From NCBI GenBank assembly GCA_023663145.1, contig JAMPHZ010000016.1, positions 1 to 64,000 of the forward strand: a stretch of 64,000 bases of DNA, read 5' to 3'. Under the pieces are notes generated by a model. That model saw only the letters and a list, made by a program, of their open reading frames with translations. It did not search any database and had not been told where the DNA came from. The translations under genes and the position numbers were made by a program. Shown one piece after another: positions 1 to 64,000 of this stretch (within the stretch, counting starts at the first letter, position 1; each line of letters begins with the position of its first letter). Source of the DNA: Odoribacter sp. GTDB lineage: Bacteria; Bacteroidota; Bacteroidia; Bacteroidales; Muribaculaceae.

Positions 1-83
1 GGACTCAGCCCTAACGCCTTACCAGAGTCTCCTTGCGTTTGACCTAAGATTTCAACTATCACAGCATTTACATAATTATCAAA

Positions 84-115
84 TTTGCTAATTCGAAAAA
101 CTTTCACTAACTTTG
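84..115 (+). promoter_or_regulatory. Bacteroidetes-type promoter of the higBA operon
   Basis: TTTG at 84-87 and TAACTTTG at 108-115 are separated by 20 bases, matching the -33/-7 consensus TTTG-N19-21-TAnnTTTG of the Bacteroidetes primary sigma factor. The expected start site lies near 121, about 17 bases before the toxin start codon. The preceding 80 bases hold no gene that I can recognise. Confidence 0.75.
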
Positions 116-137
116 CAACGTTGCTAAAAAGGATTAT

Positions 138-455
138 ATGATAGTCACCTATGAAGAGGAATATCTGCGCCAACTGTACGAAGATGGACGGTGCAAGGAC
201 AAGAAGCACCGCTATCAACCAGACATAGTGCGCCGCTATCAGAAGGCAATTCGCTTTTTGATAACAGCCTCATCTATAAAAGCCTTATGGCCAATCAAGT
301 CGCTCAATTATGAGGTGCTCGCGGGCGATAAAGCCGGGCGTTCTTCAGTGAGAGTTAATGACCAATACCGCATTGAGTTTACAGTATCTCAAACTGATGA
401 AGAACCGATATTGACTATATGCAATATCGTTGAATTGTCGAACCATTATAAATAG
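138..455 (+). CDS. higB: HigB-like RelE-family toxin
   Basis: This 105-residue basic protein looks like a RelE/ParE-superfamily mRNA interferase of the HigB subgroup. It has a helical N-terminal half and a beta-rich C-terminal half with the typical RVNDQYRIEF strand around residues 71-80. HigB toxins cleave mRNA on the ribosome and are neutralised by the adjacent HTH antitoxin. The order here, toxin first and antitoxin 6 bases downstream, is typical of higBA and opposite to most toxin-antitoxin pairs. A good consensus promoter sits directly upstream. The family assignment rests on length, sequence pattern and the neighbour; the catalytic residues were not verified against a structure. Confidence 0.85.
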   Translation: MIVTYEEEYLRQLYEDGRCKDKKHRYQPDIVRRYQKAIRFLITASSIKALWPIKSLNYEVLAGDKAGRSSVRVNDQYRIEFTVSQTDEEPILTICNIVELSNHYK

Positions 456-461
456 AGAGTC

Positions 462-809
462 ATGGCAATAACATTAAAGGGAGTTGACCCCAATATGATT
501 GCAAACAACCTTACCCCAAGCCAGCCCATCCATCCCGGAGAAATGATAAAGGATGAGATAGAGTATCGCGGAATCTCGCAAAAAGAACTTGCCGCCGAGA
601 TAGGAATTCCGGCATCTGTACTCAATGCTGTACTGAATGGAAAACGAGCTGTTACAACAGAATACGCACTTCTTTTGGAAGCGGCTTTAGGAATCGATGC
701 AGACATTTGGCTCAAAATACAGGCCGACTATAACAAGCAAATTGCCAAATCAGACCCATCCTTTATGGCACGTATCAACCGCATCCGTAAAGTTGCTTCA
801 TTCCTTTAA
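462..809 (+). CDS. higA: HigA-like HTH (XRE) antitoxin
   Basis: This 115-residue protein has the VapI/HigA-type helix-turn-helix. The segment HPGEMIKDEIEYRGISQKEL (residues 24-43) begins with the family hallmark HPGE, and the recognition helix follows around residues 45-60. The protein binds and neutralises HigB, and such antitoxins usually repress their own promoter. The gene starts 6 bases after higB and ends 9 bases before the DUF262/HNH nuclease gene, so all three are probably one transcript. That would place the nuclease under antitoxin autoregulation; this is inference from spacing only. Confidence 0.88.
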   Translation: MAITLKGVDPNMIANNLTPSQPIHPGEMIKDEIEYRGISQKELAAEIGIPASVLNAVLNGKRAVTTEYALLLEAALGIDADIWLKIQADYNKQIAKSDPSFMARINRIRKVASFL

Positions 810-818
810 ATAAACAAT

Positions 819-1982
819 ATGAAAACCACTCTGCACACCGAATGGACTATTGCCGACATTTGCGACGGTTTTGTGTATAATGAGCTGGAAGGAAAAGGGT
901 TGTTTGGTATGGGAGGCCGCCTTACCATTCAACCTGAATACCAGCGCAACTACATTTATGCTGACGGCAAAAAAGATATTGCCGTTATAGACTCGGTGCT
1001 AAAAGGTTATCCGCTCGGATTGATATATTTTAACCGCACAGCAGATGGGCGTTTTGAAGTACTTGACGGACAACAACGTATTACTTCATTAGGCCGATTC
1101 TTCAATGGAAAACTCGGAATAAAGGATGCCTCAGGTCTTCCCCAAAGCATTGGTAGCCTTCCCAAAGAACTGCGAGAGAAATTCATAAACGCTCATTTGT
1201 TGATTTATGAATGTGAGGGAACTGAGAGCGAAATAAAGGAATGGTTCAAGACTATCAACATAGCCGGTGTGCCTCTTAATCATCAGGAGTTGTTGAACGC
1301 AGTCTATTCCGGTCCGTTTGTAACCGCGGCGAAAGAAGTTTTCAGCAATTCACAGCGAAGCGAAGTGCAGAAATGGAGCGCTTATGTGGCCGGAGCCGTA
1401 AACCGTCAGGACTTTCTTGCCACAGCCCTCTGTTGGGTTAGCAAAGGCTGTGCCGAAGAATACATGAAGGATCACAGATCCAACGGCGACATAACAGAAC
1501 TGACAAACTATTTTAACAGCGTGATAGACTGGGTCAAGACGGTGTTTCCACTCGTAGAGAGCGAAATGCGTGGCCTGCCTTGGGGTGATTTATACGAAAG
1601 GTATCACAGCTTCCCATATAATCCTACTTATATGACAAAGCGAGTAAAAGAACTCTACGGAGATCCGTACGTAAAAAACCGGAAAGGAATCTTTGAGTTT
1701 TTACTCGGAGGCGAGACAGATACAAAACTCCTTGACATACGGATTTTCGACGAAGCAACAAAAAAATCGGTATATGCACGTCAAACCGAGGAAGCAAAGA
1801 AACATGACAAATCCAACTGTCCATATTGCGCAATCGGGCATGATGCCAATGCAAAGAAAATATGGTTGCTGAAAGAAATGGATGCCGACCACGTGGCGGC
1901 ATGGAGCAAAGGAGGAACCACAACAGTTGGCAATTGCCAGATGCTTTGCAAACATCATAATAGGGCGAAAGGCAACCATTAG
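819..1982 (+). CDS. DUF262 domain protein with C-terminal HNH nuclease
   Basis: This 387-residue protein has two recognisable parts. Residues 30-110 carry the DUF262 (ParB/Srx-like, GmrS-related) signature, including QPEYQRNY at 38-45 and the hallmark DGQQR at 83-87. Residues 333-387 form an HNH endonuclease with a CPYC zinc pair at 334-337, the DADH motif ending at H358, GNCQMLC at 371-377 and a final HHN at 379-381. DUF262 proteins are associated with modification-dependent (type IV, GmrSD-like) restriction and other phage defence. Here the nuclease is HNH rather than the DUF1524 of GmrD. The gene is probably co-transcribed with higBA. Its role as an anti-phage enzyme is an inference. Confidence 0.82.
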
Positions 1983-2019
1983 CATATAGCATTTTTCAGT
2001 ATTGACAACGATGTATATT

Positions 2020-2050
2020 GAGGGGAGTTATAAATTAACCCCCTCTTTTT
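2020..2050 (+). terminator. Intrinsic terminator abutting the integrase start codon
   Basis: GAGGGG(A)GTT at 2020-2029 pairs with AACCCCCTC at 2037-2045 (9 pairs, one bulged A, 7-base loop) and is followed by five T residues at 2046-2050. The ATG of the recombinase gene begins at 2051, so this hairpin ends the higBA-nuclease transcript and also forms the leader of the next gene. Confidence 0.7.
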
Positions 2051-2980
2051 ATGGATAGACATACACCATTCTCAAAAGTAGCGGAATGTTGGCTCATGGC
2101 AAAGTCTCAGTTAGTGAAGCGTTCAACTTATTGCGCATACAGCCTGATAGTCAAGACTCATTTGCTCTCGACTTTCAAGGACCACACACAGATACATGAA
2201 TCAGAGGTCCAGAAATTTGTCATTGACAAACTCAACTCCGGACTCAAACGCAAAACAGTAAAGGACATTCTTGCCACACTCAAGACTATAATCAGATATG
2301 GCGAGAAGCATCTTGGCTTCCCCGGTGAAAAATGGGAAATCGCACTTCCAACTGACACTGGCTCCGAGAGACTTCCGACGCTTTCGCTGTCAAATCACCG
2401 GAAACTCCTTAAATATTTATTAGAATCACCGACTACTCAGAATATAGGTATCACGATTGCTCTTACAACAGGCATGCGTATTGGAGAAGTATGCGCTTTG
2501 CGTTGGGAAAATATAGATTTAATGCATCGGGTGATTACAGTAAGACATACTGTCGGGCGCATATACGATTCTGAACAAAACAAGACTGAACGAATCACTT
2601 CAACACCCAAAACCAAGACCTCAAACCGGGAAATTCCGATCAGCAAAGAATTGTTTGATGCACTCCGCACAATAAAGAGCAAAACACAGGCTGAGTTCTA
2701 TGTCGTTGGAGGGATGGACTCACCTAAAGAACCACGCACATATAGAGAATTTTTCTCGCGATTGCTCAAAAGACTCGGCATCCCAAGAATTGTGTTTCAT
2801 GGTCTCCGCCATACTTTCGCCACAAGATGTATCGAATGTATGTGTGATTACAAAACTGTAAGTGTGATCTTGGGGCATTCCAATGTCGCTACTACTATGA
2901 ATCTCTATGTCCATCCCAATTACCAGCAAAAAAAGCATTGTGTTGACAGACTTTCAAAATTTATAAATCTTGAAAAGTAA
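2051..2980 (+). CDS. Tyrosine recombinase (phage-type integrase)
   Basis: This 309-residue recombinase has an N-terminal SAM-like core-binding domain (residues 7-90) and a C-terminal catalytic domain. The visible catalytic residues are R143 (GMRIGEVCALRW), H250 and R253 (HGLRHTFATR), H276 (LGHSNV) and nucleophile Y286 (NLYVHP). All core residues are present, so the enzyme looks intact. The N-terminal FSKVAECWL is typical of the family, which supports the 2051 start even though a terminator hairpin ends at the base before it. No attachment repeats or tRNA are visible nearby within the window. It may be a remnant of, or the motor for, the island that carries higBA and the nuclease. Confidence 0.9.
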   Translation: MDRHTPFSKVAECWLMAKSQLVKRSTYCAYSLIVKTHLLSTFKDHTQIHESEVQKFVIDKLNSGLKRKTVKDILATLKTIIRYGEKHLGFPGEKWEIALPTDTGSERLPTLSLSNHRKLLKYLLESPTTQNIGITIALTTGMRIGEVCALRWENIDLMHRVITVRHTVGRIYDSEQNKTERITSTPKTKTSNREIPISKELFDALRTIKSKTQAEFYVVGGMDSPKEPRTYREFFSRLLKRLGIPRIVFHGLRHTFATRCIECMCDYKTVSVILGHSNVATTMNLYVHPNYQQKKHCVDRLSKFINLEK

Positions 2981-3030
2981 ACTTTCCGGTATTTTTTGAA
3001 TAACTACTCGAAAAATAACATTCTCGCCTG

Positions 3031-3074
3031 CCCGATACATTGTCCGCAATTAATCGGGATAAACAGATTTTTTT
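3031..3074 (+). terminator. Weak terminator-like hairpin after the recombinase
   Basis: CCCGAT at 3031-3036 pairs with ATCGGG at 3053-3058. A run of seven T residues follows at 3068-3074, ten bases after the stem. The short stem and the gap make this a weak candidate. Confidence 0.35.
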
Positions 3075-3128
3075 GTATTCTAAATTACTTTTATTATCGT
3101 TTTATAGTTTTTTTCCGATTTTAAACGT

Positions 3129-3136
3129 TATCTTTG
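3129..3136 (+). promoter_or_regulatory. -7 promoter box for the DEAD-box helicase gene
   Basis: TATCTTTG at 3129-3136 matches TAnnTTTG exactly and lies 25 bases before the ATG at 3162. A TTTG -33 element at the right distance is not evident, only a T-rich tract. Confidence 0.55.
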
Positions 3137-3161
3137 TAGAATCAATTAATAAAAGACTTAC

Positions 3162-4898
3162 ATGACTACATTTGAAGACCTTGGTGTGAGAGAAGATCTC
3201 CTCCGCGGCATCAAAGAGATGGGCTTCGAGACACCGATGCCTGTACAAGAGAAGGTTATCCCCACTCTCCTGAAGGGTGACCATGACCTGGTGGCCCTTG
3301 CCCAGACCGGCACCGGCAAGACTGCAGCCTTCGGGCTCCCCGTTATTCAACGCATTGACGAAGCCGTACACAAACCACAGGCTCTCATCCTCGCCCCGAC
3401 ACGTGAATTGTGTTTACAGATAGCCGGAGACCTTGCCGACTTCTCAAAATATATTCCTGACCTGCGTGTGCTCCCCGTCTACGGCGGATCAAGCATACAG
3501 AGCCAGATAAAGGCTCTGCGCGAAGGCGTGCAGATCATCATCGCCACCCCGGGCCGTCTCATCGACCTGATCAACCGCGGCGTGGTCAAGCTTGACGAAG
3601 TGCACACTGTGGTACTTGACGAGGCTGACGAGATGCTAAACATGGGATTCGTTGACTCTATAAACGACATCCTGAGTCACGTACCCGACAACCGCAAGAT
3701 GCTCATGTTTTCAGCAACAATGCCCGCCGAAGCCGCACGCATCGCCAAGAAATACATGCACAACCCGGAGGAGATCGTGATAGGCACCCGCAACGAAGGA
3801 GCCAAAAATGTGCGCCACATATATTATATGGTAAACGCGCGCGATAAATATCTCGCACTGAAACGCATTGCCGATGACTCACCCAACATCTATGCCATAA
3901 TTTTTTGCCGCACACGCCGCGACACCCAGGAAGTGGCCGACCGTCTGATTGCTGACGGATATAACGCCGACGCTCTTCATGGCGACCTCTCACAGCAACA
4001 GCGTGACCTGACCATGAAGAAATTCCGCGACCGCGTGACTTCGCTACTCGTGGCTACTGACGTGGCTGCGCGCGGCCTCGATGTTGATGACCTCACCCAT
4101 GTAATCAACTACGGACTACCCGATGACACTGCCGTGTACACACACCGCTCGGGACGTACCGGCCGGGCCGGTAAAACCGGCGTGTCAGTCGCTATAATCC
4201 ATTCACGCGAAAAAGGGCGCCTGCGCGAAATTGAACGGATCATAGGCAAGAAATTCGAGCGCCACGAGGTCCCGACACCTGAACACATCATAGAAAAGCA
4301 ACTCTACAATCTGGCTGACCGTCTTGAACGCGTGGAGGTCAACGAGGAAGAAATCGCAAAATACCTGCCGGGAGTATCAAAGAAACTGTCTTGGCTCACA
4401 ACCGATGACCTGCTGAAGCGGGTGCTTTCACTTGAGTTCAACCGACTCCTCAACTATTACAAAGACGCACCCAAAATTGACATCATAGACGAAAAACCTT
4501 CACGCTCTGAAAAAAAAGAACGCCAGCGTCAGGGACAGCCCGCCGACAAAGACCGGCGCACTGCCGAAAGGGGTATGGCCCGCATATATGTGAATGCAGG
4601 CAAGAGCGACGGGTTCTTCGCCGGGAATCTGATTGACACCATAAACCATAACGTGAGCGGAGACCGCGTCGACGTGGGTCGAATCGACCTTATGCCCGGC
4701 TACTCGCTGTTTGATGTAAAAAAGGCCGATGCCGCCCGCGTGGTAGCCGGATTAAAGGGTGCTGACTTCTACGGCAAGCATCTTTACAGTGAGATTGCCG
4801 AGGAAAACAAAGACTACGGCAAGGCCTCATCACGCAAAGCCTCAGGCGGTGAATCCCGCGACCAAAAGCGCAAGAAACCCGGTCGCCAGCGCCGTTAA
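3162..4898 (+). CDS. deaD: DEAD-box ATP-dependent RNA helicase
   Basis: This is a 578-residue DEAD-box helicase. The Q motif lies in the first 30 residues (GFETPMPVQ), Walker A is AQTGTGKTAAF near residue 50, DEAD occurs in VLDEADEMLNMGF, motif III is SAT, and the C-terminal helicase domain carries HRSGRTGRAGKTG. A C-terminal DbpA-type RNA-binding domain follows (about residues 470-550, ARIYVNAGKSDGF onward), with a short basic tail. This architecture matches the CsdA/DeaD/DbpA group that acts in ribosome assembly and cold adaptation. The gene has its own promoter and ends 27 bases before the DUF3256 gene, so it may be the first gene of the xse-thy-fol operon. Confidence 0.93.
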   Translation: MTTFEDLGVREDLLRGIKEMGFETPMPVQEKVIPTLLKGDHDLVALAQTGTGKTAAFGLPVIQRIDEAVHKPQALILAPTRELCLQIAGDLADFSKYIPDLRVLPVYGGSSIQSQIKALREGVQIIIATPGRLIDLINRGVVKLDEVHTVVLDEADEMLNMGFVDSINDILSHVPDNRKMLMFSATMPAEAARIAKKYMHNPEEIVIGTRNEGAKNVRHIYYMVNARDKYLALKRIADDSPNIYAIIFCRTRRDTQEVADRLIADGYNADALHGDLSQQQRDLTMKKFRDRVTSLLVATDVAARGLDVDDLTHVINYGLPDDTAVYTHRSGRTGRAGKTGVSVAIIHSREKGRLREIERIIGKKFERHEVPTPEHIIEKQLYNLADRLERVEVNEEEIAKYLPGVSKKLSWLTTDDLLKRVLSLEFNRLLNYYKDAPKIDIIDEKPSRSEKKERQRQGQPADKDRRTAERGMARIYVNAGKSDGFFAGNLIDTINHNVSGDRVDVGRIDLMPGYSLFDVKKADAARVVAGLKGADFYGKHLYSEIAEENKDYGKASSRKASGGESRDQKRKKPGRQRR

Positions 4899-4925
4899 GT
4901 ATAAAATAGTCATTAACTACTATAG

Positions 4926-5561
4926 ATGCATCCACTGAAGATAACCCTCGCGACTATAATGCTCGCCGGCATTGCCGGCGTCGCTACAGGGCGGTCGGTG
5001 TCAGATTTTTTAGCCGACGCCCCTCTGTCAGTGTTCCCTACCCTCACCAACACTGACCGCCTTGACCTGATAGACTATTTCTCATACGCCTCAACCCCGG
5101 GCTCAGTGGAAGACAACTTCGGCACCCGGTGGCACATCACCCACATGAACGAGAATGTCGTGACACTCTCAACGGCAGACTCCACCACAATACAGCTTGC
5201 CATCATTCCTGCGGCCAAAGACACCATCGTGGCTGTGATATCTACCATAGCCGCTCCGGCACGCGACAGCCACCTGCAGCTTTACCACCGTGACTGGACA
5301 CCGTACACCCGACAGACACCGGAGCCACGCTACACTGACTGGTTCACCGCCGGTGCTTTCGAGACTCTGCCAAATCTCGAACTCACGCTGCCATTCGTTA
5401 CAGCTGAGGCCGAAGTAAACTCCGAGGCCACAGCAATCACTTTCATCAACACTGCAGCGCAATACCTTTACGGAGCAGAGTATGAGAAAGTGAAACCCTA
5501 CCTGATTCCATCAATAACCTTCGACATCATCAACGGCAAATTCAAGGCACGCAAGCAATGA
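4926..5561 (+). CDS. DUF3256 family exported protein
   Basis: This 211-residue protein has an N-terminal hydrophobic signal segment (residues 5-22) followed by a region typical of the Bacteroidales DUF3256 family: SDFLADAPLSVFPTL, LDLIDYF and a C-terminal portion after YHRDWTPY. The function is unknown; the protein is probably periplasmic or anchored in the envelope. The gene overlaps xseA by ATGA, implying translational coupling with exonuclease VII, although no functional link is known to me. The family recognition is from memory of conserved motifs, not from a search. Confidence 0.75.
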   Translation: MHPLKITLATIMLAGIAGVATGRSVSDFLADAPLSVFPTLTNTDRLDLIDYFSYASTPGSVEDNFGTRWHITHMNENVVTLSTADSTTIQLAIIPAAKDTIVAVISTIAAPARDSHLQLYHRDWTPYTRQTPEPRYTDWFTAGAFETLPNLELTLPFVTAEAEVNSEATAITFINTAAQYLYGAEYEKVKPYLIPSITFDIINGKFKARKQ

Positions 5562-6799
5562 CTCCCGCAGCTATCACGCTTCTCGAACTCAACGGGCGCG
5601 TCTCGGCAGCCATAACCGGTGCGCCGGGCCTAAATGGGGTATGGGTGACCGCAGAGACCTCTGACCTGCGTGTATCCGGAGGCCATTGTTACATGGAGCT
5701 TATCGACAAAGATCCCGCCACAGGGCAAGCCCGTGCCCGCATGAGGGCCATGATATGGTCATCGAAGTTCGGCTTCATAAACCGCCGGTTCGCCACAGCC
5801 ACCGGACAACCCCTGGCAAGCGACCTTAAGGTAATGGTGTGCGTGACGGTATCGTTTCATCCTGTTTACGGCATATCGGCAACAATCACCGATATAGATC
5901 CTGAGTATACTGTAGGCGATCTTCTCCGGCGGCGCCGCGAGATGATAGACCGCCTCACACGCGAGGGCATCGTTGATCAGAACCGCAACCTGCCATGGCC
6001 TGACGTGCCATCCCGCATAGCCGTGATATCAGCACAGGGCGCCGCCGGTTACGGCGATTTCATCAACCAACTTTATACCAACCGCTATCGGCTACGCTTC
6101 TCTTCACAGCTGTTTCCGGCCGTGATGCAAGGTGAGCGTGCGGCCGCATCAATCATAGACGCCCTTGATCAAGTAGCCGCTGCGGGCTGCGATACTTTCG
6201 ACTGCGTGGTTATAATACGCGGTGGCGGAGCCACCGGTGACCTTGCCGCGTTCGACAATTATGACCTCGCCGCCAGCATAGCCCTGTTCCCCCTCCCTGT
6301 AATTATCGGCATAGGTCACGAACGCGACGTTACCCTACTTGACTATGTAGCCAACATGCGGGTTAAGACACCCACAGCCGCTGCCGAGTGGCTTATTGGC
6401 CGCGGCGCCACAGCCCTCGACAGATTGTACCATCTCGGAAACGACATTTTCAGTGCGGCTTCAGCAGCCATTTCAGCCGCGCACCGGCGTCTTGACTACA
6501 TGGCAGGGCGCCTGCCCTTGTTGAGCGAAAGTGTGATACAGCATCACACCGCCCGCATCGGCACAACCGTTGACGACACCCTGCGTACAGCCACTGCCAA
6601 CATCATGTCACGAAACAATGAAAGACTCTCGTCCATTGCCATGCTGCTCGATACCCTTTCTCCCGAAGCAACCCTGCGCCGGGGCTTCTCTATTACCAGA
6701 GCCGACAACCGGGCTATAAAATCGTCAGATGACCTGACACCCGGCACCGTGATTTCAACCACCTTTGCCCGCGGGCAAGTTGAATCTGTTGTAAAATGA
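5558..6799 (+). CDS. xseA: Exodeoxyribonuclease VII large subunit
   Basis: This is a 413-residue protein with an N-terminal OB-fold (residues 5-100, including VWVTAETSDLRVSGGHCYMEL) and the XseA catalytic region with DCVVIIRGGGATGDLAAFD and the segment GIGHERDVTLLDYVANMRVKTPT split across residues about 250-272. Together with XseB it degrades single-stranded DNA to oligonucleotides. It starts inside the last codons of the DUF3256 gene (ATGA) and ends in the same way over xseB, so the two subunits are translationally coupled. The length is slightly below the E. coli enzyme, as in other Bacteroidetes. Confidence 0.95.
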   Translation: MTPAAITLLELNGRVSAAITGAPGLNGVWVTAETSDLRVSGGHCYMELIDKDPATGQARARMRAMIWSSKFGFINRRFATATGQPLASDLKVMVCVTVSFHPVYGISATITDIDPEYTVGDLLRRRREMIDRLTREGIVDQNRNLPWPDVPSRIAVISAQGAAGYGDFINQLYTNRYRLRFSSQLFPAVMQGERAAASIIDALDQVAAAGCDTFDCVVIIRGGGATGDLAAFDNYDLAASIALFPLPVIIGIGHERDVTLLDYVANMRVKTPTAAAEWLIGRGATALDRLYHLGNDIFSAASAAISAAHRRLDYMAGRLPLLSESVIQHHTARIGTTVDDTLRTATANIMSRNNERLSSIAMLLDTLSPEATLRRGFSITRADNRAIKSSDDLTPGTVISTTFARGQVESVVK

Positions 6800-7002
6800 A
6801 TATGGAACCCACATACAACCAAGCGCTTGCCGAACTTGAAAAAATACTCGGCCAACTGCGCGCCGACACCTGCGACGTCGATTCCCTTGTGGAAATGACG
6901 CGCCGGGCCGTCGAGCTTCTGAACATTTGCCGCAGCAAACTCACAACCACCGACGAACAGCTGCGCCAAGTGCTTTCTCAACTTCAAGACCCTCAACCAT
7001 GA
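6796..7002 (+). CDS. xseB: Exodeoxyribonuclease VII small subunit
   Basis: This 68-residue helical protein has the XseB pattern: [15 protein letters not shown] near the N-terminus, a [14 protein letters not shown] helix, then a C-terminal helix. Several small subunits bind one XseA to form the active exonuclease. The first ATG at 6796 overlaps the xseA stop codon, and a second Met lies two codons later. The stop codon (7000-7002) overlaps the start of thyA at 6999. Confidence 0.93.
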
Positions 7003-7793
7003 AACAGTATCTACAATTACTTGACCACATCCTGCGCGACGGCCACGACAAAAGCGACCGCACCGGAACCGGCACACGCTCAACTTTCGGATACCAGATG
7101 CGTTTCGACCTCGCCGATGGCTTCCCGCTCGTAACCACCAAAAAGTTACACCTCAAATCAATAATACACGAACTGCTATGGTTCCTGAACGGTGACACCA
7201 ATGTTGCCTATTTGCAGCAGAACGGTGTCAGGATATGGAACGAATGGGCCGACGCCGACGGCAACCTCGGCCCTGTATACGGCGCCCAATGGCGCTCATG
7301 GCCCGACAATAGCGGTGGAGTGATTGACCAGATTGCAGCCGCCGTGAACGACATCCGCAACAACCCCGATTCCCGGCGGATAATCGTGAGCGCCTGGAAC
7401 GTGGCACAACTGCCACAGATGGCTCTTGCCCCCTGCCACTGTCTGTTTCAATTCTATGTAGCCGACGGGCGCCTTAGCTGCCAACTCTACCAACGCAGCG
7501 CCGATTGCTTCCTGGGCGTGCCGTTCAACATCGCATCTTACGCCTTGCTGACCATGATGATGGCACAGGTCACCGGCCTCAAACCGGGAGAATTCATCCA
7601 CACACTTGGCGACGCTCACCTCTACAACAACCACCTCGACCAGGCAAGACTGCAACTATCACGCCAGCCACGGCGCTTGCCTGTGATGAAAATAAACCCC
7701 GATGTCAAGGATATTTTCAGTTTTAAATATGAAGACTTCACCCTTGAGGGATACGATCCTCATCCCCACATAAAAGCAGACGTATCGGTATGA
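6999..7793 (+). CDS. thyA: Thymidylate synthase
   Basis: This 264-residue enzyme methylates dUMP to dTMP using methylene-tetrahydrofolate. The motifs for the active-site cysteine ([10 protein letters not shown]), the dUMP-binding stretch [20 protein letters not shown] and the [12 protein letters not shown] segment are all present, and the C-terminus ends in the family-typical KADVSV. I place the start at 6999 (MKQYLQLL), which overlaps xseB by four bases. An upstream in-frame extension to 6927 would lie inside xseB and is not conserved in character. The next gene, folA, regenerates the folate oxidised by this reaction. Confidence 0.97.
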
Positions 7794-8284
7794 CACTCAC
7801 TCTAATAGCAGCGGTTGGATCTGATGGTGCCATAGGGCGCGAAGGTAAGTTGGCATTCCACATCGGCGCCGACCTGCGCCATTTCAAGGAACTCACCATG
7901 GGATGCCCGGTGATAATGGGCCGCAAGACATTCGAATCCCTCCCAAAAGGCGCTCTGCCGGGCAGGCGTAACATTGTAATCACTTCCAATCCAGAATTCA
8001 CGGCCCCTGACGTGGAAACAGCTCCCGGTGTAGACGAAGCCATCGCCATAGCTGCCGATGCGCCACAGATATTCATAATAGGAGGCGCTTCAATCTACTC
8101 TGCCACAATTGGCCGTGCTGACAGGCTTGAGATCACATTCATAGATGCCCGATGCCCCGATGCCGACACTTTTTTCCCTGCAATTGACACCTCGGAATGG
8201 GAGATGACAGAAGAAACACAGTCCATGCCCGATGAAAAATCCGGACTGACTTACCGTTTCGCGACTCTTGTCAGGCGAAACTGA
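7790..8284 (+). CDS. folA: Dihydrofolate reductase
   Basis: This is a 164-residue DHFR. It reduces dihydrofolate to tetrahydrofolate with NADPH, restoring the cofactor consumed by ThyA. Visible motifs include [21 protein letters not shown] at the N-terminus (substrate and loop region), [12 protein letters not shown] (NADPH binding), IVITSNP and [10 protein letters not shown]. The start overlaps the thyA stop codon (ATGA at 7790-7793), so the thyA-folA pair is translationally coupled. A weak GC hairpin (GCGCC, CGCA, GGCGC) lies about 35 bases after the stop. Confidence 0.96.
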
Positions 8285-8375
8285 ACAAACTGACACATGA
8301 ATGCGTTTCTTTAGTGTGAGCGCCCGCAGGCGCCCTCCATAAAACACATATAACATAAATTAACCCTTTATTATT

Positions 8376-8537
8376 ATGGATATTACTAAAGCACGCAAGC
8401 ACCATCGGGTTCATTTCATAGTCAAAGTGGCCCTCCAGACGGCAACCCTCGTCACCGCAGCTCTCGCAGTTCATGAACTTGACCGTATCCACCATCGCCT
8501 GAAGAAGATTGAAAAGAAACAGAAACACATTTTATAA
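8376..8537 (+). CDS. Small predicted single-pass membrane protein (53 aa)
   Basis: An ORF of 53 codons starts at ATG 8376 and stops at TAA 8537. The protein begins MDITKARKHHRVHF, has an uncharged stretch (residues 14-32, rich in V, A, L and T) long enough for one membrane helix, and ends in a highly basic tail (RLKKIEKKQKHIL). It fills the space between folA and a strong terminator at 8592, and its codons resemble those of the neighbours, which argues that it is real. I do not recognise the family. It may be a small membrane-bound or ribosome-associated peptide. Confidence 0.6.
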   Translation: MDITKARKHHRVHFIVKVALQTATLVTAALAVHELDRIHHRLKKIEKKQKHIL

Positions 8538-8591
8538 GTAGACTTGGCAAATGGCTACTTATCGGGCAGTTACGGCTGCCCCGAAGCCTGA

Positions 8592-8625
8592 GCGGGGCGG
8601 CCATTCGGGTCGCCCCGCAGCTTTT
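8592..8625 (+). terminator. Intrinsic terminator after the small ORF
   Basis: GCGGGGCG at 8592-8599 pairs perfectly with CGCCCCGC at 8611-8618, with an 11-base loop. A short T run (8622-8625) follows. It separates the folA region from the ATPase promoter. Confidence 0.7.
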
Positions 8626-8659
8626 CAATCATTTCAGGCCACACGTCACAATTTTTGCT

Positions 8660-8667
8660 TAACTTTG
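8660..8667 (+). promoter_or_regulatory. -7 promoter box for the P-type ATPase operon
   Basis: TAACTTTG matches the Bacteroidetes -7 consensus TAnnTTTG and lies 27 bases before the ATG at 8694. No convincing TTTG is seen at the -33 position. Confidence 0.55.
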
Positions 8668-8693
8668 CACCATATTTTTCAATTTATTAATTA

Positions 8694-11423
8694 ATGATGA
8701 AGGAACAACATACCGGCGGACTGACAACCGCTCAAGTCGAAGAAAGTGCGCGCCTGCATGGTATCAATGTCATTACGCCCCCGCCAAGGCCTTCGCTATG
8801 GATAAAATTTCTTGACAATTTCAGGAATCCTCTTATAAAGATTCTGCTTGTGGCGCTGCTGCTGTCAATCGGGATCGCCCTCTACGAATACATCTGCACC
8901 GGGGCCGGAGCCAGCGTATTCCTTGAACCTATAGGCATCCTGCTTGCAGTAATGCTCGCCACACTTATAGGTTTCTGGCTTGAAGTAAGCGCCGACCGCA
9001 AGTTCGAGATCCTTAACCGCACTAACGACGACATGCTTGTAAAAGTGCTGCGAGAGGGCAGTGTGCGCGAAATTCCACGCCGCGACGTTGTGGTGGGAGA
9101 CACCGTTATTCTTGACACCGGCGACGAAGTTCCGGCCGACGGTCGGCTCGTATCTTCCTTGTCATTAGGAGTAAACGAAAGTTCGCTCACAGGCGAGCCC
9201 TTAGCACATAAGTCACACACCGGAGACACCCCCGGCGCCAAAGAATCAACTTATCCTGCTGATATGGTGATGCGGGGCACAACTGTGGTGGAAGGAAGGG
9301 GCACAATGGTTGTGACCGCAGTCGGCGATACCACCGAGCAAGGTCACGTCTATAAAGCGTCAACAATCGACACAGGAGTCAAGACACCTCTCACAATACA
9401 ATTTGAGCGTCTGGGCCGGCTTATTTCTTACGCATCATATGCCGTTGGTGCACTTATAATCATAGGGCGTGCACTTATGTTCGACTGGCATGGAGCCGAC
9501 AGCATGGCAGCCATAGAGTACTCTTTGAACACCATAATGCTTGCCGTGACACTGATCGTGGTATCAGTGCCCGAAGGCCTGCCTATGAGCGTGACACTTA
9601 GCCTCGCATTGAGCATGCGCCGGATGTTGGCGACCAACAATCTCGTACGCAAGATGCACGCCTGCGAGACAATGGGAGCCACCACTGTGATCTGTACCGA
9701 CAAGACCGGCACCCTGACCCAAAACCGCATGAGCGTGGCCGATACGGATTTTTACATCCTGTCGTCCGGAGGCAAACTCGGCACAGACATACCGTCTGAT
9801 ATCATAAAGGAAGGCATAGCCGTAAACTCAACCGCATTCCTCGATTACGGGAATGACCCTGCAAAGGTAAAAATCACGACAGTGGGCAATCCTACCGAGG
9901 GAGCCCTTCTGATGTGGCTTTATAACCAAGACATCGACTATCTGAAATTACGTGAAGACGCCGCCATAATAGAGCAGCTCGCGTTCTCAACCAAGCGCAA
10001 ATATATGGCCACAGTTGTTGACTCTCCATTGCTTGACAGCAAAGTCCTGTACGTAAAAGGCGCCCCCGAGATAGTGTTGGCCATGTGCGGAAAAGTAGCC
10101 GGGGACGTCGACCGCAATTCCATCAACGACAAACTCCTTGATTACCAAAACCACGCTTACCGCACCCTCGGATTTGCATATTGTCTGCTTAAAGATGACT
10201 CACCGGTTATAAAAGATGAGCAGCTGCGTGCGGGGCTTGACCTCGAGTTCATAGGTATCTGTGCCATCGCCGACCCCGTGCGCGACGATGTTCCCGCAGC
10301 AATCCGCGAGAGCATAAATGCCGGAATAGGAGTGAAAATAGTAACCGGAGACACCCCCGGCACAGCCAAAGAGATAGGCAGACAGGTGGGATTGTGGACA
10401 GATGCCGACACCGATGAATCCCACATCAGTGGCCCCGACTGGGCAGCCCTGAGCGATGACGAAGCTCGCGCACGCGCCCTCAAGATTAAAATCATGTCAC
10501 GTGCACGCCCTACCGACAAGTCTCGCCTCGTCAACCTCCTGCAACAGCAAGGGGAAGTGGTGGCCGTGACGGGTGACGGCACCAACGACGCTCCGGCTTT
10601 GAACGCCGCACAAGTGGGCCTCGCCATGGGTGACGGCACATCTGTCGCAAAGGAAGCCGGCGACATAATCATCATGGACAATTCCTTCTCCTCAATTGCC
10701 AAGGCCGTGATGTGGGGACGCTCGCTGTATCTCAACATTCAGCGCTTCATCCTTTTTCAGCTCACCGTTAACATTGTGGCCTGCCTAATTGTGATAATAG
10801 GCGCATTCACCGGAACACAATCACCGCTCACTGTGACACAGATGCTGTGGGTAAACCTCATCATGGACACTTTCGCGGCACTCGCCCTGGCATCGCTGCC
10901 GCCGTCTCCCGAGGTAATGAACAAAAAGCCCCGGCGGTCCGACGCATTCATTATCACCCCCGCCATGGGATGGCGCATAGTGGGCATGGGTATATTTTTC
11001 ACCCTATTGCTCTGGGCTTTCCTCCATTATCTGCGCATACACACAGGCGATTCAATCACCACATGGAGCTGTGCCGAGTTTTTTGACTCACTCACCCGCA
11101 GCGAGGCCCATCCGCTGTCGGCCTACGACCTCACTGTCTTCTTCTGCGGCTTCGTATTTCTGCAGGTTTGGAACCTGTTCAATGCCCGGGCATTCCTGTC
11201 AGGACACTCTGCATTCCATGATATCGTGCATTCCAAGGTATTCTTCTCAGTGCTTGGTGCGATATTCATAGGACAGATAGCCATCGTGTATCTCGGAGGC
11301 CAGATGTTCAATGTCACCGCCATTCCGTTTGACCATCTGCTTCTGATCATAGCAGCCACATCACCGATAATGATCATACCATTGTTTTACGACCTGATAG
11401 CACACGCAATAAGAAAGAAATGA
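8694..11423 (+). CDS. Calcium-transporting P-type ATPase (PMCA-like)
   Basis: This is a 909-residue P2-type ATPase. Features in order are an N-terminal cation-ATPase domain (TGGLTTAQVEESARLHG), two membrane segments, an actuator domain with the TGE motif (SSLTGEPLAH), membrane segment 4 with VVSVPEGLPMSVTLSLA (metal-binding PEGL), the phosphorylation motif CTDKTGTLTQN near residue 337, the nucleotide-binding KGAPE, the hinge TGDGTNDAPAL and six C-terminal membrane segments. The PEGLP motif and size fit Ca2+ pumps of the PMCA group, which export calcium from the cytoplasm. The stop overlaps the phosphatase gene by ATGA. Confidence 0.92.
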   Translation: MMKEQHTGGLTTAQVEESARLHGINVITPPPRPSLWIKFLDNFRNPLIKILLVALLLSIGIALYEYICTGAGASVFLEPIGILLAVMLATLIGFWLEVSADRKFEILNRTNDDMLVKVLREGSVREIPRRDVVVGDTVILDTGDEVPADGRLVSSLSLGVNESSLTGEPLAHKSHTGDTPGAKESTYPADMVMRGTTVVEGRGTMVVTAVGDTTEQGHVYKASTIDTGVKTPLTIQFERLGRLISYASYAVGALIIIGRALMFDWHGADSMAAIEYSLNTIMLAVTLIVVSVPEGLPMSVTLSLALSMRRMLATNNLVRKMHACETMGATTVICTDKTGTLTQNRMSVADTDFYILSSGGKLGTDIPSDIIKEGIAVNSTAFLDYGNDPAKVKITTVGNPTEGALLMWLYNQDIDYLKLREDAAIIEQLAFSTKRKYMATVVDSPLLDSKVLYVKGAPEIVLAMCGKVAGDVDRNSINDKLLDYQNHAYRTLGFAYCLLKDDSPVIKDEQLRAGLDLEFIGICAIADPVRDDVPAAIRESINAGIGVKIVTGDTPGTAKEIGRQVGLWTDADTDESHISGPDWAALSDDEARARALKIKIMSRARPTDKSRLVNLLQQQGEVVAVTGDGTNDAPALNAAQVGLAMGDGTSVAKEAGDIIIMDNSFSSIAKAVMWGRSLYLNIQRFILFQLTVNIVACLIVIIGAFTGTQSPLTVTQMLWVNLIMDTFAALALASLPPSPEVMNKKPRRSDAFIITPAMGWRIVGMGIFFTLLLWAFLHYLRIHTGDSITTWSCAEFFDSLTRSEAHPLSAYDLTVFFCGFVFLQVWNLFNARAFLSGHSAFHDIVHSKVFFSVLGAIFIGQIAIVYLGGQMFNVTAIPFDHLLLIIAATSPIMIIPLFYDLIAHAIRKK

Positions 11424-11929
11424 CCCGCACAGCAATAGAATCATCACTCCGCTCAAAAGCCAAGATCAGAATCCTCTTCGTATGCCTCGGCAACATATGC
11501 CGCTCCCCGGCTGCCGAAGGTATCATGCGTGACATCACAGTACGCTGTGGCGACAGTCACCGGTGGGAAATTGACTCGGCGGGGATAGGAAATTGGCATG
11601 CAGGCCAACTGCCTGATCACCGCATGCGGCTACACGCCCGGCGCCGCGGGCTTGAACTCACCCATCACGCCAGGCAGGTGAAACCCGATGATTTCGACAA
11701 CTTCGACATCATAATAGGCATGGACTCCCAGAACATCGCCGATCTGCGCCGGTTAGCGCCGTCTCCCCAGGCAATGGAGAAGATCGTGCCCATGTCAGCA
11801 TGGTTCGACGACATAGCCACTCGGTACGACTACGTTCCTGACCCATACTACGAGGGGGCCGAAGGATTTGAGCTTGTGCTTGACCTGCTTTCATCAGCGC
11901 TCTCCACCCTCCATAACGCCATTTCCTGA
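11420..11929 (+). CDS. Low-molecular-weight protein tyrosine phosphatase
   Basis: This 169-residue protein has the LMW-PTP signature FVCLGNICRSPAAEG near residues 20-34 (the CX5R catalytic loop, C-L-G-N-I-C-R-S) and the general-acid DPY motif in VPDPYYEG near residue 138. It hydrolyses phosphotyrosine or related phosphoesters. In capsule loci such enzymes pair with tyrosine kinases, but no kinase or capsule gene lies here. It is instead translationally coupled to the Ca2+ ATPase gene by ATGA. The N-terminal 12 residues before the catalytic strand are slightly longer than usual, and a later start is not available. Confidence 0.93.
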   Translation: MTRTAIESSLRSKAKIRILFVCLGNICRSPAAEGIMRDITVRCGDSHRWEIDSAGIGNWHAGQLPDHRMRLHARRRGLELTHHARQVKPDDFDNFDIIIGMDSQNIADLRRLAPSPQAMEKIVPMSAWFDDIATRYDYVPDPYYEGAEGFELVLDLLSSALSTLHNAIS

Positions 11930-11946
11930 CTGTCAACCGTAACCAC

Positions 11947-11989
11947 ACGCCCTGCATGCCCCCACTCTCATGCAGGGCGTGATGTTTTT
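11947..11989 (+). terminator. Strong intrinsic terminator
   Basis: A perfect 12-bp stem joins 11947-11958 (ACGCCCTGCATG) to 11969-11980, with a 10-base loop, followed by GATGTTTTT. It ends the ATPase-phosphatase operon. Confidence 0.85.
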
Positions 11990-12034
11990 GCCCGCAATAA
12001 TTCCTTCACACATGGCAGGTATTACACAATCACT

Positions 12035-12117
12035 GTTAAACACGCCCTATTGCTTTCTTTTTGACATTTAACGCATCTTGTATCAATTGTTAACACTTTT
12101 AAGTTAACACTGTTAAA
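12035..12117 (+). promoter_or_regulatory. Repeated GTTAACAC motifs upstream of the SusC promoter
   Basis: GTTAACAC occurs exactly at 12089-12096 and 12103-12110, 14 bases apart. Related copies are GTTAAACAC at 12035-12043 and GTTAAA at 12112-12117. They lie 40-110 bases upstream of the predicted -33 element, where activators of polysaccharide-utilisation loci bind. A regulator-binding role is inferred. The 506-bp gap (11930-12435) otherwise contains only the terminator, the promoter and a long leader. Confidence 0.4.
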
Positions 12118-12149
12118 TTCGCGATTTTAAAACAATTTTATTGTTAATT

Positions 12150-12182
12150 TTTGGTAAGATTGAAAAAAATTGATTTACTTTG
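12150..12182 (+). promoter_or_regulatory. Candidate promoter of the SusC-SusF operon
   Basis: TTTG at 12150-12153 and TTACTTTG at 12175-12182 (7 of 8 positions of TAnnTTTG) are separated by 21 bases. Transcription would start near 12188, giving a leader of roughly 250 bases. A second exact -7 match (TAAATTTG) lies at 12237-12244. The leader has short hairpins (GAAGT/ACTTC near 12270 followed by T residues, and TGACC/GGTCA near 12350) that might act in attenuation. Confidence 0.5.
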
Positions 12183-12435
12183 CGCTGTTAATAACTTAAC
12201 GGCACAATTGAATACCTGACTGAAAGCACGTTACCTTAAATTTGTGAGCCTGACAATCCATTGAAAAACAGAAGTTTACACTTCCATTTTTCCCGTTAAT
12301 AAATGTATTTTCGGCAAGCAAAAGACACGGCAACAGCCTGTCGGTGCCATTGACCGCCGGTCATTGGGTTGACACTATTTTAATGAAAGAATAAAATTTG
12401 AGATTATACATTTACTAACTAAAAAATTTACTTGC

Positions 12436-15400
12436 ATGCAGAACATTTGTTTACAAATGACTCGGAAAGCAGTGCTGGCAATCACATTGGTGATAGCCTG
12501 CGCCTTACCGGCATTAGCGCAAAAAATCACAGTCACCGGTACTGTGTATGAGCCCGAAGGCGAACCCGCCATCGGCGCGAGCATCGTCGTGCAAGGCCAG
12601 GCCACTGGTGTGACAACCGATATTGACGGTATCTACACCATCCAGACCGAGCCTAACGCAACCCTCGTGTTCTCATACATCGGATGCGAAACCCAAACTA
12701 TCGCTGTTGACGGCCGCACCCACATCGACGTTCACTTCGCAACCAACTCTGTTGCCCTCAGCGAAGTGGTCGCCATCGGTTATGGTACAGTGAAAAAACA
12801 AGACGCCACCGGCTCTGTCTCGGTAATCAAACCCGATGAAATCGAAGCCGGCATCGCCACTTCTACCCAGGACCTCCTGGTCGGCGCTTCTCCCGGCGTG
12901 GTCGTAACCACCGATGGCGGTAATCCTGCCGGCGGCGCTACAATCCGTATCCGCGGCGGTTCATCGCTCAACGCTTCCAACGACCCCCTCATCGTGATCG
13001 ACGGTGTGCCCCAGACAAACCAGTCTAACGGCGGCGGCGCAAATGCCCTCACCATGATCAACCCGACAAACATCGAGTCAATGACCATCCTCAAAGACGC
13101 ATCCGCAACCGCCATCTACGGTTCACGTGCATCTAACGGTGTGATCATTATCACCACCAAGAAAGGCTCGAGCGGTCGCCCGCAAGTTGACTTCTCTGCC
13201 AACTGGTCAGTAAACACAGCCCGCAAGACACTCTCGATGATGAGTGGAGAAGAATTCGCTGACTTCGTACGCAACCAATACGGCGTGGAATCAGCTATCG
13301 CGAAACTTGGCTCGGCAAGCACCGACTGGCAGAAAGAAGTGCTCCGCACATCTTTCTCACAGGACTATAACCTGAGCATCGGCGGCAAGTCAGGCATTCT
13401 CCCCTACCGCGCCAACATTTCATATACCAACAACCAAGGTATCCTCGAAACATCTTCGATGCAGCGTACAACCGTAGGCCTCAACCTCTCACCCAAGTTC
13501 TTTGACAACCACCTGAGCGTGAACGCCAACGTAACCGGCACATACATCTACACCGGCAACGCCGACACCGGCGCTATAGGTGCAGCTACCGCCTACGACC
13601 CCACACAACCCGTTTACACCGCCTATCCCACCGTGGGCAACACAGGCCTCACAATGTACAACGGCTTCACACAATACATCAACAGTGCCACCGGCCAATG
13701 GGACAACAACGCCCTCACCAACCCCGTGTCACTCCTCCGTGATGTTGACAGCCACAACTCATCACTCTCATCTACCGGTAGCCTCCAGCTCGACTACTCT
13801 CTCCACTTCCTCCCCGAGCTCCATGTCAACCTTAACCTCGGCTATCAGGTATCTCAGAACAAGTGCCGCTCCATCACAGCCGCCAACTCTCTGAGCGCAT
13901 GGAACAACGGCGACCTCCGCACCATCAACAACGCTACAGCCGCCGCCACCCGCTACAAATGGTACGAGCTCCAGCGAAACACAATGCTCTCATTCTTCCT
14001 CAACTACAAGAAAGAATTCGAAGTCATCAAATCAAGCGTTGACGTGACAGCAGGTTATGACTGGCAGCGCTTCGATTATCACGGCAAATCGAACACCTAT
14101 GTTTACTCAGCAGGCTTCGTGCCCGGTGTAGACACAGGCTTCTTAGGCTATCAAGACGGGACCTTCCATATCAACTACGGCAGCGACGCCGCCAAGGGTG
14201 AGACCGTAGGCCACCGCCCCGACGACCGTTGGGCCAACCCCCTGCAGCTCGTATCATGGTTCGGCCGTATCAACTACATCTTCGACGACACCTACCTCCT
14301 CACCGTCAACCTGCGTAACGACGGCTCATCACGCTTCTCGAAACAGCACCGTTGGGGTCTCTTCCCCTCTGTAGCCCTTGGTTGGAAGATAAATAACCTC
14401 GCCCCCCTGCGCGACAAGACATGGCTCAACGAGTGGAAACTCCGCCTCGGTTGGGGTCAGACGGGCCAGCAGGATGTTCAAAGCTACTTCCCATATCTCC
14501 CGATCTACACCATTTCCAATACTATCGGCTTCCTCTATCCCGGCATGCACGGCGGTTGGATCGAACCCCTCTATCCACAGCCTTACGACAACTCCATCAA
14601 GTGGGAAACTACCACCAACTGGAACGCCGGTATGGACTTCGCATTCCTCAACAACCGCATCACTGCCACAATTGAGTGGTATCTGCGTGACACAAAGGAC
14701 CTGCTCTCTGTAACTCCTGCTCAAGGCATGCAGACATCAAACTACCTCACCACCAACATCGGTGACCTCCGCAACTACGGTATCGAAGGTACAATCACCG
14801 CCCGCCCCGTGGTGACCAAAGACTTCACATGGACTACCGCACTCAACGTGGCCTGGAACCGCAACAAGATCACACGCCTCTCAGGCGACGCAGACTCCGA
14901 CATGGTCGAAGCAGGTGGCCTTGACTTCGGCACCCTCCAGTGGCACATGCCCGGCGAAGCCGCATTCACATACCGCCTCTACCAACAGGTATACGACTCC
15001 AATGGTGATCCCATCCCCGGCCAGTACGTTGACCAGAACGCCGACGGCAAAATCGACAACAACGACCTTATCAACTTCCACTCTCCCGAGCCAAAGGTCA
15101 CCTTCAACTGGTCAAACAACTTCCGTTACAAAAACTGGGACTTCGGATTCACCCTGCGCGCCAACATCGGTAACTGGGTTTACAACAACCCCCGCTACTC
15201 ACGCACACGTCTGAGCGAGGTCAACCGTTACGACCTCCGCAACCTCATGCGCGACGAATTCATCTTCACCACCTCTGATGCCAACCTCGGCCTCAGCGAC
15301 TATTGGGTTGAAAATGCTTCGTTCATCCGCTGCGACAATATCACCCTGGGTTATACCTTCGAAAACCTCCTGCAGGACAAACTCAACCTGCGTTTGTTCG

Positions 15401-15528
15401 GCGCTTGCCAGAACCCATTCGTGATCACCAAATACAAAGGCATCGACCCCGAGGTAGCAGGCGGTATCGACAACAACGTTTATCCCCGCCCCGTGACCTT
15501 CACTCTCGGCCTGATCGCAACGTTCTAA
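12436..15528 (+). CDS. SusC/RagA-family TonB-linked outer-membrane transporter
   Basis: This is a 1030-residue TonB-dependent receptor. A signal peptide ends near ALPALAQ (about residue 29). A CarboxypepD-like beta domain follows (ITVTGTVYEPEGEPAIGAS, residues 31-115), then the SusC-specific plug start VVAIGYGTVKKQDATGSVS near residue 111, the plug with IRIRGGSSLNASNDPLIVIDG split over residues 173-195, and a long beta-barrel ending in an aromatic C-terminus (LGLIATF). It imports glycan oligomers into the periplasm with its SusD partner, powered by TonB. The start could also be the Met at 12457, which leaves a more usual signal peptide. The preferred C-ending codons suggest high expression. 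Confidence 0.95.
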   Translation: MQNICLQMTRKAVLAITLVIACALPALAQKITVTGTVYEPEGEPAIGASIVVQGQATGVTTDIDGIYTIQTEPNATLVFSYIGCETQTIAVDGRTHIDVHFATNSVALSEVVAIGYGTVKKQDATGSVSVIKPDEIEAGIATSTQDLLVGASPGVVVTTDGGNPAGGATIRIRGGSSLNASNDPLIVIDGVPQTNQSNGGGANALTMINPTNIESMTILKDASATAIYGSRASNGVIIITTKKGSSGRPQVDFSANWSVNTARKTLSMMSGEEFADFVRNQYGVESAIAKLGSASTDWQKEVLRTSFSQDYNLSIGGKSGILPYRANISYTNNQGILETSSMQRTTVGLNLSPKFFDNHLSVNANVTGTYIYTGNADTGAIGAATAYDPTQPVYTAYPTVGNTGLTMYNGFTQYINSATGQWDNNALTNPVSLLRDVDSHNSSLSSTGSLQLDYSLHFLPELHVNLNLGYQVSQNKCRSITAANSLSAWNNGDLRTINNATAAATRYKWYELQRNTMLSFFLNYKKEFEVIKSSVDVTAGYDWQRFDYHGKSNTYVYSAGFVPGVDTGFLGYQDGTFHINYGSDAAKGETVGHRPDDRWANPLQLVSWFGRINYIFDDTYLLTVNLRNDGSSRFSKQHRWGLFPSVALGWKINNLAPLRDKTWLNEWKLRLGWGQTGQQDVQSYFPYLPIYTISNTIGFLYPGMHGGWIEPLYPQPYDNSIKWETTTNWNAGMDFAFLNNRITATIEWYLRDTKDLLSVTPAQGMQTSNYLTTNIGDLRNYGIEGTITARPVVTKDFTWTTALNVAWNRNKITRLSGDADSDMVEAGGLDFGTLQWHMPGEAAFTYRLYQQVYDSNGDPIPGQYVDQNADGKIDNNDLINFHSPEPKVTFNWSNNFRYKNWDFGFTLRANIGNWVYNNPRYSRTRLSEVNRYDLRNLMRDEFIFTTSDANLGLSDYWVENASFIRCDNITLGYTFENLLQDKLNLRLFGACQNPFVITKYKGIDPEVAGGIDNNVYPRPVTFTLGLIATF

Positions 15529-15561
15529 TCCGTCACACCCTAAGTTTTAAAGGATAATAAT

Positions 15562-17253
15562 ATGAAACTTTTCAATAAAATATTACTTTCGGCAGCCGTT
15601 GTGGCTTCTTCACTCACCATGGGCTCATGCGCCGGCGACATGGATCTCCTTCCCACCGACCCCCGCTCGCTCACCTCGGAGAAGTTCGCTACCGATCCCG
15701 CAGCCTACATGCAGCAGCTCATGGCCGACGTGTACCTGCAATACGCCACCTACGGCGTTAACGGCAATGCTTCCGTACAGAAATTCGACGGCGGTATGTC
15801 GACATTCCAGCGCGCATGCTTCATCCTTGAGGAATTATGCACCGATGAGACCGACTGGCTCGCATCAGCCGGTGACCGCGACTACGGTGACTTCCACTTC
15901 GGCATCGTGCCCACCAACAACACCGCTCTCATGGGCACCTACTCGCGTCTGTTCATCAATATTGCCCTCTGCAACCAATTCATACAGACTGTCAACGACG
16001 GATACTTCAACATCCAGGGTAACGCCGAGCTTGAAAGCATGGCTGCCGAATTTATCCGTCAGGCCCATGTGCTCCGCGCAGGCGCATATTGGTACGCAAT
16101 CGACTGCTTCGGCAACGTACCCTACCTTGATGAAAACACCGAGATGGGACAGATCGGCCCCCAGTTAGGCCGCGCCGAAGTATACAACCGCGTGGTAACC
16201 GACCTCGAGGCCATCGTGGATGAATACAAGAGCATTGACCCCAACCAGAAAGCCGCTTATGGCTATGTGGGTCTCGACGTAGCCGAGGCAATCCTCGTCA
16301 AATTCTACCTCAACGCCGAGGTATATACCGGTACCCCCGCATGGGACAAGTGCCTCGAACACTCCACCGCTATAATCAACCGCCTCAAAGGCCCGGGCTT
16401 CCAGGGTTCAGGTCTCTGCAACTACTACCACCAGAACTTTGCCTACTCCAACAAGGCAATGGCCATCGGCGGTGCCAACGCAGTGAATGAAATCATCTGG
16501 ACAATCCCTCAGGATCAGCCCAACCTACTGTCATACGCCAACGGCACATTCATGCTCAACGGCTTCCTCGCCACCTCTACCGAGGGAGTGGATGCCTGGG
16601 AAATGGCTCCCGGCGACTACAACGCCGGATCATCAGGCTGGAAATGTATGACCGCCCGCGAACAGTTCTCGCAGAAATTTGAATGGAACGCCGATTACAC
16701 CTATTCGCCTGACCAGCGCACCGCCCTGTGGCGTACCGCTGCCCACGGCTTCTCTATCTCCTCCTCGGCTCCTCTTGATCAGGACAACTTCGGAAGCAAC
16801 GGTTTCATTCCCTTGAAATTCACAAACTTCGCACTTGACGAAGAAGGACAGATTGACCATGCCAACTCACCCGCTCCTACCGATCAGCTCGGTCTTGACT
16901 GCCCCATCATCCGCCTTGCCGAAATCTACCTCTCCGGTGCTGAGGCCGCCCTCCATCTGAATCAGAGCGGCATAGCCCTCGAATACACAAACTACGTGCG
17001 TGAACGCGCCGGCATGCCCAAGTATGACGTGATCACACTCCAGGAACTCCAGGAAGAACGTTGCCGCGAACTCTATTGCGAGAACGTGCGTCGTTCCGAC
17101 CTCATCCGCTACGGAAAGTGGATCTCCGGCTACAACTGGTCATGGAAGAACAAGCAGGTCAACGGCGGCGACTTCGATGCACGCTTCGTTCTCTACCCAC
17201 TTCCCTCGTCTGTAGTTTCTCGTAACGGCTACACTCAGAATCCCGGTTATTAA
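15562..17253 (+). CDS. SusD/RagB-family surface glycan-binding lipoprotein
   Basis: This 563-residue protein has a lipoprotein signal with the modified cysteine at about residue 23 (LTMGSCAGDMD). A TPR-rich SusD fold follows, including AEFIRQAHVLRAGAYWYAID and, near the end, ERCRELYCENVRRSDLIRYG, a hallmark of the C-terminal SusD domain. It caps the SusC barrel and delivers ligand. The gene follows susC after 33 bases and precedes the SusE-like gene by 24, so one operon is likely. The substrate is not evident from this protein alone; the SusE/F neighbours suggest an alpha-glucan. Confidence 0.94.
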   Translation: MKLFNKILLSAAVVASSLTMGSCAGDMDLLPTDPRSLTSEKFATDPAAYMQQLMADVYLQYATYGVNGNASVQKFDGGMSTFQRACFILEELCTDETDWLASAGDRDYGDFHFGIVPTNNTALMGTYSRLFINIALCNQFIQTVNDGYFNIQGNAELESMAAEFIRQAHVLRAGAYWYAIDCFGNVPYLDENTEMGQIGPQLGRAEVYNRVVTDLEAIVDEYKSIDPNQKAAYGYVGLDVAEAILVKFYLNAEVYTGTPAWDKCLEHSTAIINRLKGPGFQGSGLCNYYHQNFAYSNKAMAIGGANAVNEIIWTIPQDQPNLLSYANGTFMLNGFLATSTEGVDAWEMAPGDYNAGSSGWKCMTAREQFSQKFEWNADYTYSPDQRTALWRTAAHGFSISSSAPLDQDNFGSNGFIPLKFTNFALDEEGQIDHANSPAPTDQLGLDCPIIRLAEIYLSGAEAALHLNQSGIALEYTNYVRERAGMPKYDVITLQELQEERCRELYCENVRRSDLIRYGKWISGYNWSWKNKQVNGGDFDARFVLYPLPSSVVSRNGYTQNPGY

Positions 17254-17277
17254 TACATCCCCTTTCACGATTATAGT

Positions 17278-18531
17278 ATGAAAAAAATTTCTATAATGCT
17301 GGCTATGGCCGCTGTGGCTCTCGGCTTCAGCTCATGTGACCAGGACCGCGACCCGGTGTACCAGAACCCCACCTCGTTCGTGCTCAACACCCCTGAGATG
17401 GCCGACCAGTACATCAACCTCACCGAAGGCCAATTCATCGAGCTCGCTTGCTCGCAGCCCGACTATGGATACTCTGCTGTAGCCAACTACTCGGCTCAGA
17501 TGTCCCTCACCGAAGACTTCGCTGAATACCGCGACCTCGAGGCAAAGACTCCGACATCAGCCCGTATCCAACTCTCGCAGAGCGCCATCGCAACAGCGAT
17601 GTGTGAGCTCAACGGATTCACAACTGAAGAAAATTACGAAGACCTCGGCCCACAGAAAGTTTACTTCCGTGCCGTGTGTCAGCTCTCCGGTATTGAAGGT
17701 TCACTCATTACCTCAAATACTGTAGCCTACAACCATCTCAAGGGTTACTTCGCGATACCCACTCCCGGCTACATCTACCTCGTAGGTGCTCCCGAAGGTT
17801 GGGTTGGCCCCACCGAATCAGCAGCAACCCACTACGCTGACTGGCGTCTTACCGAACCCGCCAACGCTATCGGTTCAAAAGTCTACAGCGGTGTGTTCAA
17901 CATCCCCGCCGGCAGCGCAATGTTCCGTTTCTACACCGCTCTCACCGGATGGGATGCCGACTCTTACGGTTCACAAGCCGATGACAACCCCGTTGACTAC
18001 GAATTTGTAGACGGATCATTCGCCGGACAGATCGTCAAAGGTAAAGGCTCGTTCAACTTCCCCGACTGGGCAGGCGGCGACATGACAATCACCGTTGACA
18101 TGAGCGACCCCGACAACATGACTGTAACCATCCTCGAAGGCGCCCACGAAGTCACCGTTTCAAACTACATCTACCTCGTAGGCTCAATTTCAGGATGGAT
18201 GGCTCCGGGCATTGAAAACGAAGCTGCTTACGCTCCCTACCGTCTCGCCGACTCCGACGGCTCAGGTATCTTCACCGGCACCTTTGCCGCTCCCGCCGGG
18301 CATCTCGGATTCCGCTTCTGCTTCGAACTCAATGAAGACGGTTGGGACAACTCGACCCAGTTCGGAGCTCAGGCTCCCGACGAAGAAGTCGCATGCCAGT
18401 TCTCAGGCGACTCCTACACCGGAAGCTACACCTTCGGTAAAGGCAGCTGGGCTTTTGACCTCGATGCCGACGCTAACATCGTGATGACCGTCAACACCAA
18501 CGACCAGACGGTAACTTTCGTGAAACAATAA
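17278..18531 (+). CDS. SusE-like surface glycan-binding lipoprotein
   Basis: This is a 417-residue lipoprotein with its cysteine at residue 20 (GFSSCDQDRD), where the acidic residues after Cys resemble a surface-export signal. An N-terminal SusE-type Ig-like domain (residues 30-155) is followed by two repeats that each begin YIYLVG and contain a GW pair (about residues 163 and 298). These match the starch-binding modules of SusE/SusF. It probably holds glycan at the cell surface beside SusCD. Assignment to the SusE/F group is from domain pattern; the binding residues (aromatic platform) were not aligned. Confidence 0.85.
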   Translation: MKKISIMLAMAAVALGFSSCDQDRDPVYQNPTSFVLNTPEMADQYINLTEGQFIELACSQPDYGYSAVANYSAQMSLTEDFAEYRDLEAKTPTSARIQLSQSAIATAMCELNGFTTEENYEDLGPQKVYFRAVCQLSGIEGSLITSNTVAYNHLKGYFAIPTPGYIYLVGAPEGWVGPTESAATHYADWRLTEPANAIGSKVYSGVFNIPAGSAMFRFYTALTGWDADSYGSQADDNPVDYEFVDGSFAGQIVKGKGSFNFPDWAGGDMTITVDMSDPDNMTVTILEGAHEVTVSNYIYLVGSISGWMAPGIENEAAYAPYRLADSDGSGIFTGTFAAPAGHLGFRFCFELNEDGWDNSTQFGAQAPDEEVACQFSGDSYTGSYTFGKGSWAFDLDADANIVMTVNTNDQTVTFVKQ

Positions 18532-18552
18532 CCCGAAAAATTTTAGCAGAAA

Positions 18553-20031
18553 ATGAAACAATACGCATTATACGGCCTGTCGGCTCTCATGGGCATCGCT
18601 TTCGTAGCCTGCGACAGCTACGAAGAACCCAACCCCCGGCCCCAGACCAACCCCCAGGGTGTAGTGCTCCAGGCCGATCAGGTTTCACTGACCAATGCTT
18701 TGGAGACCGAAACCTACAGCCTGGCACAGCTCAGCGAAGCAGGCGAGAACATCACACTCGCAACCATTGCTGCTCCAAATCTCGGCGATTATTACAGCTA
18801 CAAAGCTATCGTGGAGATGTCGAAGAACGGTTTTACCAAATTCGCCACTGTCCCCGCCACAGTTGAGATCGCCAACGCCGACTCTACTCTCTACAACATC
18901 GTGGTAACCCCCGATGACCTTCAGGGAGAATACTTCGCTGCAATATCCAAAGGCCCCAAGGCCAAAGACGTGCAGATGCGCTACCGCCTGTGCACCGTGT
19001 CTAACGGTACAGGTGGCTCACAGACAGCCTACATCGGCGGCGAAGACAACATTTATGGCCCTTACACCATGAATATCACCCCCTTCCCTTCCGATATCGT
19101 CATTGAAGACAACTACTACCTCGTAGGCACCGCCTGCGATTGGGAAGTAACCCGCGCCATCAAGCTCAACCACTCCGACGAAAGCCCATATGACGACCCC
19201 GTCTTCACAGCTAAGTTCGATGTATTCGAAGGCTGGTGGTGGAAAATCATCCCCGAGTCGACATTCGTAACCGGCGACTGGTCATCAGCAGCCAACGGCA
19301 GCTTCGGTGTAGAATTTGACGGCGACGACTCCATGGGCGGCATGCTCTACGGCCAGGAAGAAGGCGGCGACTCTTTCGCAGGTTGCCTCAACACCGCAGG
19401 CCCGTACCTGCTCACCATCAACATGGAAGACCTCACCTATGCGTTCGACCTCGCAATCGACCAACTCTACACCCCCGGTAACTCAAACGGTTGGAGCCAG
19501 GCCGCTTCACAGATGCTCGTAACCACCGACTATTCCACATACTTCGGTTTCGCCCACCTGAACGGCGAATTCAAGTTCACATCAGCCCTCGACTGGAACG
19601 GCGTGAACTACGGCGCAGCTGACGAAGAAGGCAAACTCACTACCGATGGCGGTGCAGGAAACATCAACGCTCCGGCCGACGCCCTCTTCTGGTGTACAGC
19701 CAATACAGCTTCACTCTCCTACACCCTCACCCAGATCAATTCCATCGGCGTCATCGGCGACGGTACCCCCGGTGGATGGGACGCTGACACACAGCTCACT
19801 CCTTCAGCCGACTTCCTCACCTGGACCGGCACAATCGCCTTCACCGACGGCTCATTCAAGTTCCGTTGCAACGGCGGATGGGACATCAATCTCGGCGGTG
19901 ACCCAACTGACCTCAAGACCAACATCGAGGTAGGTGATCCCGCCAACATGAATACCCCGGGCGCAGGCACATACGAAGTAGTGCTCCACCTCGACCAGAT
20001 CCCTTACAGCTGCTCATTCACCAAAAAGTAA
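18553..20031 (+). CDS. SusF/SusE-like surface glycan-binding lipoprotein
   Basis: This 492-residue lipoprotein (Cys at residue 20, AFVACDSYEEP) is the last gene of the susC-F-like operon. After an N-terminal SusE-like domain there are at least three beta-sandwich modules of SusF type: one starting NYYLVGTACDW near residue 187, one around the TPGNSNGWSQ segment (about residue 310), and one near IGVIGDGTPGGWD (residue about 398). The protein is longer than its neighbour by one module, as SusF is compared with SusE. It is expected to be a surface protein that retains oligosaccharide. A strong hairpin follows the stop, and no glycoside hydrolase gene follows. Confidence 0.83.
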   Translation: MKQYALYGLSALMGIAFVACDSYEEPNPRPQTNPQGVVLQADQVSLTNALETETYSLAQLSEAGENITLATIAAPNLGDYYSYKAIVEMSKNGFTKFATVPATVEIANADSTLYNIVVTPDDLQGEYFAAISKGPKAKDVQMRYRLCTVSNGTGGSQTAYIGGEDNIYGPYTMNITPFPSDIVIEDNYYLVGTACDWEVTRAIKLNHSDESPYDDPVFTAKFDVFEGWWWKIIPESTFVTGDWSSAANGSFGVEFDGDDSMGGMLYGQEEGGDSFAGCLNTAGPYLLTINMEDLTYAFDLAIDQLYTPGNSNGWSQAASQMLVTTDYSTYFGFAHLNGEFKFTSALDWNGVNYGAADEEGKLTTDGGAGNINAPADALFWCTANTASLSYTLTQINSIGVIGDGTPGGWDADTQLTPSADFLTWTGTIAFTDGSFKFRCNGGWDINLGGDPTDLKTNIEVGDPANMNTPGAGTYEVVLHLDQIPYSCSFTKK

Positions 20032-20053
20032 TACAGCACTGTAAACCACGATA

Positions 20054-20089
20054 ACAAGCCCGCCGCTCGACCATGAGCGGCGGGCTTGT
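20054..20089 (+). terminator. Terminator hairpin ending the SusC-F-like operon
   Basis: A perfect 15-bp GC-rich stem is formed by 20054-20068 and 20075-20089 with a 6-base loop. The following sequence (CGCTTC) has no clean T run, so termination may rely on the very stable stem. Its 3' arm overlaps the possible -33 element of recQ. Confidence 0.7.
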
Positions 20090-20116
20090 CGCTTCATCAA
20101 ACTTTTATTACCTTTG
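20085..20116 (+). promoter_or_regulatory. recQ promoter placing the start site at the ATG
   Basis: TACCTTTG at 20109-20116 is an exact -7 match. CTTG at 20085-20088 (3 of 4) sits 20 bases upstream. The ATG of recQ begins at 20121, only five bases after the box, so the transcript would have almost no leader. Confidence 0.6.
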
Positions 20117-20120
20117 CATC

Positions 20121-21926
20121 ATGAAAACGCGAGCGCTCGAATTACTCAAAAACTTCTACGGCTACAACTCCTTCAGACCCGGGCAGTGGGAAGTGATCAG
20201 TGCCGTAGCCTCAGGGCGCGACGCATTCGTCATCATGCCCACAGGCGGCGGCAAGTCACTATGCTACCAGTTGCCCGCACTCATGGCTCCGGGATGTACG
20301 ATTGTAGTATCACCCCTGATAGCGCTCATGGAAGACCAGACCGCCGCACTTATCGCCAACGGCATCCCCGCCGCGGCCATCCATTCAGGGCGCCCCGAAG
20401 AAGATAACCGGCGCGACGCGATGGCCGCGGTAGACGGCAAGATAAAACTCCTTTACGTTTCTCCCGAGAGGCTCCTGAGCGACCTGAACCAATGGATATG
20501 CCACCTCAACATATCACTCTTCGCGATTGATGAGGCTCATTGCATCTCCCAGTGGGGGCACGACTTCCGACCCGTCTACACACGCCTCGCCACAATAAAG
20601 GAAAATTTTCCGCGCGTGCCTCTGATGGCACTTACAGCCACCGCCGACCGCGACACCCGCCGCGACATCATCACTCAGCTACGGCTCGACAATCCGCTCG
20701 TGTGGCTCGGTTCATTCAACCGCCCCAACCTCTCGCTGACAGTAATCCAGGGTGCAGATATGCGGCGGCGCATATCCACCGTTGAGGAACTGATACACCG
20801 TTACCCCTCCGACACAGGCATTGTATATACCCTGTCACGCGACGGAGCCGAGAAATTCTGCGACAGCCTCGCCCGCAAAGGCTACCGCACAGCGCTTTAC
20901 CACGCAGGCATGTCAGCCACCGAGCGCGAGCGATCACGGCTCGCATTCTCCAACGGCGACGTGCAGGTCGTATGCGCCACAATAGCCTTCGGCATGGGCA
21001 TTGACAAAAGCAACATCCGGTGGGTTGTGCACAGCAACATGCCGGGCACCATCGAAAGCTACTATCAGGAAATAGGTCGGGCAGGCCGCGACGGACTCCC
21101 CTCCGAGACCATACTCTTTTTCTCACTTCAGGACATCATCATGCGCCGCAAATTCGCAGAAGAAAGTGGCCGCTCCATCGTAGCCCTCGAGAAACTCAAC
21201 CGCATGAAAGAGTACGCCGAAACCGGCGTATGCCGCCGCCGCGTGCTACTAAGCTACTTCGGAGAGGTGATGGATCATGATTGCGGCACATGCGACGTAT
21301 GCCTCTCTCCCCCCCAGCGCACCGACGGCACCATACTCACTCAGAAAGCCGCAAGCGCAATCCTGCGCACCTCATCCAGCATCGGACAGCTGATGCTCAT
21401 CGACATACTGCGCGGAAGCGCACGTGCCGAACTCCGGCGCCGCGGATTCGACCGCATAAAAACTTACGGTGCAGGGCGCGATCTCCCACAAAGCGCATGG
21501 CAATTCTACATCATGCAGATGGTGCAGCTCGGACTCCTCGACGTATCACTGGCCGACGGTGGTCTGCTCAGCGTCACTCCCGAAGGGATGAACGTCGTGA
21601 GAGGCCGGAAAACCGTGGAATTCGCGCTCTATCAACCCGCCGTCTACAAAAAACGCCCCGCCGCAAAATCGCAGGCCGCTGAACAGTTACTCACCCCCGA
21701 CAAAGCACTGTTCGAATACCTCAAGACAGTGCGCCGCGAGGTGGCCCGCCGCAACAACCTGTTGGCCTACATGGTTTTCAGTGACGCCACTCTGCTCGAC
21801 ATGGCCACTCGCCGCCCATCTACGTTCAACAAACTGCTTGACGTCTCAGGCGTGGGGCGCGAGAAAGCACGCCGCTTCGGCACCGATTTCCTCAATGCCA
21901 TAAAAGATTACAACAATGGCCGATAA
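20121..21926 (+). CDS. recQ: ATP-dependent DNA helicase RecQ
   Basis: This 601-residue RecQ unwinds DNA 3'-5' in recombination and repair. The order is motif 0 (FRPGQWEVI), Walker A (MPTGGGKSLCYQLPA), DEAH box (IDEAHCISQWGHDFRP), helicase C-terminal domain (GRAGRDGLPS), a zinc-binding region (CRRRVLLSYFGE ... CGTCDVC), winged helix, and a C-terminal HRDC domain (about residues 525-595, TPDKALFEYLKTVRREVA). I use the ATG at 20121; an in-frame upstream Met at 20073 would lie in the preceding terminator. The gene overlaps the next one by 11 bases. Confidence 0.95.
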   Translation: MKTRALELLKNFYGYNSFRPGQWEVISAVASGRDAFVIMPTGGGKSLCYQLPALMAPGCTIVVSPLIALMEDQTAALIANGIPAAAIHSGRPEEDNRRDAMAAVDGKIKLLYVSPERLLSDLNQWICHLNISLFAIDEAHCISQWGHDFRPVYTRLATIKENFPRVPLMALTATADRDTRRDIITQLRLDNPLVWLGSFNRPNLSLTVIQGADMRRRISTVEELIHRYPSDTGIVYTLSRDGAEKFCDSLARKGYRTALYHAGMSATERERSRLAFSNGDVQVVCATIAFGMGIDKSNIRWVVHSNMPGTIESYYQEIGRAGRDGLPSETILFFSLQDIIMRRKFAEESGRSIVALEKLNRMKEYAETGVCRRRVLLSYFGEVMDHDCGTCDVCLSPPQRTDGTILTQKAASAILRTSSSIGQLMLIDILRGSARAELRRRGFDRIKTYGAGRDLPQSAWQFYIMQMVQLGLLDVSLADGGLLSVTPEGMNVVRGRKTVEFALYQPAVYKKRPAAKSQAAEQLLTPDKALFEYLKTVRREVARRNNLLAYMVFSDATLLDMATRRPSTFNKLLDVSGVGREKARRFGTDFLNAIKDYNNGR

Positions 21927-22413
21927 TTACCTCGAAAAAAAGATGGCCGACTACCGCGCCGCCCGCCCCGCTGCCAAAAGCCGGCGCCAACCGGTCACCC
22001 GACTCAGATACCGCCCACTCACTGTGCTCATTGACAGCCTGCCACCTGCTGCTACCGCAGCCATGGCAGAAACATTCGTCACATTAGGATGCACCGTGCT
22101 GTGCACAGCCGCTGCTGAGGCCACTCCCGGCTGTGGCACCCGCATATATCCCCCCGACATGACACCTTCCGGGATCATGGCCGATGCGGCCCGTAAAGGC
22201 ACATCCATCGATGTAGCAATAGCCGCCGGGCGCTCCCCTTTCACTGAACTGGCCCCTCGCCGCATATACCTGTCGGCAGAACCTCTCTCTCCTCCGCCCG
22301 CGCCCGGCGAGACATCCATCATCACATCCTCGCCCGAGAGCCTCACACTCCTCGCGGCCTCGCTTGCAACATGCACCACCGACCCCCAGGAGCTACACAT
22401 TTCCAATTTCTAA
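21916..22413 (+). CDS. Uncharacterised protein coupled to recQ
   Basis: This 165-residue protein overlaps the last codons of recQ, so it is probably translated from the same mRNA. It begins with a charged helix (ADNYLEKKMADYRAARPAAK), then has an alternating hydrophobic strand/helix pattern (LTVLIDSLPPAATAAMAETF, LGCTVLCTAA) that resembles half of a Rossmann-like fold, and ends in proline- and serine-rich sequence. There is no recognisable catalytic motif, and the glycine-rich loop of a true NAD-binding domain is missing. I do not recognise the family. It may be a degenerate oxidoreductase-like protein. Confidence 0.65.
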   Translation: MADNYLEKKMADYRAARPAAKSRRQPVTRLRYRPLTVLIDSLPPAATAAMAETFVTLGCTVLCTAAAEATPGCGTRIYPPDMTPSGIMADAARKGTSIDVAIAAGRSPFTELAPRRIYLSAEPLSPPPAPGETSIITSSPESLTLLAASLATCTTDPQELHISNF

Positions 22414-22550
22414 CTTAGTATCAGCTATTTATATACTTATAGTGGTCCTTTCGCTGAATCTTATCTTTTGCAATTGCTTGATACAATAAAAACCACGCAG
22501 ATTTCCTTAACAATGTGAAAGATAATATAAAATTATTCAGAATAAATTCA

Positions 22551-22558
22551 TATCTTTG
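22551..22558 (+). promoter_or_regulatory. -7 promoter box of the exported-protein pair
   Basis: TATCTTTG matches TAnnTTTG exactly, 42 bases before the ATG at 22600. The surrounding 150 bases are strongly AT-rich. No clear -33 TTTG is seen. Confidence 0.5.
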
Positions 22559-22599
22559 CAAATATTTAAATCAGTCATAATCAATAACATCTTTCTTGA

Positions 22600-23106
22600 A
22601 TGAATATACTGCGAACAGGGTGCCTGATAGCATTATCCGTACTGTCATCATTTCACGCAAAAAGCCAGGATCCAGGCTATAACACACTGACAATAAACGA
22701 GTATGCCATAGTCGATGGAGAAGAAGACATACGCATACTTGAGTTTGACCTTGCCAAAAAACCGATACTGAACATGCAATCCGGCAATCATTTCGTTGAG
22801 TATCAAGGTTCCACATATTCATTAGACCTTTCCAGAGATATAATGATAATTTTTGAGACCAAAGACTGGGGCGGAATACAATCAGCCGTAGACTGCAGCT
22901 ATAAAATCTCAATCAGCGACAACGACGCTATCGTATATGCAGTCGACCGGCCGGCGAATATATTAGTATCAACCATAGCCGGAGTCGTAATAAAACGCAT
23001 AATGATCAATCCTGGAGAATCAACTTCACTTGATCTACCATCTTTAGCCACCGGCAACTATATAGTGAATGTCAACGGTAAATCTATAAAAATCGCCAAA
23101 CCATGA
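22600..23106 (+). CDS. Small exported protein with sorting-domain-like C-terminus
   Basis: This 168-residue protein has an N-terminal signal peptide (residues 1-23, ending HAKSQ). Its C-terminal third (from about residue 118) resembles the beta-strand layout of type IX secretion C-terminal sorting domains: a strand ILVSTIAGVVIKR, then LPSLATGNYIVNVNGKSIKIAKP split over the last residues, the G-x-Y-I-V-x-V-N-G-K pattern being typical. Alternatively it is a DUF3244-like adhesin-type domain. Its stop overlaps the start of the large M64-type protein (ATGA), so the two exported proteins are coupled. The function is unknown. Confidence 0.65.
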   Translation: MNILRTGCLIALSVLSSFHAKSQDPGYNTLTINEYAIVDGEEDIRILEFDLAKKPILNMQSGNHFVEYQGSTYSLDLSRDIMIIFETKDWGGIQSAVDCSYKISISDNDAIVYAVDRPANILVSTIAGVVIKRIMINPGESTSLDLPSLATGNYIVNVNGKSIKIAKP

Positions 23107-26100
23107 AAAAGCTATTGATATACATATTTATCATATTAAGTTTTATGGCTCCCGTTCACATAACGGCACAACCAGAAGGTCTATACCTCTATAATGTGAA
23201 CAGAACCATTAATTTTAATGATATCGGCAAAATAACTTTCGAGTATGTAGACGGTCGCTATATAATGAATATAGGACAGGTGAGCATGCCTATAGATGAC
23301 GTTCATGCAATGTTATATATCAAGCCCGACTTCGAGCTTGACCTCCGCGACAACAGCCTGCATGTCGATGAAGAAAACCGCCAGCTAACCGTGGGCCTTA
23401 ATGATGTGAACTTCTTACCTATAGAATTACTGTCAGATACGCCGGATTGGCTTGACATTGACATTTGGCCATACGGCGTGGAACTTCACATAGCCGCTAA
23501 TTCAGGCACCGTGGCACGCGAGGCTGATATAACAATCGGATATAGTGGCTATACCAAGAAAGAGACCATGCACATAGTCCAGGAGCCGTTCGTGTTCTTC
23601 TCCGGTGAAATGCAACTGCCCGACTACCATATCCTTGAATACTGGGATTCAGACGATCAATCAACCATGTTCCTTAGTGACGGCAAATCATTCACATTCA
23701 AGTTTCATCCGGGCGTCAAAGGTACCCTTAAGGCAGTGTCACTCGCCAATGGTGATCTATACACTTCCGATATCAACGAAACAGGCGTCACTGCTGATTT
23801 TAACACAGATAAGGGAACTGTCGACCTGCATTTCCCAGAAAATAATTCCGACAACCGCTGTACCTACGATGTAGTCCTTAGCTTTGGTAACTGCGAATAT
23901 GGAATCAGATTCACACAGATGGCCAAAGGAGAAGCACTCCCCACCCCGTCTATAGAGATTGATACACCCGACCTCTATTTCGACAAAGTCGAGAGAACAC
24001 ACTCGGTATTTTACCGCGCCTCTTCCGAAAAGGTTAAGTTCGGAATATTGTCGGAACTTCCGTCATGGATTCAGGTAAAGGCAATCGACAATCTGCATGT
24101 AGAACTTGCGCTCAAGGAAAATACAGGTGAAACACGGCGAGAAGCCGACATCATGATTGGTGACGACCAATTTGGAATAAGCGAGACCATGCACATAGTC
24201 CAGGAGCCGTTCGTGTTCTTCTCCGGTGAAATGCAACTGCCCGACTACCATATCCTTGAATGCTGGGATTCAGACGATCAATCAACCATGTTCCTTAGTG
24301 ACGGCAAATCATTCACATTCAAGTTTCATCCGGGCGTCAAAGGTACCCTTAAGGCAGTGTCACTCGCCAATGGTGATCTATACACTTCCGATATCAACGA
24401 AACAGGCGTCACTGCTGATTTTAACACAGATAAGGGAACTGTCGACCTGCATTTCCCAGAAAATAATTCCGACAACCGCTGTACCTACGATGTAGTCCTT
24501 AGCTTTGGTAACTGCGAATATGGAATCAGATTCACACAGATGGCCAAAGGAGAAGCACTCCCCACCCCGTCTATAGAGATTGATACACCCGACCTCTATT
24601 TCGACAAAGTCGAGAGAACACACTCGGTATTTTACCGCGCCTCTTCCGAAAAGGTTAAGTTCGGAATATTGTCGGAACTTCCGTCATGGATTCAGGTAAA
24701 GGCAATCGACAATCTGCATGTAGAACTTGCGCTCAAGGAAAATACAGGTGAAACACGGCGAGAAGCCGACATCATGATTGGTGACGACCAATTTGAAATA
24801 AGCGAGACCCTGCACATTGTCCAGGAGCCGTTCGTGTTCTTCTCCGGTGAAATGCAACCTATAGGCTATAACATTCTGGAACGTTCTGAACCTTCAGAAC
24901 AAGATTTGTGGATGCAGCCGTCAGGAGACACTTTCACATTCAACTGTCACAAAGGAATAGAAGGTAAGCTGACCTATGCATATCATGTACAGGGCGATAA
25001 TTTCACAGACGGCACCGAAAACATTGTCTTCAATGTGAATTTCCATCCCGACCAAGGCTCATTCGATGTAATATTCCCCGAAAATCATGGGCCTGAACGT
25101 CTGATAGGCATGGAAATTCATTTCGGTTCATGTAAATATGAACTTCGTTTCAAACAGGCTGCGGCAGGCTATCCGTCATATGCCGAACAGCGACAAGCCC
25201 TGATAGACCTATATAACGCGACAAACGGCACGGCATGGGCTGAAAACGAAAACTGGTTAAGCGACAAACACCTCAGTCAATGGGCGAGAATCAGAGGAAA
25301 CGGCAGATATGTCACCCACATTGACCTTGTAAGCAACGAAATAATAGGTGAGATACCGTGTAAAGCTCTCGAAATTCTGATACACGCTCCCGTTCATTTT
25401 AATATCGGCGGGAATGGCCTGTATGGCGAACTATCTGACGAACTGCAAGCTCTTGACGCATGGCAGACAGCCGGCTTCAACGTACTGCCACAGTGCCCAT
25501 GGCTCTCAGGACAACGCCGTTTAACCAACTATAAACACAATCTGCGCATACCTGATCTTGAAATTGAATACCTGTTGGGAGGAGAGATCAGTTCGCTATA
25601 CAACCTATTGTCAAAGCATGACTTGAACTGGTGGGGAATAAGTGCTCCCGGTGAGTATCAGGTTAATCAACAACTTTCATATCCAGGCAAATATCACCAT
25701 ATTGCCGGTGTCCTGTCCGTATTCGACTCCCGTGAGACACTTGAAGAGAATGCACGGAACAATGAATTCAAAGACATCACCTATATCTTTAACTGCAATG
25801 CTATTAGAGCATATATTCCTCTCGGCAATCTCGGGACGCAAGCCCTGATTGACAAAGATGGATATCTGATTGACGTGTTCTATAAAAACTGGTCAGTACC
25901 TGAAGCATTCGAGCATGCCGCAATTGACAATATACTGTCGGAATATTTCGGAGAGCCTGCCGAACATGAGTGGTTCTCATACACAAACACCGGCAATCCG
26001 GTTGACAAATCTACCGACGGACATTACCATTGCCTGCAAAAGGCAACAGTAGGCAAAGGCATTGATATAGTTCTGATGGGCGACGGTTTTAGCTCAGAGT

Positions 26101-26864
26101 TTGACTGGGTTGAAGGTGATTACGGGACCACGATGCGCGAAGCTATGGAAAATATATTCGCAGAAGAACCGTTCAAAACGTTCCGCGACCGCTTCAACGT
26201 ATACATGGTACACGCCGTCTCCGAAGGACAGGCGGGATCTGGCAACGCGGCAATCAATGAAGACGACAACATATGTCGGAAATATGCATCAGTAATACCT
26301 GGAATTGATTTAAGCAAAGCAACGATAATTGATATAGCCAACCGCAAATTCTGGAATCCATCAGGATACACTAATATAAATATCTCCGACGGCTCAGTGA
26401 TCCACATGACCAACGGAAGTGCCTCCTCACGCGAACTCATACATGAAATGGGACACGGATTTGGACTGATGCTCGACGAATACATTGTGGGAGCACATGG
26501 CGGCGAGACAGTAAACGATGAGAACCGCGAGACATTCAACCAATGGATGGAAAGCCAGCATGCAGCAGGCATCGGGCTAAACATTGATAATACAGATAAC
26601 CCGGCAGAAATACTGTGGGCCCACATCCTGTCAGATCCCCGCTACACAGGACAAGTGGGAATATACAGAGGAGCTTACAAATACCCGCTTGACCTGTGGA
26701 GATCCGAAGAAAACGGAATGATGAACAGCAATTACGATAACAATACATTCAATGTAGTTCACCGAGAAATCATTTTCAAACGGATAATGAAACTTTCCGA
26801 GGGTGAATCATGGATATATAACTACGAGGAATTTGTAAAATACGACTCTATAAACCGGCAATAG
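23103..26864 (+). CDS. Large exported M64-type metallopeptidase with BACON-like repeats
   Basis: This 1253-residue protein begins with a signal peptide (residues 1-23). BACON-like beta domains follow, with the recurring ending MHIVQEP near residues 157-163, 364-370 and again near 571-577. A segment near residues 695-760 resembles an LRR N-terminal cap (DLYNATNGTAWAENENWLSD). The C-terminal catalytic domain has GDGFSSEFDW (about residue 993) and the zinc motif HEMGH at about residues 1114-1118, followed by LDEY. That layout matches peptidase family M64 (IgA-peptidase-like proteins of gut Bacteroidetes). Proteolytic activity and substrate are inferred. An almost identical 207-residue unit is repeated in tandem within it. 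Base composition is more AT-rich than the flanks. Confidence 0.82.
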   Translation: MKKLLIYIFIILSFMAPVHITAQPEGLYLYNVNRTINFNDIGKITFEYVDGRYIMNIGQVSMPIDDVHAMLYIKPDFELDLRDNSLHVDEENRQLTVGLNDVNFLPIELLSDTPDWLDIDIWPYGVELHIAANSGTVAREADITIGYSGYTKKETMHIVQEPFVFFSGEMQLPDYHILEYWDSDDQSTMFLSDGKSFTFKFHPGVKGTLKAVSLANGDLYTSDINETGVTADFNTDKGTVDLHFPENNSDNRCTYDVVLSFGNCEYGIRFTQMAKGEALPTPSIEIDTPDLYFDKVERTHSVFYRASSEKVKFGILSELPSWIQVKAIDNLHVELALKENTGETRREADIMIGDDQFGISETMHIVQEPFVFFSGEMQLPDYHILECWDSDDQSTMFLSDGKSFTFKFHPGVKGTLKAVSLANGDLYTSDINETGVTADFNTDKGTVDLHFPENNSDNRCTYDVVLSFGNCEYGIRFTQMAKGEALPTPSIEIDTPDLYFDKVERTHSVFYRASSEKVKFGILSELPSWIQVKAIDNLHVELALKENTGETRREADIMIGDDQFEISETLHIVQEPFVFFSGEMQPIGYNILERSEPSEQDLWMQPSGDTFTFNCHKGIEGKLTYAYHVQGDNFTDGTENIVFNVNFHPDQGSFDVIFPENHGPERLIGMEIHFGSCKYELRFKQAAAGYPSYAEQRQALIDLYNATNGTAWAENENWLSDKHLSQWARIRGNGRYVTHIDLVSNEIIGEIPCKALEILIHAPVHFNIGGNGLYGELSDELQALDAWQTAGFNVLPQCPWLSGQRRLTNYKHNLRIPDLEIEYLLGGEISSLYNLLSKHDLNWWGISAPGEYQVNQQLSYPGKYHHIAGVLSVFDSRETLEENARNNEFKDITYIFNCNAIRAYIPLGNLGTQALIDKDGYLIDVFYKNWSVPEAFEHAAIDNILSEYFGEPAEHEWFSYTNTGNPVDKSTDGHYHCLQKATVGKGIDIVLMGDGFSSEFDWVEGDYGTTMREAMENIFAEEPFKTFRDRFNVYMVHAVSEGQAGSGNAAINEDDNICRKYASVIPGIDLSKATIIDIANRKFWNPSGYTNINISDGSVIHMTNGSASSRELIHEMGHGFGLMLDEYIVGAHGGETVNDENRETFNQWMESQHAAGIGLNIDNTDNPAEILWAHILSDPRYTGQVGIYRGAYKYPLDLWRSEENGMMNSNYDNNTFNVVHREIIFKRIMKLSEGESWIYNYEEFVKYDSINRQ
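23562..24857 (+). repeat. 621-bp in-frame tandem duplication inside the M64-type gene
   Basis: Unit one covers 23562-24182 and unit two 24183-24803. A truncated third copy of about 54 bases begins at 24804. Each unit is 621 bases (207 codons) and encodes one BACON-like module plus one following beta domain. The two protein copies differ only by a Tyr-to-Cys change near the start (ILEYWDS versus ILECWDS) and by two residues at the end (FGISETM versus FEISETL). The near identity points to a very recent duplication or ongoing gene conversion. Confidence 0.95.
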
Positions 26865-26885
26865 CAATTTATTTATTCATAAATT

Positions 26886-26932
26886 GGGATAGCATAAGTA
26901 CATAACCCTACCTATGCTATCCCTTATTTTTT
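26886..26932 (+). terminator. Intrinsic terminator after the M64-type gene
   Basis: GGGATAGCATA at 26886-26896 pairs perfectly with 26913-26923 (11 bp), with a T-rich tail (TTATTTTTT) to 26932. Confidence 0.85.
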
Positions 26933-27036
26933 ACTTATTCAACGTAGAAAAGTTCGCCACCGGCACACACATTTCCAATTTTTAATTTTTAACTTACTAT
27001 TTAAACCGCACACACCGCTATATCGGGAATTTTCGC

Positions 27037-27044
27037 TAAATTTG
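27037..27044 (+). promoter_or_regulatory. dnaX promoter box five bases before the ATG
   Basis: TAAATTTG is an exact TAnnTTTG match. The dnaX ATG begins at 27049, so transcription is expected to start at or beside the start codon, as at recQ. No -33 TTTG is evident. Confidence 0.5.
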
Positions 27045-27048
27045 CGAT

Positions 27049-28773
27049 ATGGAACAATATATTGTGTCGGCCCGTAAGTACCGGCCCTCGACGTTCGCTA
27101 CCGTCGTGGGGCAGAACGCTCTTACGGCCACCTTGAAAAACGCGATCGCAACCGACCACCTCGCCCACGCCTACCTGTTTTGCGGAAGCCGGGGTGTAGG
27201 GAAAACATCCTGCGCGCGCATATTTGCAAAAACCATCAACTGCTGCAACATAACCCCCGACGGCGAGGCATGCAACGAATGCGAATCATGCCAAGACTTC
27301 AACGTCGGCAACTCAATGAACATCATTGAGTTTGACGCAGCATCAAATAACGGTGTCGACGACATCAAAAAAATCATCGATCAGGTGCACATCCCCCCGG
27401 CACGAGGCCGCTACAGGGTATTTATCATCGATGAGGTCCACATGCTCTCGAATCAGGCTTTCAACGCGTTCCTCAAAACCCTTGAAGAACCGCCGTCATA
27501 TGTCATATTCATCCTCGCCACCACCGAGAAACACAAGATTATCCCCACAATCCTCTCACGCTGCCAGATCTACGACTTCAGCCGCATAACCATCGCCGAC
27601 ATGATCAGACACATGCAGGCCGTGGCGCAGAACGAGAACATCACAGCCGACGAAGCCGCCCTGAGCGTGATCGCACATCAGGCCGACGGCGCCATGCGTG
27701 ATGCACTGTCAATCTTCGACCAGGTGGCAGCCTCATGCCGAGGGAACATCACTTACGACCGCACCATCGAGTCGCTGAACGTGCTCGACGCATCTTACTA
27801 CAACCGACTCCTTGACTGTTTGACATCCTCCGACATCCCGGGCGCTCTGCTGATATTCCACCAGATACGCGCCAAAGGATTTGACGGACAATTCTTCGTG
27901 AATGGCCTCGGAGAATATTTCCGCTCCCTGATGCTCGCCGGAAATGAAAAAACACGCACACTGCTCGACGAACCCGACGATATAAAAGAATCGCTCATCG
28001 AAGCCGCTTCAAAAGTAAGTGCCGACTTCATTTACCGCGCGATGAACCTGTGCAACGAAACCGATCTAAACTACCGCCAGTCATCCAACAAGCAGATGCT
28101 CGTTGAGCTCATGCTCATCAAAATCGCCCAACTTTTAAGCCCCTCGCCCGATGACAGTGGCCGGGGAGAGGGGCTCAGACCGATAAACAAGCCGCACGCG
28201 CCGCAGGCCACCGCCGCGCCGGCAACCTCAGCACCACAAGTGGTGTCTCCCGCTCCATCAAGAGCAGCATCTGTGGCGGCACACATCTCTCCGGCACGCA
28301 CCGAAAGGCCCCGCACACCCGTCGCAGGACTAAAAGTCGGTGCCATATCAATAAACGGCTCAAGACCCGCGTCAAACACTCAGAAGCCACAAGAAACAAC
28401 CCATGCGGCAAATCTCCCCGTAACACAGCAGGGAATAGACTCCGCATGGCAAGCCTTCACTGAAGCAAACAGCGCTGAACGCGCACTCATCTCCATAATG
28501 CAAACAGGTTCACCGCAGCTTTCACCCGGCAACCGGTGCATACTTACAGTACACAGCGATATTGAAGCCACAAAAATAACAGAGCGAGGAGCCGACATCA
28601 CCGCATTCATGCGCCGGTACCTCTCCAACGACACATTCGCCTTTGAGATCGAAGTGCGCGACATCGGTCCGCAACCACGCTACTGGAATGAACAGAAAGT
28701 ACTCGAGCACATACTCGAAAAACACGAGAAGTTCCGCAACTTCTACACCGAAATGAAGTTAACAAAGATATGA
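27049..28773 (+). CDS. dnaX: DNA polymerase III subunit gamma/tau
   Basis: This 574-residue clamp-loader ATPase has Walker A GSRGVGKTSCARIFAK near residue 46, a four-cysteine zinc module (CC ... CNECESC, about residues 63-80), DEVHML (Walker B), the sensor TTEKHKIIPTILSRC and an AAA+ domain III. A proline- and alanine-rich linker (residues 380-450) leads to a C-terminal tau-like domain ending ILEKHEKFRNFY. It loads the sliding clamp and organises the replisome. The gene overlaps proB by ATGA, giving an unusual dnaX-proB-proA-meaB operon. No frameshift slippery site was sought in detail. Confidence 0.95.
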   Translation: MEQYIVSARKYRPSTFATVVGQNALTATLKNAIATDHLAHAYLFCGSRGVGKTSCARIFAKTINCCNITPDGEACNECESCQDFNVGNSMNIIEFDAASNNGVDDIKKIIDQVHIPPARGRYRVFIIDEVHMLSNQAFNAFLKTLEEPPSYVIFILATTEKHKIIPTILSRCQIYDFSRITIADMIRHMQAVAQNENITADEAALSVIAHQADGAMRDALSIFDQVAASCRGNITYDRTIESLNVLDASYYNRLLDCLTSSDIPGALLIFHQIRAKGFDGQFFVNGLGEYFRSLMLAGNEKTRTLLDEPDDIKESLIEAASKVSADFIYRAMNLCNETDLNYRQSSNKQMLVELMLIKIAQLLSPSPDDSGRGEGLRPINKPHAPQATAAPATSAPQVVSPAPSRAASVAAHISPARTERPRTPVAGLKVGAISINGSRPASNTQKPQETTHAANLPVTQQGIDSAWQAFTEANSAERALISIMQTGSPQLSPGNRCILTVHSDIEATKITERGADITAFMRRYLSNDTFAFEIEVRDIGPQPRYWNEQKVLEHILEKHEKFRNFYTEMKLTKI

Positions 28774-29888
28774 CCCGCAACACCAGGCATCACAGCAGGG
28801 TGGCCGTGAAGATTGGATCAAACGTACTCACCCGCAACGACCGCATGCTCGACATAACCCGCATGAGCGCGATCGTCGATCAGGTAGCCGAACTGAGAGA
28901 CTCATCTGTCGAGGTTATCCTGATATCATCAGGCGCAGTGGCCGCAGGACGCAGCGAGCTTCCCCAGGCAGCAGCGCGCCGGCTCGACAGCGTGTCGGCC
29001 CGACAGCTTTTCAGTGCCGTCGGACAAGCCAAACTCATTGACCGGTACGTGCAGCTGTTCAGGGAACACTCAATCACATGCGGACAAGTGCTCACTACAA
29101 AAGAAAATTTCAAGACCCGCCACCACTATCTCAACCAACTCAACTGCATGGAAGTCATGCTGCGCGAAGGTGTGGTGCCCGTGGTTAACGAAAACGATAC
29201 AGTCTCGCTCACCGAGCTGATGTTCACCGACAACGACGAACTGTCAGGTCTCATCGCCATGATGATGAACTGCGACAAACTCGTGATTCTTAGCAATATC
29301 GACGGTATTTTCACCGGAAATCCAGCCGATGGGAATTCACAGCTCATCACACACGTAGAACCTGGTGATGACCTCTCCGGATACATTACCTCGGCACGCT
29401 CAGGATTAGGTCGCGGAGGCATGACCACCAAATACAACATTGCGCGCAAAGTTGCCGACTCAGGCATCGAAGTGATAATAGCCAACGGCAAGCGCGATGG
29501 AATCCTTACATCATTGCTCCTCGACAACGGAGACACACCGCAGGCACCATGCACCCGCTTCGCGCCGGCAGCTTCAGCATCATCTCCGGTGAAAAGATGG
29601 ATCGCCAACAGCGCTGCATTCGCCAAAGGCACGCTACACCTGAACGACGAAGCCGCACATACACTGCGCGAACGCCCCGGCACCTCTCTGCTTCCTGTTG
29701 GTGTGACAGGCGTAGAAGGTGATTTCACAGCCGGCGACATTGTGGCAATAACAGCTCCCGCCGGCGACACCGTAGCATGGGGGCGCGCCGCAGTCGACGC
29801 ACACACTGCCCTCGAAACCATCGGCATCTCGGGCGCGCGCCCACTGGTGCACGCCGATTACATATACATCAATGAAATCCAAGCATGA
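28770..29888 (+). CDS. proB: Glutamate 5-kinase
   Basis: This 372-residue enzyme phosphorylates glutamate in the first step of proline synthesis. The amino-acid kinase domain includes VAVKIGSNVLT at the N-terminus, LISSGAVAAGRSEL, NENDTVS and the segment LSGLIAMMMNCDKLVILSNIDG. A C-terminal PUA domain spans about residues 275-360 (GTLHLNDEAAHTL ... GDFTAGDIVAI). PUA-containing ProB is the full-length bacterial form and is usually feedback-inhibited by proline. Start and stop overlap dnaX and proA (ATGA in both cases). Confidence 0.95.
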   Translation: MTRNTRHHSRVAVKIGSNVLTRNDRMLDITRMSAIVDQVAELRDSSVEVILISSGAVAAGRSELPQAAARRLDSVSARQLFSAVGQAKLIDRYVQLFREHSITCGQVLTTKENFKTRHHYLNQLNCMEVMLREGVVPVVNENDTVSLTELMFTDNDELSGLIAMMMNCDKLVILSNIDGIFTGNPADGNSQLITHVEPGDDLSGYITSARSGLGRGGMTTKYNIARKVADSGIEVIIANGKRDGILTSLLLDNGDTPQAPCTRFAPAASASSPVKRWIANSAAFAKGTLHLNDEAAHTLRERPGTSLLPVGVTGVEGDFTAGDIVAITAPAGDTVAWGRAAVDAHTALETIGISGARPLVHADYIYINEIQA

Positions 29889-31135
29889 TACAGAATAGCA
29901 CCACCAGTCAGCTCCTCAAGGCCGCACGCAATGCCGCGCGGGAAGTGGCTTCTCTGTCTTCCGGGCAAGTCAACGACGTGCTCGAAGCCATTGCCGGCAG
30001 GCTCCTGGAATCAACAGATACTATCATGGCCGCAAACACCGCCGACCTCGCCCGCATGGACCCCGCCGATCCAAAAGCCGACCGCCTGCGCCTGTCGCCA
30101 CAGCGCATAGCCGACATAGCGGCCGGCATACGCGATGTAGCGGCGCTACCTTCTCCCCTCGACCGCATTATATCCACAGTAAAGCGCCCCAACGGTATGG
30201 TTATAAACAAGGTATCCGTGCCGTTCGGCGTGATTGGTGTGATTTATGAGTCACGACCCAACGTCACATTCGACGTTTTCGCATTATGCCTCAAAGCCGG
30301 AAGCGCCTGCGTGCTGAAAGGCGGTCACGAAGCCGCCCACACATCACGTGCCGCAGTCAGCATCATAAAAGAGGAACTGGAAAAAGCCTCCATAACACCC
30401 GATGCCGTCACATTGCTCGAAGGGCATGAGGCAACTGACGAGCTTCTCGGTGCCCGCGGCATAGTAGACCTGATCATTCCGCGCGGGAGCCGTCGGCTGA
30501 TTGACTATGTACGCGACAATTCGCGTATACCGGTGATCGAAACTGGCGCCGGAGTGTGTCATACTTACTATCACTCATCAGGCGACATTGCCACCTGCCG
30601 CGACATAGTATTCAATGCCAAGACCAGGCGCGTGAGCGTGTGCAACGCCCTCGACTGCCTGATAATTGACCGAAGCCGCCTGCACACTCTCCCGGCAATA
30701 TGCTTCCCGCTTGCTGACAAAGGCGTGGAGATACATGCCGACGATGAGGCTTACGAAGCTCTTGACGGCGCTTATCCCATGCTGGTACATGCATCAGGCG
30801 ATGACTTCGGCCGTGAATGGCTCGACTATAAAATGACCATAAAAACCGTTGAGGACATTGAGGAGGCTCTCCTATACATCGAAGCCAACGGATCCCACCA
30901 CAGCGAATGCATCGTGGCCGAAAACGCCGAAGCCCGCGAGAAATTTCTACGCCACGTCGATGCCGCATGTGTATATGCAAATGTATCCACCGCCTTTACT
31001 GATGGCGGACAATTCGGCATGGGCGCCGAAATCGGAATCTCAACACAGAAACTTCATGCCCGGGGACCGATGGCCCTCCCCGAACTCACCACATATAAAT
31101 ATATTGTAACCGGCTCAGGCCAAACACGAGACTAA
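29885..31135 (+). CDS. proA: Glutamate-5-semialdehyde dehydrogenase
   Basis: This is a 416-residue gamma-glutamyl phosphate reductase, the second step of proline synthesis, acting directly on the unstable product of ProB. It has the aldehyde-dehydrogenase-like fold with GVIGVIYESRPNVT, LKGGHEAAHTS, IPRGSRRLIDYVRDNSRIPV and the catalytic cysteine region KTRRVSVCNALDCL near residue 255. The C-terminus contains TDGGQFGMGAEIGISTQ, typical of ProA. It overlaps proB by ATGA, and its stop overlaps the meaB start (TAATG), supporting channelled co-expression. Confidence 0.96.
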   Translation: MIQNSTTSQLLKAARNAAREVASLSSGQVNDVLEAIAGRLLESTDTIMAANTADLARMDPADPKADRLRLSPQRIADIAAGIRDVAALPSPLDRIISTVKRPNGMVINKVSVPFGVIGVIYESRPNVTFDVFALCLKAGSACVLKGGHEAAHTSRAAVSIIKEELEKASITPDAVTLLEGHEATDELLGARGIVDLIIPRGSRRLIDYVRDNSRIPVIETGAGVCHTYYHSSGDIATCRDIVFNAKTRRVSVCNALDCLIIDRSRLHTLPAICFPLADKGVEIHADDEAYEALDGAYPMLVHASGDDFGREWLDYKMTIKTVEDIEEALLYIEANGSHHSECIVAENAEAREKFLRHVDAACVYANVSTAFTDGGQFGMGAEIGISTQKLHARGPMALPELTTYKYIVTGSGQTRD

Positions 31136-32241
31136 TGGAACATCCTGAAAACGATTCACAATACTCAGGCCTCACCGTCAACTCCGGTGTGGCGCAGCCT
31201 CCAATCGTCAATCCCTATATGCAGAGGCGCGGCCGCCGCAAGCCTGTGCCCCAGGCATCTGAACTTGTCGAAGGCATTCTAAAAGGCGACGTCACAATGC
31301 TCTCACGGGCAGTCACACTTGTAGAGTCAACCTCACCTGAGCACTATGCCCGTGCACAGGAAGTAATTGAAAAATGCCTCCCCTACAGCGGCAACTCCCG
31401 TCGCATCGGCTTCACCGGTGTCCCCGGTGCCGGCAAAAGCACATCCATAGATGTCTTCGGGCTGCACGTACTGCGCGACCCCGCAGCCAAACTTGCAGTC
31501 CTCGCCATCGACCCCTCGAGCGAACTCACACGAGGCTCTATCCTTGGTGATAAGACCCGGATGGAAAAGCTCGCGGTGCACAAAGGCGCGTTCATACGCC
31601 CCAGCCCGTCAGCAGGCAGCCTGGGAGGTGTGGCACGCAAGACACGGGAGACTATTGTGCTGTGCGAGGCGGCAGGATATAACAATATCTTCGTCGAGAC
31701 GGTAGGCGTAGGACAAAGCGAGACCGCAGTGCACTCTATGGTTGACTTCTTCTTGCTCATACAACTTGCCGGAACAGGCGACGAACTGCAAGGTATCAAA
31801 CGCGGTATCATGGAAATGGCCGACGGAATAGTGATCAACAAGGCCGACGGCGACAACATCAACCGCGCACAACTGGCTCAGGCACAATTCCGGAGTGCCC
31901 TTCAACTTTTTCCGCCGGCACCGTCAGGGTGGAAACCCGAAGTCCTCTGTTACTCCGGATACTTCGAACTGGGTATTGACAAAGTATGGGACATGATCGA
32001 CCGGTACTTCGCGTTCGTAAAGGAAAACGGTTATTTTGAACGCCGCCGCCGACAGCAATCCCGATACTGGATGTATGAGACTATTGACGAGCAGCTTAAA
32101 AACAACTTCTATAACGACCCCGACATAGCCGCCATGCTCGTAGCGCTCGATAAAGACGTCGAGGCCAACCGCCGCAGCTCTTTCCTCGCCGCCCGCGACG
32201 TGCTTGACCGCTATTTCGGTAATAATCAGCTAAAGATATGA
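31135..32241 (+). CDS. meaB: Methylmalonyl-CoA mutase-associated GTPase MeaB
   Basis: This 368-residue G3E-family GTPase has Walker A GFTGVPGAGKSTSID near residue 88, the conserved AVLAIDPSSELTRGSILGDK, FVETVGVGQSE (switch region) and VINKADGDN (base recognition). MeaB/ArgK proteins protect and reload the B12-dependent methylmalonyl-CoA mutase used for the succinate-propionate route in Bacteroidales. The mutase genes are not in this window, so the gene is an orphan placed in a proline-biosynthesis operon. The start overlaps the proA stop (TAATG), and the stop overlaps the next gene (ATGA). Confidence 0.93.
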   Translation: MEHPENDSQYSGLTVNSGVAQPPIVNPYMQRRGRRKPVPQASELVEGILKGDVTMLSRAVTLVESTSPEHYARAQEVIEKCLPYSGNSRRIGFTGVPGAGKSTSIDVFGLHVLRDPAAKLAVLAIDPSSELTRGSILGDKTRMEKLAVHKGAFIRPSPSAGSLGGVARKTRETIVLCEAAGYNNIFVETVGVGQSETAVHSMVDFFLLIQLAGTGDELQGIKRGIMEMADGIVINKADGDNINRAQLAQAQFRSALQLFPPAPSGWKPEVLCYSGYFELGIDKVWDMIDRYFAFVKENGYFERRRRQQSRYWMYETIDEQLKNNFYNDPDIAAMLVALDKDVEANRRSSFLAARDVLDRYFGNNQLKI

Positions 32242-32636
32242 GAAGCAAAATATTATTGACAATTTGTGCGGCATGCGCTGTCATTGTGATGCTGTGCAGT
32301 GGTCGTGGCGACAATACACTCGAGTTCGACAGCAAAGTATTCGACTTCGGCACCTTGCCGGCCTCCACTGAGTCAATCGTGCATGAATATAAGTTTACAA
32401 ACGTAAGTGACCAACCGGTAGCCATACTGTCTGTAACCACAGGCTGCGGGTGCACCCGGCCCGAGTATCCTCTCGAACCCGTGGCTCCGGGAAAATCAGG
32501 AGTGGTGAAAATCACATACGTGCCCAAAGGCGCTCCGGAGACAGTGAACCGCGACATCAAGGTAAGATATCGGGGTGCCAAGGCTAAGTCATCAGGGCGA
32601 GTGTCATTACGGTTCAAGGGAAACCTCGTAAACTGA
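32238..32636 (+). CDS. DUF1573 family exported protein
   Basis: This 132-residue protein has an N-terminal hydrophobic signal with a possible lipidation cysteine at residue 20 (IVMLCSGRGD). An Ig-like DUF1573 domain follows, with the pattern FDFGTLPA, HEYKFTNVSDQPVAI and VTTGCGCTRPEYP (the conserved GCGC motif) at residues 70-82. DUF1573 proteins are abundant exported proteins of Bacteroidetes with unclear roles. The gene is last in the dnaX operon, overlapping meaB by four bases, and is followed by a long hairpin. Confidence 0.88.
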   Translation: MRSKILLTICAACAVIVMLCSGRGDNTLEFDSKVFDFGTLPASTESIVHEYKFTNVSDQPVAILSVTTGCGCTRPEYPLEPVAPGKSGVVKITYVPKGAPETVNRDIKVRYRGAKAKSSGRVSLRFKGNLVN

Positions 32637-32649
32637 TACAGGCATATAC

Positions 32650-32685
32650 CTAATATGGAGATGCCTCACGGTATCTCCATATTAG
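32650..32685 (+). terminator. Terminator hairpin of the dnaX-DUF1573 operon
   Basis: CTAATATGGAGAT at 32650-32662 pairs perfectly with 32673-32685. Three more pairs (GCC with GGT, one wobble) extend the stem to 16 and leave a 4-base loop. The tail is AT-rich but lacks a long T run. Confidence 0.65.
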
Positions 32686-32727
32686 ATAATAAACCAATCA
32701 TTATCACATTTCTTGCAATGGAAAAAG

Positions 32728-32735
32728 TAATTTTG
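32728..32735 (+). promoter_or_regulatory. Possible distal promoter upstream of recA
   Basis: TAATTTTG is an exact TAnnTTTG match, 200 bases before recA. It could give a long-leader recA transcript or a small RNA. No good -33 element or terminator was found, so confidence is low. Confidence 0.3.
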
Positions 32736-32847
32736 CTATGTACTAATAAAACACAGTTTGCAAAAGATTGTTCGGCTTAACACAGCAAAATTTCATTTTT
32801 AACATCGTTTAGCACAGCTGTACCGAGAAACTACACACACGGCGGTA

Positions 32848-32855
32848 TAACTTTG
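32848..32855 (+). promoter_or_regulatory. recA promoter -7 box
   Basis: TAACTTTG matches the -7 consensus and lies 80 bases before the recA ATG at 32935. An ACAGCTGT palindrome sits just upstream (about 32814-32821). It might be an operator, but no known LexA box is recognisable. Confidence 0.55.
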
Positions 32856-32934
32856 CATTACATTAGCTAAGCAATCTTTTTATAATTAGCAATTTACATA
32901 AACCTATTGTTGATATCTCTAAAAACAAAATAAT

Positions 32935-34089
32935 ATGGCAACTGAAAAGAAAAAATCAAAAGCAGCCCCATCAGATCCCCTCGCAGCAAAACGCGAAGCA
33001 CTGGCACAGGCACTCGGAAAGATAGAAAAAGACTATGGCCGCGGAGCTATCATGAAACTCGGTGACGAATCCATCGAAGACATCGAGGTTATACCTTCCG
33101 GCTCAGTAGGTCTTAACTTTGCCCTCGGCGTCGGCGGTTATCCTCGTGGACGCATAATCGAGATATTCGGACCGGAATCATCAGGTAAGACAACACTCGC
33201 CATCCATGCCATTGCAGAGGCCCAGAAACAAGGAGGCATTGCCGCTATCATAGACGCCGAACATGCATTCGACCGGTTCTACGCACAGTCGCTTGGTGTT
33301 GACATCGACAACCTGCTGATGGCACAGCCCGACAACGGCGAACAGGCTCTTGAGATAGCCGAGCAGCTCATACGCTCATCAGCGATCGACATCCTGGTGG
33401 TAGACTCCGTGGCTGCACTCACCCCCAAAAACGAAATCGAAGGCGTTATGGGCGACCGCAACGTAGGTCTGCAGGCACGTCTGATGTCCCAGGCAATGCG
33501 CAAGCTCACCGGAGCAATCGCACGCACAAACACATGCTGTATATTCATCAACCAGCTACGCGAGAAGATAGGTGTGATGTTCGGCCCCAGTGAAACCACC
33601 ACCGGTGGCAACGCTCTCAAGTTCTATGCATCAGTACGTATCGACATCCGCTCCCGCTCGTCAATAAAGAACGGCGAAGACACCTTAGGGAAACGTGCGT
33701 TGGTGAAAGTTGTGAAAAACAAGGTGGCTCCTCCTTTCAAGCGTGCCGAATTCGACATAATGTTCGGCGAAGGAATATCCCAGACAGGAGAGATCGTAGA
33801 CCTTGGCGTAGAATACGGCATCATAGCCAAGAGCGGCTCTTGGTTCAGCTACAATGATGCAAAACTCGCCCAGGGGCGCGAAGCAGCTAAAAAAGTATTG
33901 GCCGACAACCCTGAACTGGCCGACGAGATCGCAGCGAAAATAACCGAAGCTATGAAAGCCGGCTCAACAACCCCTAAACTCCGAGCCGTCAAGACTGAGG
34001 TTGGAACAGCTCCGGCAGCCACCGAACCTGACTTTGACGCATCGGTGAACCCCGACGACGACCCATTCTCAATTGAAGAAGACATCTGA
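32935..34089 (+). CDS. recA: Recombinase RecA
   Basis: This is a 384-residue RecA. It polymerises on single-stranded DNA, catalyses strand exchange and activates the SOS response. Walker A is GPESSGKTT near residue 76, followed by [23 protein letters not shown] (L1 region), [16 protein letters not shown] and [14 protein letters not shown], then the L2 loop region [17 protein letters not shown]. The acidic C-terminal tail ([12 protein letters not shown]) modulates DNA binding. The N-terminal lysine-rich extension (about 15 residues) is typical of Bacteroidetes. The stop is two bases before the tcdA start. Confidence 0.98.
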
Positions 34090-34091
34090 TT

Positions 34092-34814
34092 TTGACATAC
34101 TCCTATAACGAAATATTCCAACGCTCATTACCCCTTGAGGGTGATGAGATGGCAAGCCGGCTGCGCCACGACCTCCGTGTGATGGTCGTGGGCGTGGGTG
34201 GCGTGGGTTCATGGTGTGCCGAGGCTCTTGTACGCTCAGGTCTCGGACACATAACCATTGTTGACAGCGACATGGTGGCTGTATCAAACATTAACCGGCA
34301 GCTACCGGCGACAGTCGGCACTGTAGGGCGACCTAAAGTGGAAGTGTTGAGAGAGCATTTCCTTACCATCAACCCCGACATTGAAGTAACAGCGGTCACA
34401 GGCCGATACTCCCGCGACACTGCCGACGAATTCGATCTCGAAGGATTCGACTATATAGTCGACGCCATTGATGACCTTGACAGCAAGGCCCTGCTCATTA
34501 ACCTGGCCACCCGTGCCTCCCGGCCCGTACTTCTATCATCAATGGGAGCCGCCCGCAAGCTTGACACATCCAAGATCGCGGTTGCCGAATTCTGGAAAGT
34601 CACGGGATGTCCATTGGCACGGGCACTCCGCACACGATTCAAACGCTCGGGAGTCCTGCCTGCGCGCAAATTCAAATGCGTTTACTCATCCGAACGACTC
34701 GAGCACCGTTGTGACCCTGCCGAAGCAGGCACAAACGGCACATTCATGCCTGCCACAGCCACATTCGGCCTAACGCTTGCCGCTCAGATTCTTATAGCCG
34801 AAATGGCCCACTGA
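34092..34814 (+). CDS. tcdA: tRNA threonylcarbamoyladenosine dehydratase
   Basis: This 240-residue ThiF/MoeB-like enzyme cyclises t6A37 in tRNA. The dinucleotide-binding motif VVGVGGVGSWCAEALVRSGL is at residues 33-52, followed by IVDSDMVAVSNINRQ and the VDAIDDLDSKA segment. I favour the TTG start at 34092 because the conserved N-terminal NEIFQRS is upstream of the first in-frame ATG (34149), which would remove it. It lies two bases after recA and is convergent with the DUF2130 gene. Confidence 0.9.
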   Translation: MTYSYNEIFQRSLPLEGDEMASRLRHDLRVMVVGVGGVGSWCAEALVRSGLGHITIVDSDMVAVSNINRQLPATVGTVGRPKVEVLREHFLTINPDIEVTAVTGRYSRDTADEFDLEGFDYIVDAIDDLDSKALLINLATRASRPVLLSSMGAARKLDTSKIAVAEFWKVTGCPLARALRTRFKRSGVLPARKFKCVYSSERLEHRCDPAEAGTNGTFMPATATFGLTLAAQILIAEMAH

Positions 34815-34830
34815 TCAAACCTGCTTTTAT

Positions 34831-36198
34831 CTATTCTTCAATACCCTGCTCACCGCGGCGCGCTTCCTTGAACTTGGCCTGCATGGTCTTGTTGTTCCAG
34901 GTGAGTTTCTTGATGGTAAAGTCCTGATCAAGCTTGTTACCGGCCTGAAGAAGAGCCCTCTCCGACTGCTCGAAAAGTGTTCTTATAGTCTGCAACGACT
35001 TGATGGCATTGTCTATCCGGCCAAGCGCCTGCGAATACTTCTCATGTGCGGTTTCAAGCTTATCTCCGAATTCAGTCTTGAATTTATTAAGCTTTATCTC
35101 GAAATTCGTCACATCAATGCTTTGACTCTGCGCAAGCTCAAGCTGCCGTTTGTAAAGCATACTTTTCTTCGAAGCACGCGACAGCATGGATATGACAGGG
35201 ATAAAAAACTGCGGGCGTATAACATACATCTTATCATAACGGTATGACACGTCTACAATACCCTGATTATACAAGTCATTGTCAGCCTCAAGCAGAGAGA
35301 CAAGCACGGCATACTCGCATTTCTTGGAAACCCGGTCGCGGTTCAGCTTGTCAAAAAAATCCTCATTACGGTGCTTGGTGGCCGTGGTATCCATCTCGTT
35401 CTTCATCTCAAACATGATGGATATATATTCATCATCCCCGTCATAATCACGGAATATGAAATCGCCTTTAGATCCGCCGCCCGCATCATTATCTTTTTCA
35501 AAGTAAGCGGTAGGAAACGCCAAAGCTCTCAACGAGTTAAACTCATTGAGACAATGCTGCTCAAGCGATTCACCAATCATCTTGGTTGACATCCTCGCTT
35601 TCATATCGCGGAGTTGCGCTATCTGCTGCTCCTTCTCCTCAAGCTGAAACCTGTGAGCCTTGCGCAGTGATTCCTCATTTTCCTTTGCTTTAGATGCGGC
35701 TGCCTCCGCATCAGCGCGCAACTGCACTATCTCCTTATCAAGATTACTTACCAATTGCTGCATAGCCTCGCGCACCTGCGCGCAGGCAAGCTCCTTATCT
35801 TTCTCCCCGGTAGCTACTGTTGTGCGCAACTCCGCTATCTCACGGTCTTTCCGCGCCAATTCCTCATTCTTCGCCTTTTCCTTCTCAGCCAATGACTGCT
35901 GCAATCTCAGGTTGCTTGTGGCATCATGATTGGTTATCTGAGCTTTCAGCCTCTCTATCTCACCACGCAAGCCTGCCATCTCGCGGTCTTTTGCAGCAAG
36001 ACGTTCACCTTCAAGGCGCGCAGCCTCCGCATCAGCGGCCTTGCGGCGCGCGTCAGATTCCGATTTCAATTCGGCAAGACGCCGTTCCACCTCACGGGTG
36101 AACTCTGCATTCTTCACCTGCATCAATATAGATGCATAATCCGATTCATCAACCTTGAATACCTTTCCGCAATGCGGACATTTGAGTTCAGCGTTCAT
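34831..36198 (-). CDS. DUF2130 domain coiled-coil protein
   Basis: This 455-residue protein starts with a CPHCGKVF zinc-ribbon-like motif (residues 8-15). A long coiled-coil follows (about residues 30-200, rich in E, K, R, A and L), then the DUF2130 domain (about residues 215-400, with EQHCLNEFN, GGGSKGDFIFRDYDGDDEYISI and the KTEFGDKLETAHEKY segment). The function is unknown. The GDFIF/E-x-K pattern near residue 265 recalls nuclease-like folds, but that is speculation. The gene overlaps the LytTR regulator by 11 bases, so it may be co-expressed with that two-component system. Confidence 0.82.
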   Translation of the reverse strand: MNAELKCPHCGKVFKVDESDYASILMQVKNAEFTREVERRLAELKSESDARRKAADAEAARLEGERLAAKDREMAGLRGEIERLKAQITNHDATSNLRLQQSLAEKEKAKNEELARKDREIAELRTTVATGEKDKELACAQVREAMQQLVSNLDKEIVQLRADAEAAASKAKENEESLRKAHRFQLEEKEQQIAQLRDMKARMSTKMIGESLEQHCLNEFNSLRALAFPTAYFEKDNDAGGGSKGDFIFRDYDGDDEYISIMFEMKNEMDTTATKHRNEDFFDKLNRDRVSKKCEYAVLVSLLEADNDLYNQGIVDVSYRYDKMYVIRPQFFIPVISMLSRASKKSMLYKRQLELAQSQSIDVTNFEIKLNKFKTEFGDKLETAHEKYSQALGRIDNAIKSLQTIRTLFEQSERALLQAGNKLDQDFTIKKLTWNNKTMQAKFKEARRGEQGIEE

Positions 36199-36880
36199 AA
36201 TTCATTTTCTCGATAAAACGGAGGCGATACGTATCACCCACCGGCAACTGTACTTCTCCCACCATAGCGGTAGAACGGTCAAAAGAGGTAATATGTCTCA
36301 GCCCGGCGATATAAGAGCGGTGCAGACGCACAAAATGGCTTTCAGGCAACATTGATTCAAGCGCCTTGAGATTCATCAGCGTAAGCACCGGACGCGGCCG
36401 CGACACTGTATATATCTTAACATAATCCTTAAGACCCTCAGCATACAGTATATCGCCTATGTCAAGACGCACCTGACGGTAATCGCTGCGCACAGTTATG
36501 TACTCAGGAGCGCCGCCCTGCAGACGCGAGGCCACACGGGTGAGTGAATCGCGGAATTCCTCAAAACTGACAGGCTTGAGAAGATAGTCAGCAGCATGCA
36601 CCTTGAAGCCCTCGAAAGCATAGTCGCGATGGGCCGTGACAAATATAACTTCCACAGGCATATCTTCCACGGCCCGGGCGATCTCTATTCCGGTTAGCTG
36701 AGGCATCTGTATATCAAGCACCGCCACATCTATGCCACCTGACCGCAATGTCATAAGCGCCTCGGCTGCCGAGGCACAACATGCCACTACCTCCACATTA
36801 TCAAGACGGTTACAGTAACTTTCGAGCAACCTGAGAGCAAGTGGCTCGTCATCGGCTATCAGACATCGGCATTTTGGCAT
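36188..36880 (-). CDS. LytTR-family response regulator
   Basis: This 230-residue protein has a receiver domain (residues 4-115: IADDEPLALRLLESY, phospho-acceptor Asp in VAVLDIQMPQLTG, and VTAHRDYAFEGF with KPV) and a LytTR DNA-binding domain (about residues 130-228: ILYAEGLKDYVKIYT, FVRLHRSYIAGL). It is the partner of the adjacent LytS-like kinase, whose gene it overlaps by 22 bases. Such pairs control envelope or exopolysaccharide genes in many bacteria. The targets here are unknown, and the co-transcribed DUF2130 gene is a candidate. Confidence 0.93.
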   Translation of the reverse strand: MPKCRCLIADDEPLALRLLESYCNRLDNVEVVACCASAAEALMTLRSGGIDVAVLDIQMPQLTGIEIARAVEDMPVEVIFVTAHRDYAFEGFKVHAADYLLKPVSFEEFRDSLTRVASRLQGGAPEYITVRSDYRQVRLDIGDILYAEGLKDYVKIYTVSRPRPVLTLMNLKALESMLPESHFVRLHRSYIAGLRHITSFDRSTAMVGEVQLPVGDTYRLRFIEKMNYER

Positions 36881-37953
36881 GGATCGGCAATTTTTATGGT
36901 AGCTTTATAAATAGCACCGTCATTATATATCGTAAGTGACGCCCGCGACCCGTATACCAGTTCAAGACCACGGCGCAGGTTGCTAAGCCCCACTCCGCCG
37001 GGAGCACACCGGCGGGCATTGTCATCAACATGGTTCTCTGTGCGGAATATAAGGCGGTGGTCATCAACATCAAGCGATATATTGACGGGGTCACTGATAT
37101 TCGTGGTTATACCATGCTTGAATGCATTTTCAACCAAGGTCACGAATTGCAGAGGACGTACCGGAACAGGACCGCTGGCACGGTTGTTGATGCTGACCGT
37201 CACCGGCCGCTCACCAAGGCGCAGGCGCATCAGTTGCACATAGTTATTGATAAATCTTATCTCACTGTCAATATCCACAAACTCAGGATTCTCATACACT
37301 ACATATCTGAGCAACTGGCTCAGCTCATGCACAGCCTCACGCGCCTCACGTGGAGAAATCTCGATGAGCGCATAGATACTGTTAAGCGTATTGAACAGAA
37401 AATGAGGGTTCAGTTGATTGCGCAGACTACCCAACTCAAGTTCTCGCTGCTGCGCCTGAAGCTGCTGCTGGCGATGTTCCATGTCAAGCCATGTACCGGC
37501 CAGACGCAGCGACATGGCAAGCATCACGGCAAGCATCAACATGATACCGTCACGCAGAAAGAATGACGCCGATGCTGCCAGACGGTAACTCTGAGCCATC
37601 CGCGACGGGCGCCTACCGATATCTCCAATGCTGTTGATATACCACATCAAAGCCGTCATAGCCACTATGAGTAGCAGGTTCCACAACACAAATTGCAGCC
37701 AACGGTGACGACCGCCACCAAGAGTGCGATCCACTATAACAAAATAATTGATATAGAACACTGCAATCATCACACCGCTTTTCACGTAGAACCACCATGG
37801 GGCGGCGGGCGTTCCATGTTGACGACCCGCAGCAGCATATTGCATCAACATTTCAGGCAGGATACATATTATCACTACAAATATCACATGAGCCACAGCA
37901 GTAGCAACATGATGGCGCGAGCCGAACGCTTTTTCTGAAATCCTTGGACTCAT
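36859..37953 (-). CDS. LytS-like sensor histidine kinase (His_kinase family)
   Basis: The protein is 364 residues when started at 37953 (MSPRISEKAF). Longer in-frame starts would run into the U32 peptidase gene. Four hydrophobic segments precede a short coiled coil (EHRQQQLQAQQRELELG). The His_kinase domain follows, with LRNQLNPHFLFNTLNSIYAL carrying the phospho-accepting His, and a C-terminal ATPase domain has VENAFKHGI (N box) and GVGLSNLRRGLEL (G box). It is membrane-bound with little extracytoplasmic sequence and pairs with the downstream LytTR regulator. Confidence 0.9.
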   Translation of the reverse strand: MSPRISEKAFGSRHHVATAVAHVIFVVIICILPEMLMQYAAAGRQHGTPAAPWWFYVKSGVMIAVFYINYFVIVDRTLGGGRHRWLQFVLWNLLLIVAMTALMWYINSIGDIGRRPSRMAQSYRLAASASFFLRDGIMLMLAVMLAMSLRLAGTWLDMEHRQQQLQAQQRELELGSLRNQLNPHFLFNTLNSIYALIEISPREAREAVHELSQLLRYVVYENPEFVDIDSEIRFINNYVQLMRLRLGERPVTVSINNRASGPVPVRPLQFVTLVENAFKHGITTNISDPVNISLDVDDHRLIFRTENHVDDNARRCAPGGVGLSNLRRGLELVYGSRASLTIYNDGAIYKATIKIADPCQNADV

Positions 37954-37981
37954 AATGGCTAAACGGATGGGAATAATATTA

Positions 37982-39223
37982 TCACGCTGTAGGATCCCAA
38001 CGGTAAAGACGGTCGCTGGGTCGTATTTTTGCAGGCACCGGGATAGAAAATGCATCACCTTTGACAGCCTTCTCAACAGGCCTGCAACCAACCTGGATGG
38101 AGTCCACTTTTATCATCATCGCACCTGTGGTCGGTCCGGTAATGACTATCTCATCTCCTACATGCAGCTCGCCGGCCTCCATTATGAATTCCCCGACACC
38201 AAGACGTGAATAGTATTTCACACCTTTTGCCACATAATGCTTCACGCGGGTAGCTGACGACCCATATTTCGCCGACCATTCTCCCAGCCGCTGCCCCATG
38301 TAATAGCCGTCCCAGAATCCACGGTTGAAAATCTTTGACAACTCACCGTTCCATGATTCGATCTTATCATCGGTGAATGTGCCTTGACAGAGCGCATCAA
38401 GAGCCTCGCTGTAGCAACGCACCGCCGTAGCCACATACTCGGGGCCACGGGCCCTGCCCTCGATTTTAAACACTTTGACACCTGCATCCACCATCTTGTT
38501 GAGGAAATGGATTGTCTTGAGGTCTTTCGGTGACATTATATATTTATTCTCTACAGTCAGCTCATCGCCGGTCTCAAGATCAGTAACCCGGTAACCGCGG
38601 CGACATATCTGTGTGCAGGCTCCACGGTTGGCACTCGAGTTCATCTCATGCAGGCTCAGATAGCATTTGCCGCTGACAGCCATGCAGAGCGCTCCGTGGC
38701 AAAACATTTCTATCTCGACAAGTTCACCCCGCGGGCCGCGGATATCATCAGCCACAATAGCGTCATGGATAGCCTTGACCTGATCAAGCGACAGCTCGCG
38801 GGCGAGTACCACAACATCAGCCCATTCGGCATAGAACTTTACAGCTTCTATGTTTGATATGTTGCATTGTGTGGAAATATGCACCTCCACACCCCGGCTG
38901 CGGGCATACCGGATGGTTGCAATGTCACTGGCAATGATTGCGGTAATACCGGCCGCGCGGGCAGCGTCGACAATATCCCGCATCACGGGCAGGTCAGCGT
39001 CATACATTATGGTATTCACCGTGAGATATGTCCTCACACCGGCCGATGAACAGCGGCGGGCTATCTCATGCAGATCATCAAGGGTGAAGTTGGCACTCGA
39101 GCGCGAGCGCATATTCAGACCCTCAACGCCGAAGTATACTGCATCGGTGCCGGCATCGATAGCGGCAGCCAGAGAATCATAGCTGCCCACCGGCGCCATT
39201 ATTTCAAAATCTTTTCTATTCAT
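37982..39223 (-). CDS. U32-family peptidase-like protein
   Basis: This 413-residue U32 protein has the N-terminal APVGSYDSLAAAIDAGTDAVYFG, and the U32 signature appears as EMFCHGALCMAVSGKCYLS followed by ANRGACTQICRR. The cysteines (C-x-H-G-A-x-C, SGKC, CTQIC) are those thought to bind an iron-sulfur cluster in TrhP/YegQ-like proteins, which install 5-hydroxyuridine at the wobble position of tRNA. A tRNA-modification role is therefore more likely than collagen degradation. It follows secG on the minus strand after a terminator-like hairpin, with 28 bases before the kinase gene. Confidence 0.88.
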   Translation of the reverse strand: MNRKDFEIMAPVGSYDSLAAAIDAGTDAVYFGVEGLNMRSRSSANFTLDDLHEIARRCSSAGVRTYLTVNTIMYDADLPVMRDIVDAARAAGITAIIASDIATIRYARSRGVEVHISTQCNISNIEAVKFYAEWADVVVLARELSLDQVKAIHDAIVADDIRGPRGELVEIEMFCHGALCMAVSGKCYLSLHEMNSSANRGACTQICRRGYRVTDLETGDELTVENKYIMSPKDLKTIHFLNKMVDAGVKVFKIEGRARGPEYVATAVRCYSEALDALCQGTFTDDKIESWNGELSKIFNRGFWDGYYMGQRLGEWSAKYGSSATRVKHYVAKGVKYYSRLGVGEFIMEAGELHVGDEIVITGPTTGAMMIKVDSIQVGCRPVEKAVKGDAFSIPVPAKIRPSDRLYRWDPTA

Positions 39224-39240
39224 ACAATGTAGCTAAACAC

Positions 39241-39272
39241 CAAAACCCGGGCGACGATGCAGCCACCTGGGT
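39241..39272 (-). terminator. Terminator-like hairpin after secG
   Basis: On the plus strand ACCCGGG at 39245-39251 pairs with CCTGGGT at 39266-39272 (7 pairs, one wobble). Read on the minus strand the stem is followed by a short T run (39241-39244 region). It may end part of the secG operon transcript before the U32 gene. Confidence 0.45.
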
Positions 39273-39308
39273 AAAGGATATGGGTTTATGGGATATAACC
39301 TTTTCCGG

Positions 39309-39683
39309 TTATTCAGCCGTAGCAGCGGGAGCCTCGGCAGAAACGGGAACTGCCTGTGCAGGAGCAGCCTCCTGAGTGGCGGGAGTTGCAAACTGGCCAC
39401 CTGTAGGCATTGAGGGCTGCGAAGGAGCCTGCTCGGTGCGGATACGGGTGCCGGTGTCAGCCTTAGGCATGGTGTAGGCTGATGCGATCGACAGGATGGC
39501 GATCAAGCCGGCGAGGGTCCAGGTGGTCTTTTCGAGGAAGCTGTTGGTCTGGCGCACACCCATTACAGAGCCTGCGTTACCGAACTGCGACGAAAGGCCG
39601 CCGCCTTTTGATTTCTGAATCAGAACGATGCCTATAAGGAGCACCGCTACAATTACGGTCAATACAATTATTACTACGTACAT
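39309..39683 (-). CDS. secG: Preprotein translocase subunit SecG
   Basis: This protein is 124 residues from the start at 39683 (MYVVIIVLTVIVAVLL). Upstream in-frame codons up to 39746 would overlap the previous gene and lack the typical start. It has two membrane helices flanking the conserved loop QKSKGGGLSSQFGNAGSVMGVRQ (about residues 24-46, key GGG and FG). SecG assists SecYEA in protein export. The C-terminal 50 residues are an alanine-, proline- and glutamine-rich tail, common in Bacteroidetes SecG and of unknown function. Confidence 0.93.
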   Translation of the reverse strand: MYVVIIVLTVIVAVLLIGIVLIQKSKGGGLSSQFGNAGSVMGVRQTNSFLEKTTWTLAGLIAILSIASAYTMPKADTGTRIRTEQAPSQPSMPTGGQFATPATQEAAPAQAVPVSAEAPAATAE

Positions 39684-39723
39684 TTTTATTTTTGTATGTG
39701 TGTCTGTGATTTTGACTGGTTGA

Positions 39724-40506
39724 TCATGCGTTTTTAACGGGCGCATAGCGCTGATTTATCATCAGTTTCCGCAGGAAACGCAATTGGTCTGCAAAGTAAA
39801 CACTTTTTTCCGGATAATTCAAATTTAAATTGCTAATAATTTCATAGGCGCGGTCATATCGGCCTTGTTTTATGAAAATTTTAGCAAGACTTTCACTAAG
39901 CAAGCCATCCGACGGTGGTTGAGGTGATGCAGCCGCCGGCTGTCGGGATACCTTCGGCTGTCGGGCGGGAGCCTGGGGCGGCTCAGGCTCAGCAGCGGGA
40001 ATCGCCGGAGCCGGATTGGCAGCCAGGAACGCATCTATCATGGCATCCTGCGAACCCTCCTTCGGTGCCCCGGCCGAAGATGACGGCGATGTGCGCGCCA
40101 GAGTCTCCGCATAGTCGGGCACAGGATTGAATATCATGCGTTCGAGCAGAGCGTCTTCCTCCGGTGTGCGGTGGCCGTATGTCTCAAGGAAAGTATCAAT
40201 GGCACTTTCGGTGGCCGGCTTCCTTACAATCGGCTCTGTGGGATAAAAGTTATCAAAACCACGCCCCGAAGGATCAATCATCGCTATCAGGTTGTCCCGG
40301 TCACCACCCAACAAAGCCACACGCCTACGCAACGCGTCACGCTCGGCATCTGACAGACGCGAGCCGCCGTATTTAAGAAGTGCGGCTGCGGCCACAGCCG
40401 AAGCCGGATACTCGCGGCAGGCACGCGAAAGCGCCTCTATGTCATCTGATGTAAGCTCTCCCGGAGCTGAAGCTATCTTGGTGAGTAATTTGCTATAATA
40501 ATCCAT
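39724..40506 (-). CDS. Tetratricopeptide-like protein upstream of secG
   Basis: This 260-residue soluble protein has a helical N-terminal half (DDIEALSRACREYPASAVAAA), a proline- and alanine-rich linker (about residues 165-200) and a C-terminal TPR-like helix pair (LAKIFIKQGRYDRAYEIISNL, residues 210-230). No signal peptide is visible. It sits between lptE and secG, an arrangement I associate with other Bacteroidales, and may be a cytoplasmic adaptor for envelope assembly. That role is inferred only from position. Confidence 0.72.
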   Translation of the reverse strand: MDYYSKLLTKIASAPGELTSDDIEALSRACREYPASAVAAAALLKYGGSRLSDAERDALRRRVALLGGDRDNLIAMIDPSGRGFDNFYPTEPIVRKPATESAIDTFLETYGHRTPEEDALLERMIFNPVPDYAETLARTSPSSSAGAPKEGSQDAMIDAFLAANPAPAIPAAEPEPPQAPARQPKVSRQPAAASPQPPSDGLLSESLAKIFIKQGRYDRAYEIISNLNLNYPEKSVYFADQLRFLRKLMINQRYAPVKNA

Positions 40507-40518
40507 TGAACGAGCAGG

Positions 40519-41043
40519 TTACCAGTTACCCAAAGTGGCGTTGAATATGAGATCGACAAGCTCGGTCGATATCTGCTGGCACAGATCGTCCTGCACATCG
40601 GTGAGCATAAGCGAGGCATCAAAGTCACGGTAGGCCGAGAATGTCTGGTCTATATTGTTTTTATCATTCTTGAGGTCAGTATACTTCACACGCACCGATA
40701 TTGTAAGACGTGTCTGGGAAGCAAGAGCATTCTCTGTCACAGCCTGCGGGGTGAGGTTGTAACCGGTGATCTCTCCGCTAAGCTCCAGATCAGCCCCTGC
40801 ATCAAGTATCTGCAAGCGGGTGTTACGTGTGATATAGTTCTGAAGTTCATTCTCAAATGTTATCTGCAACGGTGGATACACCAATGCAGCACGGATCGGG
40901 AAATCGCTCACGGCAATCGAGCGGTAGACAGTGTAATCGATTGCAGAGCCGTTGAACGTATAGCTCACACACGAGTTCACGGCCATAGACATGGCTGTCG
41001 CCACGGCGACCACCAGAATATGCAGATATTTATTCAAGGCCAT
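40519..41043 (-). CDS. lptE: LptE-family LPS assembly lipoprotein
   Basis: This is a 174-residue lipoprotein with a signal peptide ending at the modified Cys25 (MAVNSCVSYTFNG). The SYTFNGASIDY-like start and the middle pattern YPPLQITFENELQNYI, RLQIL and DLELSGEITGY are typical of the Bacteroidetes LptE family. LptE plugs the LptD barrel in the outer membrane and is needed for lipopolysaccharide insertion. The gene overlaps the 3' end of the sigma-54-type regulator gene by 14 bases. LptD is not in the window. Confidence 0.88.
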   Translation of the reverse strand: MALNKYLHILVVAVATAMSMAVNSCVSYTFNGSAIDYTVYRSIAVSDFPIRAALVYPPLQITFENELQNYITRNTRLQILDAGADLELSGEITGYNLTPQAVTENALASQTRLTISVRVKYTDLKNDKNNIDQTFSAYRDFDASLMLTDVQDDLCQQISTELVDLIFNATLGNW

Positions 41044-42304
41044 ATTCTTTTATTTTACGGTAAAGGGTACGTGTGGATATATTCAGCTGCGCGGCGGCCG
41101 CCTTTCGCTGGCCGTTGGTGCGTGCGAGCGCTTCTTCTATCGCCCGGCGCTCCTGATCACGCAGCGACACCGGATTCCCGGAAGCTGCGTCGGTCTCACT
41201 GAAGTATGGAGCGTCGATCACCTCGTTTTCAGACGGTTCTTCCTTCGATGGATAAAACGTATTGAACGAGAACTTCCCCGGAGCGGCCCGGTCAGGCAAG
41301 TGGATTTCCGGCTCAGCTTGCGACGGCTTGGTAATGCTTACCACATCAGCCACGGCAGGTGCGGGCTCGGAGCCTACCCGTTGTTCAAGCTCATCTACAC
41401 GAGCCTGCAGACGCATTATAAGACTGAAGAGCATCTCGCGCTCACGTTTATAGTTATCAGAGCCGGAGTCCGCAGACACAAGAGCCGGAGTCATGGAGAT
41501 GGCAGCCGGGAGGTAACGTCGGGCAACATCGGCCTCTACCGTTTTTCCGGCTTCGAAAAGAGCTATCTGCTCCACTATATTCTTAAGCTGACGCACATTA
41601 CCGGGCCACCGGTAACGCAACAATGCTGCCCGGGCCTCATCGCTGAATGAGATGCCCGGCAAGTGCCATCGCTCAGCGAAGTCGGCAGCGAACTTACGTG
41701 CGAGCAGGGCTATGTCATTGCCGCGGTCACGCAACGGCGGTATGCTGATCTGCACAGTCGACAGTCGATAATATAGATCCTGACGGAAACGCCCCTCCTC
41801 TACGGCGCGCTCCATGTCTACATTGGTGGCCGCCACGATGCGTATGTTGGTTTTCTGCACGGTTGAAGAGCCCACCTTTATGAACTCGCCGGTCTCAAGC
41901 ACACGCAGCAGGCGGGCTTGAGTGGTGAGAGGCAGCTCGGCCACCTCGTCAAGGAATATTGTGCCGCCGTCGGCCTCCTCGAAGTAGCCCTTACGAGAGG
42001 CCACGGCACCTGTGAATGACCCTTTTTCATGGCCGAACAGTTCGGAGTCGATCGTGCCCTCGGGTATGGCACCACAGTTTACAGCTATGTATTTGGCATG
42101 TTTACGAGGACTGTAGGCATGTATGATCTTGGGGAAGAACTCCTTGCCCGTACCGCTTTCGCCAATCACAAGCACCGAAAGATCAATGGGCGCCACGCGC
42201 AGCGTGCGCTCCACAGCTGCCACAAGCTGCGGTGCATTGCCTATGATACCGAAGCGCTGCTTGGCCTGCAACACCTCGGTGCTTTGCGAATTGCCGGTGT
42301 TCAT
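41030..42304 (-). CDS. Sigma-54-type AAA+ transcriptional activator
   Basis: This 424-residue protein lacks an N-terminal receiver or sensor domain and begins almost directly with the AAA+ domain. Walker A is GESGTGKEFF, the sigma-54 contact loop is GSFTGA in ELFGHEKGSFTGAVASR, and Walker B is GGTIFLDEVAELP. A coiled region (ALIMRLQARVDELEQRV-like) lies near residues 295-315. A Fis-type HTH ends the protein (residues 375-424, ALARTNGQRKAAAAQLNIS). It remodels RpoN-polymerase to activate transcription. Without a sensor it may be regulated by abundance or by a partner. The start overlaps the acyltransferase gene by ATGA. Confidence 0.93.
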   Translation of the reverse strand: MNTGNSQSTEVLQAKQRFGIIGNAPQLVAAVERTLRVAPIDLSVLVIGESGTGKEFFPKIIHAYSPRKHAKYIAVNCGAIPEGTIDSELFGHEKGSFTGAVASRKGYFEEADGGTIFLDEVAELPLTTQARLLRVLETGEFIKVGSSTVQKTNIRIVAATNVDMERAVEEGRFRQDLYYRLSTVQISIPPLRDRGNDIALLARKFAADFAERWHLPGISFSDEARAALLRYRWPGNVRQLKNIVEQIALFEAGKTVEADVARRYLPAAISMTPALVSADSGSDNYKREREMLFSLIMRLQARVDELEQRVGSEPAPAVADVVSITKPSQAEPEIHLPDRAAPGKFSFNTFYPSKEEPSENEVIDAPYFSETDAASGNPVSLRDQERRAIEEALARTNGQRKAAAAQLNISTRTLYRKIKEYGLE

Positions 42305-43176
42305 TTATACTTCTTCTTTAATGCGTAAGTCTGATCCTTGAGCCACTGCGAGAATTCCTCTGTTGATCCCTGATGCTTGAGTTGTTCCTCTACGGAAATT
42401 GGATCGCCCACACTGATGTGCAGCGTGGAGTTACACTTGCGCCACACCTCGGAGGGCAACCGCAGCGTGCGCAACTGCCAGCACACGACTCCCAGGAAAT
42501 TGAACAGAAACGAGTTGCTGCCATGAAAGTATATGGGTATCACTGGCACTTTCAACTGCTCTATCAGACGGATGATCGACGGCTGCCAGGGGCGGTCGAC
42601 GAGCTGCCCCTTTATATTGACTTTCGACATGGCACCAGCCGGGAAGAACCCTATGGGATGGCCACGGCGCACCTGCATAATGGCTTTCTTGATTCCTTGG
42701 ATTGACACGGCCTTTTTGTCCGGGTCATCACTGGCTGTCTGATCTACTGCTATGAAATTGGGGCGCATGGCTGTGATATGGTTGAGGATCATATTCACCA
42801 TTACCTTGTACTCAGGTCGTCGCGATGCCACCATGTGTATCAGCGTGATACCGTCAAGGGCCCCGAACGGGTGATTTGACACGGTGATAAAAGCACCCTG
42901 TGGCAGGTTATCGAGCACCTGCTCGTTGTCTATGCGAAGCTTTATATTGAAGTCTTCAAGCAGAAATTTCACAAACGGCGGACCAGGGTTATCGAAACCG
43001 CGGTCGTGCACGTCATTGACCTTGTCGACTCGCAACCAATGGAGCGCTTTCTCCACCAATTTCTCATGTCCTTTGAGCTTAGGCACCATTCCAACGACGT
43101 CTTCAACATCGAGTACGGTGCGTTTAACGGGTTTTTCGTCACCGGTATTTGCCGGTGTTATATTATCTTGTGCCAT
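42301..43176 (-). CDS. Lysophospholipid acyltransferase family protein
   Basis: This 291-residue PlsC-like acyltransferase has the catalytic HX4D motif NHPFGALDG near residue 82. The later blocks GFFPAGAMSKV (near residue 178) and PVIPIYFHGSNS (near residue 211) correspond to the substrate and glycerolipid blocks. It probably transfers an acyl chain to a lysophospholipid or an ornithine/glycine lipid precursor; the related hemolysin-like acyltransferases of Bacteroidetes make aminolipids. No strong signal peptide is present, so it is likely peripheral on the inner membrane. It lies between an AraC regulator and the sigma-54-type activator. Confidence 0.85.
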   Translation of the reverse strand: MAQDNITPANTGDEKPVKRTVLDVEDVVGMVPKLKGHEKLVEKALHWLRVDKVNDVHDRGFDNPGPPFVKFLLEDFNIKLRIDNEQVLDNLPQGAFITVSNHPFGALDGITLIHMVASRRPEYKVMVNMILNHITAMRPNFIAVDQTASDDPDKKAVSIQGIKKAIMQVRRGHPIGFFPAGAMSKVNIKGQLVDRPWQPSIIRLIEQLKVPVIPIYFHGSNSFLFNFLGVVCWQLRTLRLPSEVWRKCNSTLHISVGDPISVEEQLKHQGSTEEFSQWLKDQTYALKKKYK

Positions 43177-43181
43177 ACTTT

Positions 43182-44090
43182 TTACGCTTTCTGATATTCA
43201 CTTGGCGACATGCCTGTGAGATGCTTGAAATATTTGCCGAATGATGACTGTGTCGAGAAATTCAAGGCCAGCGCCACCTGCTGGATATTCTTACCCGAGA
43301 AGCGCAACATATTCTTGGCCTCCATGAGAACAAAGTCATCAATCCATCGCGAGGCGGAGCGGCCTGTCGATTCCTTGACAAGCAATGACAGATATTTGGG
43401 CGATATATACAACTTCTCGGCATAAAATGTAACCGAACGCTCCTTTACAAAGTGAATGTGCACCAGTTTCAGGAATTCGCGCACATATTCATTACGGCGG
43501 CTCACAGTGCGTGCCTGATCGGGCATATCGGTTATGCGTTTGTGATAGAACTGCACCAACTGATAAAACAGAGCCGCGAGCAGACTGGCAGCGATGCTTT
43601 TGTTGATCTGCCGGTTGGTGTCATCAACAGTGTTGATCTGCAGCAATTCAAGGTATTTCATGAGCAGCTCACACTCTTGATCTGTCAATTCGCGCACGGG
43701 CTCAGGCCGCTGGATCATGGGCGGTAAGGCGATTGACGACATGTTGATGTTGACATTCTGAAGAAACGACAGATTAAAATACAGTATATGAGCCTCGATA
43801 TTGTCGGGCAACTGACGCTGCAGCTGCACCACTGTGCCTGGGAATCCAACGATAAGCGTGTTACGCCTTATATGATGGGATTCCATGTTTATTTCAATAT
43901 CAAATTCATCTCCATCACGCACAAGGATGAGCAGTGTACCTGTAAGTTTAAGTGCCTTTTCATTGATTCCTAATGTCTTGCCACAACCTTTTGATAAGGT
44001 ACAGAAGAGATATGAGTCCTTGATTTCTGCAAATTCAATAGACCCTTCCCGCAATTTTTGCGCCCTGTCGTAGTCGATCACTGATTCCAT
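43182..44090 (-). CDS. AraC-family transcriptional regulator
   Basis: This 302-residue protein has an N-terminal cupin-like sensing half (residues 20-130, with the LVRDGDEFDIEI and NTLIVGFPGTVVQL strands) and a C-terminal AraC double HTH (residues 205-302). In the latter, YAEKLYISPKYLSLLVKEST is the first recognition unit, and FSTQSSFGKYFKHLTGMSPSEYQ is the hallmark of the second. It ends five bases before the acyltransferase gene start and may be the first gene of the operon down to secG. A -7 box on the minus strand sits upstream. The effector is unknown. Confidence 0.92.
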   Translation of the reverse strand: MESVIDYDRAQKLREGSIEFAEIKDSYLFCTLSKGCGKTLGINEKALKLTGTLLILVRDGDEFDIEINMESHHIRRNTLIVGFPGTVVQLQRQLPDNIEAHILYFNLSFLQNVNINMSSIALPPMIQRPEPVRELTDQECELLMKYLELLQINTVDDTNRQINKSIAASLLAALFYQLVQFYHKRITDMPDQARTVSRRNEYVREFLKLVHIHFVKERSVTFYAEKLYISPKYLSLLVKESTGRSASRWIDDFVLMEAKNMLRFSGKNIQQVALALNFSTQSSFGKYFKHLTGMSPSEYQKA

Positions 44091-44119
44091 GCAAAATGCT
44101 GTTATAGAAATTATAAAGA

Positions 44120-44127
44120 CAAAATTA
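44120..44127 (-). promoter_or_regulatory. -7 promoter box for the AraC regulator operon
   Basis: CAAAATTA on the plus strand reads TAATTTTG on the minus strand, an exact TAnnTTTG match, 30 bases upstream of the start at 44090. A -33 element is not clear. Confidence 0.45.
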
Positions 44128-44286
44128 CAAACTTTTTGGCGAAAAGCGATAAAACTACGCCAATTTAACTAATTTTTAGCCTATATCACCACAAATACGG
44201 CCTCTGCACAACACTTCTCCGTGCCGACATTGAGGCTGTTAAAATCTTTTTCAGTGGCACACTCCTTATTTTTCATAAAAGGTTTC

Positions 44287-44294
44287 TATCTTTG
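44287..44294 (+). promoter_or_regulatory. crcB promoter -7 box
   Basis: TATCTTTG is an exact match to TAnnTTTG. The predicted leader before the crcB ATG at 44326 is only about 25 bases, too short to hold a fluoride riboswitch. Confidence 0.55.
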
Positions 44295-44325
44295 CAAGTC
44301 TAAACTTAAGAACCTTACAGAATTT

Positions 44326-44697
44326 ATGATAAAAGCGATGTTTTTGGCCGGATGCGGCGGATTCGTAGGCTCCTGTAGCCGCTATCTCGTTGGAAAATGG
44401 TGTTCCGGCATGTGGCACGGCGCTTTTCCTATGGGTACTTTTTTGGTTAATCTGACAGGATGCTTCATTATAGGACTTCTGCTCGGCCTTATGGAGAAAG
44501 CTCATATAATGACACCGGCCGAGAATGCACTGCTTGTCACAGGTTTCTGCGGCGGCTTCACCACATTCTCAGCATTTGCCGACGATATGTGGGTGCTCGG
44601 TTCAAAAGGGGAATGGAGCACATTTGTGCTTTACCTTGCCGCGAGTGTGATATTGGGCGTTCTGCTTGTATGGGCCGGTCGCGCTTTGATTCGCTGA
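44326..44697 (+). CDS. crcB: Fluoride channel CrcB/Fluc
   Basis: This protein is 123 residues from the ATG at 44326 (MIKAMFLAGCGGFVGS). A longer in-frame start at 44221 would precede the promoter box. It has four membrane helices, with the pore residues in GTFLVNLTGCFIIG (conserved Asn) and GFCGGFTTFSAFADD (the GGxTTFS motif with the Phe residues). Dual-topology dimers export toxic fluoride. A single gene, as here, implies a homodimer inserted in both orientations. Confidence 0.94.
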   Translation: MIKAMFLAGCGGFVGSCSRYLVGKWCSGMWHGAFPMGTFLVNLTGCFIIGLLLGLMEKAHIMTPAENALLVTGFCGGFTTFSAFADDMWVLGSKGEWSTFVLYLAASVILGVLLVWAGRALIR

Positions 44698-44720
44698 TAA
44701 ATCCTCACGCACGATCATAC

Positions 44721-44760
44721 ACAGGTGACTTCTCCTATAACACACGGAGAAGTCACCTGT
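44721..44760. terminator. Bidirectional terminator between crcB and the WYL gene
   Basis: A perfect 15-bp stem (44721-44735 with 44746-44760) with a 10-base loop lies between convergent genes. Its right arm contains the stop codon of the WYL regulator gene (44753-44755). Confidence 0.75.
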
Positions 44761-45643
44761 AATTATCCAGGGCCTTACGCAATTCCTGCACCATGCGCGT
44801 GCGCAGTTCTGCTGGCTCAAGCACTGTGATACCGGCACCGTGCGACAGCAGCTCCTGCACAAAGTCGTCAGTAAGGCGCAGATGTAACGTAAATAGTGAA
44901 TAACCGTCAGCAACAGTCTGTGTCTGGCTATGGTGCAGAGGCAGGGCGGCGATATACTTGGCCTTGATCGGTTCAACTTTCAGAACCACCTTGCGCACCT
45001 CGCTCTGTGTCACAACTATGCCATATGAATTACTGAAATACCCGGCAGGGTCGAAATCGGGCGGCAACTCGAATGTTTCGTTACGCGCGGTTATATCCTT
45101 GACACGGTCGAGGGCATATGTTTTCACACGGTCCTCTCCAACCACTCTTCCCACCACGTACCAACGCTGCTTGAATAGTTTGACGAAATAAGGCTCCATC
45201 ACCACCTGCGCCGGCATCGAGCGGGTATATGAATGATAACTGAATGTAACCCGGCAGTTAGCCTTTATAGCCTCGATAAGCAGCCCAAGATGATCACGGG
45301 CCGAAGGGACATCTTCTACAAATATGCGGTGCGACACCTCGCGTGACCCTGCCAACAGGTCATTGAGGCTCATTGTATTCAGCAGCCAGTTAGCCACATT
45401 GTCAGCATTGCTGTCATCATGAGCTATATAATACTCATAGGTGCTCTCGTCACATTCGATGCGCAGATTGAACAGTTCTTCCACCATATCACGGTGATTG
45501 TAGAACGTACGTCGTGACATAGGCTTTCCGTTACCCAACGCCGACCGCATCCACAGCGCATCAAGCTCGCGACGGGTGATGCGACGGTAGCGGCGTATGG
45601 TATCAACGAGCCATACACAACGGTTTATGCTCTCGCGTGCCAT
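44753..45643 (-). CDS. WYL-domain transcriptional regulator
   Basis: This 296-residue protein has an N-terminal winged HTH (residues 8-70, with MSRRTFYNHRDMVEELF) and a WYL domain (about residues 130-210), including YHSYTRSMPAQVVMEPYFVKLFKQRWYVVGRV; the FKQRWYVVG strand carries the WYL signature. A WCX-type C-terminal extension follows. WYL domains bind nucleotides or nucleic acid and often control defence or DNA-damage genes. Here the start touches the stop of the sodium:solute symporter gene, so it may instead control nutrient uptake. That link is inferred from spacing only. Confidence 0.88.
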   Translation of the reverse strand: MARESINRCVWLVDTIRRYRRITRRELDALWMRSALGNGKPMSRRTFYNHRDMVEELFNLRIECDESTYEYYIAHDDSNADNVANWLLNTMSLNDLLAGSREVSHRIFVEDVPSARDHLGLLIEAIKANCRVTFSYHSYTRSMPAQVVMEPYFVKLFKQRWYVVGRVVGEDRVKTYALDRVKDITARNETFELPPDFDPAGYFSNSYGIVVTQSEVRKVVLKVEPIKAKYIAALPLHHSQTQTVADGYSLFTLHLRLTDDFVQELLSHGAGITVLEPAELRTRMVQELRKALDNYR

Positions 45644-47121
45644 CAGGCGTTTTCTTGAGCCGTAACAGGCTTGCGGACCTTGATTGTAAGCAACTGAAGC
45701 CCCACAAATGTAAGAAATGCATTGAGTAGAAGCAACTCGAAGCTTGTTTCATAGCCCCACAGACGGTTAAGCCCCCACTGAATACACCACGAAAGCACCG
45801 GGGCGGCCACACACACCACCGGCACAAGGCGGTCATGCACCGGCTTGCTGCGGAACATGCCGAAGACAAACAATCCGAGTATCGGGCCGTAGGTATATGA
45901 CGCCAAGGTATAGACCGCCGATATTGCATCTTCCTGACTCAAATAATAGAATGCAATGATCACCAGCCCCATCAAAGCCGACATAACCATATGCACGGCC
46001 TTACGCGTACGCGTCAGACGCGCCGTGTCCTGCGTCTTGTGCGCTCCGAGAATGTCCACAGTGAATGAAGTGGTAAGGGAAGTCAGGGCTGAGCCGGCCG
46101 CACTGTAAGCCGCCGAAATCAATCCCAACACAAAAAGCACACCCACGATAACGGGCATTGACGGATGGGTGGCCACCATGCCGAATATCTCGTCGCTCTT
46201 CTCGGGCAGGGCCATCCCGTTGCGGTCAAGAAATATCACGAGCAATGTTCCTAAAAGCAGGAAGAGAGCTATAACAAAGAATTGCAGGATTCCGCTCACT
46301 ATCATGTTCTTCTGACTTTGGCGGGAATCTTTGCAGGTAAGATTGCGCTGCATCATGTCCTGATCAAGGCCATTGGTTGCGATGGCCATGAACACACCGG
46401 CCAGAAATTGCTTCCAGAAGTATGTGCCGGCCTTGGGATCATCAAAAAAGAACATCTGCGACGACGGATGATCGGTAATGGCGCTTACCATTCCGCCAAA
46501 CGAAAAACCGAGATTCTGAGCCACAAAATATATGCACAGAATCACCGACATTATGAGGCAGAAGCTCTTCAGGGTGTCGGTCCATATCAAAGTTTTGACA
46601 CCGCCCTGCACCGTATAAAGCCATATAAGGGCAATCGTAACGATCACGTTGAACGTAAACGGAATATGCAGAGGCGAGAAGACGAGCAACTGAAGCACCG
46701 CACACACCACAAAGAAACGCACAGCCGCGCCAAGCATCTTGGACACGAAGAAAAACCATGCGCCGGCTCGATAAGTATTCTTTCCGAACCGCTCCTCAAG
46801 ATAACCATATATCGATATGAGATTCTTCTTATAGAACAGCGGCACCAACACAAAAGCTATCACAAAATAGCCCACAATAAAGCCCAGAACCATCTGCAGG
46901 TAGGCATATCCTTTGCCGACCACCATTCCCGGAACCGATATGAAGGTCACGCCCGATATGGCCGCCCCTATCATGGCAAACGCCACCACAGGCCATGGGG
47001 CCTGCCGGTTACCGGTGAAGAATGTTGAATTGTCGCTGCCACGGGAGGCAAAGTATGACACTATCATCAGCAGGGCGAAATACCCCACTATGGTTATTAT
47101 AACGATTACTGGAAGTGACAT
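45643..47121 (-). CDS. Sodium:solute symporter (SSS family)
   Basis: This 492-residue protein has about 13 hydrophobic segments. SSS features include GNRQAPWPVVAFAMIGAAISG near residue 36, a helix with GGVKTLIWTDTLKSF (near residue 175) and GLISAAYSAAGSALTSLTTSF near residue 345, a Na2-site-like Ser/Thr region. It imports a small solute with Na+. Between a NamZ-type muramidase and a WYL regulator, a plausible substrate is N-acetylmuramic acid or another sugar released by NamZ; this is inference. The gene follows namZ after 49 bases. Confidence 0.88.
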   Translation of the reverse strand: MSLPVIVIITIVGYFALLMIVSYFASRGSDNSTFFTGNRQAPWPVVAFAMIGAAISGVTFISVPGMVVGKGYAYLQMVLGFIVGYFVIAFVLVPLFYKKNLISIYGYLEERFGKNTYRAGAWFFFVSKMLGAAVRFFVVCAVLQLLVFSPLHIPFTFNVIVTIALIWLYTVQGGVKTLIWTDTLKSFCLIMSVILCIYFVAQNLGFSFGGMVSAITDHPSSQMFFFDDPKAGTYFWKQFLAGVFMAIATNGLDQDMMQRNLTCKDSRQSQKNMIVSGILQFFVIALFLLLGTLLVIFLDRNGMALPEKSDEIFGMVATHPSMPVIVGVLFVLGLISAAYSAAGSALTSLTTSFTVDILGAHKTQDTARLTRTRKAVHMVMSALMGLVIIAFYYLSQEDAISAVYTLASYTYGPILGLFVFGMFRSKPVHDRLVPVVCVAAPVLSWCIQWGLNRLWGYETSFELLLLNAFLTFVGLQLLTIKVRKPVTAQENA

Positions 47122-47170
47122 ATCTATAGTTATATTCGGTTATAGCTTTACTTAAAACAATCTTTCGAAA

Positions 47171-48340
47171 TTATTCGGCATATAGGAGATAAGGGCGGCG
47201 CTGCTCCTTGAATGCGGCAACATCTCCGGCCCATACAGCCTTTATCTCATCAGCGGTGTGCCCCTCAAGTATCATCTTGCGCACATAATCGCGGCCAATG
47301 AGCTTCTCAAAGAACGGTGTGAAGAATTTCTCCCCCAAGCCGGTGGCATTATATGCATCAATCACATAGGCAAGATTCACACCCTGAGCAATCGCGTCCT
47401 CAGGATCCACGCCGCGCAGATCCACGCCGTGACATTCCTGATCGAGAAGCGGAGGATTCTTGGCTCCGGGCACGCTGCGCGGTGTGAACGTGAATGACCC
47501 GCCTTTATAGTCGGGATGTCCGTAAATCTCAAACGGAGCATCCGTACCGCGCCCAAGGCTCGCTTTAGTGCCTTCAAAATAGCACACCGACGGATATAGG
47601 TATACCGAGATCATAGACCTCAGATTGGGAGACGGGGCCACCGGCAATTCATAACGGGAAGCATGCGTGTAACCGAGGCAGGGTACCACCTCAAGTGCCA
47701 ACCCTTTGTCTCCTTTCAGCCAACCCTCTCCAACTATCATGCGGGCAAGTTCGCCGAGAGTCATTCCATGCACTACCGGAATGGGCAACCTTCCGACACC
47801 CGATTCATATTTCATATCAAGGATCGGACCGTCTACAGTCATGCCATTGGGATTGGGCCGGTCAAGCACCACGAAATCCTTATCCATCTCACTGCATGCG
47901 TTCATCATATCATACATCGTACAATAATATGTATAGTAACGCAAGCCCACATCCTGAATATCGAAAACTATCACATCAAAACTATTCATCACCTCGTCAG
48001 ACGGGCGGCGCTTTCCGCCATCATAAAGTGATGCGATAGGAATACCGGTAGCGGCATCTACACTGTTTGACACATGTTCGCCGGCATCAGCCACACCCCT
48101 GAATCCATGTTCGGGAGCCAGGATAGTAACGACATTGATGCCGTTATTAAGAAGAATATCAAGCGTGTGCCTGTCACCTACCATACCGGTATGATTTGAC
48201 AGAAGTGCCACCCGCTTGCCTTCGAGCAAAGGCTTGTATTGATCAACACGTGCGGCACCTACGGTGATTTCAGCTCCGAAAGCTGTCGCCACCGAGGCGA
48301 CAGCCACAAGGAGCATAGTAAATAAATGTCTAAGATTCAT
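47171..48340 (-). CDS. DUF1343 exo-beta-N-acetylmuramidase (NamZ-like)
   Basis: This 389-residue protein has a signal peptide (residues 1-23, ending ATAFGAE). The DUF1343/NamZ body includes GKRVALLSNHTGMVGD, VTILAPEHGFRG, IPIASLYDGGKRRPS and VVLDRPNPNGMTVDGPILD. NamZ enzymes remove non-reducing N-acetylmuramic acid from peptidoglycan fragments. Secretion and the adjacent symporter suggest salvage of MurNAc from self or foreign cell walls. The family assignment is firm by motif; the enzymatic activity is transferred from characterised homologues. A near-consensus promoter lies upstream. Confidence 0.87.
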   Translation of the reverse strand: MNLRHLFTMLLVAVASVATAFGAEITVGAARVDQYKPLLEGKRVALLSNHTGMVGDRHTLDILLNNGINVVTILAPEHGFRGVADAGEHVSNSVDAATGIPIASLYDGGKRRPSDEVMNSFDVIVFDIQDVGLRYYTYYCTMYDMMNACSEMDKDFVVLDRPNPNGMTVDGPILDMKYESGVGRLPIPVVHGMTLGELARMIVGEGWLKGDKGLALEVVPCLGYTHASRYELPVAPSPNLRSMISVYLYPSVCYFEGTKASLGRGTDAPFEIYGHPDYKGGSFTFTPRSVPGAKNPPLLDQECHGVDLRGVDPEDAIAQGVNLAYVIDAYNATGLGEKFFTPFFEKLIGRDYVRKMILEGHTADEIKAVWAGDVAAFKEQRRPYLLYAE

Positions 48341-48390
48341 GGTTATAGATTGTGTAATTCAATGAACCATACAGGGTCAAAAATCAAAAG

Positions 48391-48421
48391 CAAAGGTAGT
48401 GTAAAACCATGGCATAGCAAA
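48391..48421 (-). promoter_or_regulatory. Promoter of the namZ-like gene operon
   Basis: On the minus strand TTTG (plus-strand CAAA at 48418-48421), 19 bases, then TACCTTTG (plus-strand CAAAGGTA at 48391-48398) exactly fit the Bacteroidetes consensus. The start site would be near 48385, about 45 bases before the ATG. Confidence 0.75.
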
Positions 48422-48470
48422 CTTAAATACTATAAATATATCAAAACATACGTTAATTGTAAAATTTTAT

Positions 48471-48501
48471 TTTGCAGATACATAAAAATAGCATAACTTT
48501 G
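48471..48501 (+). promoter_or_regulatory. Promoter of tRNA-Ala
   Basis: TTTG at 48471-48474, 19 bases, then TAACTTTG at 48494-48501 is a full consensus match. It places transcription start about 10 bases before the tRNA. Confidence 0.8.
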
Positions 48502-48516
48502 CAGAGCAAAATCCAA

Positions 48517-48590
48517 GGGGTATTAGCTCATCTGGCTAGAGCGCGACACTGGCAGTGTCGAGGTGAGCGGTTCGAGTCCGCTATACTCCA
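48517..48590 (+). tRNA. tRNA-Ala (GGC anticodon)
   Basis: The 74-nt cloverleaf has acceptor GGGGTAT/ATACTCC with the alanine identity pair G3:U70, D arm GCTC...GAGC, anticodon stem CGACA/TGTCG with loop CTGGCAG (anticodon GGC), T arm AGCGG/CCGCT with TTCGAGT, and discriminator A. CCA is not encoded. Its last 13 bases are also the left attachment site of the integrated element, and the gene remains complete. Confidence 0.93.
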
Positions 48591-48591
48591 C
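48578..48591 (+). other. Left attachment site (attL core) in tRNA-Ala
   Basis: CCGCTATACTCCAC at 48578-48591 is repeated exactly at 53823-53836. The first copy is the 3' end of the tRNA T arm and acceptor stem plus one base. This is the classic outcome of tyrosine-integrase insertion into a tRNA 3' end. Confidence 0.9.
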
Positions 48592-48597
48592 TTACTT

Positions 48598-48633
48598 AAG
48601 ACTTAACCGACATATTAAAGGTTAAGTCTTTTT
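48598..48633 (+). terminator. Element-encoded terminator directly after tRNA-Ala
   Basis: AAGACTTAACC at 48598-48608 pairs with GGTTAAGTCTT at 48620-48630 (11 bp, 11-base loop), followed by TTT. It lies inside the element and replaces the chromosomal terminator that was displaced to 53839. Confidence 0.75.
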
Positions 48634-48830
48634 CAATTGAGTGGTTTTCATTTAATTAAGTTGAATTGTGGTATTGACTTTTTTAACTGGAACATAAAAA
48701 ACCACACGGCGGTTACTGACAATAGCCCATCAAAAGCCACAAATGTTAGCCAAATATGTTAGGCTTGACAATAGGGGTATTCTTTCAGTAGCTGAAAATC
48801 GTTACTCACTGCCAAACGATTAAAAACAAG

Positions 48831-50153
48831 ATGGCAACAATCATTTTTTCATTTACAACCTCCGCACCAGGCAAGAAAAAAGGTTTGGTGTGTTTGGTAT
48901 GCGCTTTTAAGGGCATACCGTCAAGCCGTAAACCACTCCCAGTGGAAGAACTGGAAAGTTACAACCCATCTACTTGGGACAAGAAAACACAACGCTTTCA
49001 GCCAGTCACCGACACCGAGAAAGCGAACAATGCTAAATTAGACGCTATCAAAGACAAGTGCGAAGAACTATTAGGCACTGGCAACATTACGACACCTCAA
49101 CAGCTGATTGACGCTATCCAAGAGAATAAGGGCGCGGAAGATCTGACGGAAAAACTGGGCGATTTCATTTCAGTGCTGATTGATGAACAAAGACAGCTAC
49201 CCACGAAAAACTATCAACTTTATTTGTCGTTGCTCCACAATCTCAATGGAGAAGACCATAAGAGCGCAAAGGGCAAAGTAAGAAAGTTTGAAAAGCCGAT
49301 GTATAACGGTGTTGTGCTTGTTGATACTCCGATAGAGAAAATAGCCGATGAGCATTTAATGGCCTTTGCCAACTGGGTAAAGCGAGTTAAGAAAGGTGCT
49401 AATTATAAGAACCTCAACGCCACATTACTTCACGTTGTCAATGAAGCAAAGAAACGCAAAAAGAATTTCAATGTAATAGAGTATCGTTTTCGTGAAGATG
49501 CCCCAAAACAAGTAAAGACCACTGCCGAACCGTTGAAGGCTCTTACCGCTGAACAATTTGAAAAGGTACTATCTTTCAGCGGTCAAGTTATCAACCCCAA
49601 AGGACACCGCAACCGTCAAATGCAACCGTTATACTTGGATGCTGCTTTACTCCAGTATTACACAATGGCTCGCCCTGCTGATATGCTGTTGTGGCGGACA
49701 GATATGATTCGCACACTTTCAAACGGTACTAAAGTACTGGAATATATCCCATACAAAAAACGCACCCACAACAATCCACAGCAAGTAAAATTGCCATTAA
49801 ACCCTAATGCACTGGCAATAATAGAAAAATATAGCGGTCAGTCAAAAGGCGGTTACCTGCTCCCTTTCCCTATGAATGAAACTCGCTGGGATATATCCAC
49901 GAAAGACGGCAACGACAAATGGAGAATTGCCAGTAATACCATACTGGGTAACATCAACGCCCATTTGAAAAAGATTGGTACGCTTGTCGGCGTTGAGGGC
50001 TTAACACTTTATTACTTTAGGAGGTCGGTATTCTCTCACGTTGCCAGTACTGGCGTGAACTCTACGCTACTGGCAAAGCACGGCGGTACAAGTGTACGAA
50101 TGTTGGAAAAACACTATATCAAAGACACCGAATTGCAACCACTTGTTTTTTAA
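48831..50153 (+). CDS. int: Tyrosine integrase of the tRNA-Ala element
   Basis: This is a 440-residue Bacteroidetes-type integrase. The N-terminal 60 residues resemble an arm-binding domain (IIFSFTTSAPGKKKGLVCLV), a core-binding domain lies around residues 100-220, and the catalytic domain spans 235-440. The catalytic set is R281 (MARPADMLLWR), a Lys near 309-310, R397 in LTLYYFRRSVFSHV, H417 and nucleophile Y429 (EKHYIK). The position of the first catalytic His of the usual HxxR motif is Tyr394, a variant seen in some integrases. The gene faces away from attL, leaving a 240-bp leader with a terminator hairpin and nothing else recognisable. Confidence 0.93.
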   Translation: MATIIFSFTTSAPGKKKGLVCLVCAFKGIPSSRKPLPVEELESYNPSTWDKKTQRFQPVTDTEKANNAKLDAIKDKCEELLGTGNITTPQQLIDAIQENKGAEDLTEKLGDFISVLIDEQRQLPTKNYQLYLSLLHNLNGEDHKSAKGKVRKFEKPMYNGVVLVDTPIEKIADEHLMAFANWVKRVKKGANYKNLNATLLHVVNEAKKRKKNFNVIEYRFREDAPKQVKTTAEPLKALTAEQFEKVLSFSGQVINPKGHRNRQMQPLYLDAALLQYYTMARPADMLLWRTDMIRTLSNGTKVLEYIPYKKRTHNNPQQVKLPLNPNALAIIEKYSGQSKGGYLLPFPMNETRWDISTKDGNDKWRIASNTILGNINAHLKKIGTLVGVEGLTLYYFRRSVFSHVASTGVNSTLLAKHGGTSVRMLEKHYIKDTELQPLVF

Positions 50154-50157
50154 TCGT

Positions 50158-50197
50158 TACTGGGGGTTGCCCTTTGATGAGTAACCCCCAGTATTTT
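50158..50197 (+). terminator. Terminator of int, containing the next start codon in its loop
   Basis: TACTGGGGGTT at 50158-50168 pairs perfectly with AACCCCCAGTA at 50183-50193, followed by TTTT. The 14-base loop holds the ATG (50177) of the next small ORF. Confidence 0.8.
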
Positions 50198-50476
50198 CAA
50201 CCTCAACAAGATGTGAAACTGATTGAATACTCTAATTTAGTGGGTTTTGTGGTTGCCTACGACAAAGACAGCTCCCAGTGTCTTTATTATCACGCAGAAT
50301 TGAAACCCTCAACCGATGTTATAAGGGCTATTAAATTTGCTTTTGGCGATGTCTATTTGATACCGACAAATAGCACCGAATTTGCTCTAAAAGTGTTGGA
50401 TATACTCAACGTGTCCGATACTGATTACACTAACATAGTAATGGCAATAAAAGAGGTCAGCGGTAACGAAATTTGA
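50177..50476 (+). CDS. Small protein of unknown function in the element
   Basis: This is a 99-residue protein. The ATG at 50177 lies in the loop of the int terminator, and a TTG one codon upstream is an alternative. The sequence has mixed strands and helices (LIEYSNLVGFVVAYD, ALKVLDILNVSDTDY), no signal peptide and no membrane segment. I do not recognise it. No other Met occurs until near the C-terminus, so if the gene is real its translation must begin inside the hairpin. Codon use resembles int. It is followed at 50580 by another intrinsic terminator, which supports transcription through this region. Confidence 0.5.
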   Translation: MSNPQYFQPQQDVKLIEYSNLVGFVVAYDKDSSQCLYYHAELKPSTDVIRAIKFAFGDVYLIPTNSTEFALKVLDILNVSDTDYTNIVMAIKEVSGNEI

Positions 50477-50579
50477 AACAGACTACCACCAATATAGGCG
50501 GTTAGTTTGGGTCAACAAATGCTATGAACATTTACATTTATCCCAGTGGTATGTGAATATAACTGGACACTCTTTATTG

Positions 50580-50624
50580 AAAGCACCGTGCAAGGCTGTT
50601 TTAAGGCTCTTTCACGGTGCTTTT
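50580..50624 (+). terminator. Intrinsic terminator upstream of the noncoding RNA
   Basis: AAAGCACCGTG at 50580-50590 pairs perfectly with CACGGTGCTTT at 50613-50623, with a T after it and a 22-base loop. It separates int and the small ORF from the noncoding RNA unit. Confidence 0.75.
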
Positions 50625-50665
50625 GCTGAAAATGATTGGTTGTATTACATTGCTACTCTTTTGGT

Positions 50666-50696
50666 GTTGAGGCTTCAAATAAAATTAGTATATTTG
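50666..50696 (+). promoter_or_regulatory. Promoter of the structured noncoding RNA
   Basis: TATATTTG at 50689-50696 is an exact -7 match. GTTG at 50666-50669 (3 of 4) sits 19 bases upstream; a full TTTG at 50660 is slightly too far. The start site is expected near 50700-50703. Confidence 0.65.
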
Positions 50697-50699
50697 CAG

Positions 50700-50928
50700 A
50701 GCCGTACAAGAGTGGACGGCAATTTATAAATTGTAGGCGTTTAGCAATATCTTATTTCGGAAAACTGGACACTTTCACGACACTTAAAGATGTTTGCGAT
50801 ATGCCTACGCCCTTGGTTGTATATTCTCCAATATGCAATATCGGGGCGTGGGCTGTTGCTATCCGAAAGTGTCAGGCAGTCCAGAGCCTCCGAAATTTGG
50901 TTAGTTAACAGTTTCCACGCCTTTTTTG
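50700..50928 (+). ncRNA. Rod-shaped noncoding RNA, 6S-RNA-like architecture
   Basis: Between a promoter and a six-T terminator, nested pairings build one long rod. Stem A is 50735-50740 with 50917-50922 (AGGCGT/ACGCCT, followed by T residues). Stem B is 50754-50761 with 50889-50896 (8 bp). Stem C is 50768-50776 with 50865-50873 (9 bp, extendable by CTG/CAG). An asymmetric bubble follows (26 bases 5', 11 bases 3'). Stem D is 50803-50812 with 50844-50853 (10 bp, one wobble), and apical hairpin E is 50817-50825 with 50830-50838 (9 bp, CTCC loop). A small 5' hairpin is GCCGT/ACGGC at 50701-50720. The bubble contains GATGTTTG, close to the -7 consensus. This layout resembles 6S RNA; the identity is inferred, the structure is seen. 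Confidence 0.72.
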
Positions 50929-50974
50929 TATAATCGTAACAGCCGGATAGGAAATTGTAAGGCATTGAATTGTA

Positions 50975-51361
50975 ATGGAGATTTTAATTTTTGTTGCTAT
51001 CGGTGGCGTGATTGGTCTAATCATACGCACAGCGATGAACGCAGGAAAGAGCAACGCCCCAAAAGAGTATATGTACTCTTGCAGTCAAACCGCCTTAATT
51101 GACGCTATCAAAAAGGCTTCACAGCAATTAGGGTATGAGGTTAACCGAGTTGATGAGGTCGGGGGGCGTGTGAGGCTGGGTGTTGGTGCTTCAATGGCTT
51201 CATTTGGTGAGTGGATAGATATTCAGCTAATGGAGATTGCCCCAAACAAAACAAAAGCCGTATTGTCGTGTGTCGCTAAAAAGGGGCGTGAGAATATGAG
51301 CAAGAACCGAAAGAACATTGAAAAGCTATTAGACGCGGTTTCACAGCAATTCAGCAAGTAA
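50975..51361 (+). CDS. Small membrane-anchored protein of unknown function
   Basis: This 128-residue protein has an N-terminal membrane helix (residues 2-20, EILIFVAIGGVIGLIIRTA). A soluble domain of mixed beta strands follows (YEVNRVDEVGGRVRLGVG, AVLSCVAKKG), with a basic C-terminal helix. The topology suggests a tail facing the cytoplasm or periplasm from one anchor. I do not recognise the family; it superficially recalls small lipid- or DUF1499-like domains, but with no firm motif. It begins 46 bases after the noncoding RNA's T run and is followed by a strong terminator, so it may be read through from the RNA promoter. Confidence 0.65.
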   Translation: MEILIFVAIGGVIGLIIRTAMNAGKSNAPKEYMYSCSQTALIDAIKKASQQLGYEVNRVDEVGGRVRLGVGASMASFGEWIDIQLMEIAPNKTKAVLSCVAKKGRENMSKNRKNIEKLLDAVSQQFSK

Positions 51362-51377
51362 ACCACAATCCATATAG

Positions 51378-51421
51378 AAAGGCCTTACAAAGTCGTTAAA
51401 TTGGCTTTGTAAGGTCTTTTT
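51378..51421. terminator. Terminator between convergent element genes
   Basis: A 15-bp stem (51378-51392 with 51405-51419, one G:T pair) with a 12-base loop and T-rich flanks on both sides (TTTTT on the plus strand) can stop transcription from both directions. The minus-strand resolvase gene ends at 51427. Confidence 0.8.
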
Positions 51422-51426
51422 CAATC

Positions 51427-51987
51427 TTATCCAACTGGAGAAACGCCCCTAATTGGATTAATTTGGCTTTTTGGGTGCGTCACTGGGAGATTGTGGGCGT
51501 TGAGATATGTTATAAGTATTCCTATTGCGTCCGCTTGGTCGTTATCTTTGTTGCCGTTGCGGTCTGTCTTTAGCTGATACCCTAAACGCTCCACGGCTTT
51601 GCACATACGTTGCTTTTGCTCTTGGCGTGTCATTGTTCGGTGATCGGCTCTCGCAGTTGTATAACCCCACATTTTGCGCTTGGCTCTCCGTGGGTCTATG
51701 AGCGTTAAAGGTATTTGCGTTTTTTCACTTATGAGGTGTAAAATTCCGTGGCATTTGCTCAATGCGTCAAATGCACTTTGTAAACGTGTGTCTTGGCTTT
51801 TATAGATGTCCTCCGCTACTATTATGGTTGCACCGTATTTGGCTATTGTTGTGGTAATTTTCCGCTCTAAATCACTGAACGGTCTTAACTGGTCGATTTT
51901 CCACGCTCCGTGTGTTATTATCGTTCCATCTTTATAAATTGCATAGCCAGTTTTTTTACTTGCTGTATCTAAACTTATTATAATCAT
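51427..51987 (-). CDS. RuvC-like Holliday-junction resolvase
   Basis: This 186-residue protein has an RNase H-like fold of RuvC/phage resolvase type. Acidic residues appear in the correct order: D7 in SLDTASKKTGYAIY, E59 in IIVAEDIY, and D148/D150/D153 in DNDQADAIGI. The central PRRAKRKMWGY resembles the DNA-contacting loop of RuvC. It would cleave four-way junctions formed during replication, recombination or integration. The gene faces the integrase, starts about 120 bases from the iteron array and has no obvious promoter box. It is unlike a typical chromosomal RuvC in size and context, which fits a phage- or plasmid-derived enzyme. Confidence 0.85.
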   Translation of the reverse strand: MIIISLDTASKKTGYAIYKDGTIITHGAWKIDQLRPFSDLERKITTTIAKYGATIIVAEDIYKSQDTRLQSAFDALSKCHGILHLISEKTQIPLTLIDPRRAKRKMWGYTTARADHRTMTRQEQKQRMCKAVERLGYQLKTDRNGNKDNDQADAIGILITYLNAHNLPVTHPKSQINPIRGVSPVG

Positions 51988-52106
51988 TATAAGAACTTAT
52001 TAATTTACTAATTAATAGGGCTACTACGTAAATCATTGGCGCAATGCTCAATAACATTGAAATACAAGTAGTTACCGCTATATTTCATCTTAATATTGAG
52101 ATTATC

Positions 52107-52214
52107 GGTGTGTAACGTATGATTTTACACACCGCCGTGTAAAGCTATGGATTACACACCGCTGTGTAACGTATAGTTTTACACAGCGTGTGTAAGCTAT
52201 GACTTTACACAGCG
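52107..52214. repeat. Four iteron-like repeats (possible replication origin)
   Basis: Four units, each TGTGTAA (or CGTGTAA) followed by about nine bases (CGTATGATT or GCTATG type) and then TTACACA, start at 52109, 52136, 52163 and 52189, a period of 27, 27 and 26 bases. Each is an inverted repeat. The array lies next to, and slightly inside, the 3' end of a replication-protein-like gene and upstream of the resolvase gene. Iteron arrays of 4-5 units beside a rep gene are typical plasmid origins; an operator role is the alternative. Confidence 0.75.
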
Positions 52215-52679
52215 ATTTTTTAGGAAATTTTCCCAAAACTCTTGTTGATAGTCATAATTGAAATTGGGCGGTTTTTCTTGAATGTCAGTAGAGGCAAATT
52301 GGTTGACTTTATCCACATTGACAATCACAACAGTCTTATTTGTTTGGTTATTTCCTTTGTCTATGTTAACCCATTCTTCGTGTTCAAGCCACTTCATGCC
52401 ATTATATACAGTCTTGGCGTTCTTTGCTCCTATCTGTGTAGCAAGTTCACGCACTGACAAACTAACACCTATTGTTGCATTTCTATTTTCGTTATATAGG
52501 TTGTTGCGTTGCATCCAGTCACAGAGATATAATAAGAGTGCAACTGCATGTTTTGGCGGTCGTTTTGGCATTTGCTCAAAATGCACTGTCAATCGTGCGC
52601 TAAATCCACATGCCAAAGTTGCAAAGGCGTTGCCGATTGGGATAATGTTATGATATTGTTTTTTCTCTCTGTCCTGCAT
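52197..52679 (-). CDS. Replication-initiator-like or HTH regulator protein
   Basis: This 160-residue protein has a central helix-rich region with a helix-turn-helix pattern (VSLSVRELATQIGAKNAKTVYNGMKWLEHEEWV split over residues 72-104), as in winged-helix replication initiators and phage replisome organisers. No catalytic motif is visible. The C-terminus (QQEFWENFLKNRCVKS) is helical. The gene ends inside the fourth iteron-like repeat, and its start overlaps the upstream gene's stop (TAATG). Binding to those repeats, for replication or autoregulation, is a plausible inference. It is shorter than most plasmid Rep proteins, so it may be only the DNA-binding half. Confidence 0.6.
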   Translation of the reverse strand: MQDREKKQYHNIIPIGNAFATLACGFSARLTVHFEQMPKRPPKHAVALLLYLCDWMQRNNLYNENRNATIGVSLSVRELATQIGAKNAKTVYNGMKWLEHEEWVNIDKGNNQTNKTVVIVNVDKVNQFASTDIQEKPPNFNYDYQQEFWENFLKNRCVKS

Positions 52680-52969
52680 TACTGGGTAACTTTTTGAAAT
52701 GCGTAACGATTAAGTGTGTGGGTTACGCCATTGACACGCGCACCCATTTCACGCGTAGCGTACCCCATACGTTCAAGTGCTTTCCAGTATGAAATTATTG
52801 TCATAAAGGAAATTTTCACGCCATTCTCGGCCAGTTCATTTGATAGCTCCACATATCCCACTGGGATTACATACCCATAACCGTACTTTGTCAGTAGGTC
52901 AACTGCAAACTGTACGGCTCTTTTCTCTTGAATGGTTTTTGGCTGTGTCAGTCTTGGTTTCTTTGCCAT
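52679..52969 (-). CDS. Small putative DNA-binding protein
   Basis: This 96-residue basic protein begins AKKPRLTQPKTIQEKRAV. Its middle (VELSNELAENGVKISFMTIISYWKALERMGYATRE, residues about 42-77) has the helix-turn-helix layout of a winged-helix DNA-binding domain, with ISYWKALERMGY as the likely recognition helix. It overlaps the following gene by TAATG, so both are co-translated. It could be a repressor, an excisionase-like factor or a replication accessory. I do not recognise a named family. The gene starts the leftward unit, and a palindrome sits 55 bases upstream. Confidence 0.6.
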   Translation of the reverse strand: MAKKPRLTQPKTIQEKRAVQFAVDLLTKYGYGYVIPVGYVELSNELAENGVKISFMTIISYWKALERMGYATREMGARVNGVTHTLNRYAFQKVTQ

Positions 52970-53024
52970 CGTTCGTAAGGATACCGATTTTTACAAAGAG
53001 TTGGTTTCGCTCCCTTTGTTTTGG

Positions 53025-53040
53025 TATTCGTGTACGAATA
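53025..53040. promoter_or_regulatory. Palindromic operator candidate
   Basis: TATTCG, TGTA, CGAATA forms a 6-bp inverted repeat, 55 bases upstream of the first leftward gene of the element, where a repressor would act. No regulator is assigned. Confidence 0.35.
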
Positions 53041-53687
53041 GCCACACTTTTAATACGAGGTTTAATTTTCTGAGGAAAATTTTTCTGATATTTCCTTGGC
53101 TGTCTATCTTTTTGGCTACTTTAATTTGTGATAGTGAAGTGAAAAGTAAGAACAATTGACTATCGTTCTAAAAAATCACCTTGTTTCCATGACTGAAAAT
53201 AATGCGCTTGGATTGTATTGATTACTAACTACCTTTTGCAATCTTATGAGCTATAAATAGTGCTGAATATCACTGTATTAAAGTTTAAGGGTGAGAAGTA
53301 AGTGAAACACTGGAGTTATGATTAACAGCAAAAAAACGACTACTTTTTATAACCCTTTTCCAGTCGCACAAAAATGAGATTGAAAAAATATAGGCCGACA
53401 ATACACCCAGATACCGCACCCGACACCATACCCACCCACTTATTTTTTTCTTTCTTTTCTCGGCTTTATTGATGTTTGGTTACATTTTCAGTCATTCGCT
53501 AATATAGTTGTGTCACTGTATCATTTCTTTCCAGTGCAATAAAAATGCTGAAATACCCCTAATTGTTATAGATAATTGTTCGCTATTTCCCTATGTTAAA
53601 AAATATATAGGGCGAATTTTAAAAGAATTCTAATTGATGTAATTAAAAAAAGTCAGTTGCGATTGTTGGACTTTTAATTTGTTTGTG

Positions 53688-53695
53688 TAACTTTG
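53688..53695 (+). promoter_or_regulatory. Promoter box directed across the right attachment site
   Basis: TAACTTTG is an exact -7 match, with GTTGG-like sequence about 20 bases upstream. It points rightward toward attR with no gene before it. In a circular form it would point across attP toward int. Confidence 0.45.
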
Positions 53696-53822
53696 CCGAT
53701 GAATTAACCACGCTTTGAGAAGCGATAATTGGTTACTTTGTTAGAAAAATTTGTTAGTAGTCTTTCAATTATAAAAGACAAACGACTGATAAATAAACGG
53801 TTAAGAGTTAAGCGAGTGAATA

Positions 53823-53836
53823 CCGCTATACTCCAC
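53823..53836 (+). other. Right attachment site (attR core)
   Basis: CCGCTATACTCCAC is an exact copy of the tRNA-Ala 3' end at 48578-48591. The upstream sequence diverges from the tRNA, so the tRNA side is at attL. GGTTAAGAGTTAAG just upstream of the core resembles GGTTAAG at 48620 on the other side and may be arm-type integrase sites. Confidence 0.88.
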
Positions 53837-53838
53837 CA

Positions 53839-53874
53839 AAAAGCGAATTCAGACAACAATCTGAGTTCGCTTTT
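53839..53874. terminator. Displaced terminator of tRNA-Ala
   Basis: A 15-pair stem (53839-53853 with 53860-53874, one wobble) ending in TTTT lies three bases after attR. In the uninterrupted chromosome it would directly follow the tRNA-Ala gene. It also lies between convergent tRNA genes. Confidence 0.75.
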
Positions 53875-53958
53875 CTTTATAACCATACGATCTGATTGCA
53901 GAGCTGATTGAGTGGATACATAAAAAAATACCGGAGTGAGAATCACTCCGGTTAATCG

Positions 53959-54033
53959 TGGGCGCTGAGGGATTCGAACCCCCGACCCTCTGCTTGTAAG
54001 GCAGATGCTCTGAACCAGCTGAGCTAAGCGCCC
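53959..54033 (-). tRNA. tRNA-Val (TAC anticodon), copy 1
   Basis: Read on the minus strand the acceptor is GGGCGCT/AGCGCCC, the D arm GCTC...GAGC, the anticodon stem TCTGC/GCAGA with loop CTTACAA (anticodon TAC), and the T arm GGGGG/CCCTC with TTCGAAT. The discriminator is A, and CCA is not encoded. It is downstream of an identical copy in the same transcript direction. Confidence 0.95.
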
Positions 54034-54057
54034 TGCGACGAGATTGGTAAAAAAGAG

Positions 54058-54132
54058 TGGGCGCTGAGGGATTCGAACCCCCGACCCTCTGCTTGTAAGG
54101 CAGATGCTCTGAACCAGCTGAGCTAAGCGCCC
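54058..54132 (-). tRNA. tRNA-Val (TAC anticodon), copy 2
   Basis: This is identical in sequence to the copy at 53959-54033 and separated from it by 24 bases. Tandem identical copies suggest recent duplication or gene conversion and co-transcription from a promoter to the right. Confidence 0.95.
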
Positions 54133-54277
54133 TTTCTCGTCTAAAGCGCTGCAAAGTTACGCACCTTTTTTGAACTGTGCAAATATTTTCGCGTTTTTTT
54201 TCATTTCGCTCACGTTTTTTCTATTTTCTATACGCTTTTCATACTTTTTAGGTATTGCACAACCTCGCCCTTATTGC

Positions 54278-54285
54278 TATCTTTG
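54278..54285 (+). promoter_or_regulatory. Promoter box of the DUF4491 gene
   Basis: TATCTTTG is an exact -7 match, with ATTG (3 of 4) 20 bases upstream at 54254-54257. The ATG at 54305 is 19 bases downstream of the box. Confidence 0.6.
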
Positions 54286-54304
54286 TACCCTAAATTGATA
54301 TACA

Positions 54305-54634
54305 ATGACTGAATTAATGCATAATTACCACGTGTTAGGCCTTATAATAGGCTTGGGCACGTTTCTTTGTATCGGAATTTTCCATCCTATAGTGATAAAA
54401 TGCGAATATTACTTCGGCACGCGTTGTTGGTGGTGGTTCGCCGTTGCCGGAGTGTTGATGTGTATCGTTTCAACCATGCTTGACGACATTCTGTTAGCCA
54501 CTCTCGCCGGCGTATTCGCATTTTCATCGTTCTGGAGCATTAAAGAGATATTCGAGCAACGCGAACGCGTAATAAAGGGTTGGTTCCCAATGAATCCTCG
54601 TCGCGCCGCAGAATACAGCGAAGCAAAAAACTGA
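54305..54634 (+). CDS. DUF4491 family membrane protein
   Basis: This 109-residue protein has three hydrophobic segments (about residues 10-30, 40-57 and 62-80). The family-typical features are GLGTFLCIGIFHPIVIKCEYYFGTR split over residues 17-40 and a C-terminal cytoplasmic tail EIFEQRERVIKGWFPMNPRR. DUF4491 proteins are small inner-membrane proteins of unknown function found in Bacteroidetes and some Firmicutes. A promoter precedes the gene, and the DsbD-like pair follows with its own promoter. Confidence 0.82.
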   Translation: MTELMHNYHVLGLIIGLGTFLCIGIFHPIVIKCEYYFGTRCWWWFAVAGVLMCIVSTMLDDILLATLAGVFAFSSFWSIKEIFEQRERVIKGWFPMNPRRAAEYSEAKN

Positions 54635-54740
54635 GACCAACTATATATTTACATATTTTTAAGGTACGCGCGCGTAAAACTGACACTTTTGAGCTATGCC
54701 GCGCCACCTGCCATAACGCCATTAATGCAATTTTTTTTCG

Positions 54741-54748
54741 TAACTTTG
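54741..54748 (+). promoter_or_regulatory. Promoter box of the DsbD-like pair
   Basis: TAACTTTG is an exact match, 18 bases before the ATG at 54766, preceded by a T8 tract. It supports the start at 54766 over longer upstream reading of the frame. Confidence 0.55.
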
Positions 54749-54765
54749 CCAAAAATATAATTGAA

Positions 54766-55221
54766 ATGAAGCGTCTTCTTATATTATTCACAATAATATT
54801 AGCGACAGTATGTGCCGCTACCGCCCAGCAACCTAAACCGATACGATGGCGGATGAGCATAACCATGACCGACAACACTCAAGGCATTGTAACCCTTAGG
54901 GCGTTGGTAAGCCAAGGGTGGCATCTTTATGGCACAACACTGCCCGAAGGCGGCCCGAAGCCTACAAAAATCACAACATCAGCTTCCACCGGAATATCTT
55001 TCACAGGTCCGGCCACTGCATCAGTCAAGTCAAAAACAGTACATGACCCAATGTTCGACATTGACCTCAACTGGTGGGATACCAATGTGGAATTCACCAT
55101 TCCGTTCAAAGTCACCGGAGATGATCCGATAGTGAAAATCACCGTAAACTACATGGGATGCAACGATGCCACGTGCCTGCCTCCGTCATCTGAAACACTA
55201 ACTTACAAGATCAAGAAATGA
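54766..55221 (+). CDS. Exported DsbD N-terminal-domain-like protein
   Basis: This is a 151-residue protein from ATG 54766. It has a signal peptide (residues 1-20, ending CAATAQ) and then a single immunoglobulin-like domain homologous to the N-terminal domain of DsbD. The features are GWHLYGTTLPEGGPKPT, FDIDLNWWDTNVEFTIPF and MGCNDATCLPPSSE, where the two cysteines match the redox pair of the next gene's own N-terminal domain (MACNNQACTPPS). It may be a periplasmic electron acceptor reduced by the adjacent DsbD. The stop overlaps that gene by ATGA. Confidence 0.8.
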   Translation: MKRLLILFTIILATVCAATAQQPKPIRWRMSITMTDNTQGIVTLRALVSQGWHLYGTTLPEGGPKPTKITTSASTGISFTGPATASVKSKTVHDPMFDIDLNWWDTNVEFTIPFKVTGDDPIVKITVNYMGCNDATCLPPSSETLTYKIKK

Positions 55222-57188
55222 GCCGCATTACACTTATTCTTATATCACTGATTCTCAGTATTACAAGCTTCGCCGCAGGGCGCCCGGTGCACGTACAATG
55301 GACTACATCCATCGAAAGCACATCTGACACCGAAGGCGTGGTAGTGTGGAAAGCTGTAATCGAAGACGGATGGCACATATATGGAATGGCCTTGCCGCCT
55401 GACAGCTCACAACCCACCGAATTTGACTTCGAAGGGACTGATGGCATTGAATTCACTGCTCCGGTCACTCCCGGTCTTGAGCCTTCTGTACATTTTGATG
55501 AGACACTCAAGCTGAACCTGCCATGGTGGGAAGGCACCGTGACCTTCAGCCGCCCCTTCAAACTCGTCCCAGGTGCCACCGGCGCGACAATCATGGGCAC
55601 CATAACTTATATGGCCTGCAACAATCAAGCCTGCACGCCTCCGTCGCGCGAGTCATTCGACCTCACTTTCGGCACTGCGCCTGCAGCTGCCACAGGAAAC
55701 GACAACCCTGAAGTACCGGCCGCTGTGGCTGCACCCGCCGCCGTGGCCGCCGACTACTCTCAGCTATGGGAGAAAGTAGACATTGAAAAGGTCAGCATGC
55801 CGGGCGATGACGTTGACTCAGCCACTTGGTGGACACTCCTCGGGTTCGGATTCTTAGGAGGTCTGCTCGCCCTGCTCACACCCTGCGTCTGGCCTATGAT
55901 ACCCATGACTGTGAGCTTCTTCCTGAAGAAAGGCAAATCCCGTCGGCGCGCCATCACCGACGCCATAATCTATGCTCTGAGCATCATCGTGATATATCTG
56001 GTATTGGGTATAGCTCTCACATTGATATTCGGAGCCGGCAAGCTTAACGAGGTAGCGACAAGTGCGACCTTCAACGTTCTGTTCTTCCTGCTCCTTGTGA
56101 TATTCGCCATATCATTCTTCGGAGCCTTTGACATAAAACTGCCTGCACGGTGGTCAAATGCAATGGACTCGAAAGCAGAAAGCACCACCGGCATGGTATC
56201 TATATTCTTCATGGCATTCACCTTGGTATTGGTATCATTCAGCTGCACCGGTCCCATCATAGGCACCCTGCTTGTCGAGGCCGCATCAAACGACAGCATC
56301 CTCGGGCCGGCCATGGGCATGGGAGGCTTCGCCCTTGGCCTTGCACTGCCATTCGGCCTTTTTGCCTTCTTCCCATCATTGCTCAAGGAGATGCCACGGT
56401 CAGGCAGCTGGCTCAACACAGTCAAGGTTGTATTGGGTTTCATCGAACTCATTCTATCGCTCAAGTTCCTGTCCGTAGCCGACCTTGCATACGGTTGGCG
56501 TATCCTCGACCGCGAGGTATTCATAGCGATCTGGATCGTACTGTTCGTACTGTTGGGAATGTACCTGCTTGGCAAACTCAAGTTCTCACATGACGGCGAC
56601 ACCGGGCACGTATCGGTCTTCCGTTTCTTCCTCGCCACCGCCTCTCTTTCATTCGCGGTGTACATGCTGCCCGGCCTCTGGGGAGCCCCGCTAAAAGCGA
56701 TCAGCGCGTTCGCCCCGCCGCTTACCACCCAGGATTTCAACCTCTACGGCGGCACTTTCAAGGAGTTCCACGACTACGACGAAGGCATGATGTATGCCCG
56801 CGAAAAAGGCCTGCCGGTATTGGTTGACTTCTCGGGATACGCTTGCGTCAACTGCCGCAAGATGGAAGGCGCGGTCTTCGACACCGACGACGTGCGTACC
56901 ATCCTCGAACGCGATTACGTGCTGATAAAACTCATGGTCGACGATAAGACCAAACTCGAGACCCCTGAGCAGGTAGAGGAGTACGGATCAGTGACTACCC
57001 TTACCACCTTAGGCGACCGGTGGAGCTACCTGCAACGGCATAAATTCGACATCAATTCACAACCCTATTACGTGATACTCGACAACGAAGGGCGCCCCCT
57101 CGAAGAGCCTCGAGCCTACGACGAAGACGTCCCCGCATTCGTGCAATGGCTCAACTCAGGTATCACCGCCTATAAAAAGTCAAAATAA
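55218..57188 (+). CDS. dsbD: Thiol:disulfide interchange protein DsbD-like
   Basis: This 656-residue protein has the three DsbD parts. A signal peptide and periplasmic N-terminal domain (residues 20-140) carry the cysteine pair MACNNQAC. A polytopic CcdA/DsbD transmembrane domain spans about residues 205-490, with LLTPCVWPMIPMTVSFF and SFSCTGPIIGTLL carrying the two redox cysteines. A C-terminal thioredoxin-like domain (about residues 515-656) has the CVNC motif in DFSGYACVNCRKMEG. It moves electrons from cytoplasmic thioredoxin to periplasmic proteins. It is coupled to the upstream single-domain protein and to mazG (TAATG). Confidence 0.93.
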   Translation: MSRITLILISLILSITSFAAGRPVHVQWTTSIESTSDTEGVVVWKAVIEDGWHIYGMALPPDSSQPTEFDFEGTDGIEFTAPVTPGLEPSVHFDETLKLNLPWWEGTVTFSRPFKLVPGATGATIMGTITYMACNNQACTPPSRESFDLTFGTAPAAATGNDNPEVPAAVAAPAAVAADYSQLWEKVDIEKVSMPGDDVDSATWWTLLGFGFLGGLLALLTPCVWPMIPMTVSFFLKKGKSRRRAITDAIIYALSIIVIYLVLGIALTLIFGAGKLNEVATSATFNVLFFLLLVIFAISFFGAFDIKLPARWSNAMDSKAESTTGMVSIFFMAFTLVLVSFSCTGPIIGTLLVEAASNDSILGPAMGMGGFALGLALPFGLFAFFPSLLKEMPRSGSWLNTVKVVLGFIELILSLKFLSVADLAYGWRILDREVFIAIWIVLFVLLGMYLLGKLKFSHDGDTGHVSVFRFFLATASLSFAVYMLPGLWGAPLKAISAFAPPLTTQDFNLYGGTFKEFHDYDEGMMYAREKGLPVLVDFSGYACVNCRKMEGAVFDTDDVRTILERDYVLIKLMVDDKTKLETPEQVEEYGSVTTLTTLGDRWSYLQRHKFDINSQPYYVILDNEGRPLEEPRAYDEDVPAFVQWLNSGITAYKKSK

Positions 57189-57979
57189 TGTCACACACAC
57201 GCCAAGAACGCCTTGAGGCTCTGGGACGCATAATGGATACACTTGACATCCTGCGGGTAAAATGCCCCTGGGATGCCAAACAGACCAACGAATCTCTACG
57301 CCCCAACACCATTGAAGAAGTATACGAGCTCGCCCAGGCTCTGCTCGAAGGAGAGCCTGCCGAAATAAAGAAAGAACTCGGCGACGTGCTTCTGCACATA
57401 CTGTTCTATTCAAAAATCGCCGATGAGAATGGCCGTTTTGACATTGCCGACGTAGCCGATGCCCTCAACGCCAAACTAATTTTCCGTCACCCCCATGTAT
57501 TCGGCACAGTGAAAGCCGATGACGCCCATCAGGTTGAGCAGAACTGGGAAGACATAAAACTTAAGGAACGCGGCGGCAACCGCACCGTTCTGGCCGGAGT
57601 GCCCGCGGCACTCCCGGCTTTGGTGAAGGCATTCCGCGTGCAGGAAAAGGCCGCCAACGTAGGCTTCGACTGGGAAAAACCGGCTCAGGTCTGGGACAAA
57701 GTGAAAGAAGAGACCGCCGAAGTATCTGAAGCCCTGGCACAAGGTGACGGATCAGCCATCGAGGAAGAGTTCGGCGATCTGCTCTTCAGTGTGATCAATG
57801 CAGCAAGACTCTACAAAGTCAACCCCGAGAATGCACTTGAACGCACCAACCGCAAATTCATTGCCCGCTTCAATTACATTGAGCAACAAGCCATTGCCTC
57901 AGGCCGTACTATACGTGAACTGACTCTCGACGAGATGGAAGCCCTGTGGCAGCAGGCAAAGAACCACGTCAAAGCCTGA
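57188..57979 (+). CDS. mazG: Nucleoside triphosphate pyrophosphohydrolase MazG
   Basis: This 263-residue enzyme has two MazG domains. The first has KCPWDAKQTNESLRPNTIEEVYE and the metal-binding ELGDVLLHILF; the second has EETAEVSEAL and EEFGDLLFSVINAARL. It hydrolyses non-canonical and normal NTPs to monophosphates, cleaning the pool and influencing the stringent response. The start overlaps the dsbD stop (TAATG), and the stop overlaps topB (TGATG). The length matches the full two-domain bacterial form. Confidence 0.95.
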   Translation: MSHTRQERLEALGRIMDTLDILRVKCPWDAKQTNESLRPNTIEEVYELAQALLEGEPAEIKKELGDVLLHILFYSKIADENGRFDIADVADALNAKLIFRHPHVFGTVKADDAHQVEQNWEDIKLKERGGNRTVLAGVPAALPALVKAFRVQEKAANVGFDWEKPAQVWDKVKEETAEVSEALAQGDGSAIEEEFGDLLFSVINAARLYKVNPENALERTNRKFIARFNYIEQQAIASGRTIRELTLDEMEALWQQAKNHVKA

Positions 57980-60021
57980 TGAAGCTCTGTATAACGGAGA
58001 AACCAAGCGTTGCCGCCGACATCGCCCGCCTCCTTGGCGCCGATGCACGGCGGCAGGGCTATTTTGAAGGCAACGGTTACTGTATCACATGGACATTCGG
58101 ACACCTGTGCTGCCTGAAGGAGCCCAACGACTACACAGAGCGATGGAAGCGATGGAGCCTGGGCGCCCTGCCCATGCTACCCGAGCGATTCTCCATAAAA
58201 CTGATCAACGACGAAGGCATACGCCGGCAATTCAGCGTCATAGAAACTCTCGCCGCATCAGCCGACGAGATAATCAATTGCGGTGACGCCGGCCAGGAAG
58301 GCGAGTTGATACAACGGTGGGTGATGCAGAAAGCCGGAGTCAAATGTCCCGTGAAACGCCTGTGGATCTCCTCAATGACTGACCAGGCGATACGCGACGG
58401 ATTTGCCGCGCTTGAGGATCAGAAGAATTTCGACAACCTCTACCTCGCAGGCCTGTCAAGAGCCATTGGAGACTGGATCCTGGGCATGAACGCCACCCGT
58501 CTTTACACCCTCAAATACTCTCAGCCGGGGCAAGTATTGTCAATAGGCCGTGTGCAGACACCCACTCTCGCCATGATTGTGAAACGTCACTTTGAGATCG
58601 AGAACTTTGTACCCCACGACACGTTCGAAGTACACACCGCCTACCGCGGCGCCGATTTCACAGCAGCCGTGCGTTTCGACGATCCTGACAAAGCGGCCGG
58701 GCTGGTAACCCGCCTTGTACCGTTGCCACTGCGCATCGACAATGTCTCATCAAAACAGATGCGCGAGGCTCCCCCCAGGCTTTTTGACCTCACTTCCCTG
58801 CAGGTCGAGTGCAACCGCCGCTGGGGTTGGAGCGCCGACGAATCACTGCGCCTCATACAATCGCTATACGAAAAGAAAGTAACGACATATCCGCGCGTCG
58901 ACACCACCTACCTGCCCGACGACATATATCCGAAGGTTCCCGGAATTCTCGAACGCATGACCCCTTACGCCGACAAAACCGCACCGGTCCTTTCAGCGCG
59001 TATCCCAAAGTCAAAGAAAGTGTTCGACAACTCGAAGGTAACTGATCACCATGCCATAATTCCCACCGGAGAGTCTCCCGAGAGGCTTATGGGTGAAGAG
59101 AAACTCATGTACCATCTCATAGCCATACGCTTCATATCAGCCTTTTATCCCGACTGTCTCGCCAGACAGACTGTCGTGGAGGCAAGCGTTGACGACATCG
59201 CTTTCAAAGCTACCGGAAAGGTAATCACCGAACCGGGATGGCGTGTGCTATACCCCCGCAAAGACAATGACGCCGCCGGCACCGATGCCGACGAAGCCAC
59301 ACTGCCGCCAATGACAACCGGCGAGACCGGCCCACACTCGCCGTCAGTGGTAAAAAAGACCTCCCAACCACCAAAACTGTACACCGAAGGCACACTTTTG
59401 CGGGCCATGGAGACTGCCGGCCGCAGCATCGAAGACGAAACACTGCGTGAGGCCATGAAAGAAAATGGCATAGGTCGCCCCTCCACCCGCGCCGCCATAA
59501 TCGAGACACTCTTCAAGCGGCGCTACATAGAGCGGCGGCGCAAGAGTATCGTAGCCACTCAGGCCGGCATCGAGCTTATCAACACCATCAACGAGGACCT
59601 GATCAAAAGCCCGAGACTTACAGGCCTGTGGGAGAACAAACTGAGGCGCATATCGCGAGGTGAATATTCGGCCGCCGACTTCGTGGCCCAACTCAAGGAA
59701 ATGATCGCCAAGATCGTGCACGACGTGCTCTGCGACAACACTCCGCGACGCATTGACACCGCCGCCCCGGCGACCCGTGCGCCTGAGGCCAAAACCTCCG
59801 CGACCAAAAAGCCCCGTGCTCCGCGCGCCAAGTCTCCAAAGAGCCTTGATGAGGTTATGTGTCCATTATGCGGCAAGGGACACATAATAAAGGGGCACAC
59901 AGCTTTCGGATGCTCTGAATATGCCTCCGGATGCGGCTTCCGCATCCCATTCACCGATCTGGCAGCCGACTCCACACCTGCAGCAGTGGCACGGGCCACA
60001 AAAAAGAAGAAAAAGACATGA
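57979..60021 (+). CDS. topB: DNA topoisomerase III (type IA)
   Basis: This is a 680-residue type IA topoisomerase from ATG 57979 (MKLCITEKPSVAADIA, the Toprim start). The Toprim acidic motif is CGDAGQEGELIQRW, the strand-passage region has SIGRVQTPTLAMIVKRH, and the active-site Tyr lies in TYPRVDTTYL near residue 311. A C-terminal zinc ribbon (CPLCGKGHIIKGHTAFGCSE) ends the protein. It decatenates replication intermediates, often with RecQ, which is also in this window. TopB genes can travel on conjugative elements, but this one sits in a tight chain with mazG and a small Cys-rich gene. Confidence 0.94.
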   Translation: MKLCITEKPSVAADIARLLGADARRQGYFEGNGYCITWTFGHLCCLKEPNDYTERWKRWSLGALPMLPERFSIKLINDEGIRRQFSVIETLAASADEIINCGDAGQEGELIQRWVMQKAGVKCPVKRLWISSMTDQAIRDGFAALEDQKNFDNLYLAGLSRAIGDWILGMNATRLYTLKYSQPGQVLSIGRVQTPTLAMIVKRHFEIENFVPHDTFEVHTAYRGADFTAAVRFDDPDKAAGLVTRLVPLPLRIDNVSSKQMREAPPRLFDLTSLQVECNRRWGWSADESLRLIQSLYEKKVTTYPRVDTTYLPDDIYPKVPGILERMTPYADKTAPVLSARIPKSKKVFDNSKVTDHHAIIPTGESPERLMGEEKLMYHLIAIRFISAFYPDCLARQTVVEASVDDIAFKATGKVITEPGWRVLYPRKDNDAAGTDADEATLPPMTTGETGPHSPSVVKKTSQPPKLYTEGTLLRAMETAGRSIEDETLREAMKENGIGRPSTRAAIIETLFKRRYIERRRKSIVATQAGIELINTINEDLIKSPRLTGLWENKLRRISRGEYSAADFVAQLKEMIAKIVHDVLCDNTPRRIDTAAPATRAPEAKTSATKKPRAPRAKSPKSLDEVMCPLCGKGHIIKGHTAFGCSEYASGCGFRIPFTDLAADSTPAAVARATKKKKKT

Positions 60022-60197
60022 CAGACACCCTGCAGACCATAATCGTAGCCCTCATCGTAGCGATAGCGGCATTCATGCTGTGGCGTTCTCTGCGGCATCA
60101 AGGCACCGGATGCTCATCAGGCGATGACAATTGCGACTCAGCCTGCAAGGGGTGCCCTCTCCAAAATTCCTGCAACAAAGACAAAAACAATAAGTGA
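60018..60197 (+). CDS. FeoB-associated Cys-rich membrane protein
   Basis: This 59-residue protein has one N-terminal membrane helix (residues 6-23, LQTIIVALIVAIAAFMLW) and a short tail with five cysteines (GCSSGDDNC, CKGCPLQNSC). This is the layout of the FeoB-associated Cys-rich family, usually found beside ferrous-iron transporters; no feoB lies here. The start overlaps the topB stop (ATGA at 60018-60021). A role in metal or iron-sulfur handling at the membrane is inferred from the cysteine pattern. Confidence 0.8.
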   Translation: MTDTLQTIIVALIVAIAAFMLWRSLRHQGTGCSSGDDNCDSACKGCPLQNSCNKDKNNK

Positions 60198-60274
60198 TTC
60201 ACGTTCACACCCGCCCTTGAATAAACTAAACGGGGCGCAGCAACGTTCTTAATCTAAAAATATCATACTTATAT

Positions 60275-61615
60275 ATGTACGACGACTTGAAACAAGCGGC
60301 GCTGAACTATCACCGCTATCCCACCCCGGGCAAAACTGAAGTTGTGCCCACCAAACCCTATGACACCCCGGCCGATCTGGCGCTCGCTTACTCGCCCGGC
60401 GTGGCTTATCCCTGCCTCGAGATAAAAGATGACCCCGGTAAAGCTTACGAATACACAAACCGCGGCAACCTTGTGGCCGTAATCTCCAACGGCACCGCCG
60501 TATTAGGACTCGGCAATATCGGAGCCGAGGCATCAAAACCCGTCATGGAGGGCAAAGCTCTGCTGTTCAAGATTTTCGCAGGCCTTGACGCATTCGACAT
60601 AGAGATTGACGAAAAAGATCCCGACAGATTTGTCGAGACTGTAAAGGCACTCGCTCCTACTTTCGGCGGCATAAATCTCGAGGACATCAAGGCTCCCGAG
60701 TGCTTTGAGATCGAAGAAAAGCTGCGCGAAAGCTGCGACATACCTGTCATGCACGATGACCAGCACGGCACAGCCATTATCTCGGCGGCCGGCCTGTTAA
60801 ATGCTCTTGAGTTGCAGGCCAAGCACATAGGCGAGGTCAAGATGGTAGTCAACGGGGCCGGAGCAGCAGCCATGGCTTGCACCAGACTGTACTGCGCCCT
60901 TGGTATGCGCCGCGAAAACATCATAATGTGTGACTCTCACGGCGTGGTGCGCAACGATCGTACTGATCTCACACCATATAAGAAATATTTTGCCACCGAC
61001 CGCACCGACATAGCCACCTTGAGCGATGCCATGAAAGGCGCCGACGTATTCCTCGGACTCTCGGTAGGCAATGTGCTCACAGCCGACATGGTCCGTTCAA
61101 TGGCTCCACGCCCCATTGTATTCGCCCTGGCCAATCCCGAGCCTGAAATCGCCTATGATGTGGCGATGGCTGCCCGCCCCGACCTGATTTTCGCAACCGG
61201 CCGGTCTGACTATCCCAACCAGATAAACAACGTGTTAGGTTTCCCCTACATCTTCCGTGCCGCACTTGACTGCCGTGCGACAACCATAAACGAACCCATG
61301 AAGGTTGCCGCCGCCACAGCCATAGCCGCACTGGCCCATGAACCGGTGCCCGACGACATCGCACGGGCATACGGCGAACATGATCTGAAATTCGGCCGTG
61401 ACTATATCCTGCCCAAGCCCTTCGACAAGCGTTTACTCACCACCGTGGCACCGGCAATCATTGCCGCCGCCGAAGAAAGCGGCGTGGCACGACGCAAGAT
61501 CGAAGACTACGCAGCATATGCCCGCTCGCTCGAATCGATTCTGTGCACCAATGACGCACTTATAAAATACCTCATCGAAACTCAGACATCCTGCGACCCG
61601 CATCATGTCAAATGA
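60275..61615 (+). CDS. Malic enzyme (no phosphotransacetylase domain)
   Basis: This 446-residue enzyme oxidatively decarboxylates malate to pyruvate. The malic N-terminal domain has [36 protein letters not shown] and [17 protein letters not shown]. The NAD(P)-binding domain has [45 protein letters not shown] and [24 protein letters not shown]-like sequence (here IFRAALD). Many Bacteroidetes homologues are about 760 residues with a C-terminal phosphotransacetylase-like domain; this one stops after the malic domain, with no frameshift visible. Cofactor preference is not determined. The 77-bp leader has no clear promoter box. Confidence 0.93.
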
Positions 61616-61659
61616 TTACCCCCCCGCCTTCCTTCTCCTGACAAACCTACGGTGAACTA

Positions 61660-61691
61660 TTTGTGTAACACAGATTTTTTACATATCTTTG
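61660..61691 (+). promoter_or_regulatory. Full-consensus promoter of the glycosyltransferase gene
   Basis: TTTG at 61660-61663, 20 bases, then TATCTTTG at 61684-61691 matches the consensus completely. Transcription should begin near 61696, which is the A of a short leader ORF start codon. Confidence 0.78.
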
Positions 61692-61695
61692 CCAC

Positions 61696-61734
61696 ATGAA
61701 TGACAGGGGACTCGTCAACAGCCCCCTGTCATGA
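61696..61734 (+). promoter_or_regulatory. Leader ORF (12 codons) and 5' hairpin
   Basis: ATG at 61696 opens a 12-codon frame (MNDRGLVNSPLS) ending at TGA 61734. A perfect 10-bp stem (61700-61709 with 61723-61732) covers most of it, and AT-rich sequence with TTTT follows before the main ATG at 61753. This could act as an attenuator or an mRNA-stabilising 5' hairpin; translation of the short frame is unproven. Confidence 0.4.
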
Positions 61735-61752
61735 TATAATTTTCTGACTCCT

Positions 61753-63585
61753 ATGAAAAGACCGGTGTACTTCAGCACGGGATTCGTGCTTTTTATAGCT
61801 TTGGTGATCCTGTGGATACCATGGCTCGGAGAGACATTATTCTACTCAAAGGGCGAGCCCCGCGAGGCGGTAGTCGCCGTGTCAATGCTTCAGCAGGGCG
61901 ATTGGGTGCTACCCGTTTCATGCGGAAGCGATATCCCCTATAAGCCGCCGTTTTTGGCATGGCTCATAGCCATATTCGCAACGGTCTTCAACGGAGGCAC
62001 GGTAAACGAGTTCGTGTCACGCCTCCCTTCTGCTCTTGCAGCCATATTTCTGGTGATGGCGACTTTCAGTTGGGCAAAAAAAGAGCGCGGCGAGCGCTTT
62101 GCCCTGTACATGTCTCTTATTTTAGCCACAAGCATCGAGTTTTACCGCGCGGCTGTAGCCTGCCGGGTAGATATGGTGCTCACAGCCTGCATGGTAGGCG
62201 CCATGTACGTCTTGTACTCAGTCAACAGCCACAGAGGGAGCGACAACTTCTGGCGTTACTGCGTGGCTACCATCCTGCTCACATGCGCCACCCTCACCAA
62301 AGGACCTGTCGGCGCCCTGCTTCCATGCCTTGTCATGGGACTTTACTTCCTGTTCAGCGGCCACAGATTCTTCCCTACCCTCGGGCGCATGACAGCATTG
62401 TGCGTGGCATCATTCGTGGTGCCGGCAGTGTGGTATTACTATGCATGGCAACACGGCGGCAGCGAGTTCCTGCAACTTGTGTGGGAAGAGAACTTCCAGC
62501 GCCTCGCCGGTACAATGCCATATGAGAGCCACGTGAAACCATTCTGGTATAACTTCCTCACAATCATCGTGGGCATGCTTCCATGGACCCTACTGGTGAT
62601 CATGTCGGTGAGCGCACTGCGGCGCCTCGTGCAACAGCCCTTCAAGCAGCCGGGGCTAATGGCCGTGACAGCCGTGGCCACAATCGTCATCTTTTATTGC
62701 ATTCCGTCAAGCAAACGCAGCGTTTACCTGCTGCCGGCTTATCCATTCATGGCCTACGGAGTGGCATCGATAGCCGAGGCTCTCATCGAGACACGCATCA
62801 ACACAGCCTTCTCGCGGGTACTCGCATTCGTGGCCATCGCCACCCCGGCAGTGCTTATCGCCACCCGTTTTTATCCCATACTCGAATTTCGTTTCGAACC
62901 TCAGAGCTGGCGGGCCTATATCCTGCTTATCCTGCCCATGGCAGTCGCCATCGGCTGGCTCATGCAGGCTCATCCGCGAGGTGCCGTAGGGGGGGCATGC
63001 CTCATAAGCTGGGCCATGCTCGTGGCCTACGGCGGCGCCGTGATGCCCGCAGCCATGAATCCACTGAGCGACAAGGAAGACGCCGCTATGCTTGCATCGC
63101 TTGCCGACGGAAAACCGATCTACATTGTAGGTCCCGACAAGCACACCGCCGTGGCCTATGGACTAAACTATTATCTTGACGACTGTGTGGGCCGGGTGCC
63201 CAACGCAGCCGCAGCCGATTCATGTCCGACCGGCACAGTACTCATCTTCCCCAATCTTGCCGACACGGCCGGCCTGCCGCCCACTTATCATCTGACACTA
63301 CTCAAACGACGCCTCAGTGACACACGTCGCGGCGCACTGTTTGCCGTTCAGACCGGCGCACCCGTGATACGCCGTCACCTGAGTCTCGACAACGATTCTC
63401 TCGCCCGCGAGATGCCGGCAGAATCACCCGAAGCTATCATGACACCACCTGCCGGCATGCAGGCCACACCCCGGCGTGAAGTTACACGGCGCGACTCAAC
63501 CCCGGCGCACAGGGTGACACGCATAAACCGTGACTCAGCCGACGCACCCATCATTGCCCGCCCCACAGCCAAACCACAGCTGTAA
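61753..63585 (+). CDS. ArnT/PMT-like glycosyltransferase (GT39/83 family)
   Basis: This is a 610-residue polytopic membrane enzyme with about 12 hydrophobic segments in the first 440 residues. The conserved first periplasmic loop carries the acidic catalytic region (SKGEPREAVVAVSMLQQGDW, residues 33-52), and YKPPFLAWLIA follows as in lipid A aminoarabinose and polyprenyl-phosphate sugar transferases. The C-terminal 170 residues are soluble, ending in a proline-, arginine- and threonine-rich tail. It probably transfers a sugar from an undecaprenyl or dolichyl carrier to lipid A or an envelope glycan. The acceptor and sugar are unknown. It is preceded by a leader with a hairpin. Confidence 0.85.
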   Translation: MKRPVYFSTGFVLFIALVILWIPWLGETLFYSKGEPREAVVAVSMLQQGDWVLPVSCGSDIPYKPPFLAWLIAIFATVFNGGTVNEFVSRLPSALAAIFLVMATFSWAKKERGERFALYMSLILATSIEFYRAAVACRVDMVLTACMVGAMYVLYSVNSHRGSDNFWRYCVATILLTCATLTKGPVGALLPCLVMGLYFLFSGHRFFPTLGRMTALCVASFVVPAVWYYYAWQHGGSEFLQLVWEENFQRLAGTMPYESHVKPFWYNFLTIIVGMLPWTLLVIMSVSALRRLVQQPFKQPGLMAVTAVATIVIFYCIPSSKRSVYLLPAYPFMAYGVASIAEALIETRINTAFSRVLAFVAIATPAVLIATRFYPILEFRFEPQSWRAYILLILPMAVAIGWLMQAHPRGAVGGACLISWAMLVAYGGAVMPAAMNPLSDKEDAAMLASLADGKPIYIVGPDKHTAVAYGLNYYLDDCVGRVPNAAAADSCPTGTVLIFPNLADTAGLPPTYHLTLLKRRLSDTRRGALFAVQTGAPVIRRHLSLDNDSLAREMPAESPEAIMTPPAGMQATPRREVTRRDSTPAHRVTRINRDSADAPIIARPTAKPQL

Positions 63586-63646
63586 ACCACCGGTGAGCAT
63601 GATCGGGTGATGGAACCCGCAGCAGCCCCATTGCGATATAATCCGA

Positions 63647-63699
63647 CAATATAAGAATCGGGTCCGCACCACAGTGGCGCGGACCCGATTCTTATATTG
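63647..63699. terminator. Very long bidirectional terminator
   Basis: A perfect 21-bp inverted repeat (63647-63667 with 63679-63699) with an 11-base loop lies between the glycosyltransferase gene and a convergent gene. A/T tracts at both ends of the stem suit termination in either direction. Confidence 0.82.
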
Positions 63700-63712
63700 A
63701 CTTATCAGCCTT

Positions 63713-64000
63713 TTACTTCACAAACACCTTGGTAGCGGTAGTGCCTGATACCTTTACATAGACACCGGGAGTGAGATTACCGGCATCTACCTGCACGCCC
63801 TGTGTGTTATACCATGTCACTGATGCTTCAGGACTGTCAACCGTAAGCGCCGGTGCCGATTCAAACTCCTCCCACAGTTTCATGCCGCCGCTGCGCTCGT
63901 ATATGATTTCTCCGCCCGGAGAGGTGACATAGCGCAGTCTCGTCGGTCCGACTGTCGGTAGGGAATTGCGTGCCGGCCGCAGAGGCGCGAAGAACAACTC
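63713..64000 (-). CDS. C-terminal part of an exported protein (continues past the edge)
   Basis: A frame open to the right edge of the window ends at a stop at 63713, leaving at least 95 residues. The terminal part (ASVTWYNTQGVQVDAGNLTPGVYVKV, then TKVFVK) has the strand pattern and LTPGVYV motif of type IX secretion sorting domains or similar C-terminal domains of Bacteroidetes exported proteins. The start lies outside, and an in-window TTG at 63997 should not be taken as the start. The main function is unknown. Confidence 0.6.
   Translation of the reverse strand, partial: ELFFAPLRPARNSLPTVGPTRLRYVTSPGGEIIYERSGGMKLWEEFESAPALTVDSPEASVTWYNTQGVQVDAGNLTPGVYVKVSGTTATKVFVK

Follow-up and report, generated by a model that had tools for sequence, protein, structure and literature searches.

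The arm of the M64 peptidase gene in the window (the whole stretch of DNA analysed, 64,000 nucleotides long) contains two nearly identical 621-bp units arranged in tandem. These units are likely to represent a very recent in-frame duplication of an X and a BACON domain in the N-terminal Ig-like arm of an exported M64 metallopeptidase, and the newest event in a longer history of module turnover. The duplication is probably genuine as well as young, and the repeat could let the arm lengthen or shorten.

Units A and B lie head-to-tail and in frame with a spacing of 621, and 619 of their 621 bases are identical, with uninterrupted matches of 79 and 533 bp, as the preliminary description had recognised in reporting a near-perfect 621-bp tandem duplication at positions 23562-24857. 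It had counted a single residue difference between the units, whereas two were found: an A/G difference at offset 79 (TAC/TGC, unit codon 27) gives Tyr180 versus Cys387, and a G/A difference at offset 613 (GGA/GAA, unit codon 205) gives Gly358 versus Glu565. Both base differences are nonsynonymous, leaving 205 of 207 residues identical, and no synonymous difference was present over about 134 synonymous sites; therefore, by the rule of three, the synonymous divergence is below about 2%. The earlier proposal of a recent duplication agrees with this absence of silent changes. The 621-bp repeat is far beyond chance, since it is the longest exact repeat of the window, followed by one of only 77 bp (a tRNA gene pair), and no tandem stretch of more than 50% identity was found in the other long ORFs of the window. 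A search of the genome for a second site of the repeat unit, outside the gene itself, found none, and this confinement to the M64 gene rules out import of the duplication from another site in the genome.

Unit B is followed by the start of a third unit, which had been taken for a copy truncated after about 54 bases. The match extends over 55 bp, with 53 identical bases (the differences being one M>L replacement and one silent change), and after position 24858 the frame runs on in register with 48% nucleotide identity over the next 245 bp; at the protein level, X3 is 38% identical to the X domain of the units over 115 aa. The continuation of a diverged homologous domain in register rules out a truncated copy. 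Judging by this alignment, the third unit is a full, older paralogous domain, the first 55 bases of which are unusually similar to those of the units.

The domains of the gene are listed in Table 1; in the arm they follow the order BACON1-X1-BACON2-X2-BACON3-X3. The whole protein scored 38.2 bits against the Pfam BACON family (PF13004; cut-off 25), with two stretches passing, while single BACON domains reached 20 and 17.5 bits in the genome scan, under the cut-off. The X domain has no Pfam family, and its ending resembles that of BACON. Modelled with AlphaFold, BACON2-X2 consists of beta structure throughout; the model has a pLDDT of 73 and a weak domain junction, that is, it is of moderate confidence and with uncertain inter-domain geometry, and its best PDB matches are mostly tandem Ig-like pairs, such as those of titin. 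The duplicated 207-aa segment thus comprises one X and one BACON, i.e., two Ig-like domains. The BACON-like modules named in the preliminary description were thus correctly identified, but not as one domain per unit, since each unit combines a BACON with a beta-sandwich X. The LRR-like and thioredoxin-like assignment is taken from relatives with Pfam LRR and thioredoxin/AhpC-TSA matches, the window protein itself having no Pfam match in that region.

Table 1. Position of the M64 gene, its domains and repeat units, and neighbouring features in the window.
Feature	Position	Strand	Remarks
37-bp imperfect direct repeat, left copy	22395..22431	+	76%; overlaps the preceding ORF at its 3' end
Gene of 168-aa exported protein	22600..23106	+	First gene of the operon; 4-bp (ATGA) overlap with the M64 gene
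M64 gene, 1253 aa	23103..26864	+	Signal peptide; arm of six Ig-like domains; LRR-like region and probable thioredoxin-like region; C-terminal M64 peptidase
Signal peptide MKKLLIYIFIILSFMAPVHITA, residues ~1-22	23103..23168	+	Read from the sequence; predicted cleavage site; no lipobox Cys
BACON1, residues ~80-161	23340..23585	+	Pfam BACON match, strongest over residues 112-161
Repeat unit A, 207 codons, X1 + BACON2	23562..24182	+	Direct repeat comparison
Repeat unit B, 207 codons, X2 + BACON3	24183..24803	+	619/621 identical to A
Third-unit start, 55 bp near-identical	24804..24858	+	Leads into diverged X3, to ~25160
LRR-like and probable thioredoxin-like region, residues ~687-945	25161..25937	+	Homology to locus L015 and relatives
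M64 peptidase domain	26004..26855	+	Pfam score, model, best PDB matches
Zinc motif HEMGHGFGLMLDEY, residues 1114-1127	26442-26483	+	Sequence
37-bp imperfect direct repeat, right copy	26967..27003	+	Pairs with the left copy and brackets the M64 operon

The C-terminal domain matched PF09471 with 57.4 bits (cut-off 26) over residues 968-1251 and with 51.2 bits for the whole protein. Its model has a pLDDT of 89, and the top 17 PDB matches all belong to BF3526, BACOVA_00663 or the IgA peptidase of T. ramosa, the best being 9qdi, 4df9, 3p1v and 9i4z (Foldseek E-values from 1e-13 to 1e-10). The M64 zinc motif is HEXXHXXXGXXD (PMC12402451); in the corresponding segment, HEMGHGFGLMLD, both His residues, the Glu and the Asp are present, and Leu replaces Gly. 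On the strength of sequence and model, the protein is a predicted M64 peptidase, and the signal peptide, PF09471 match and structural matches bear out the earlier assignment to secreted M64-type peptidases. It shares the M64 fold and the HEXXH plus Asp zinc motif with the structurally solved BF3526 (4DF9, 9QDI), BACOVA_00663 (3P1V) and T. ramosa ThomasA/IgAse (9I4Z, 9QDH), from which it differs in the long N-terminal Ig-like arm and the replacement of the motif Gly by Leu, the identity being 17-20%.

Relatives of the repeat were sought at several levels. Among 397 sampled genomes of the family, Muribaculaceae, the repeat unit was found only in its own genome and was absent from the other 396; no ortholog of the arm was found in the 48 other species of the genus (49 genus genomes including its own), and a scan of the named genomes with the whole protein gave no match. 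Contig scans, with one genome per species, found no second copy of the M64 gene within its species. A single close ortholog was detected, in genome G250, a member of another Muribaculaceae genus, where the M64 domain is 63% identical. It lies in the corresponding two-gene operon, in which the genes again overlap by 4 bp, and carries one BACON-X pair followed by the LRR-like region. This ortholog is divided between two scaffolds, being interrupted by 100-N gaps in the middle of contigs C11 and C22 (loci L034 and L035), which suggests mis-scaffolding in the G250 MAG. With its two parts assumed to be one gene, the single BACON-X pair indicates that the window arm has grown by two pairs, the last of them very recently. 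X3, with 39 of 111 residues identical to the X domain of G250, is closer to it than X1 (26 of 112), which fits an ancestor with BACON1-X3 that gained X1-BACON2, the latter being doubled only recently. The arm would thus have started from a G250-like ancestor with one pair, acquired a second pair by an older duplication, and then had its X1-BACON2 unit copied once more. As the founding event, simple crossing-over within the 55-bp homology, or within its 40-bp core, is at odds with the junction bases, unless later mutations or conversion are assumed.

Changes in module number are also seen in the wider M64 family, surveyed as 79 named M64 loci with the arm DNA identity taken in the best 120-bp segment. 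The arms of these distant relatives carry one to seven Ig-like domains, and near-identical Ig-like arrays occur at L103, L111 and L115 (93-96% DNA identity), L105 and L112 (about 90%), and L080 (87%); L111 has seven BACON domains, with DNA identity between neighbours of up to 95%. Two Big_2 domains at L070 correspond to one at L076, with a catalytic identity of 92.7%, and one Ig-like module at L104 to three at L115, with a catalytic identity of 87.9%. Since the type (BACON or Big_2) and number of modules differ while the catalytic end is kept, the arm length has been remodelled repeatedly, on evidence that comes from between species rather than strains. M64 genes are not alone in having near-identical tandem modules: these were detected at 6 of 79 M64 loci (at least 86%) versus 8 of 137 control ORFs (at least 85%), the latter including reverse-strand shadows and another M64 gene, with about three real non-M64 cases. 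The weak enrichment over neighbouring ORFs therefore leads us to make no M64-specific claim. At locus L044 (Candidatus Bacteroides intestinavium), a plus-strand ORF of 1031 aa that shares its locus with an M64 gene encodes a BACON-like protein; its 522-bp tandem repeat reaches 99.2% identity over 120 bp.

The capacity of the repeat for change in unit number, suggested in the preliminary description, stands in principle only. RecA-dependent recombination is known to lengthen and shorten long perfect tandem repeats (PMC7360770), and a near-perfect repeat of this length could gain or lose units along this "accordion" route, through unequal recombination that depends on RecA. As each unit is 621 bp (3 x 207), every gain would add two Ig-like domains without frame damage. 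The gene accordions csa1 and sdrCDE of Staphylococcus aureus (PMC7360770) are similarly open to RecA-dependent expansion and contraction, but they are gene arrays seen to vary, whereas the unit of the window is intragenic.

The duplication could also be neutral and transient, an ordinary recombination accident that would probably disappear again and has no functional consequence; we regard this explanation as quite possible, if somewhat doubtful. Its young age, as seen from the lack of synonymous divergence, and the presence of the unit in only one of the species sampled are in line with such an accident, and tandem duplications segregate at a high rate in bacteria (PMC7360770). However, related M64 genes have repeatedly changed their module number in the corresponding region, which suggests that varied arm lengths are tolerated and kept.

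The role of the arm depends on where the protein is held. No lipobox Cys was found in a scan of the signal peptide, which speaks against a surface lipoprotein, and Pfam revealed neither a Por_Secre_tail nor another sorting or anchor domain on the window M64 protein; a lipobox was found by scanning in many M64 relatives. The proposed surface stalk facing mucin or glycans is thus left unsupported. BACON domains of Bacteroidota enzymes have been suggested to act as spacers (PMC11216935), an example being BoGH5A (PDB 3ZMR; PMC11216935), where N-terminal BACON is likewise joined to a catalytic domain; BoGH5A, however, is a predicted lipoprotein glycosidase, whereas the window protein is a peptidase without a lipobox and with three BACONs alternating with X. 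As a spacer, the arm would keep the LRR-like, thioredoxin-like and peptidase end away from the N-terminal contact, a reading that requires the N-terminus to be held somewhere, the catalytic end being C-terminal.

In a stronger version of this idea, the number of units would vary among cells or strains, set the reach of the peptidase and be under selection, as in Periscope Proteins. Screening for these proteins used repeats of more than 50 residues and at least 80% identity, among which Ig-like folds were the commonest (PMC8201768). The length and identity of the window repeat (207 residues, 205 identical, two copies) agree with this screening, and near-identical arrays recur among M64 and BACON relatives. 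Known examples, such as SasG, Rib, Sgo_0707 and CdrA (PMC8201768), resemble the window protein in being exported and in having long tandem repeats of whole folded domains, Ig-like or other, with a repeat identity of at least 80% and a DNA identity expected to permit gain and loss of units. They differ in their proven strain variation and surface location; they also have a ligand-binding head at the N-terminus and, in many cases, a large number of units. The window arm has just two units, no membrane or wall anchor was found on the protein, and its recognised domain, M64, lies C-terminal to the arm, so that the arm could act as a spacer only with the N-terminus held. Because no anchor was found and the recognised functional domain lies at the other end, we do not file it as a Periscope Protein, and although by analogy the arm might work in a Periscope-like way, we consider selected length variation unlikely, with a minor but real chance of being correct.

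Less likely still is the broader proposal that M64 arms of gut Bacteroidales change their number of Ig-like domains so fast that one population carries the same protease on arms of differing length. Recombination between near-identical units would generate this variation, in a periscope-like arrangement with an enzyme instead of an adhesin at the far end. Muribaculaceae are abundant gut bacteria. If unit number does vary, their enzyme-bearing arms would join the variable-length proteins, mainly known as adhesins, and the locus would be a simple one to test by PCR; repeats of SasG yield PCR ladders (PMC6868369). If it does not, the duplication is young but ordinary, and its family one with often rebuilt spacer arms.

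It is very improbable that only one unit is real and that the assembler looped through it twice or merged two strain haplotypes, since the A/B junction reads GGA, ATG, ATA and then TGC, a combination absent from a loop through the 40-bp core and from a single-unit gene. Drafts without a detectable 16S rRNA gene are frequent among short-read metagenome assemblies. The genome is such a draft, in 41 contigs with no 16S rRNA gene detected, and the 533-bp exact run exceeds short-read k-mers, k-mers of at least 534 being needed to resolve the repeat. Repeats are often mis-assembled (PMC6868369); one well-known error, collapse to too few copies (PMC6868369), would imply more units, not fewer. The starts of the first and third units share a 40-bp exact core, and a false loop through it would be expected to leave CTG and ATT at the A/B junction; ATG, ATA and the unique GGA are seen instead, so that such a loop, lacking its third-copy bases, is unlikely. 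A and B can also be told apart by bases linked to the flank of each, and the most economical reading of these bases is that at least two units are real, two being taken as a minimum because the genome is a draft without a detectable 16S rRNA gene.

The order and length of the 168-aa gene and its overlap with the M64 gene are all conserved in G250. The C-terminus of its product weakly resembles a T9SS sorting tail, with a Por_Secre_tail match below the cut-off. The operon is bracketed by the imperfect direct repeat, whose 15-bp core, ACACATTTCCAATTT, occurs just twice in the genome (2.25 Mb), both times at the operon. The GC content of the M64 gene is 45%, versus 54-58% for recQ and dnaX. No M64 gene was found directly upstream of dnaX in genus relatives, and no integrase inside the bracketed segment. 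The bracketed M64 operon looks like an inserted cassette.

Concerning the zinc motif, one residue more than usual, giving HExxGH, is present in 74 of 80 M64 homologs (the window protein and the 79 loci, L042-L120), and only five, including the window protein (HEMGH), have the canonical HEXXH spacing. All 20 homologs scanned with Pfam were assigned to M64. According to a recent survey, all M64 clusters but one retain HEXXHXXXGXXD, with slight variations (PMC12402451). The literature was searched for HEXXGH together with M64, and only an unrelated paper was returned; the HExxGH homologs may be an undescribed M64 subgroup. Elsewhere in the window, at positions 53959-54132 on the minus strand, two tRNA genes lie 99 bp apart from start to start and have an exact 77-bp repeat in common.
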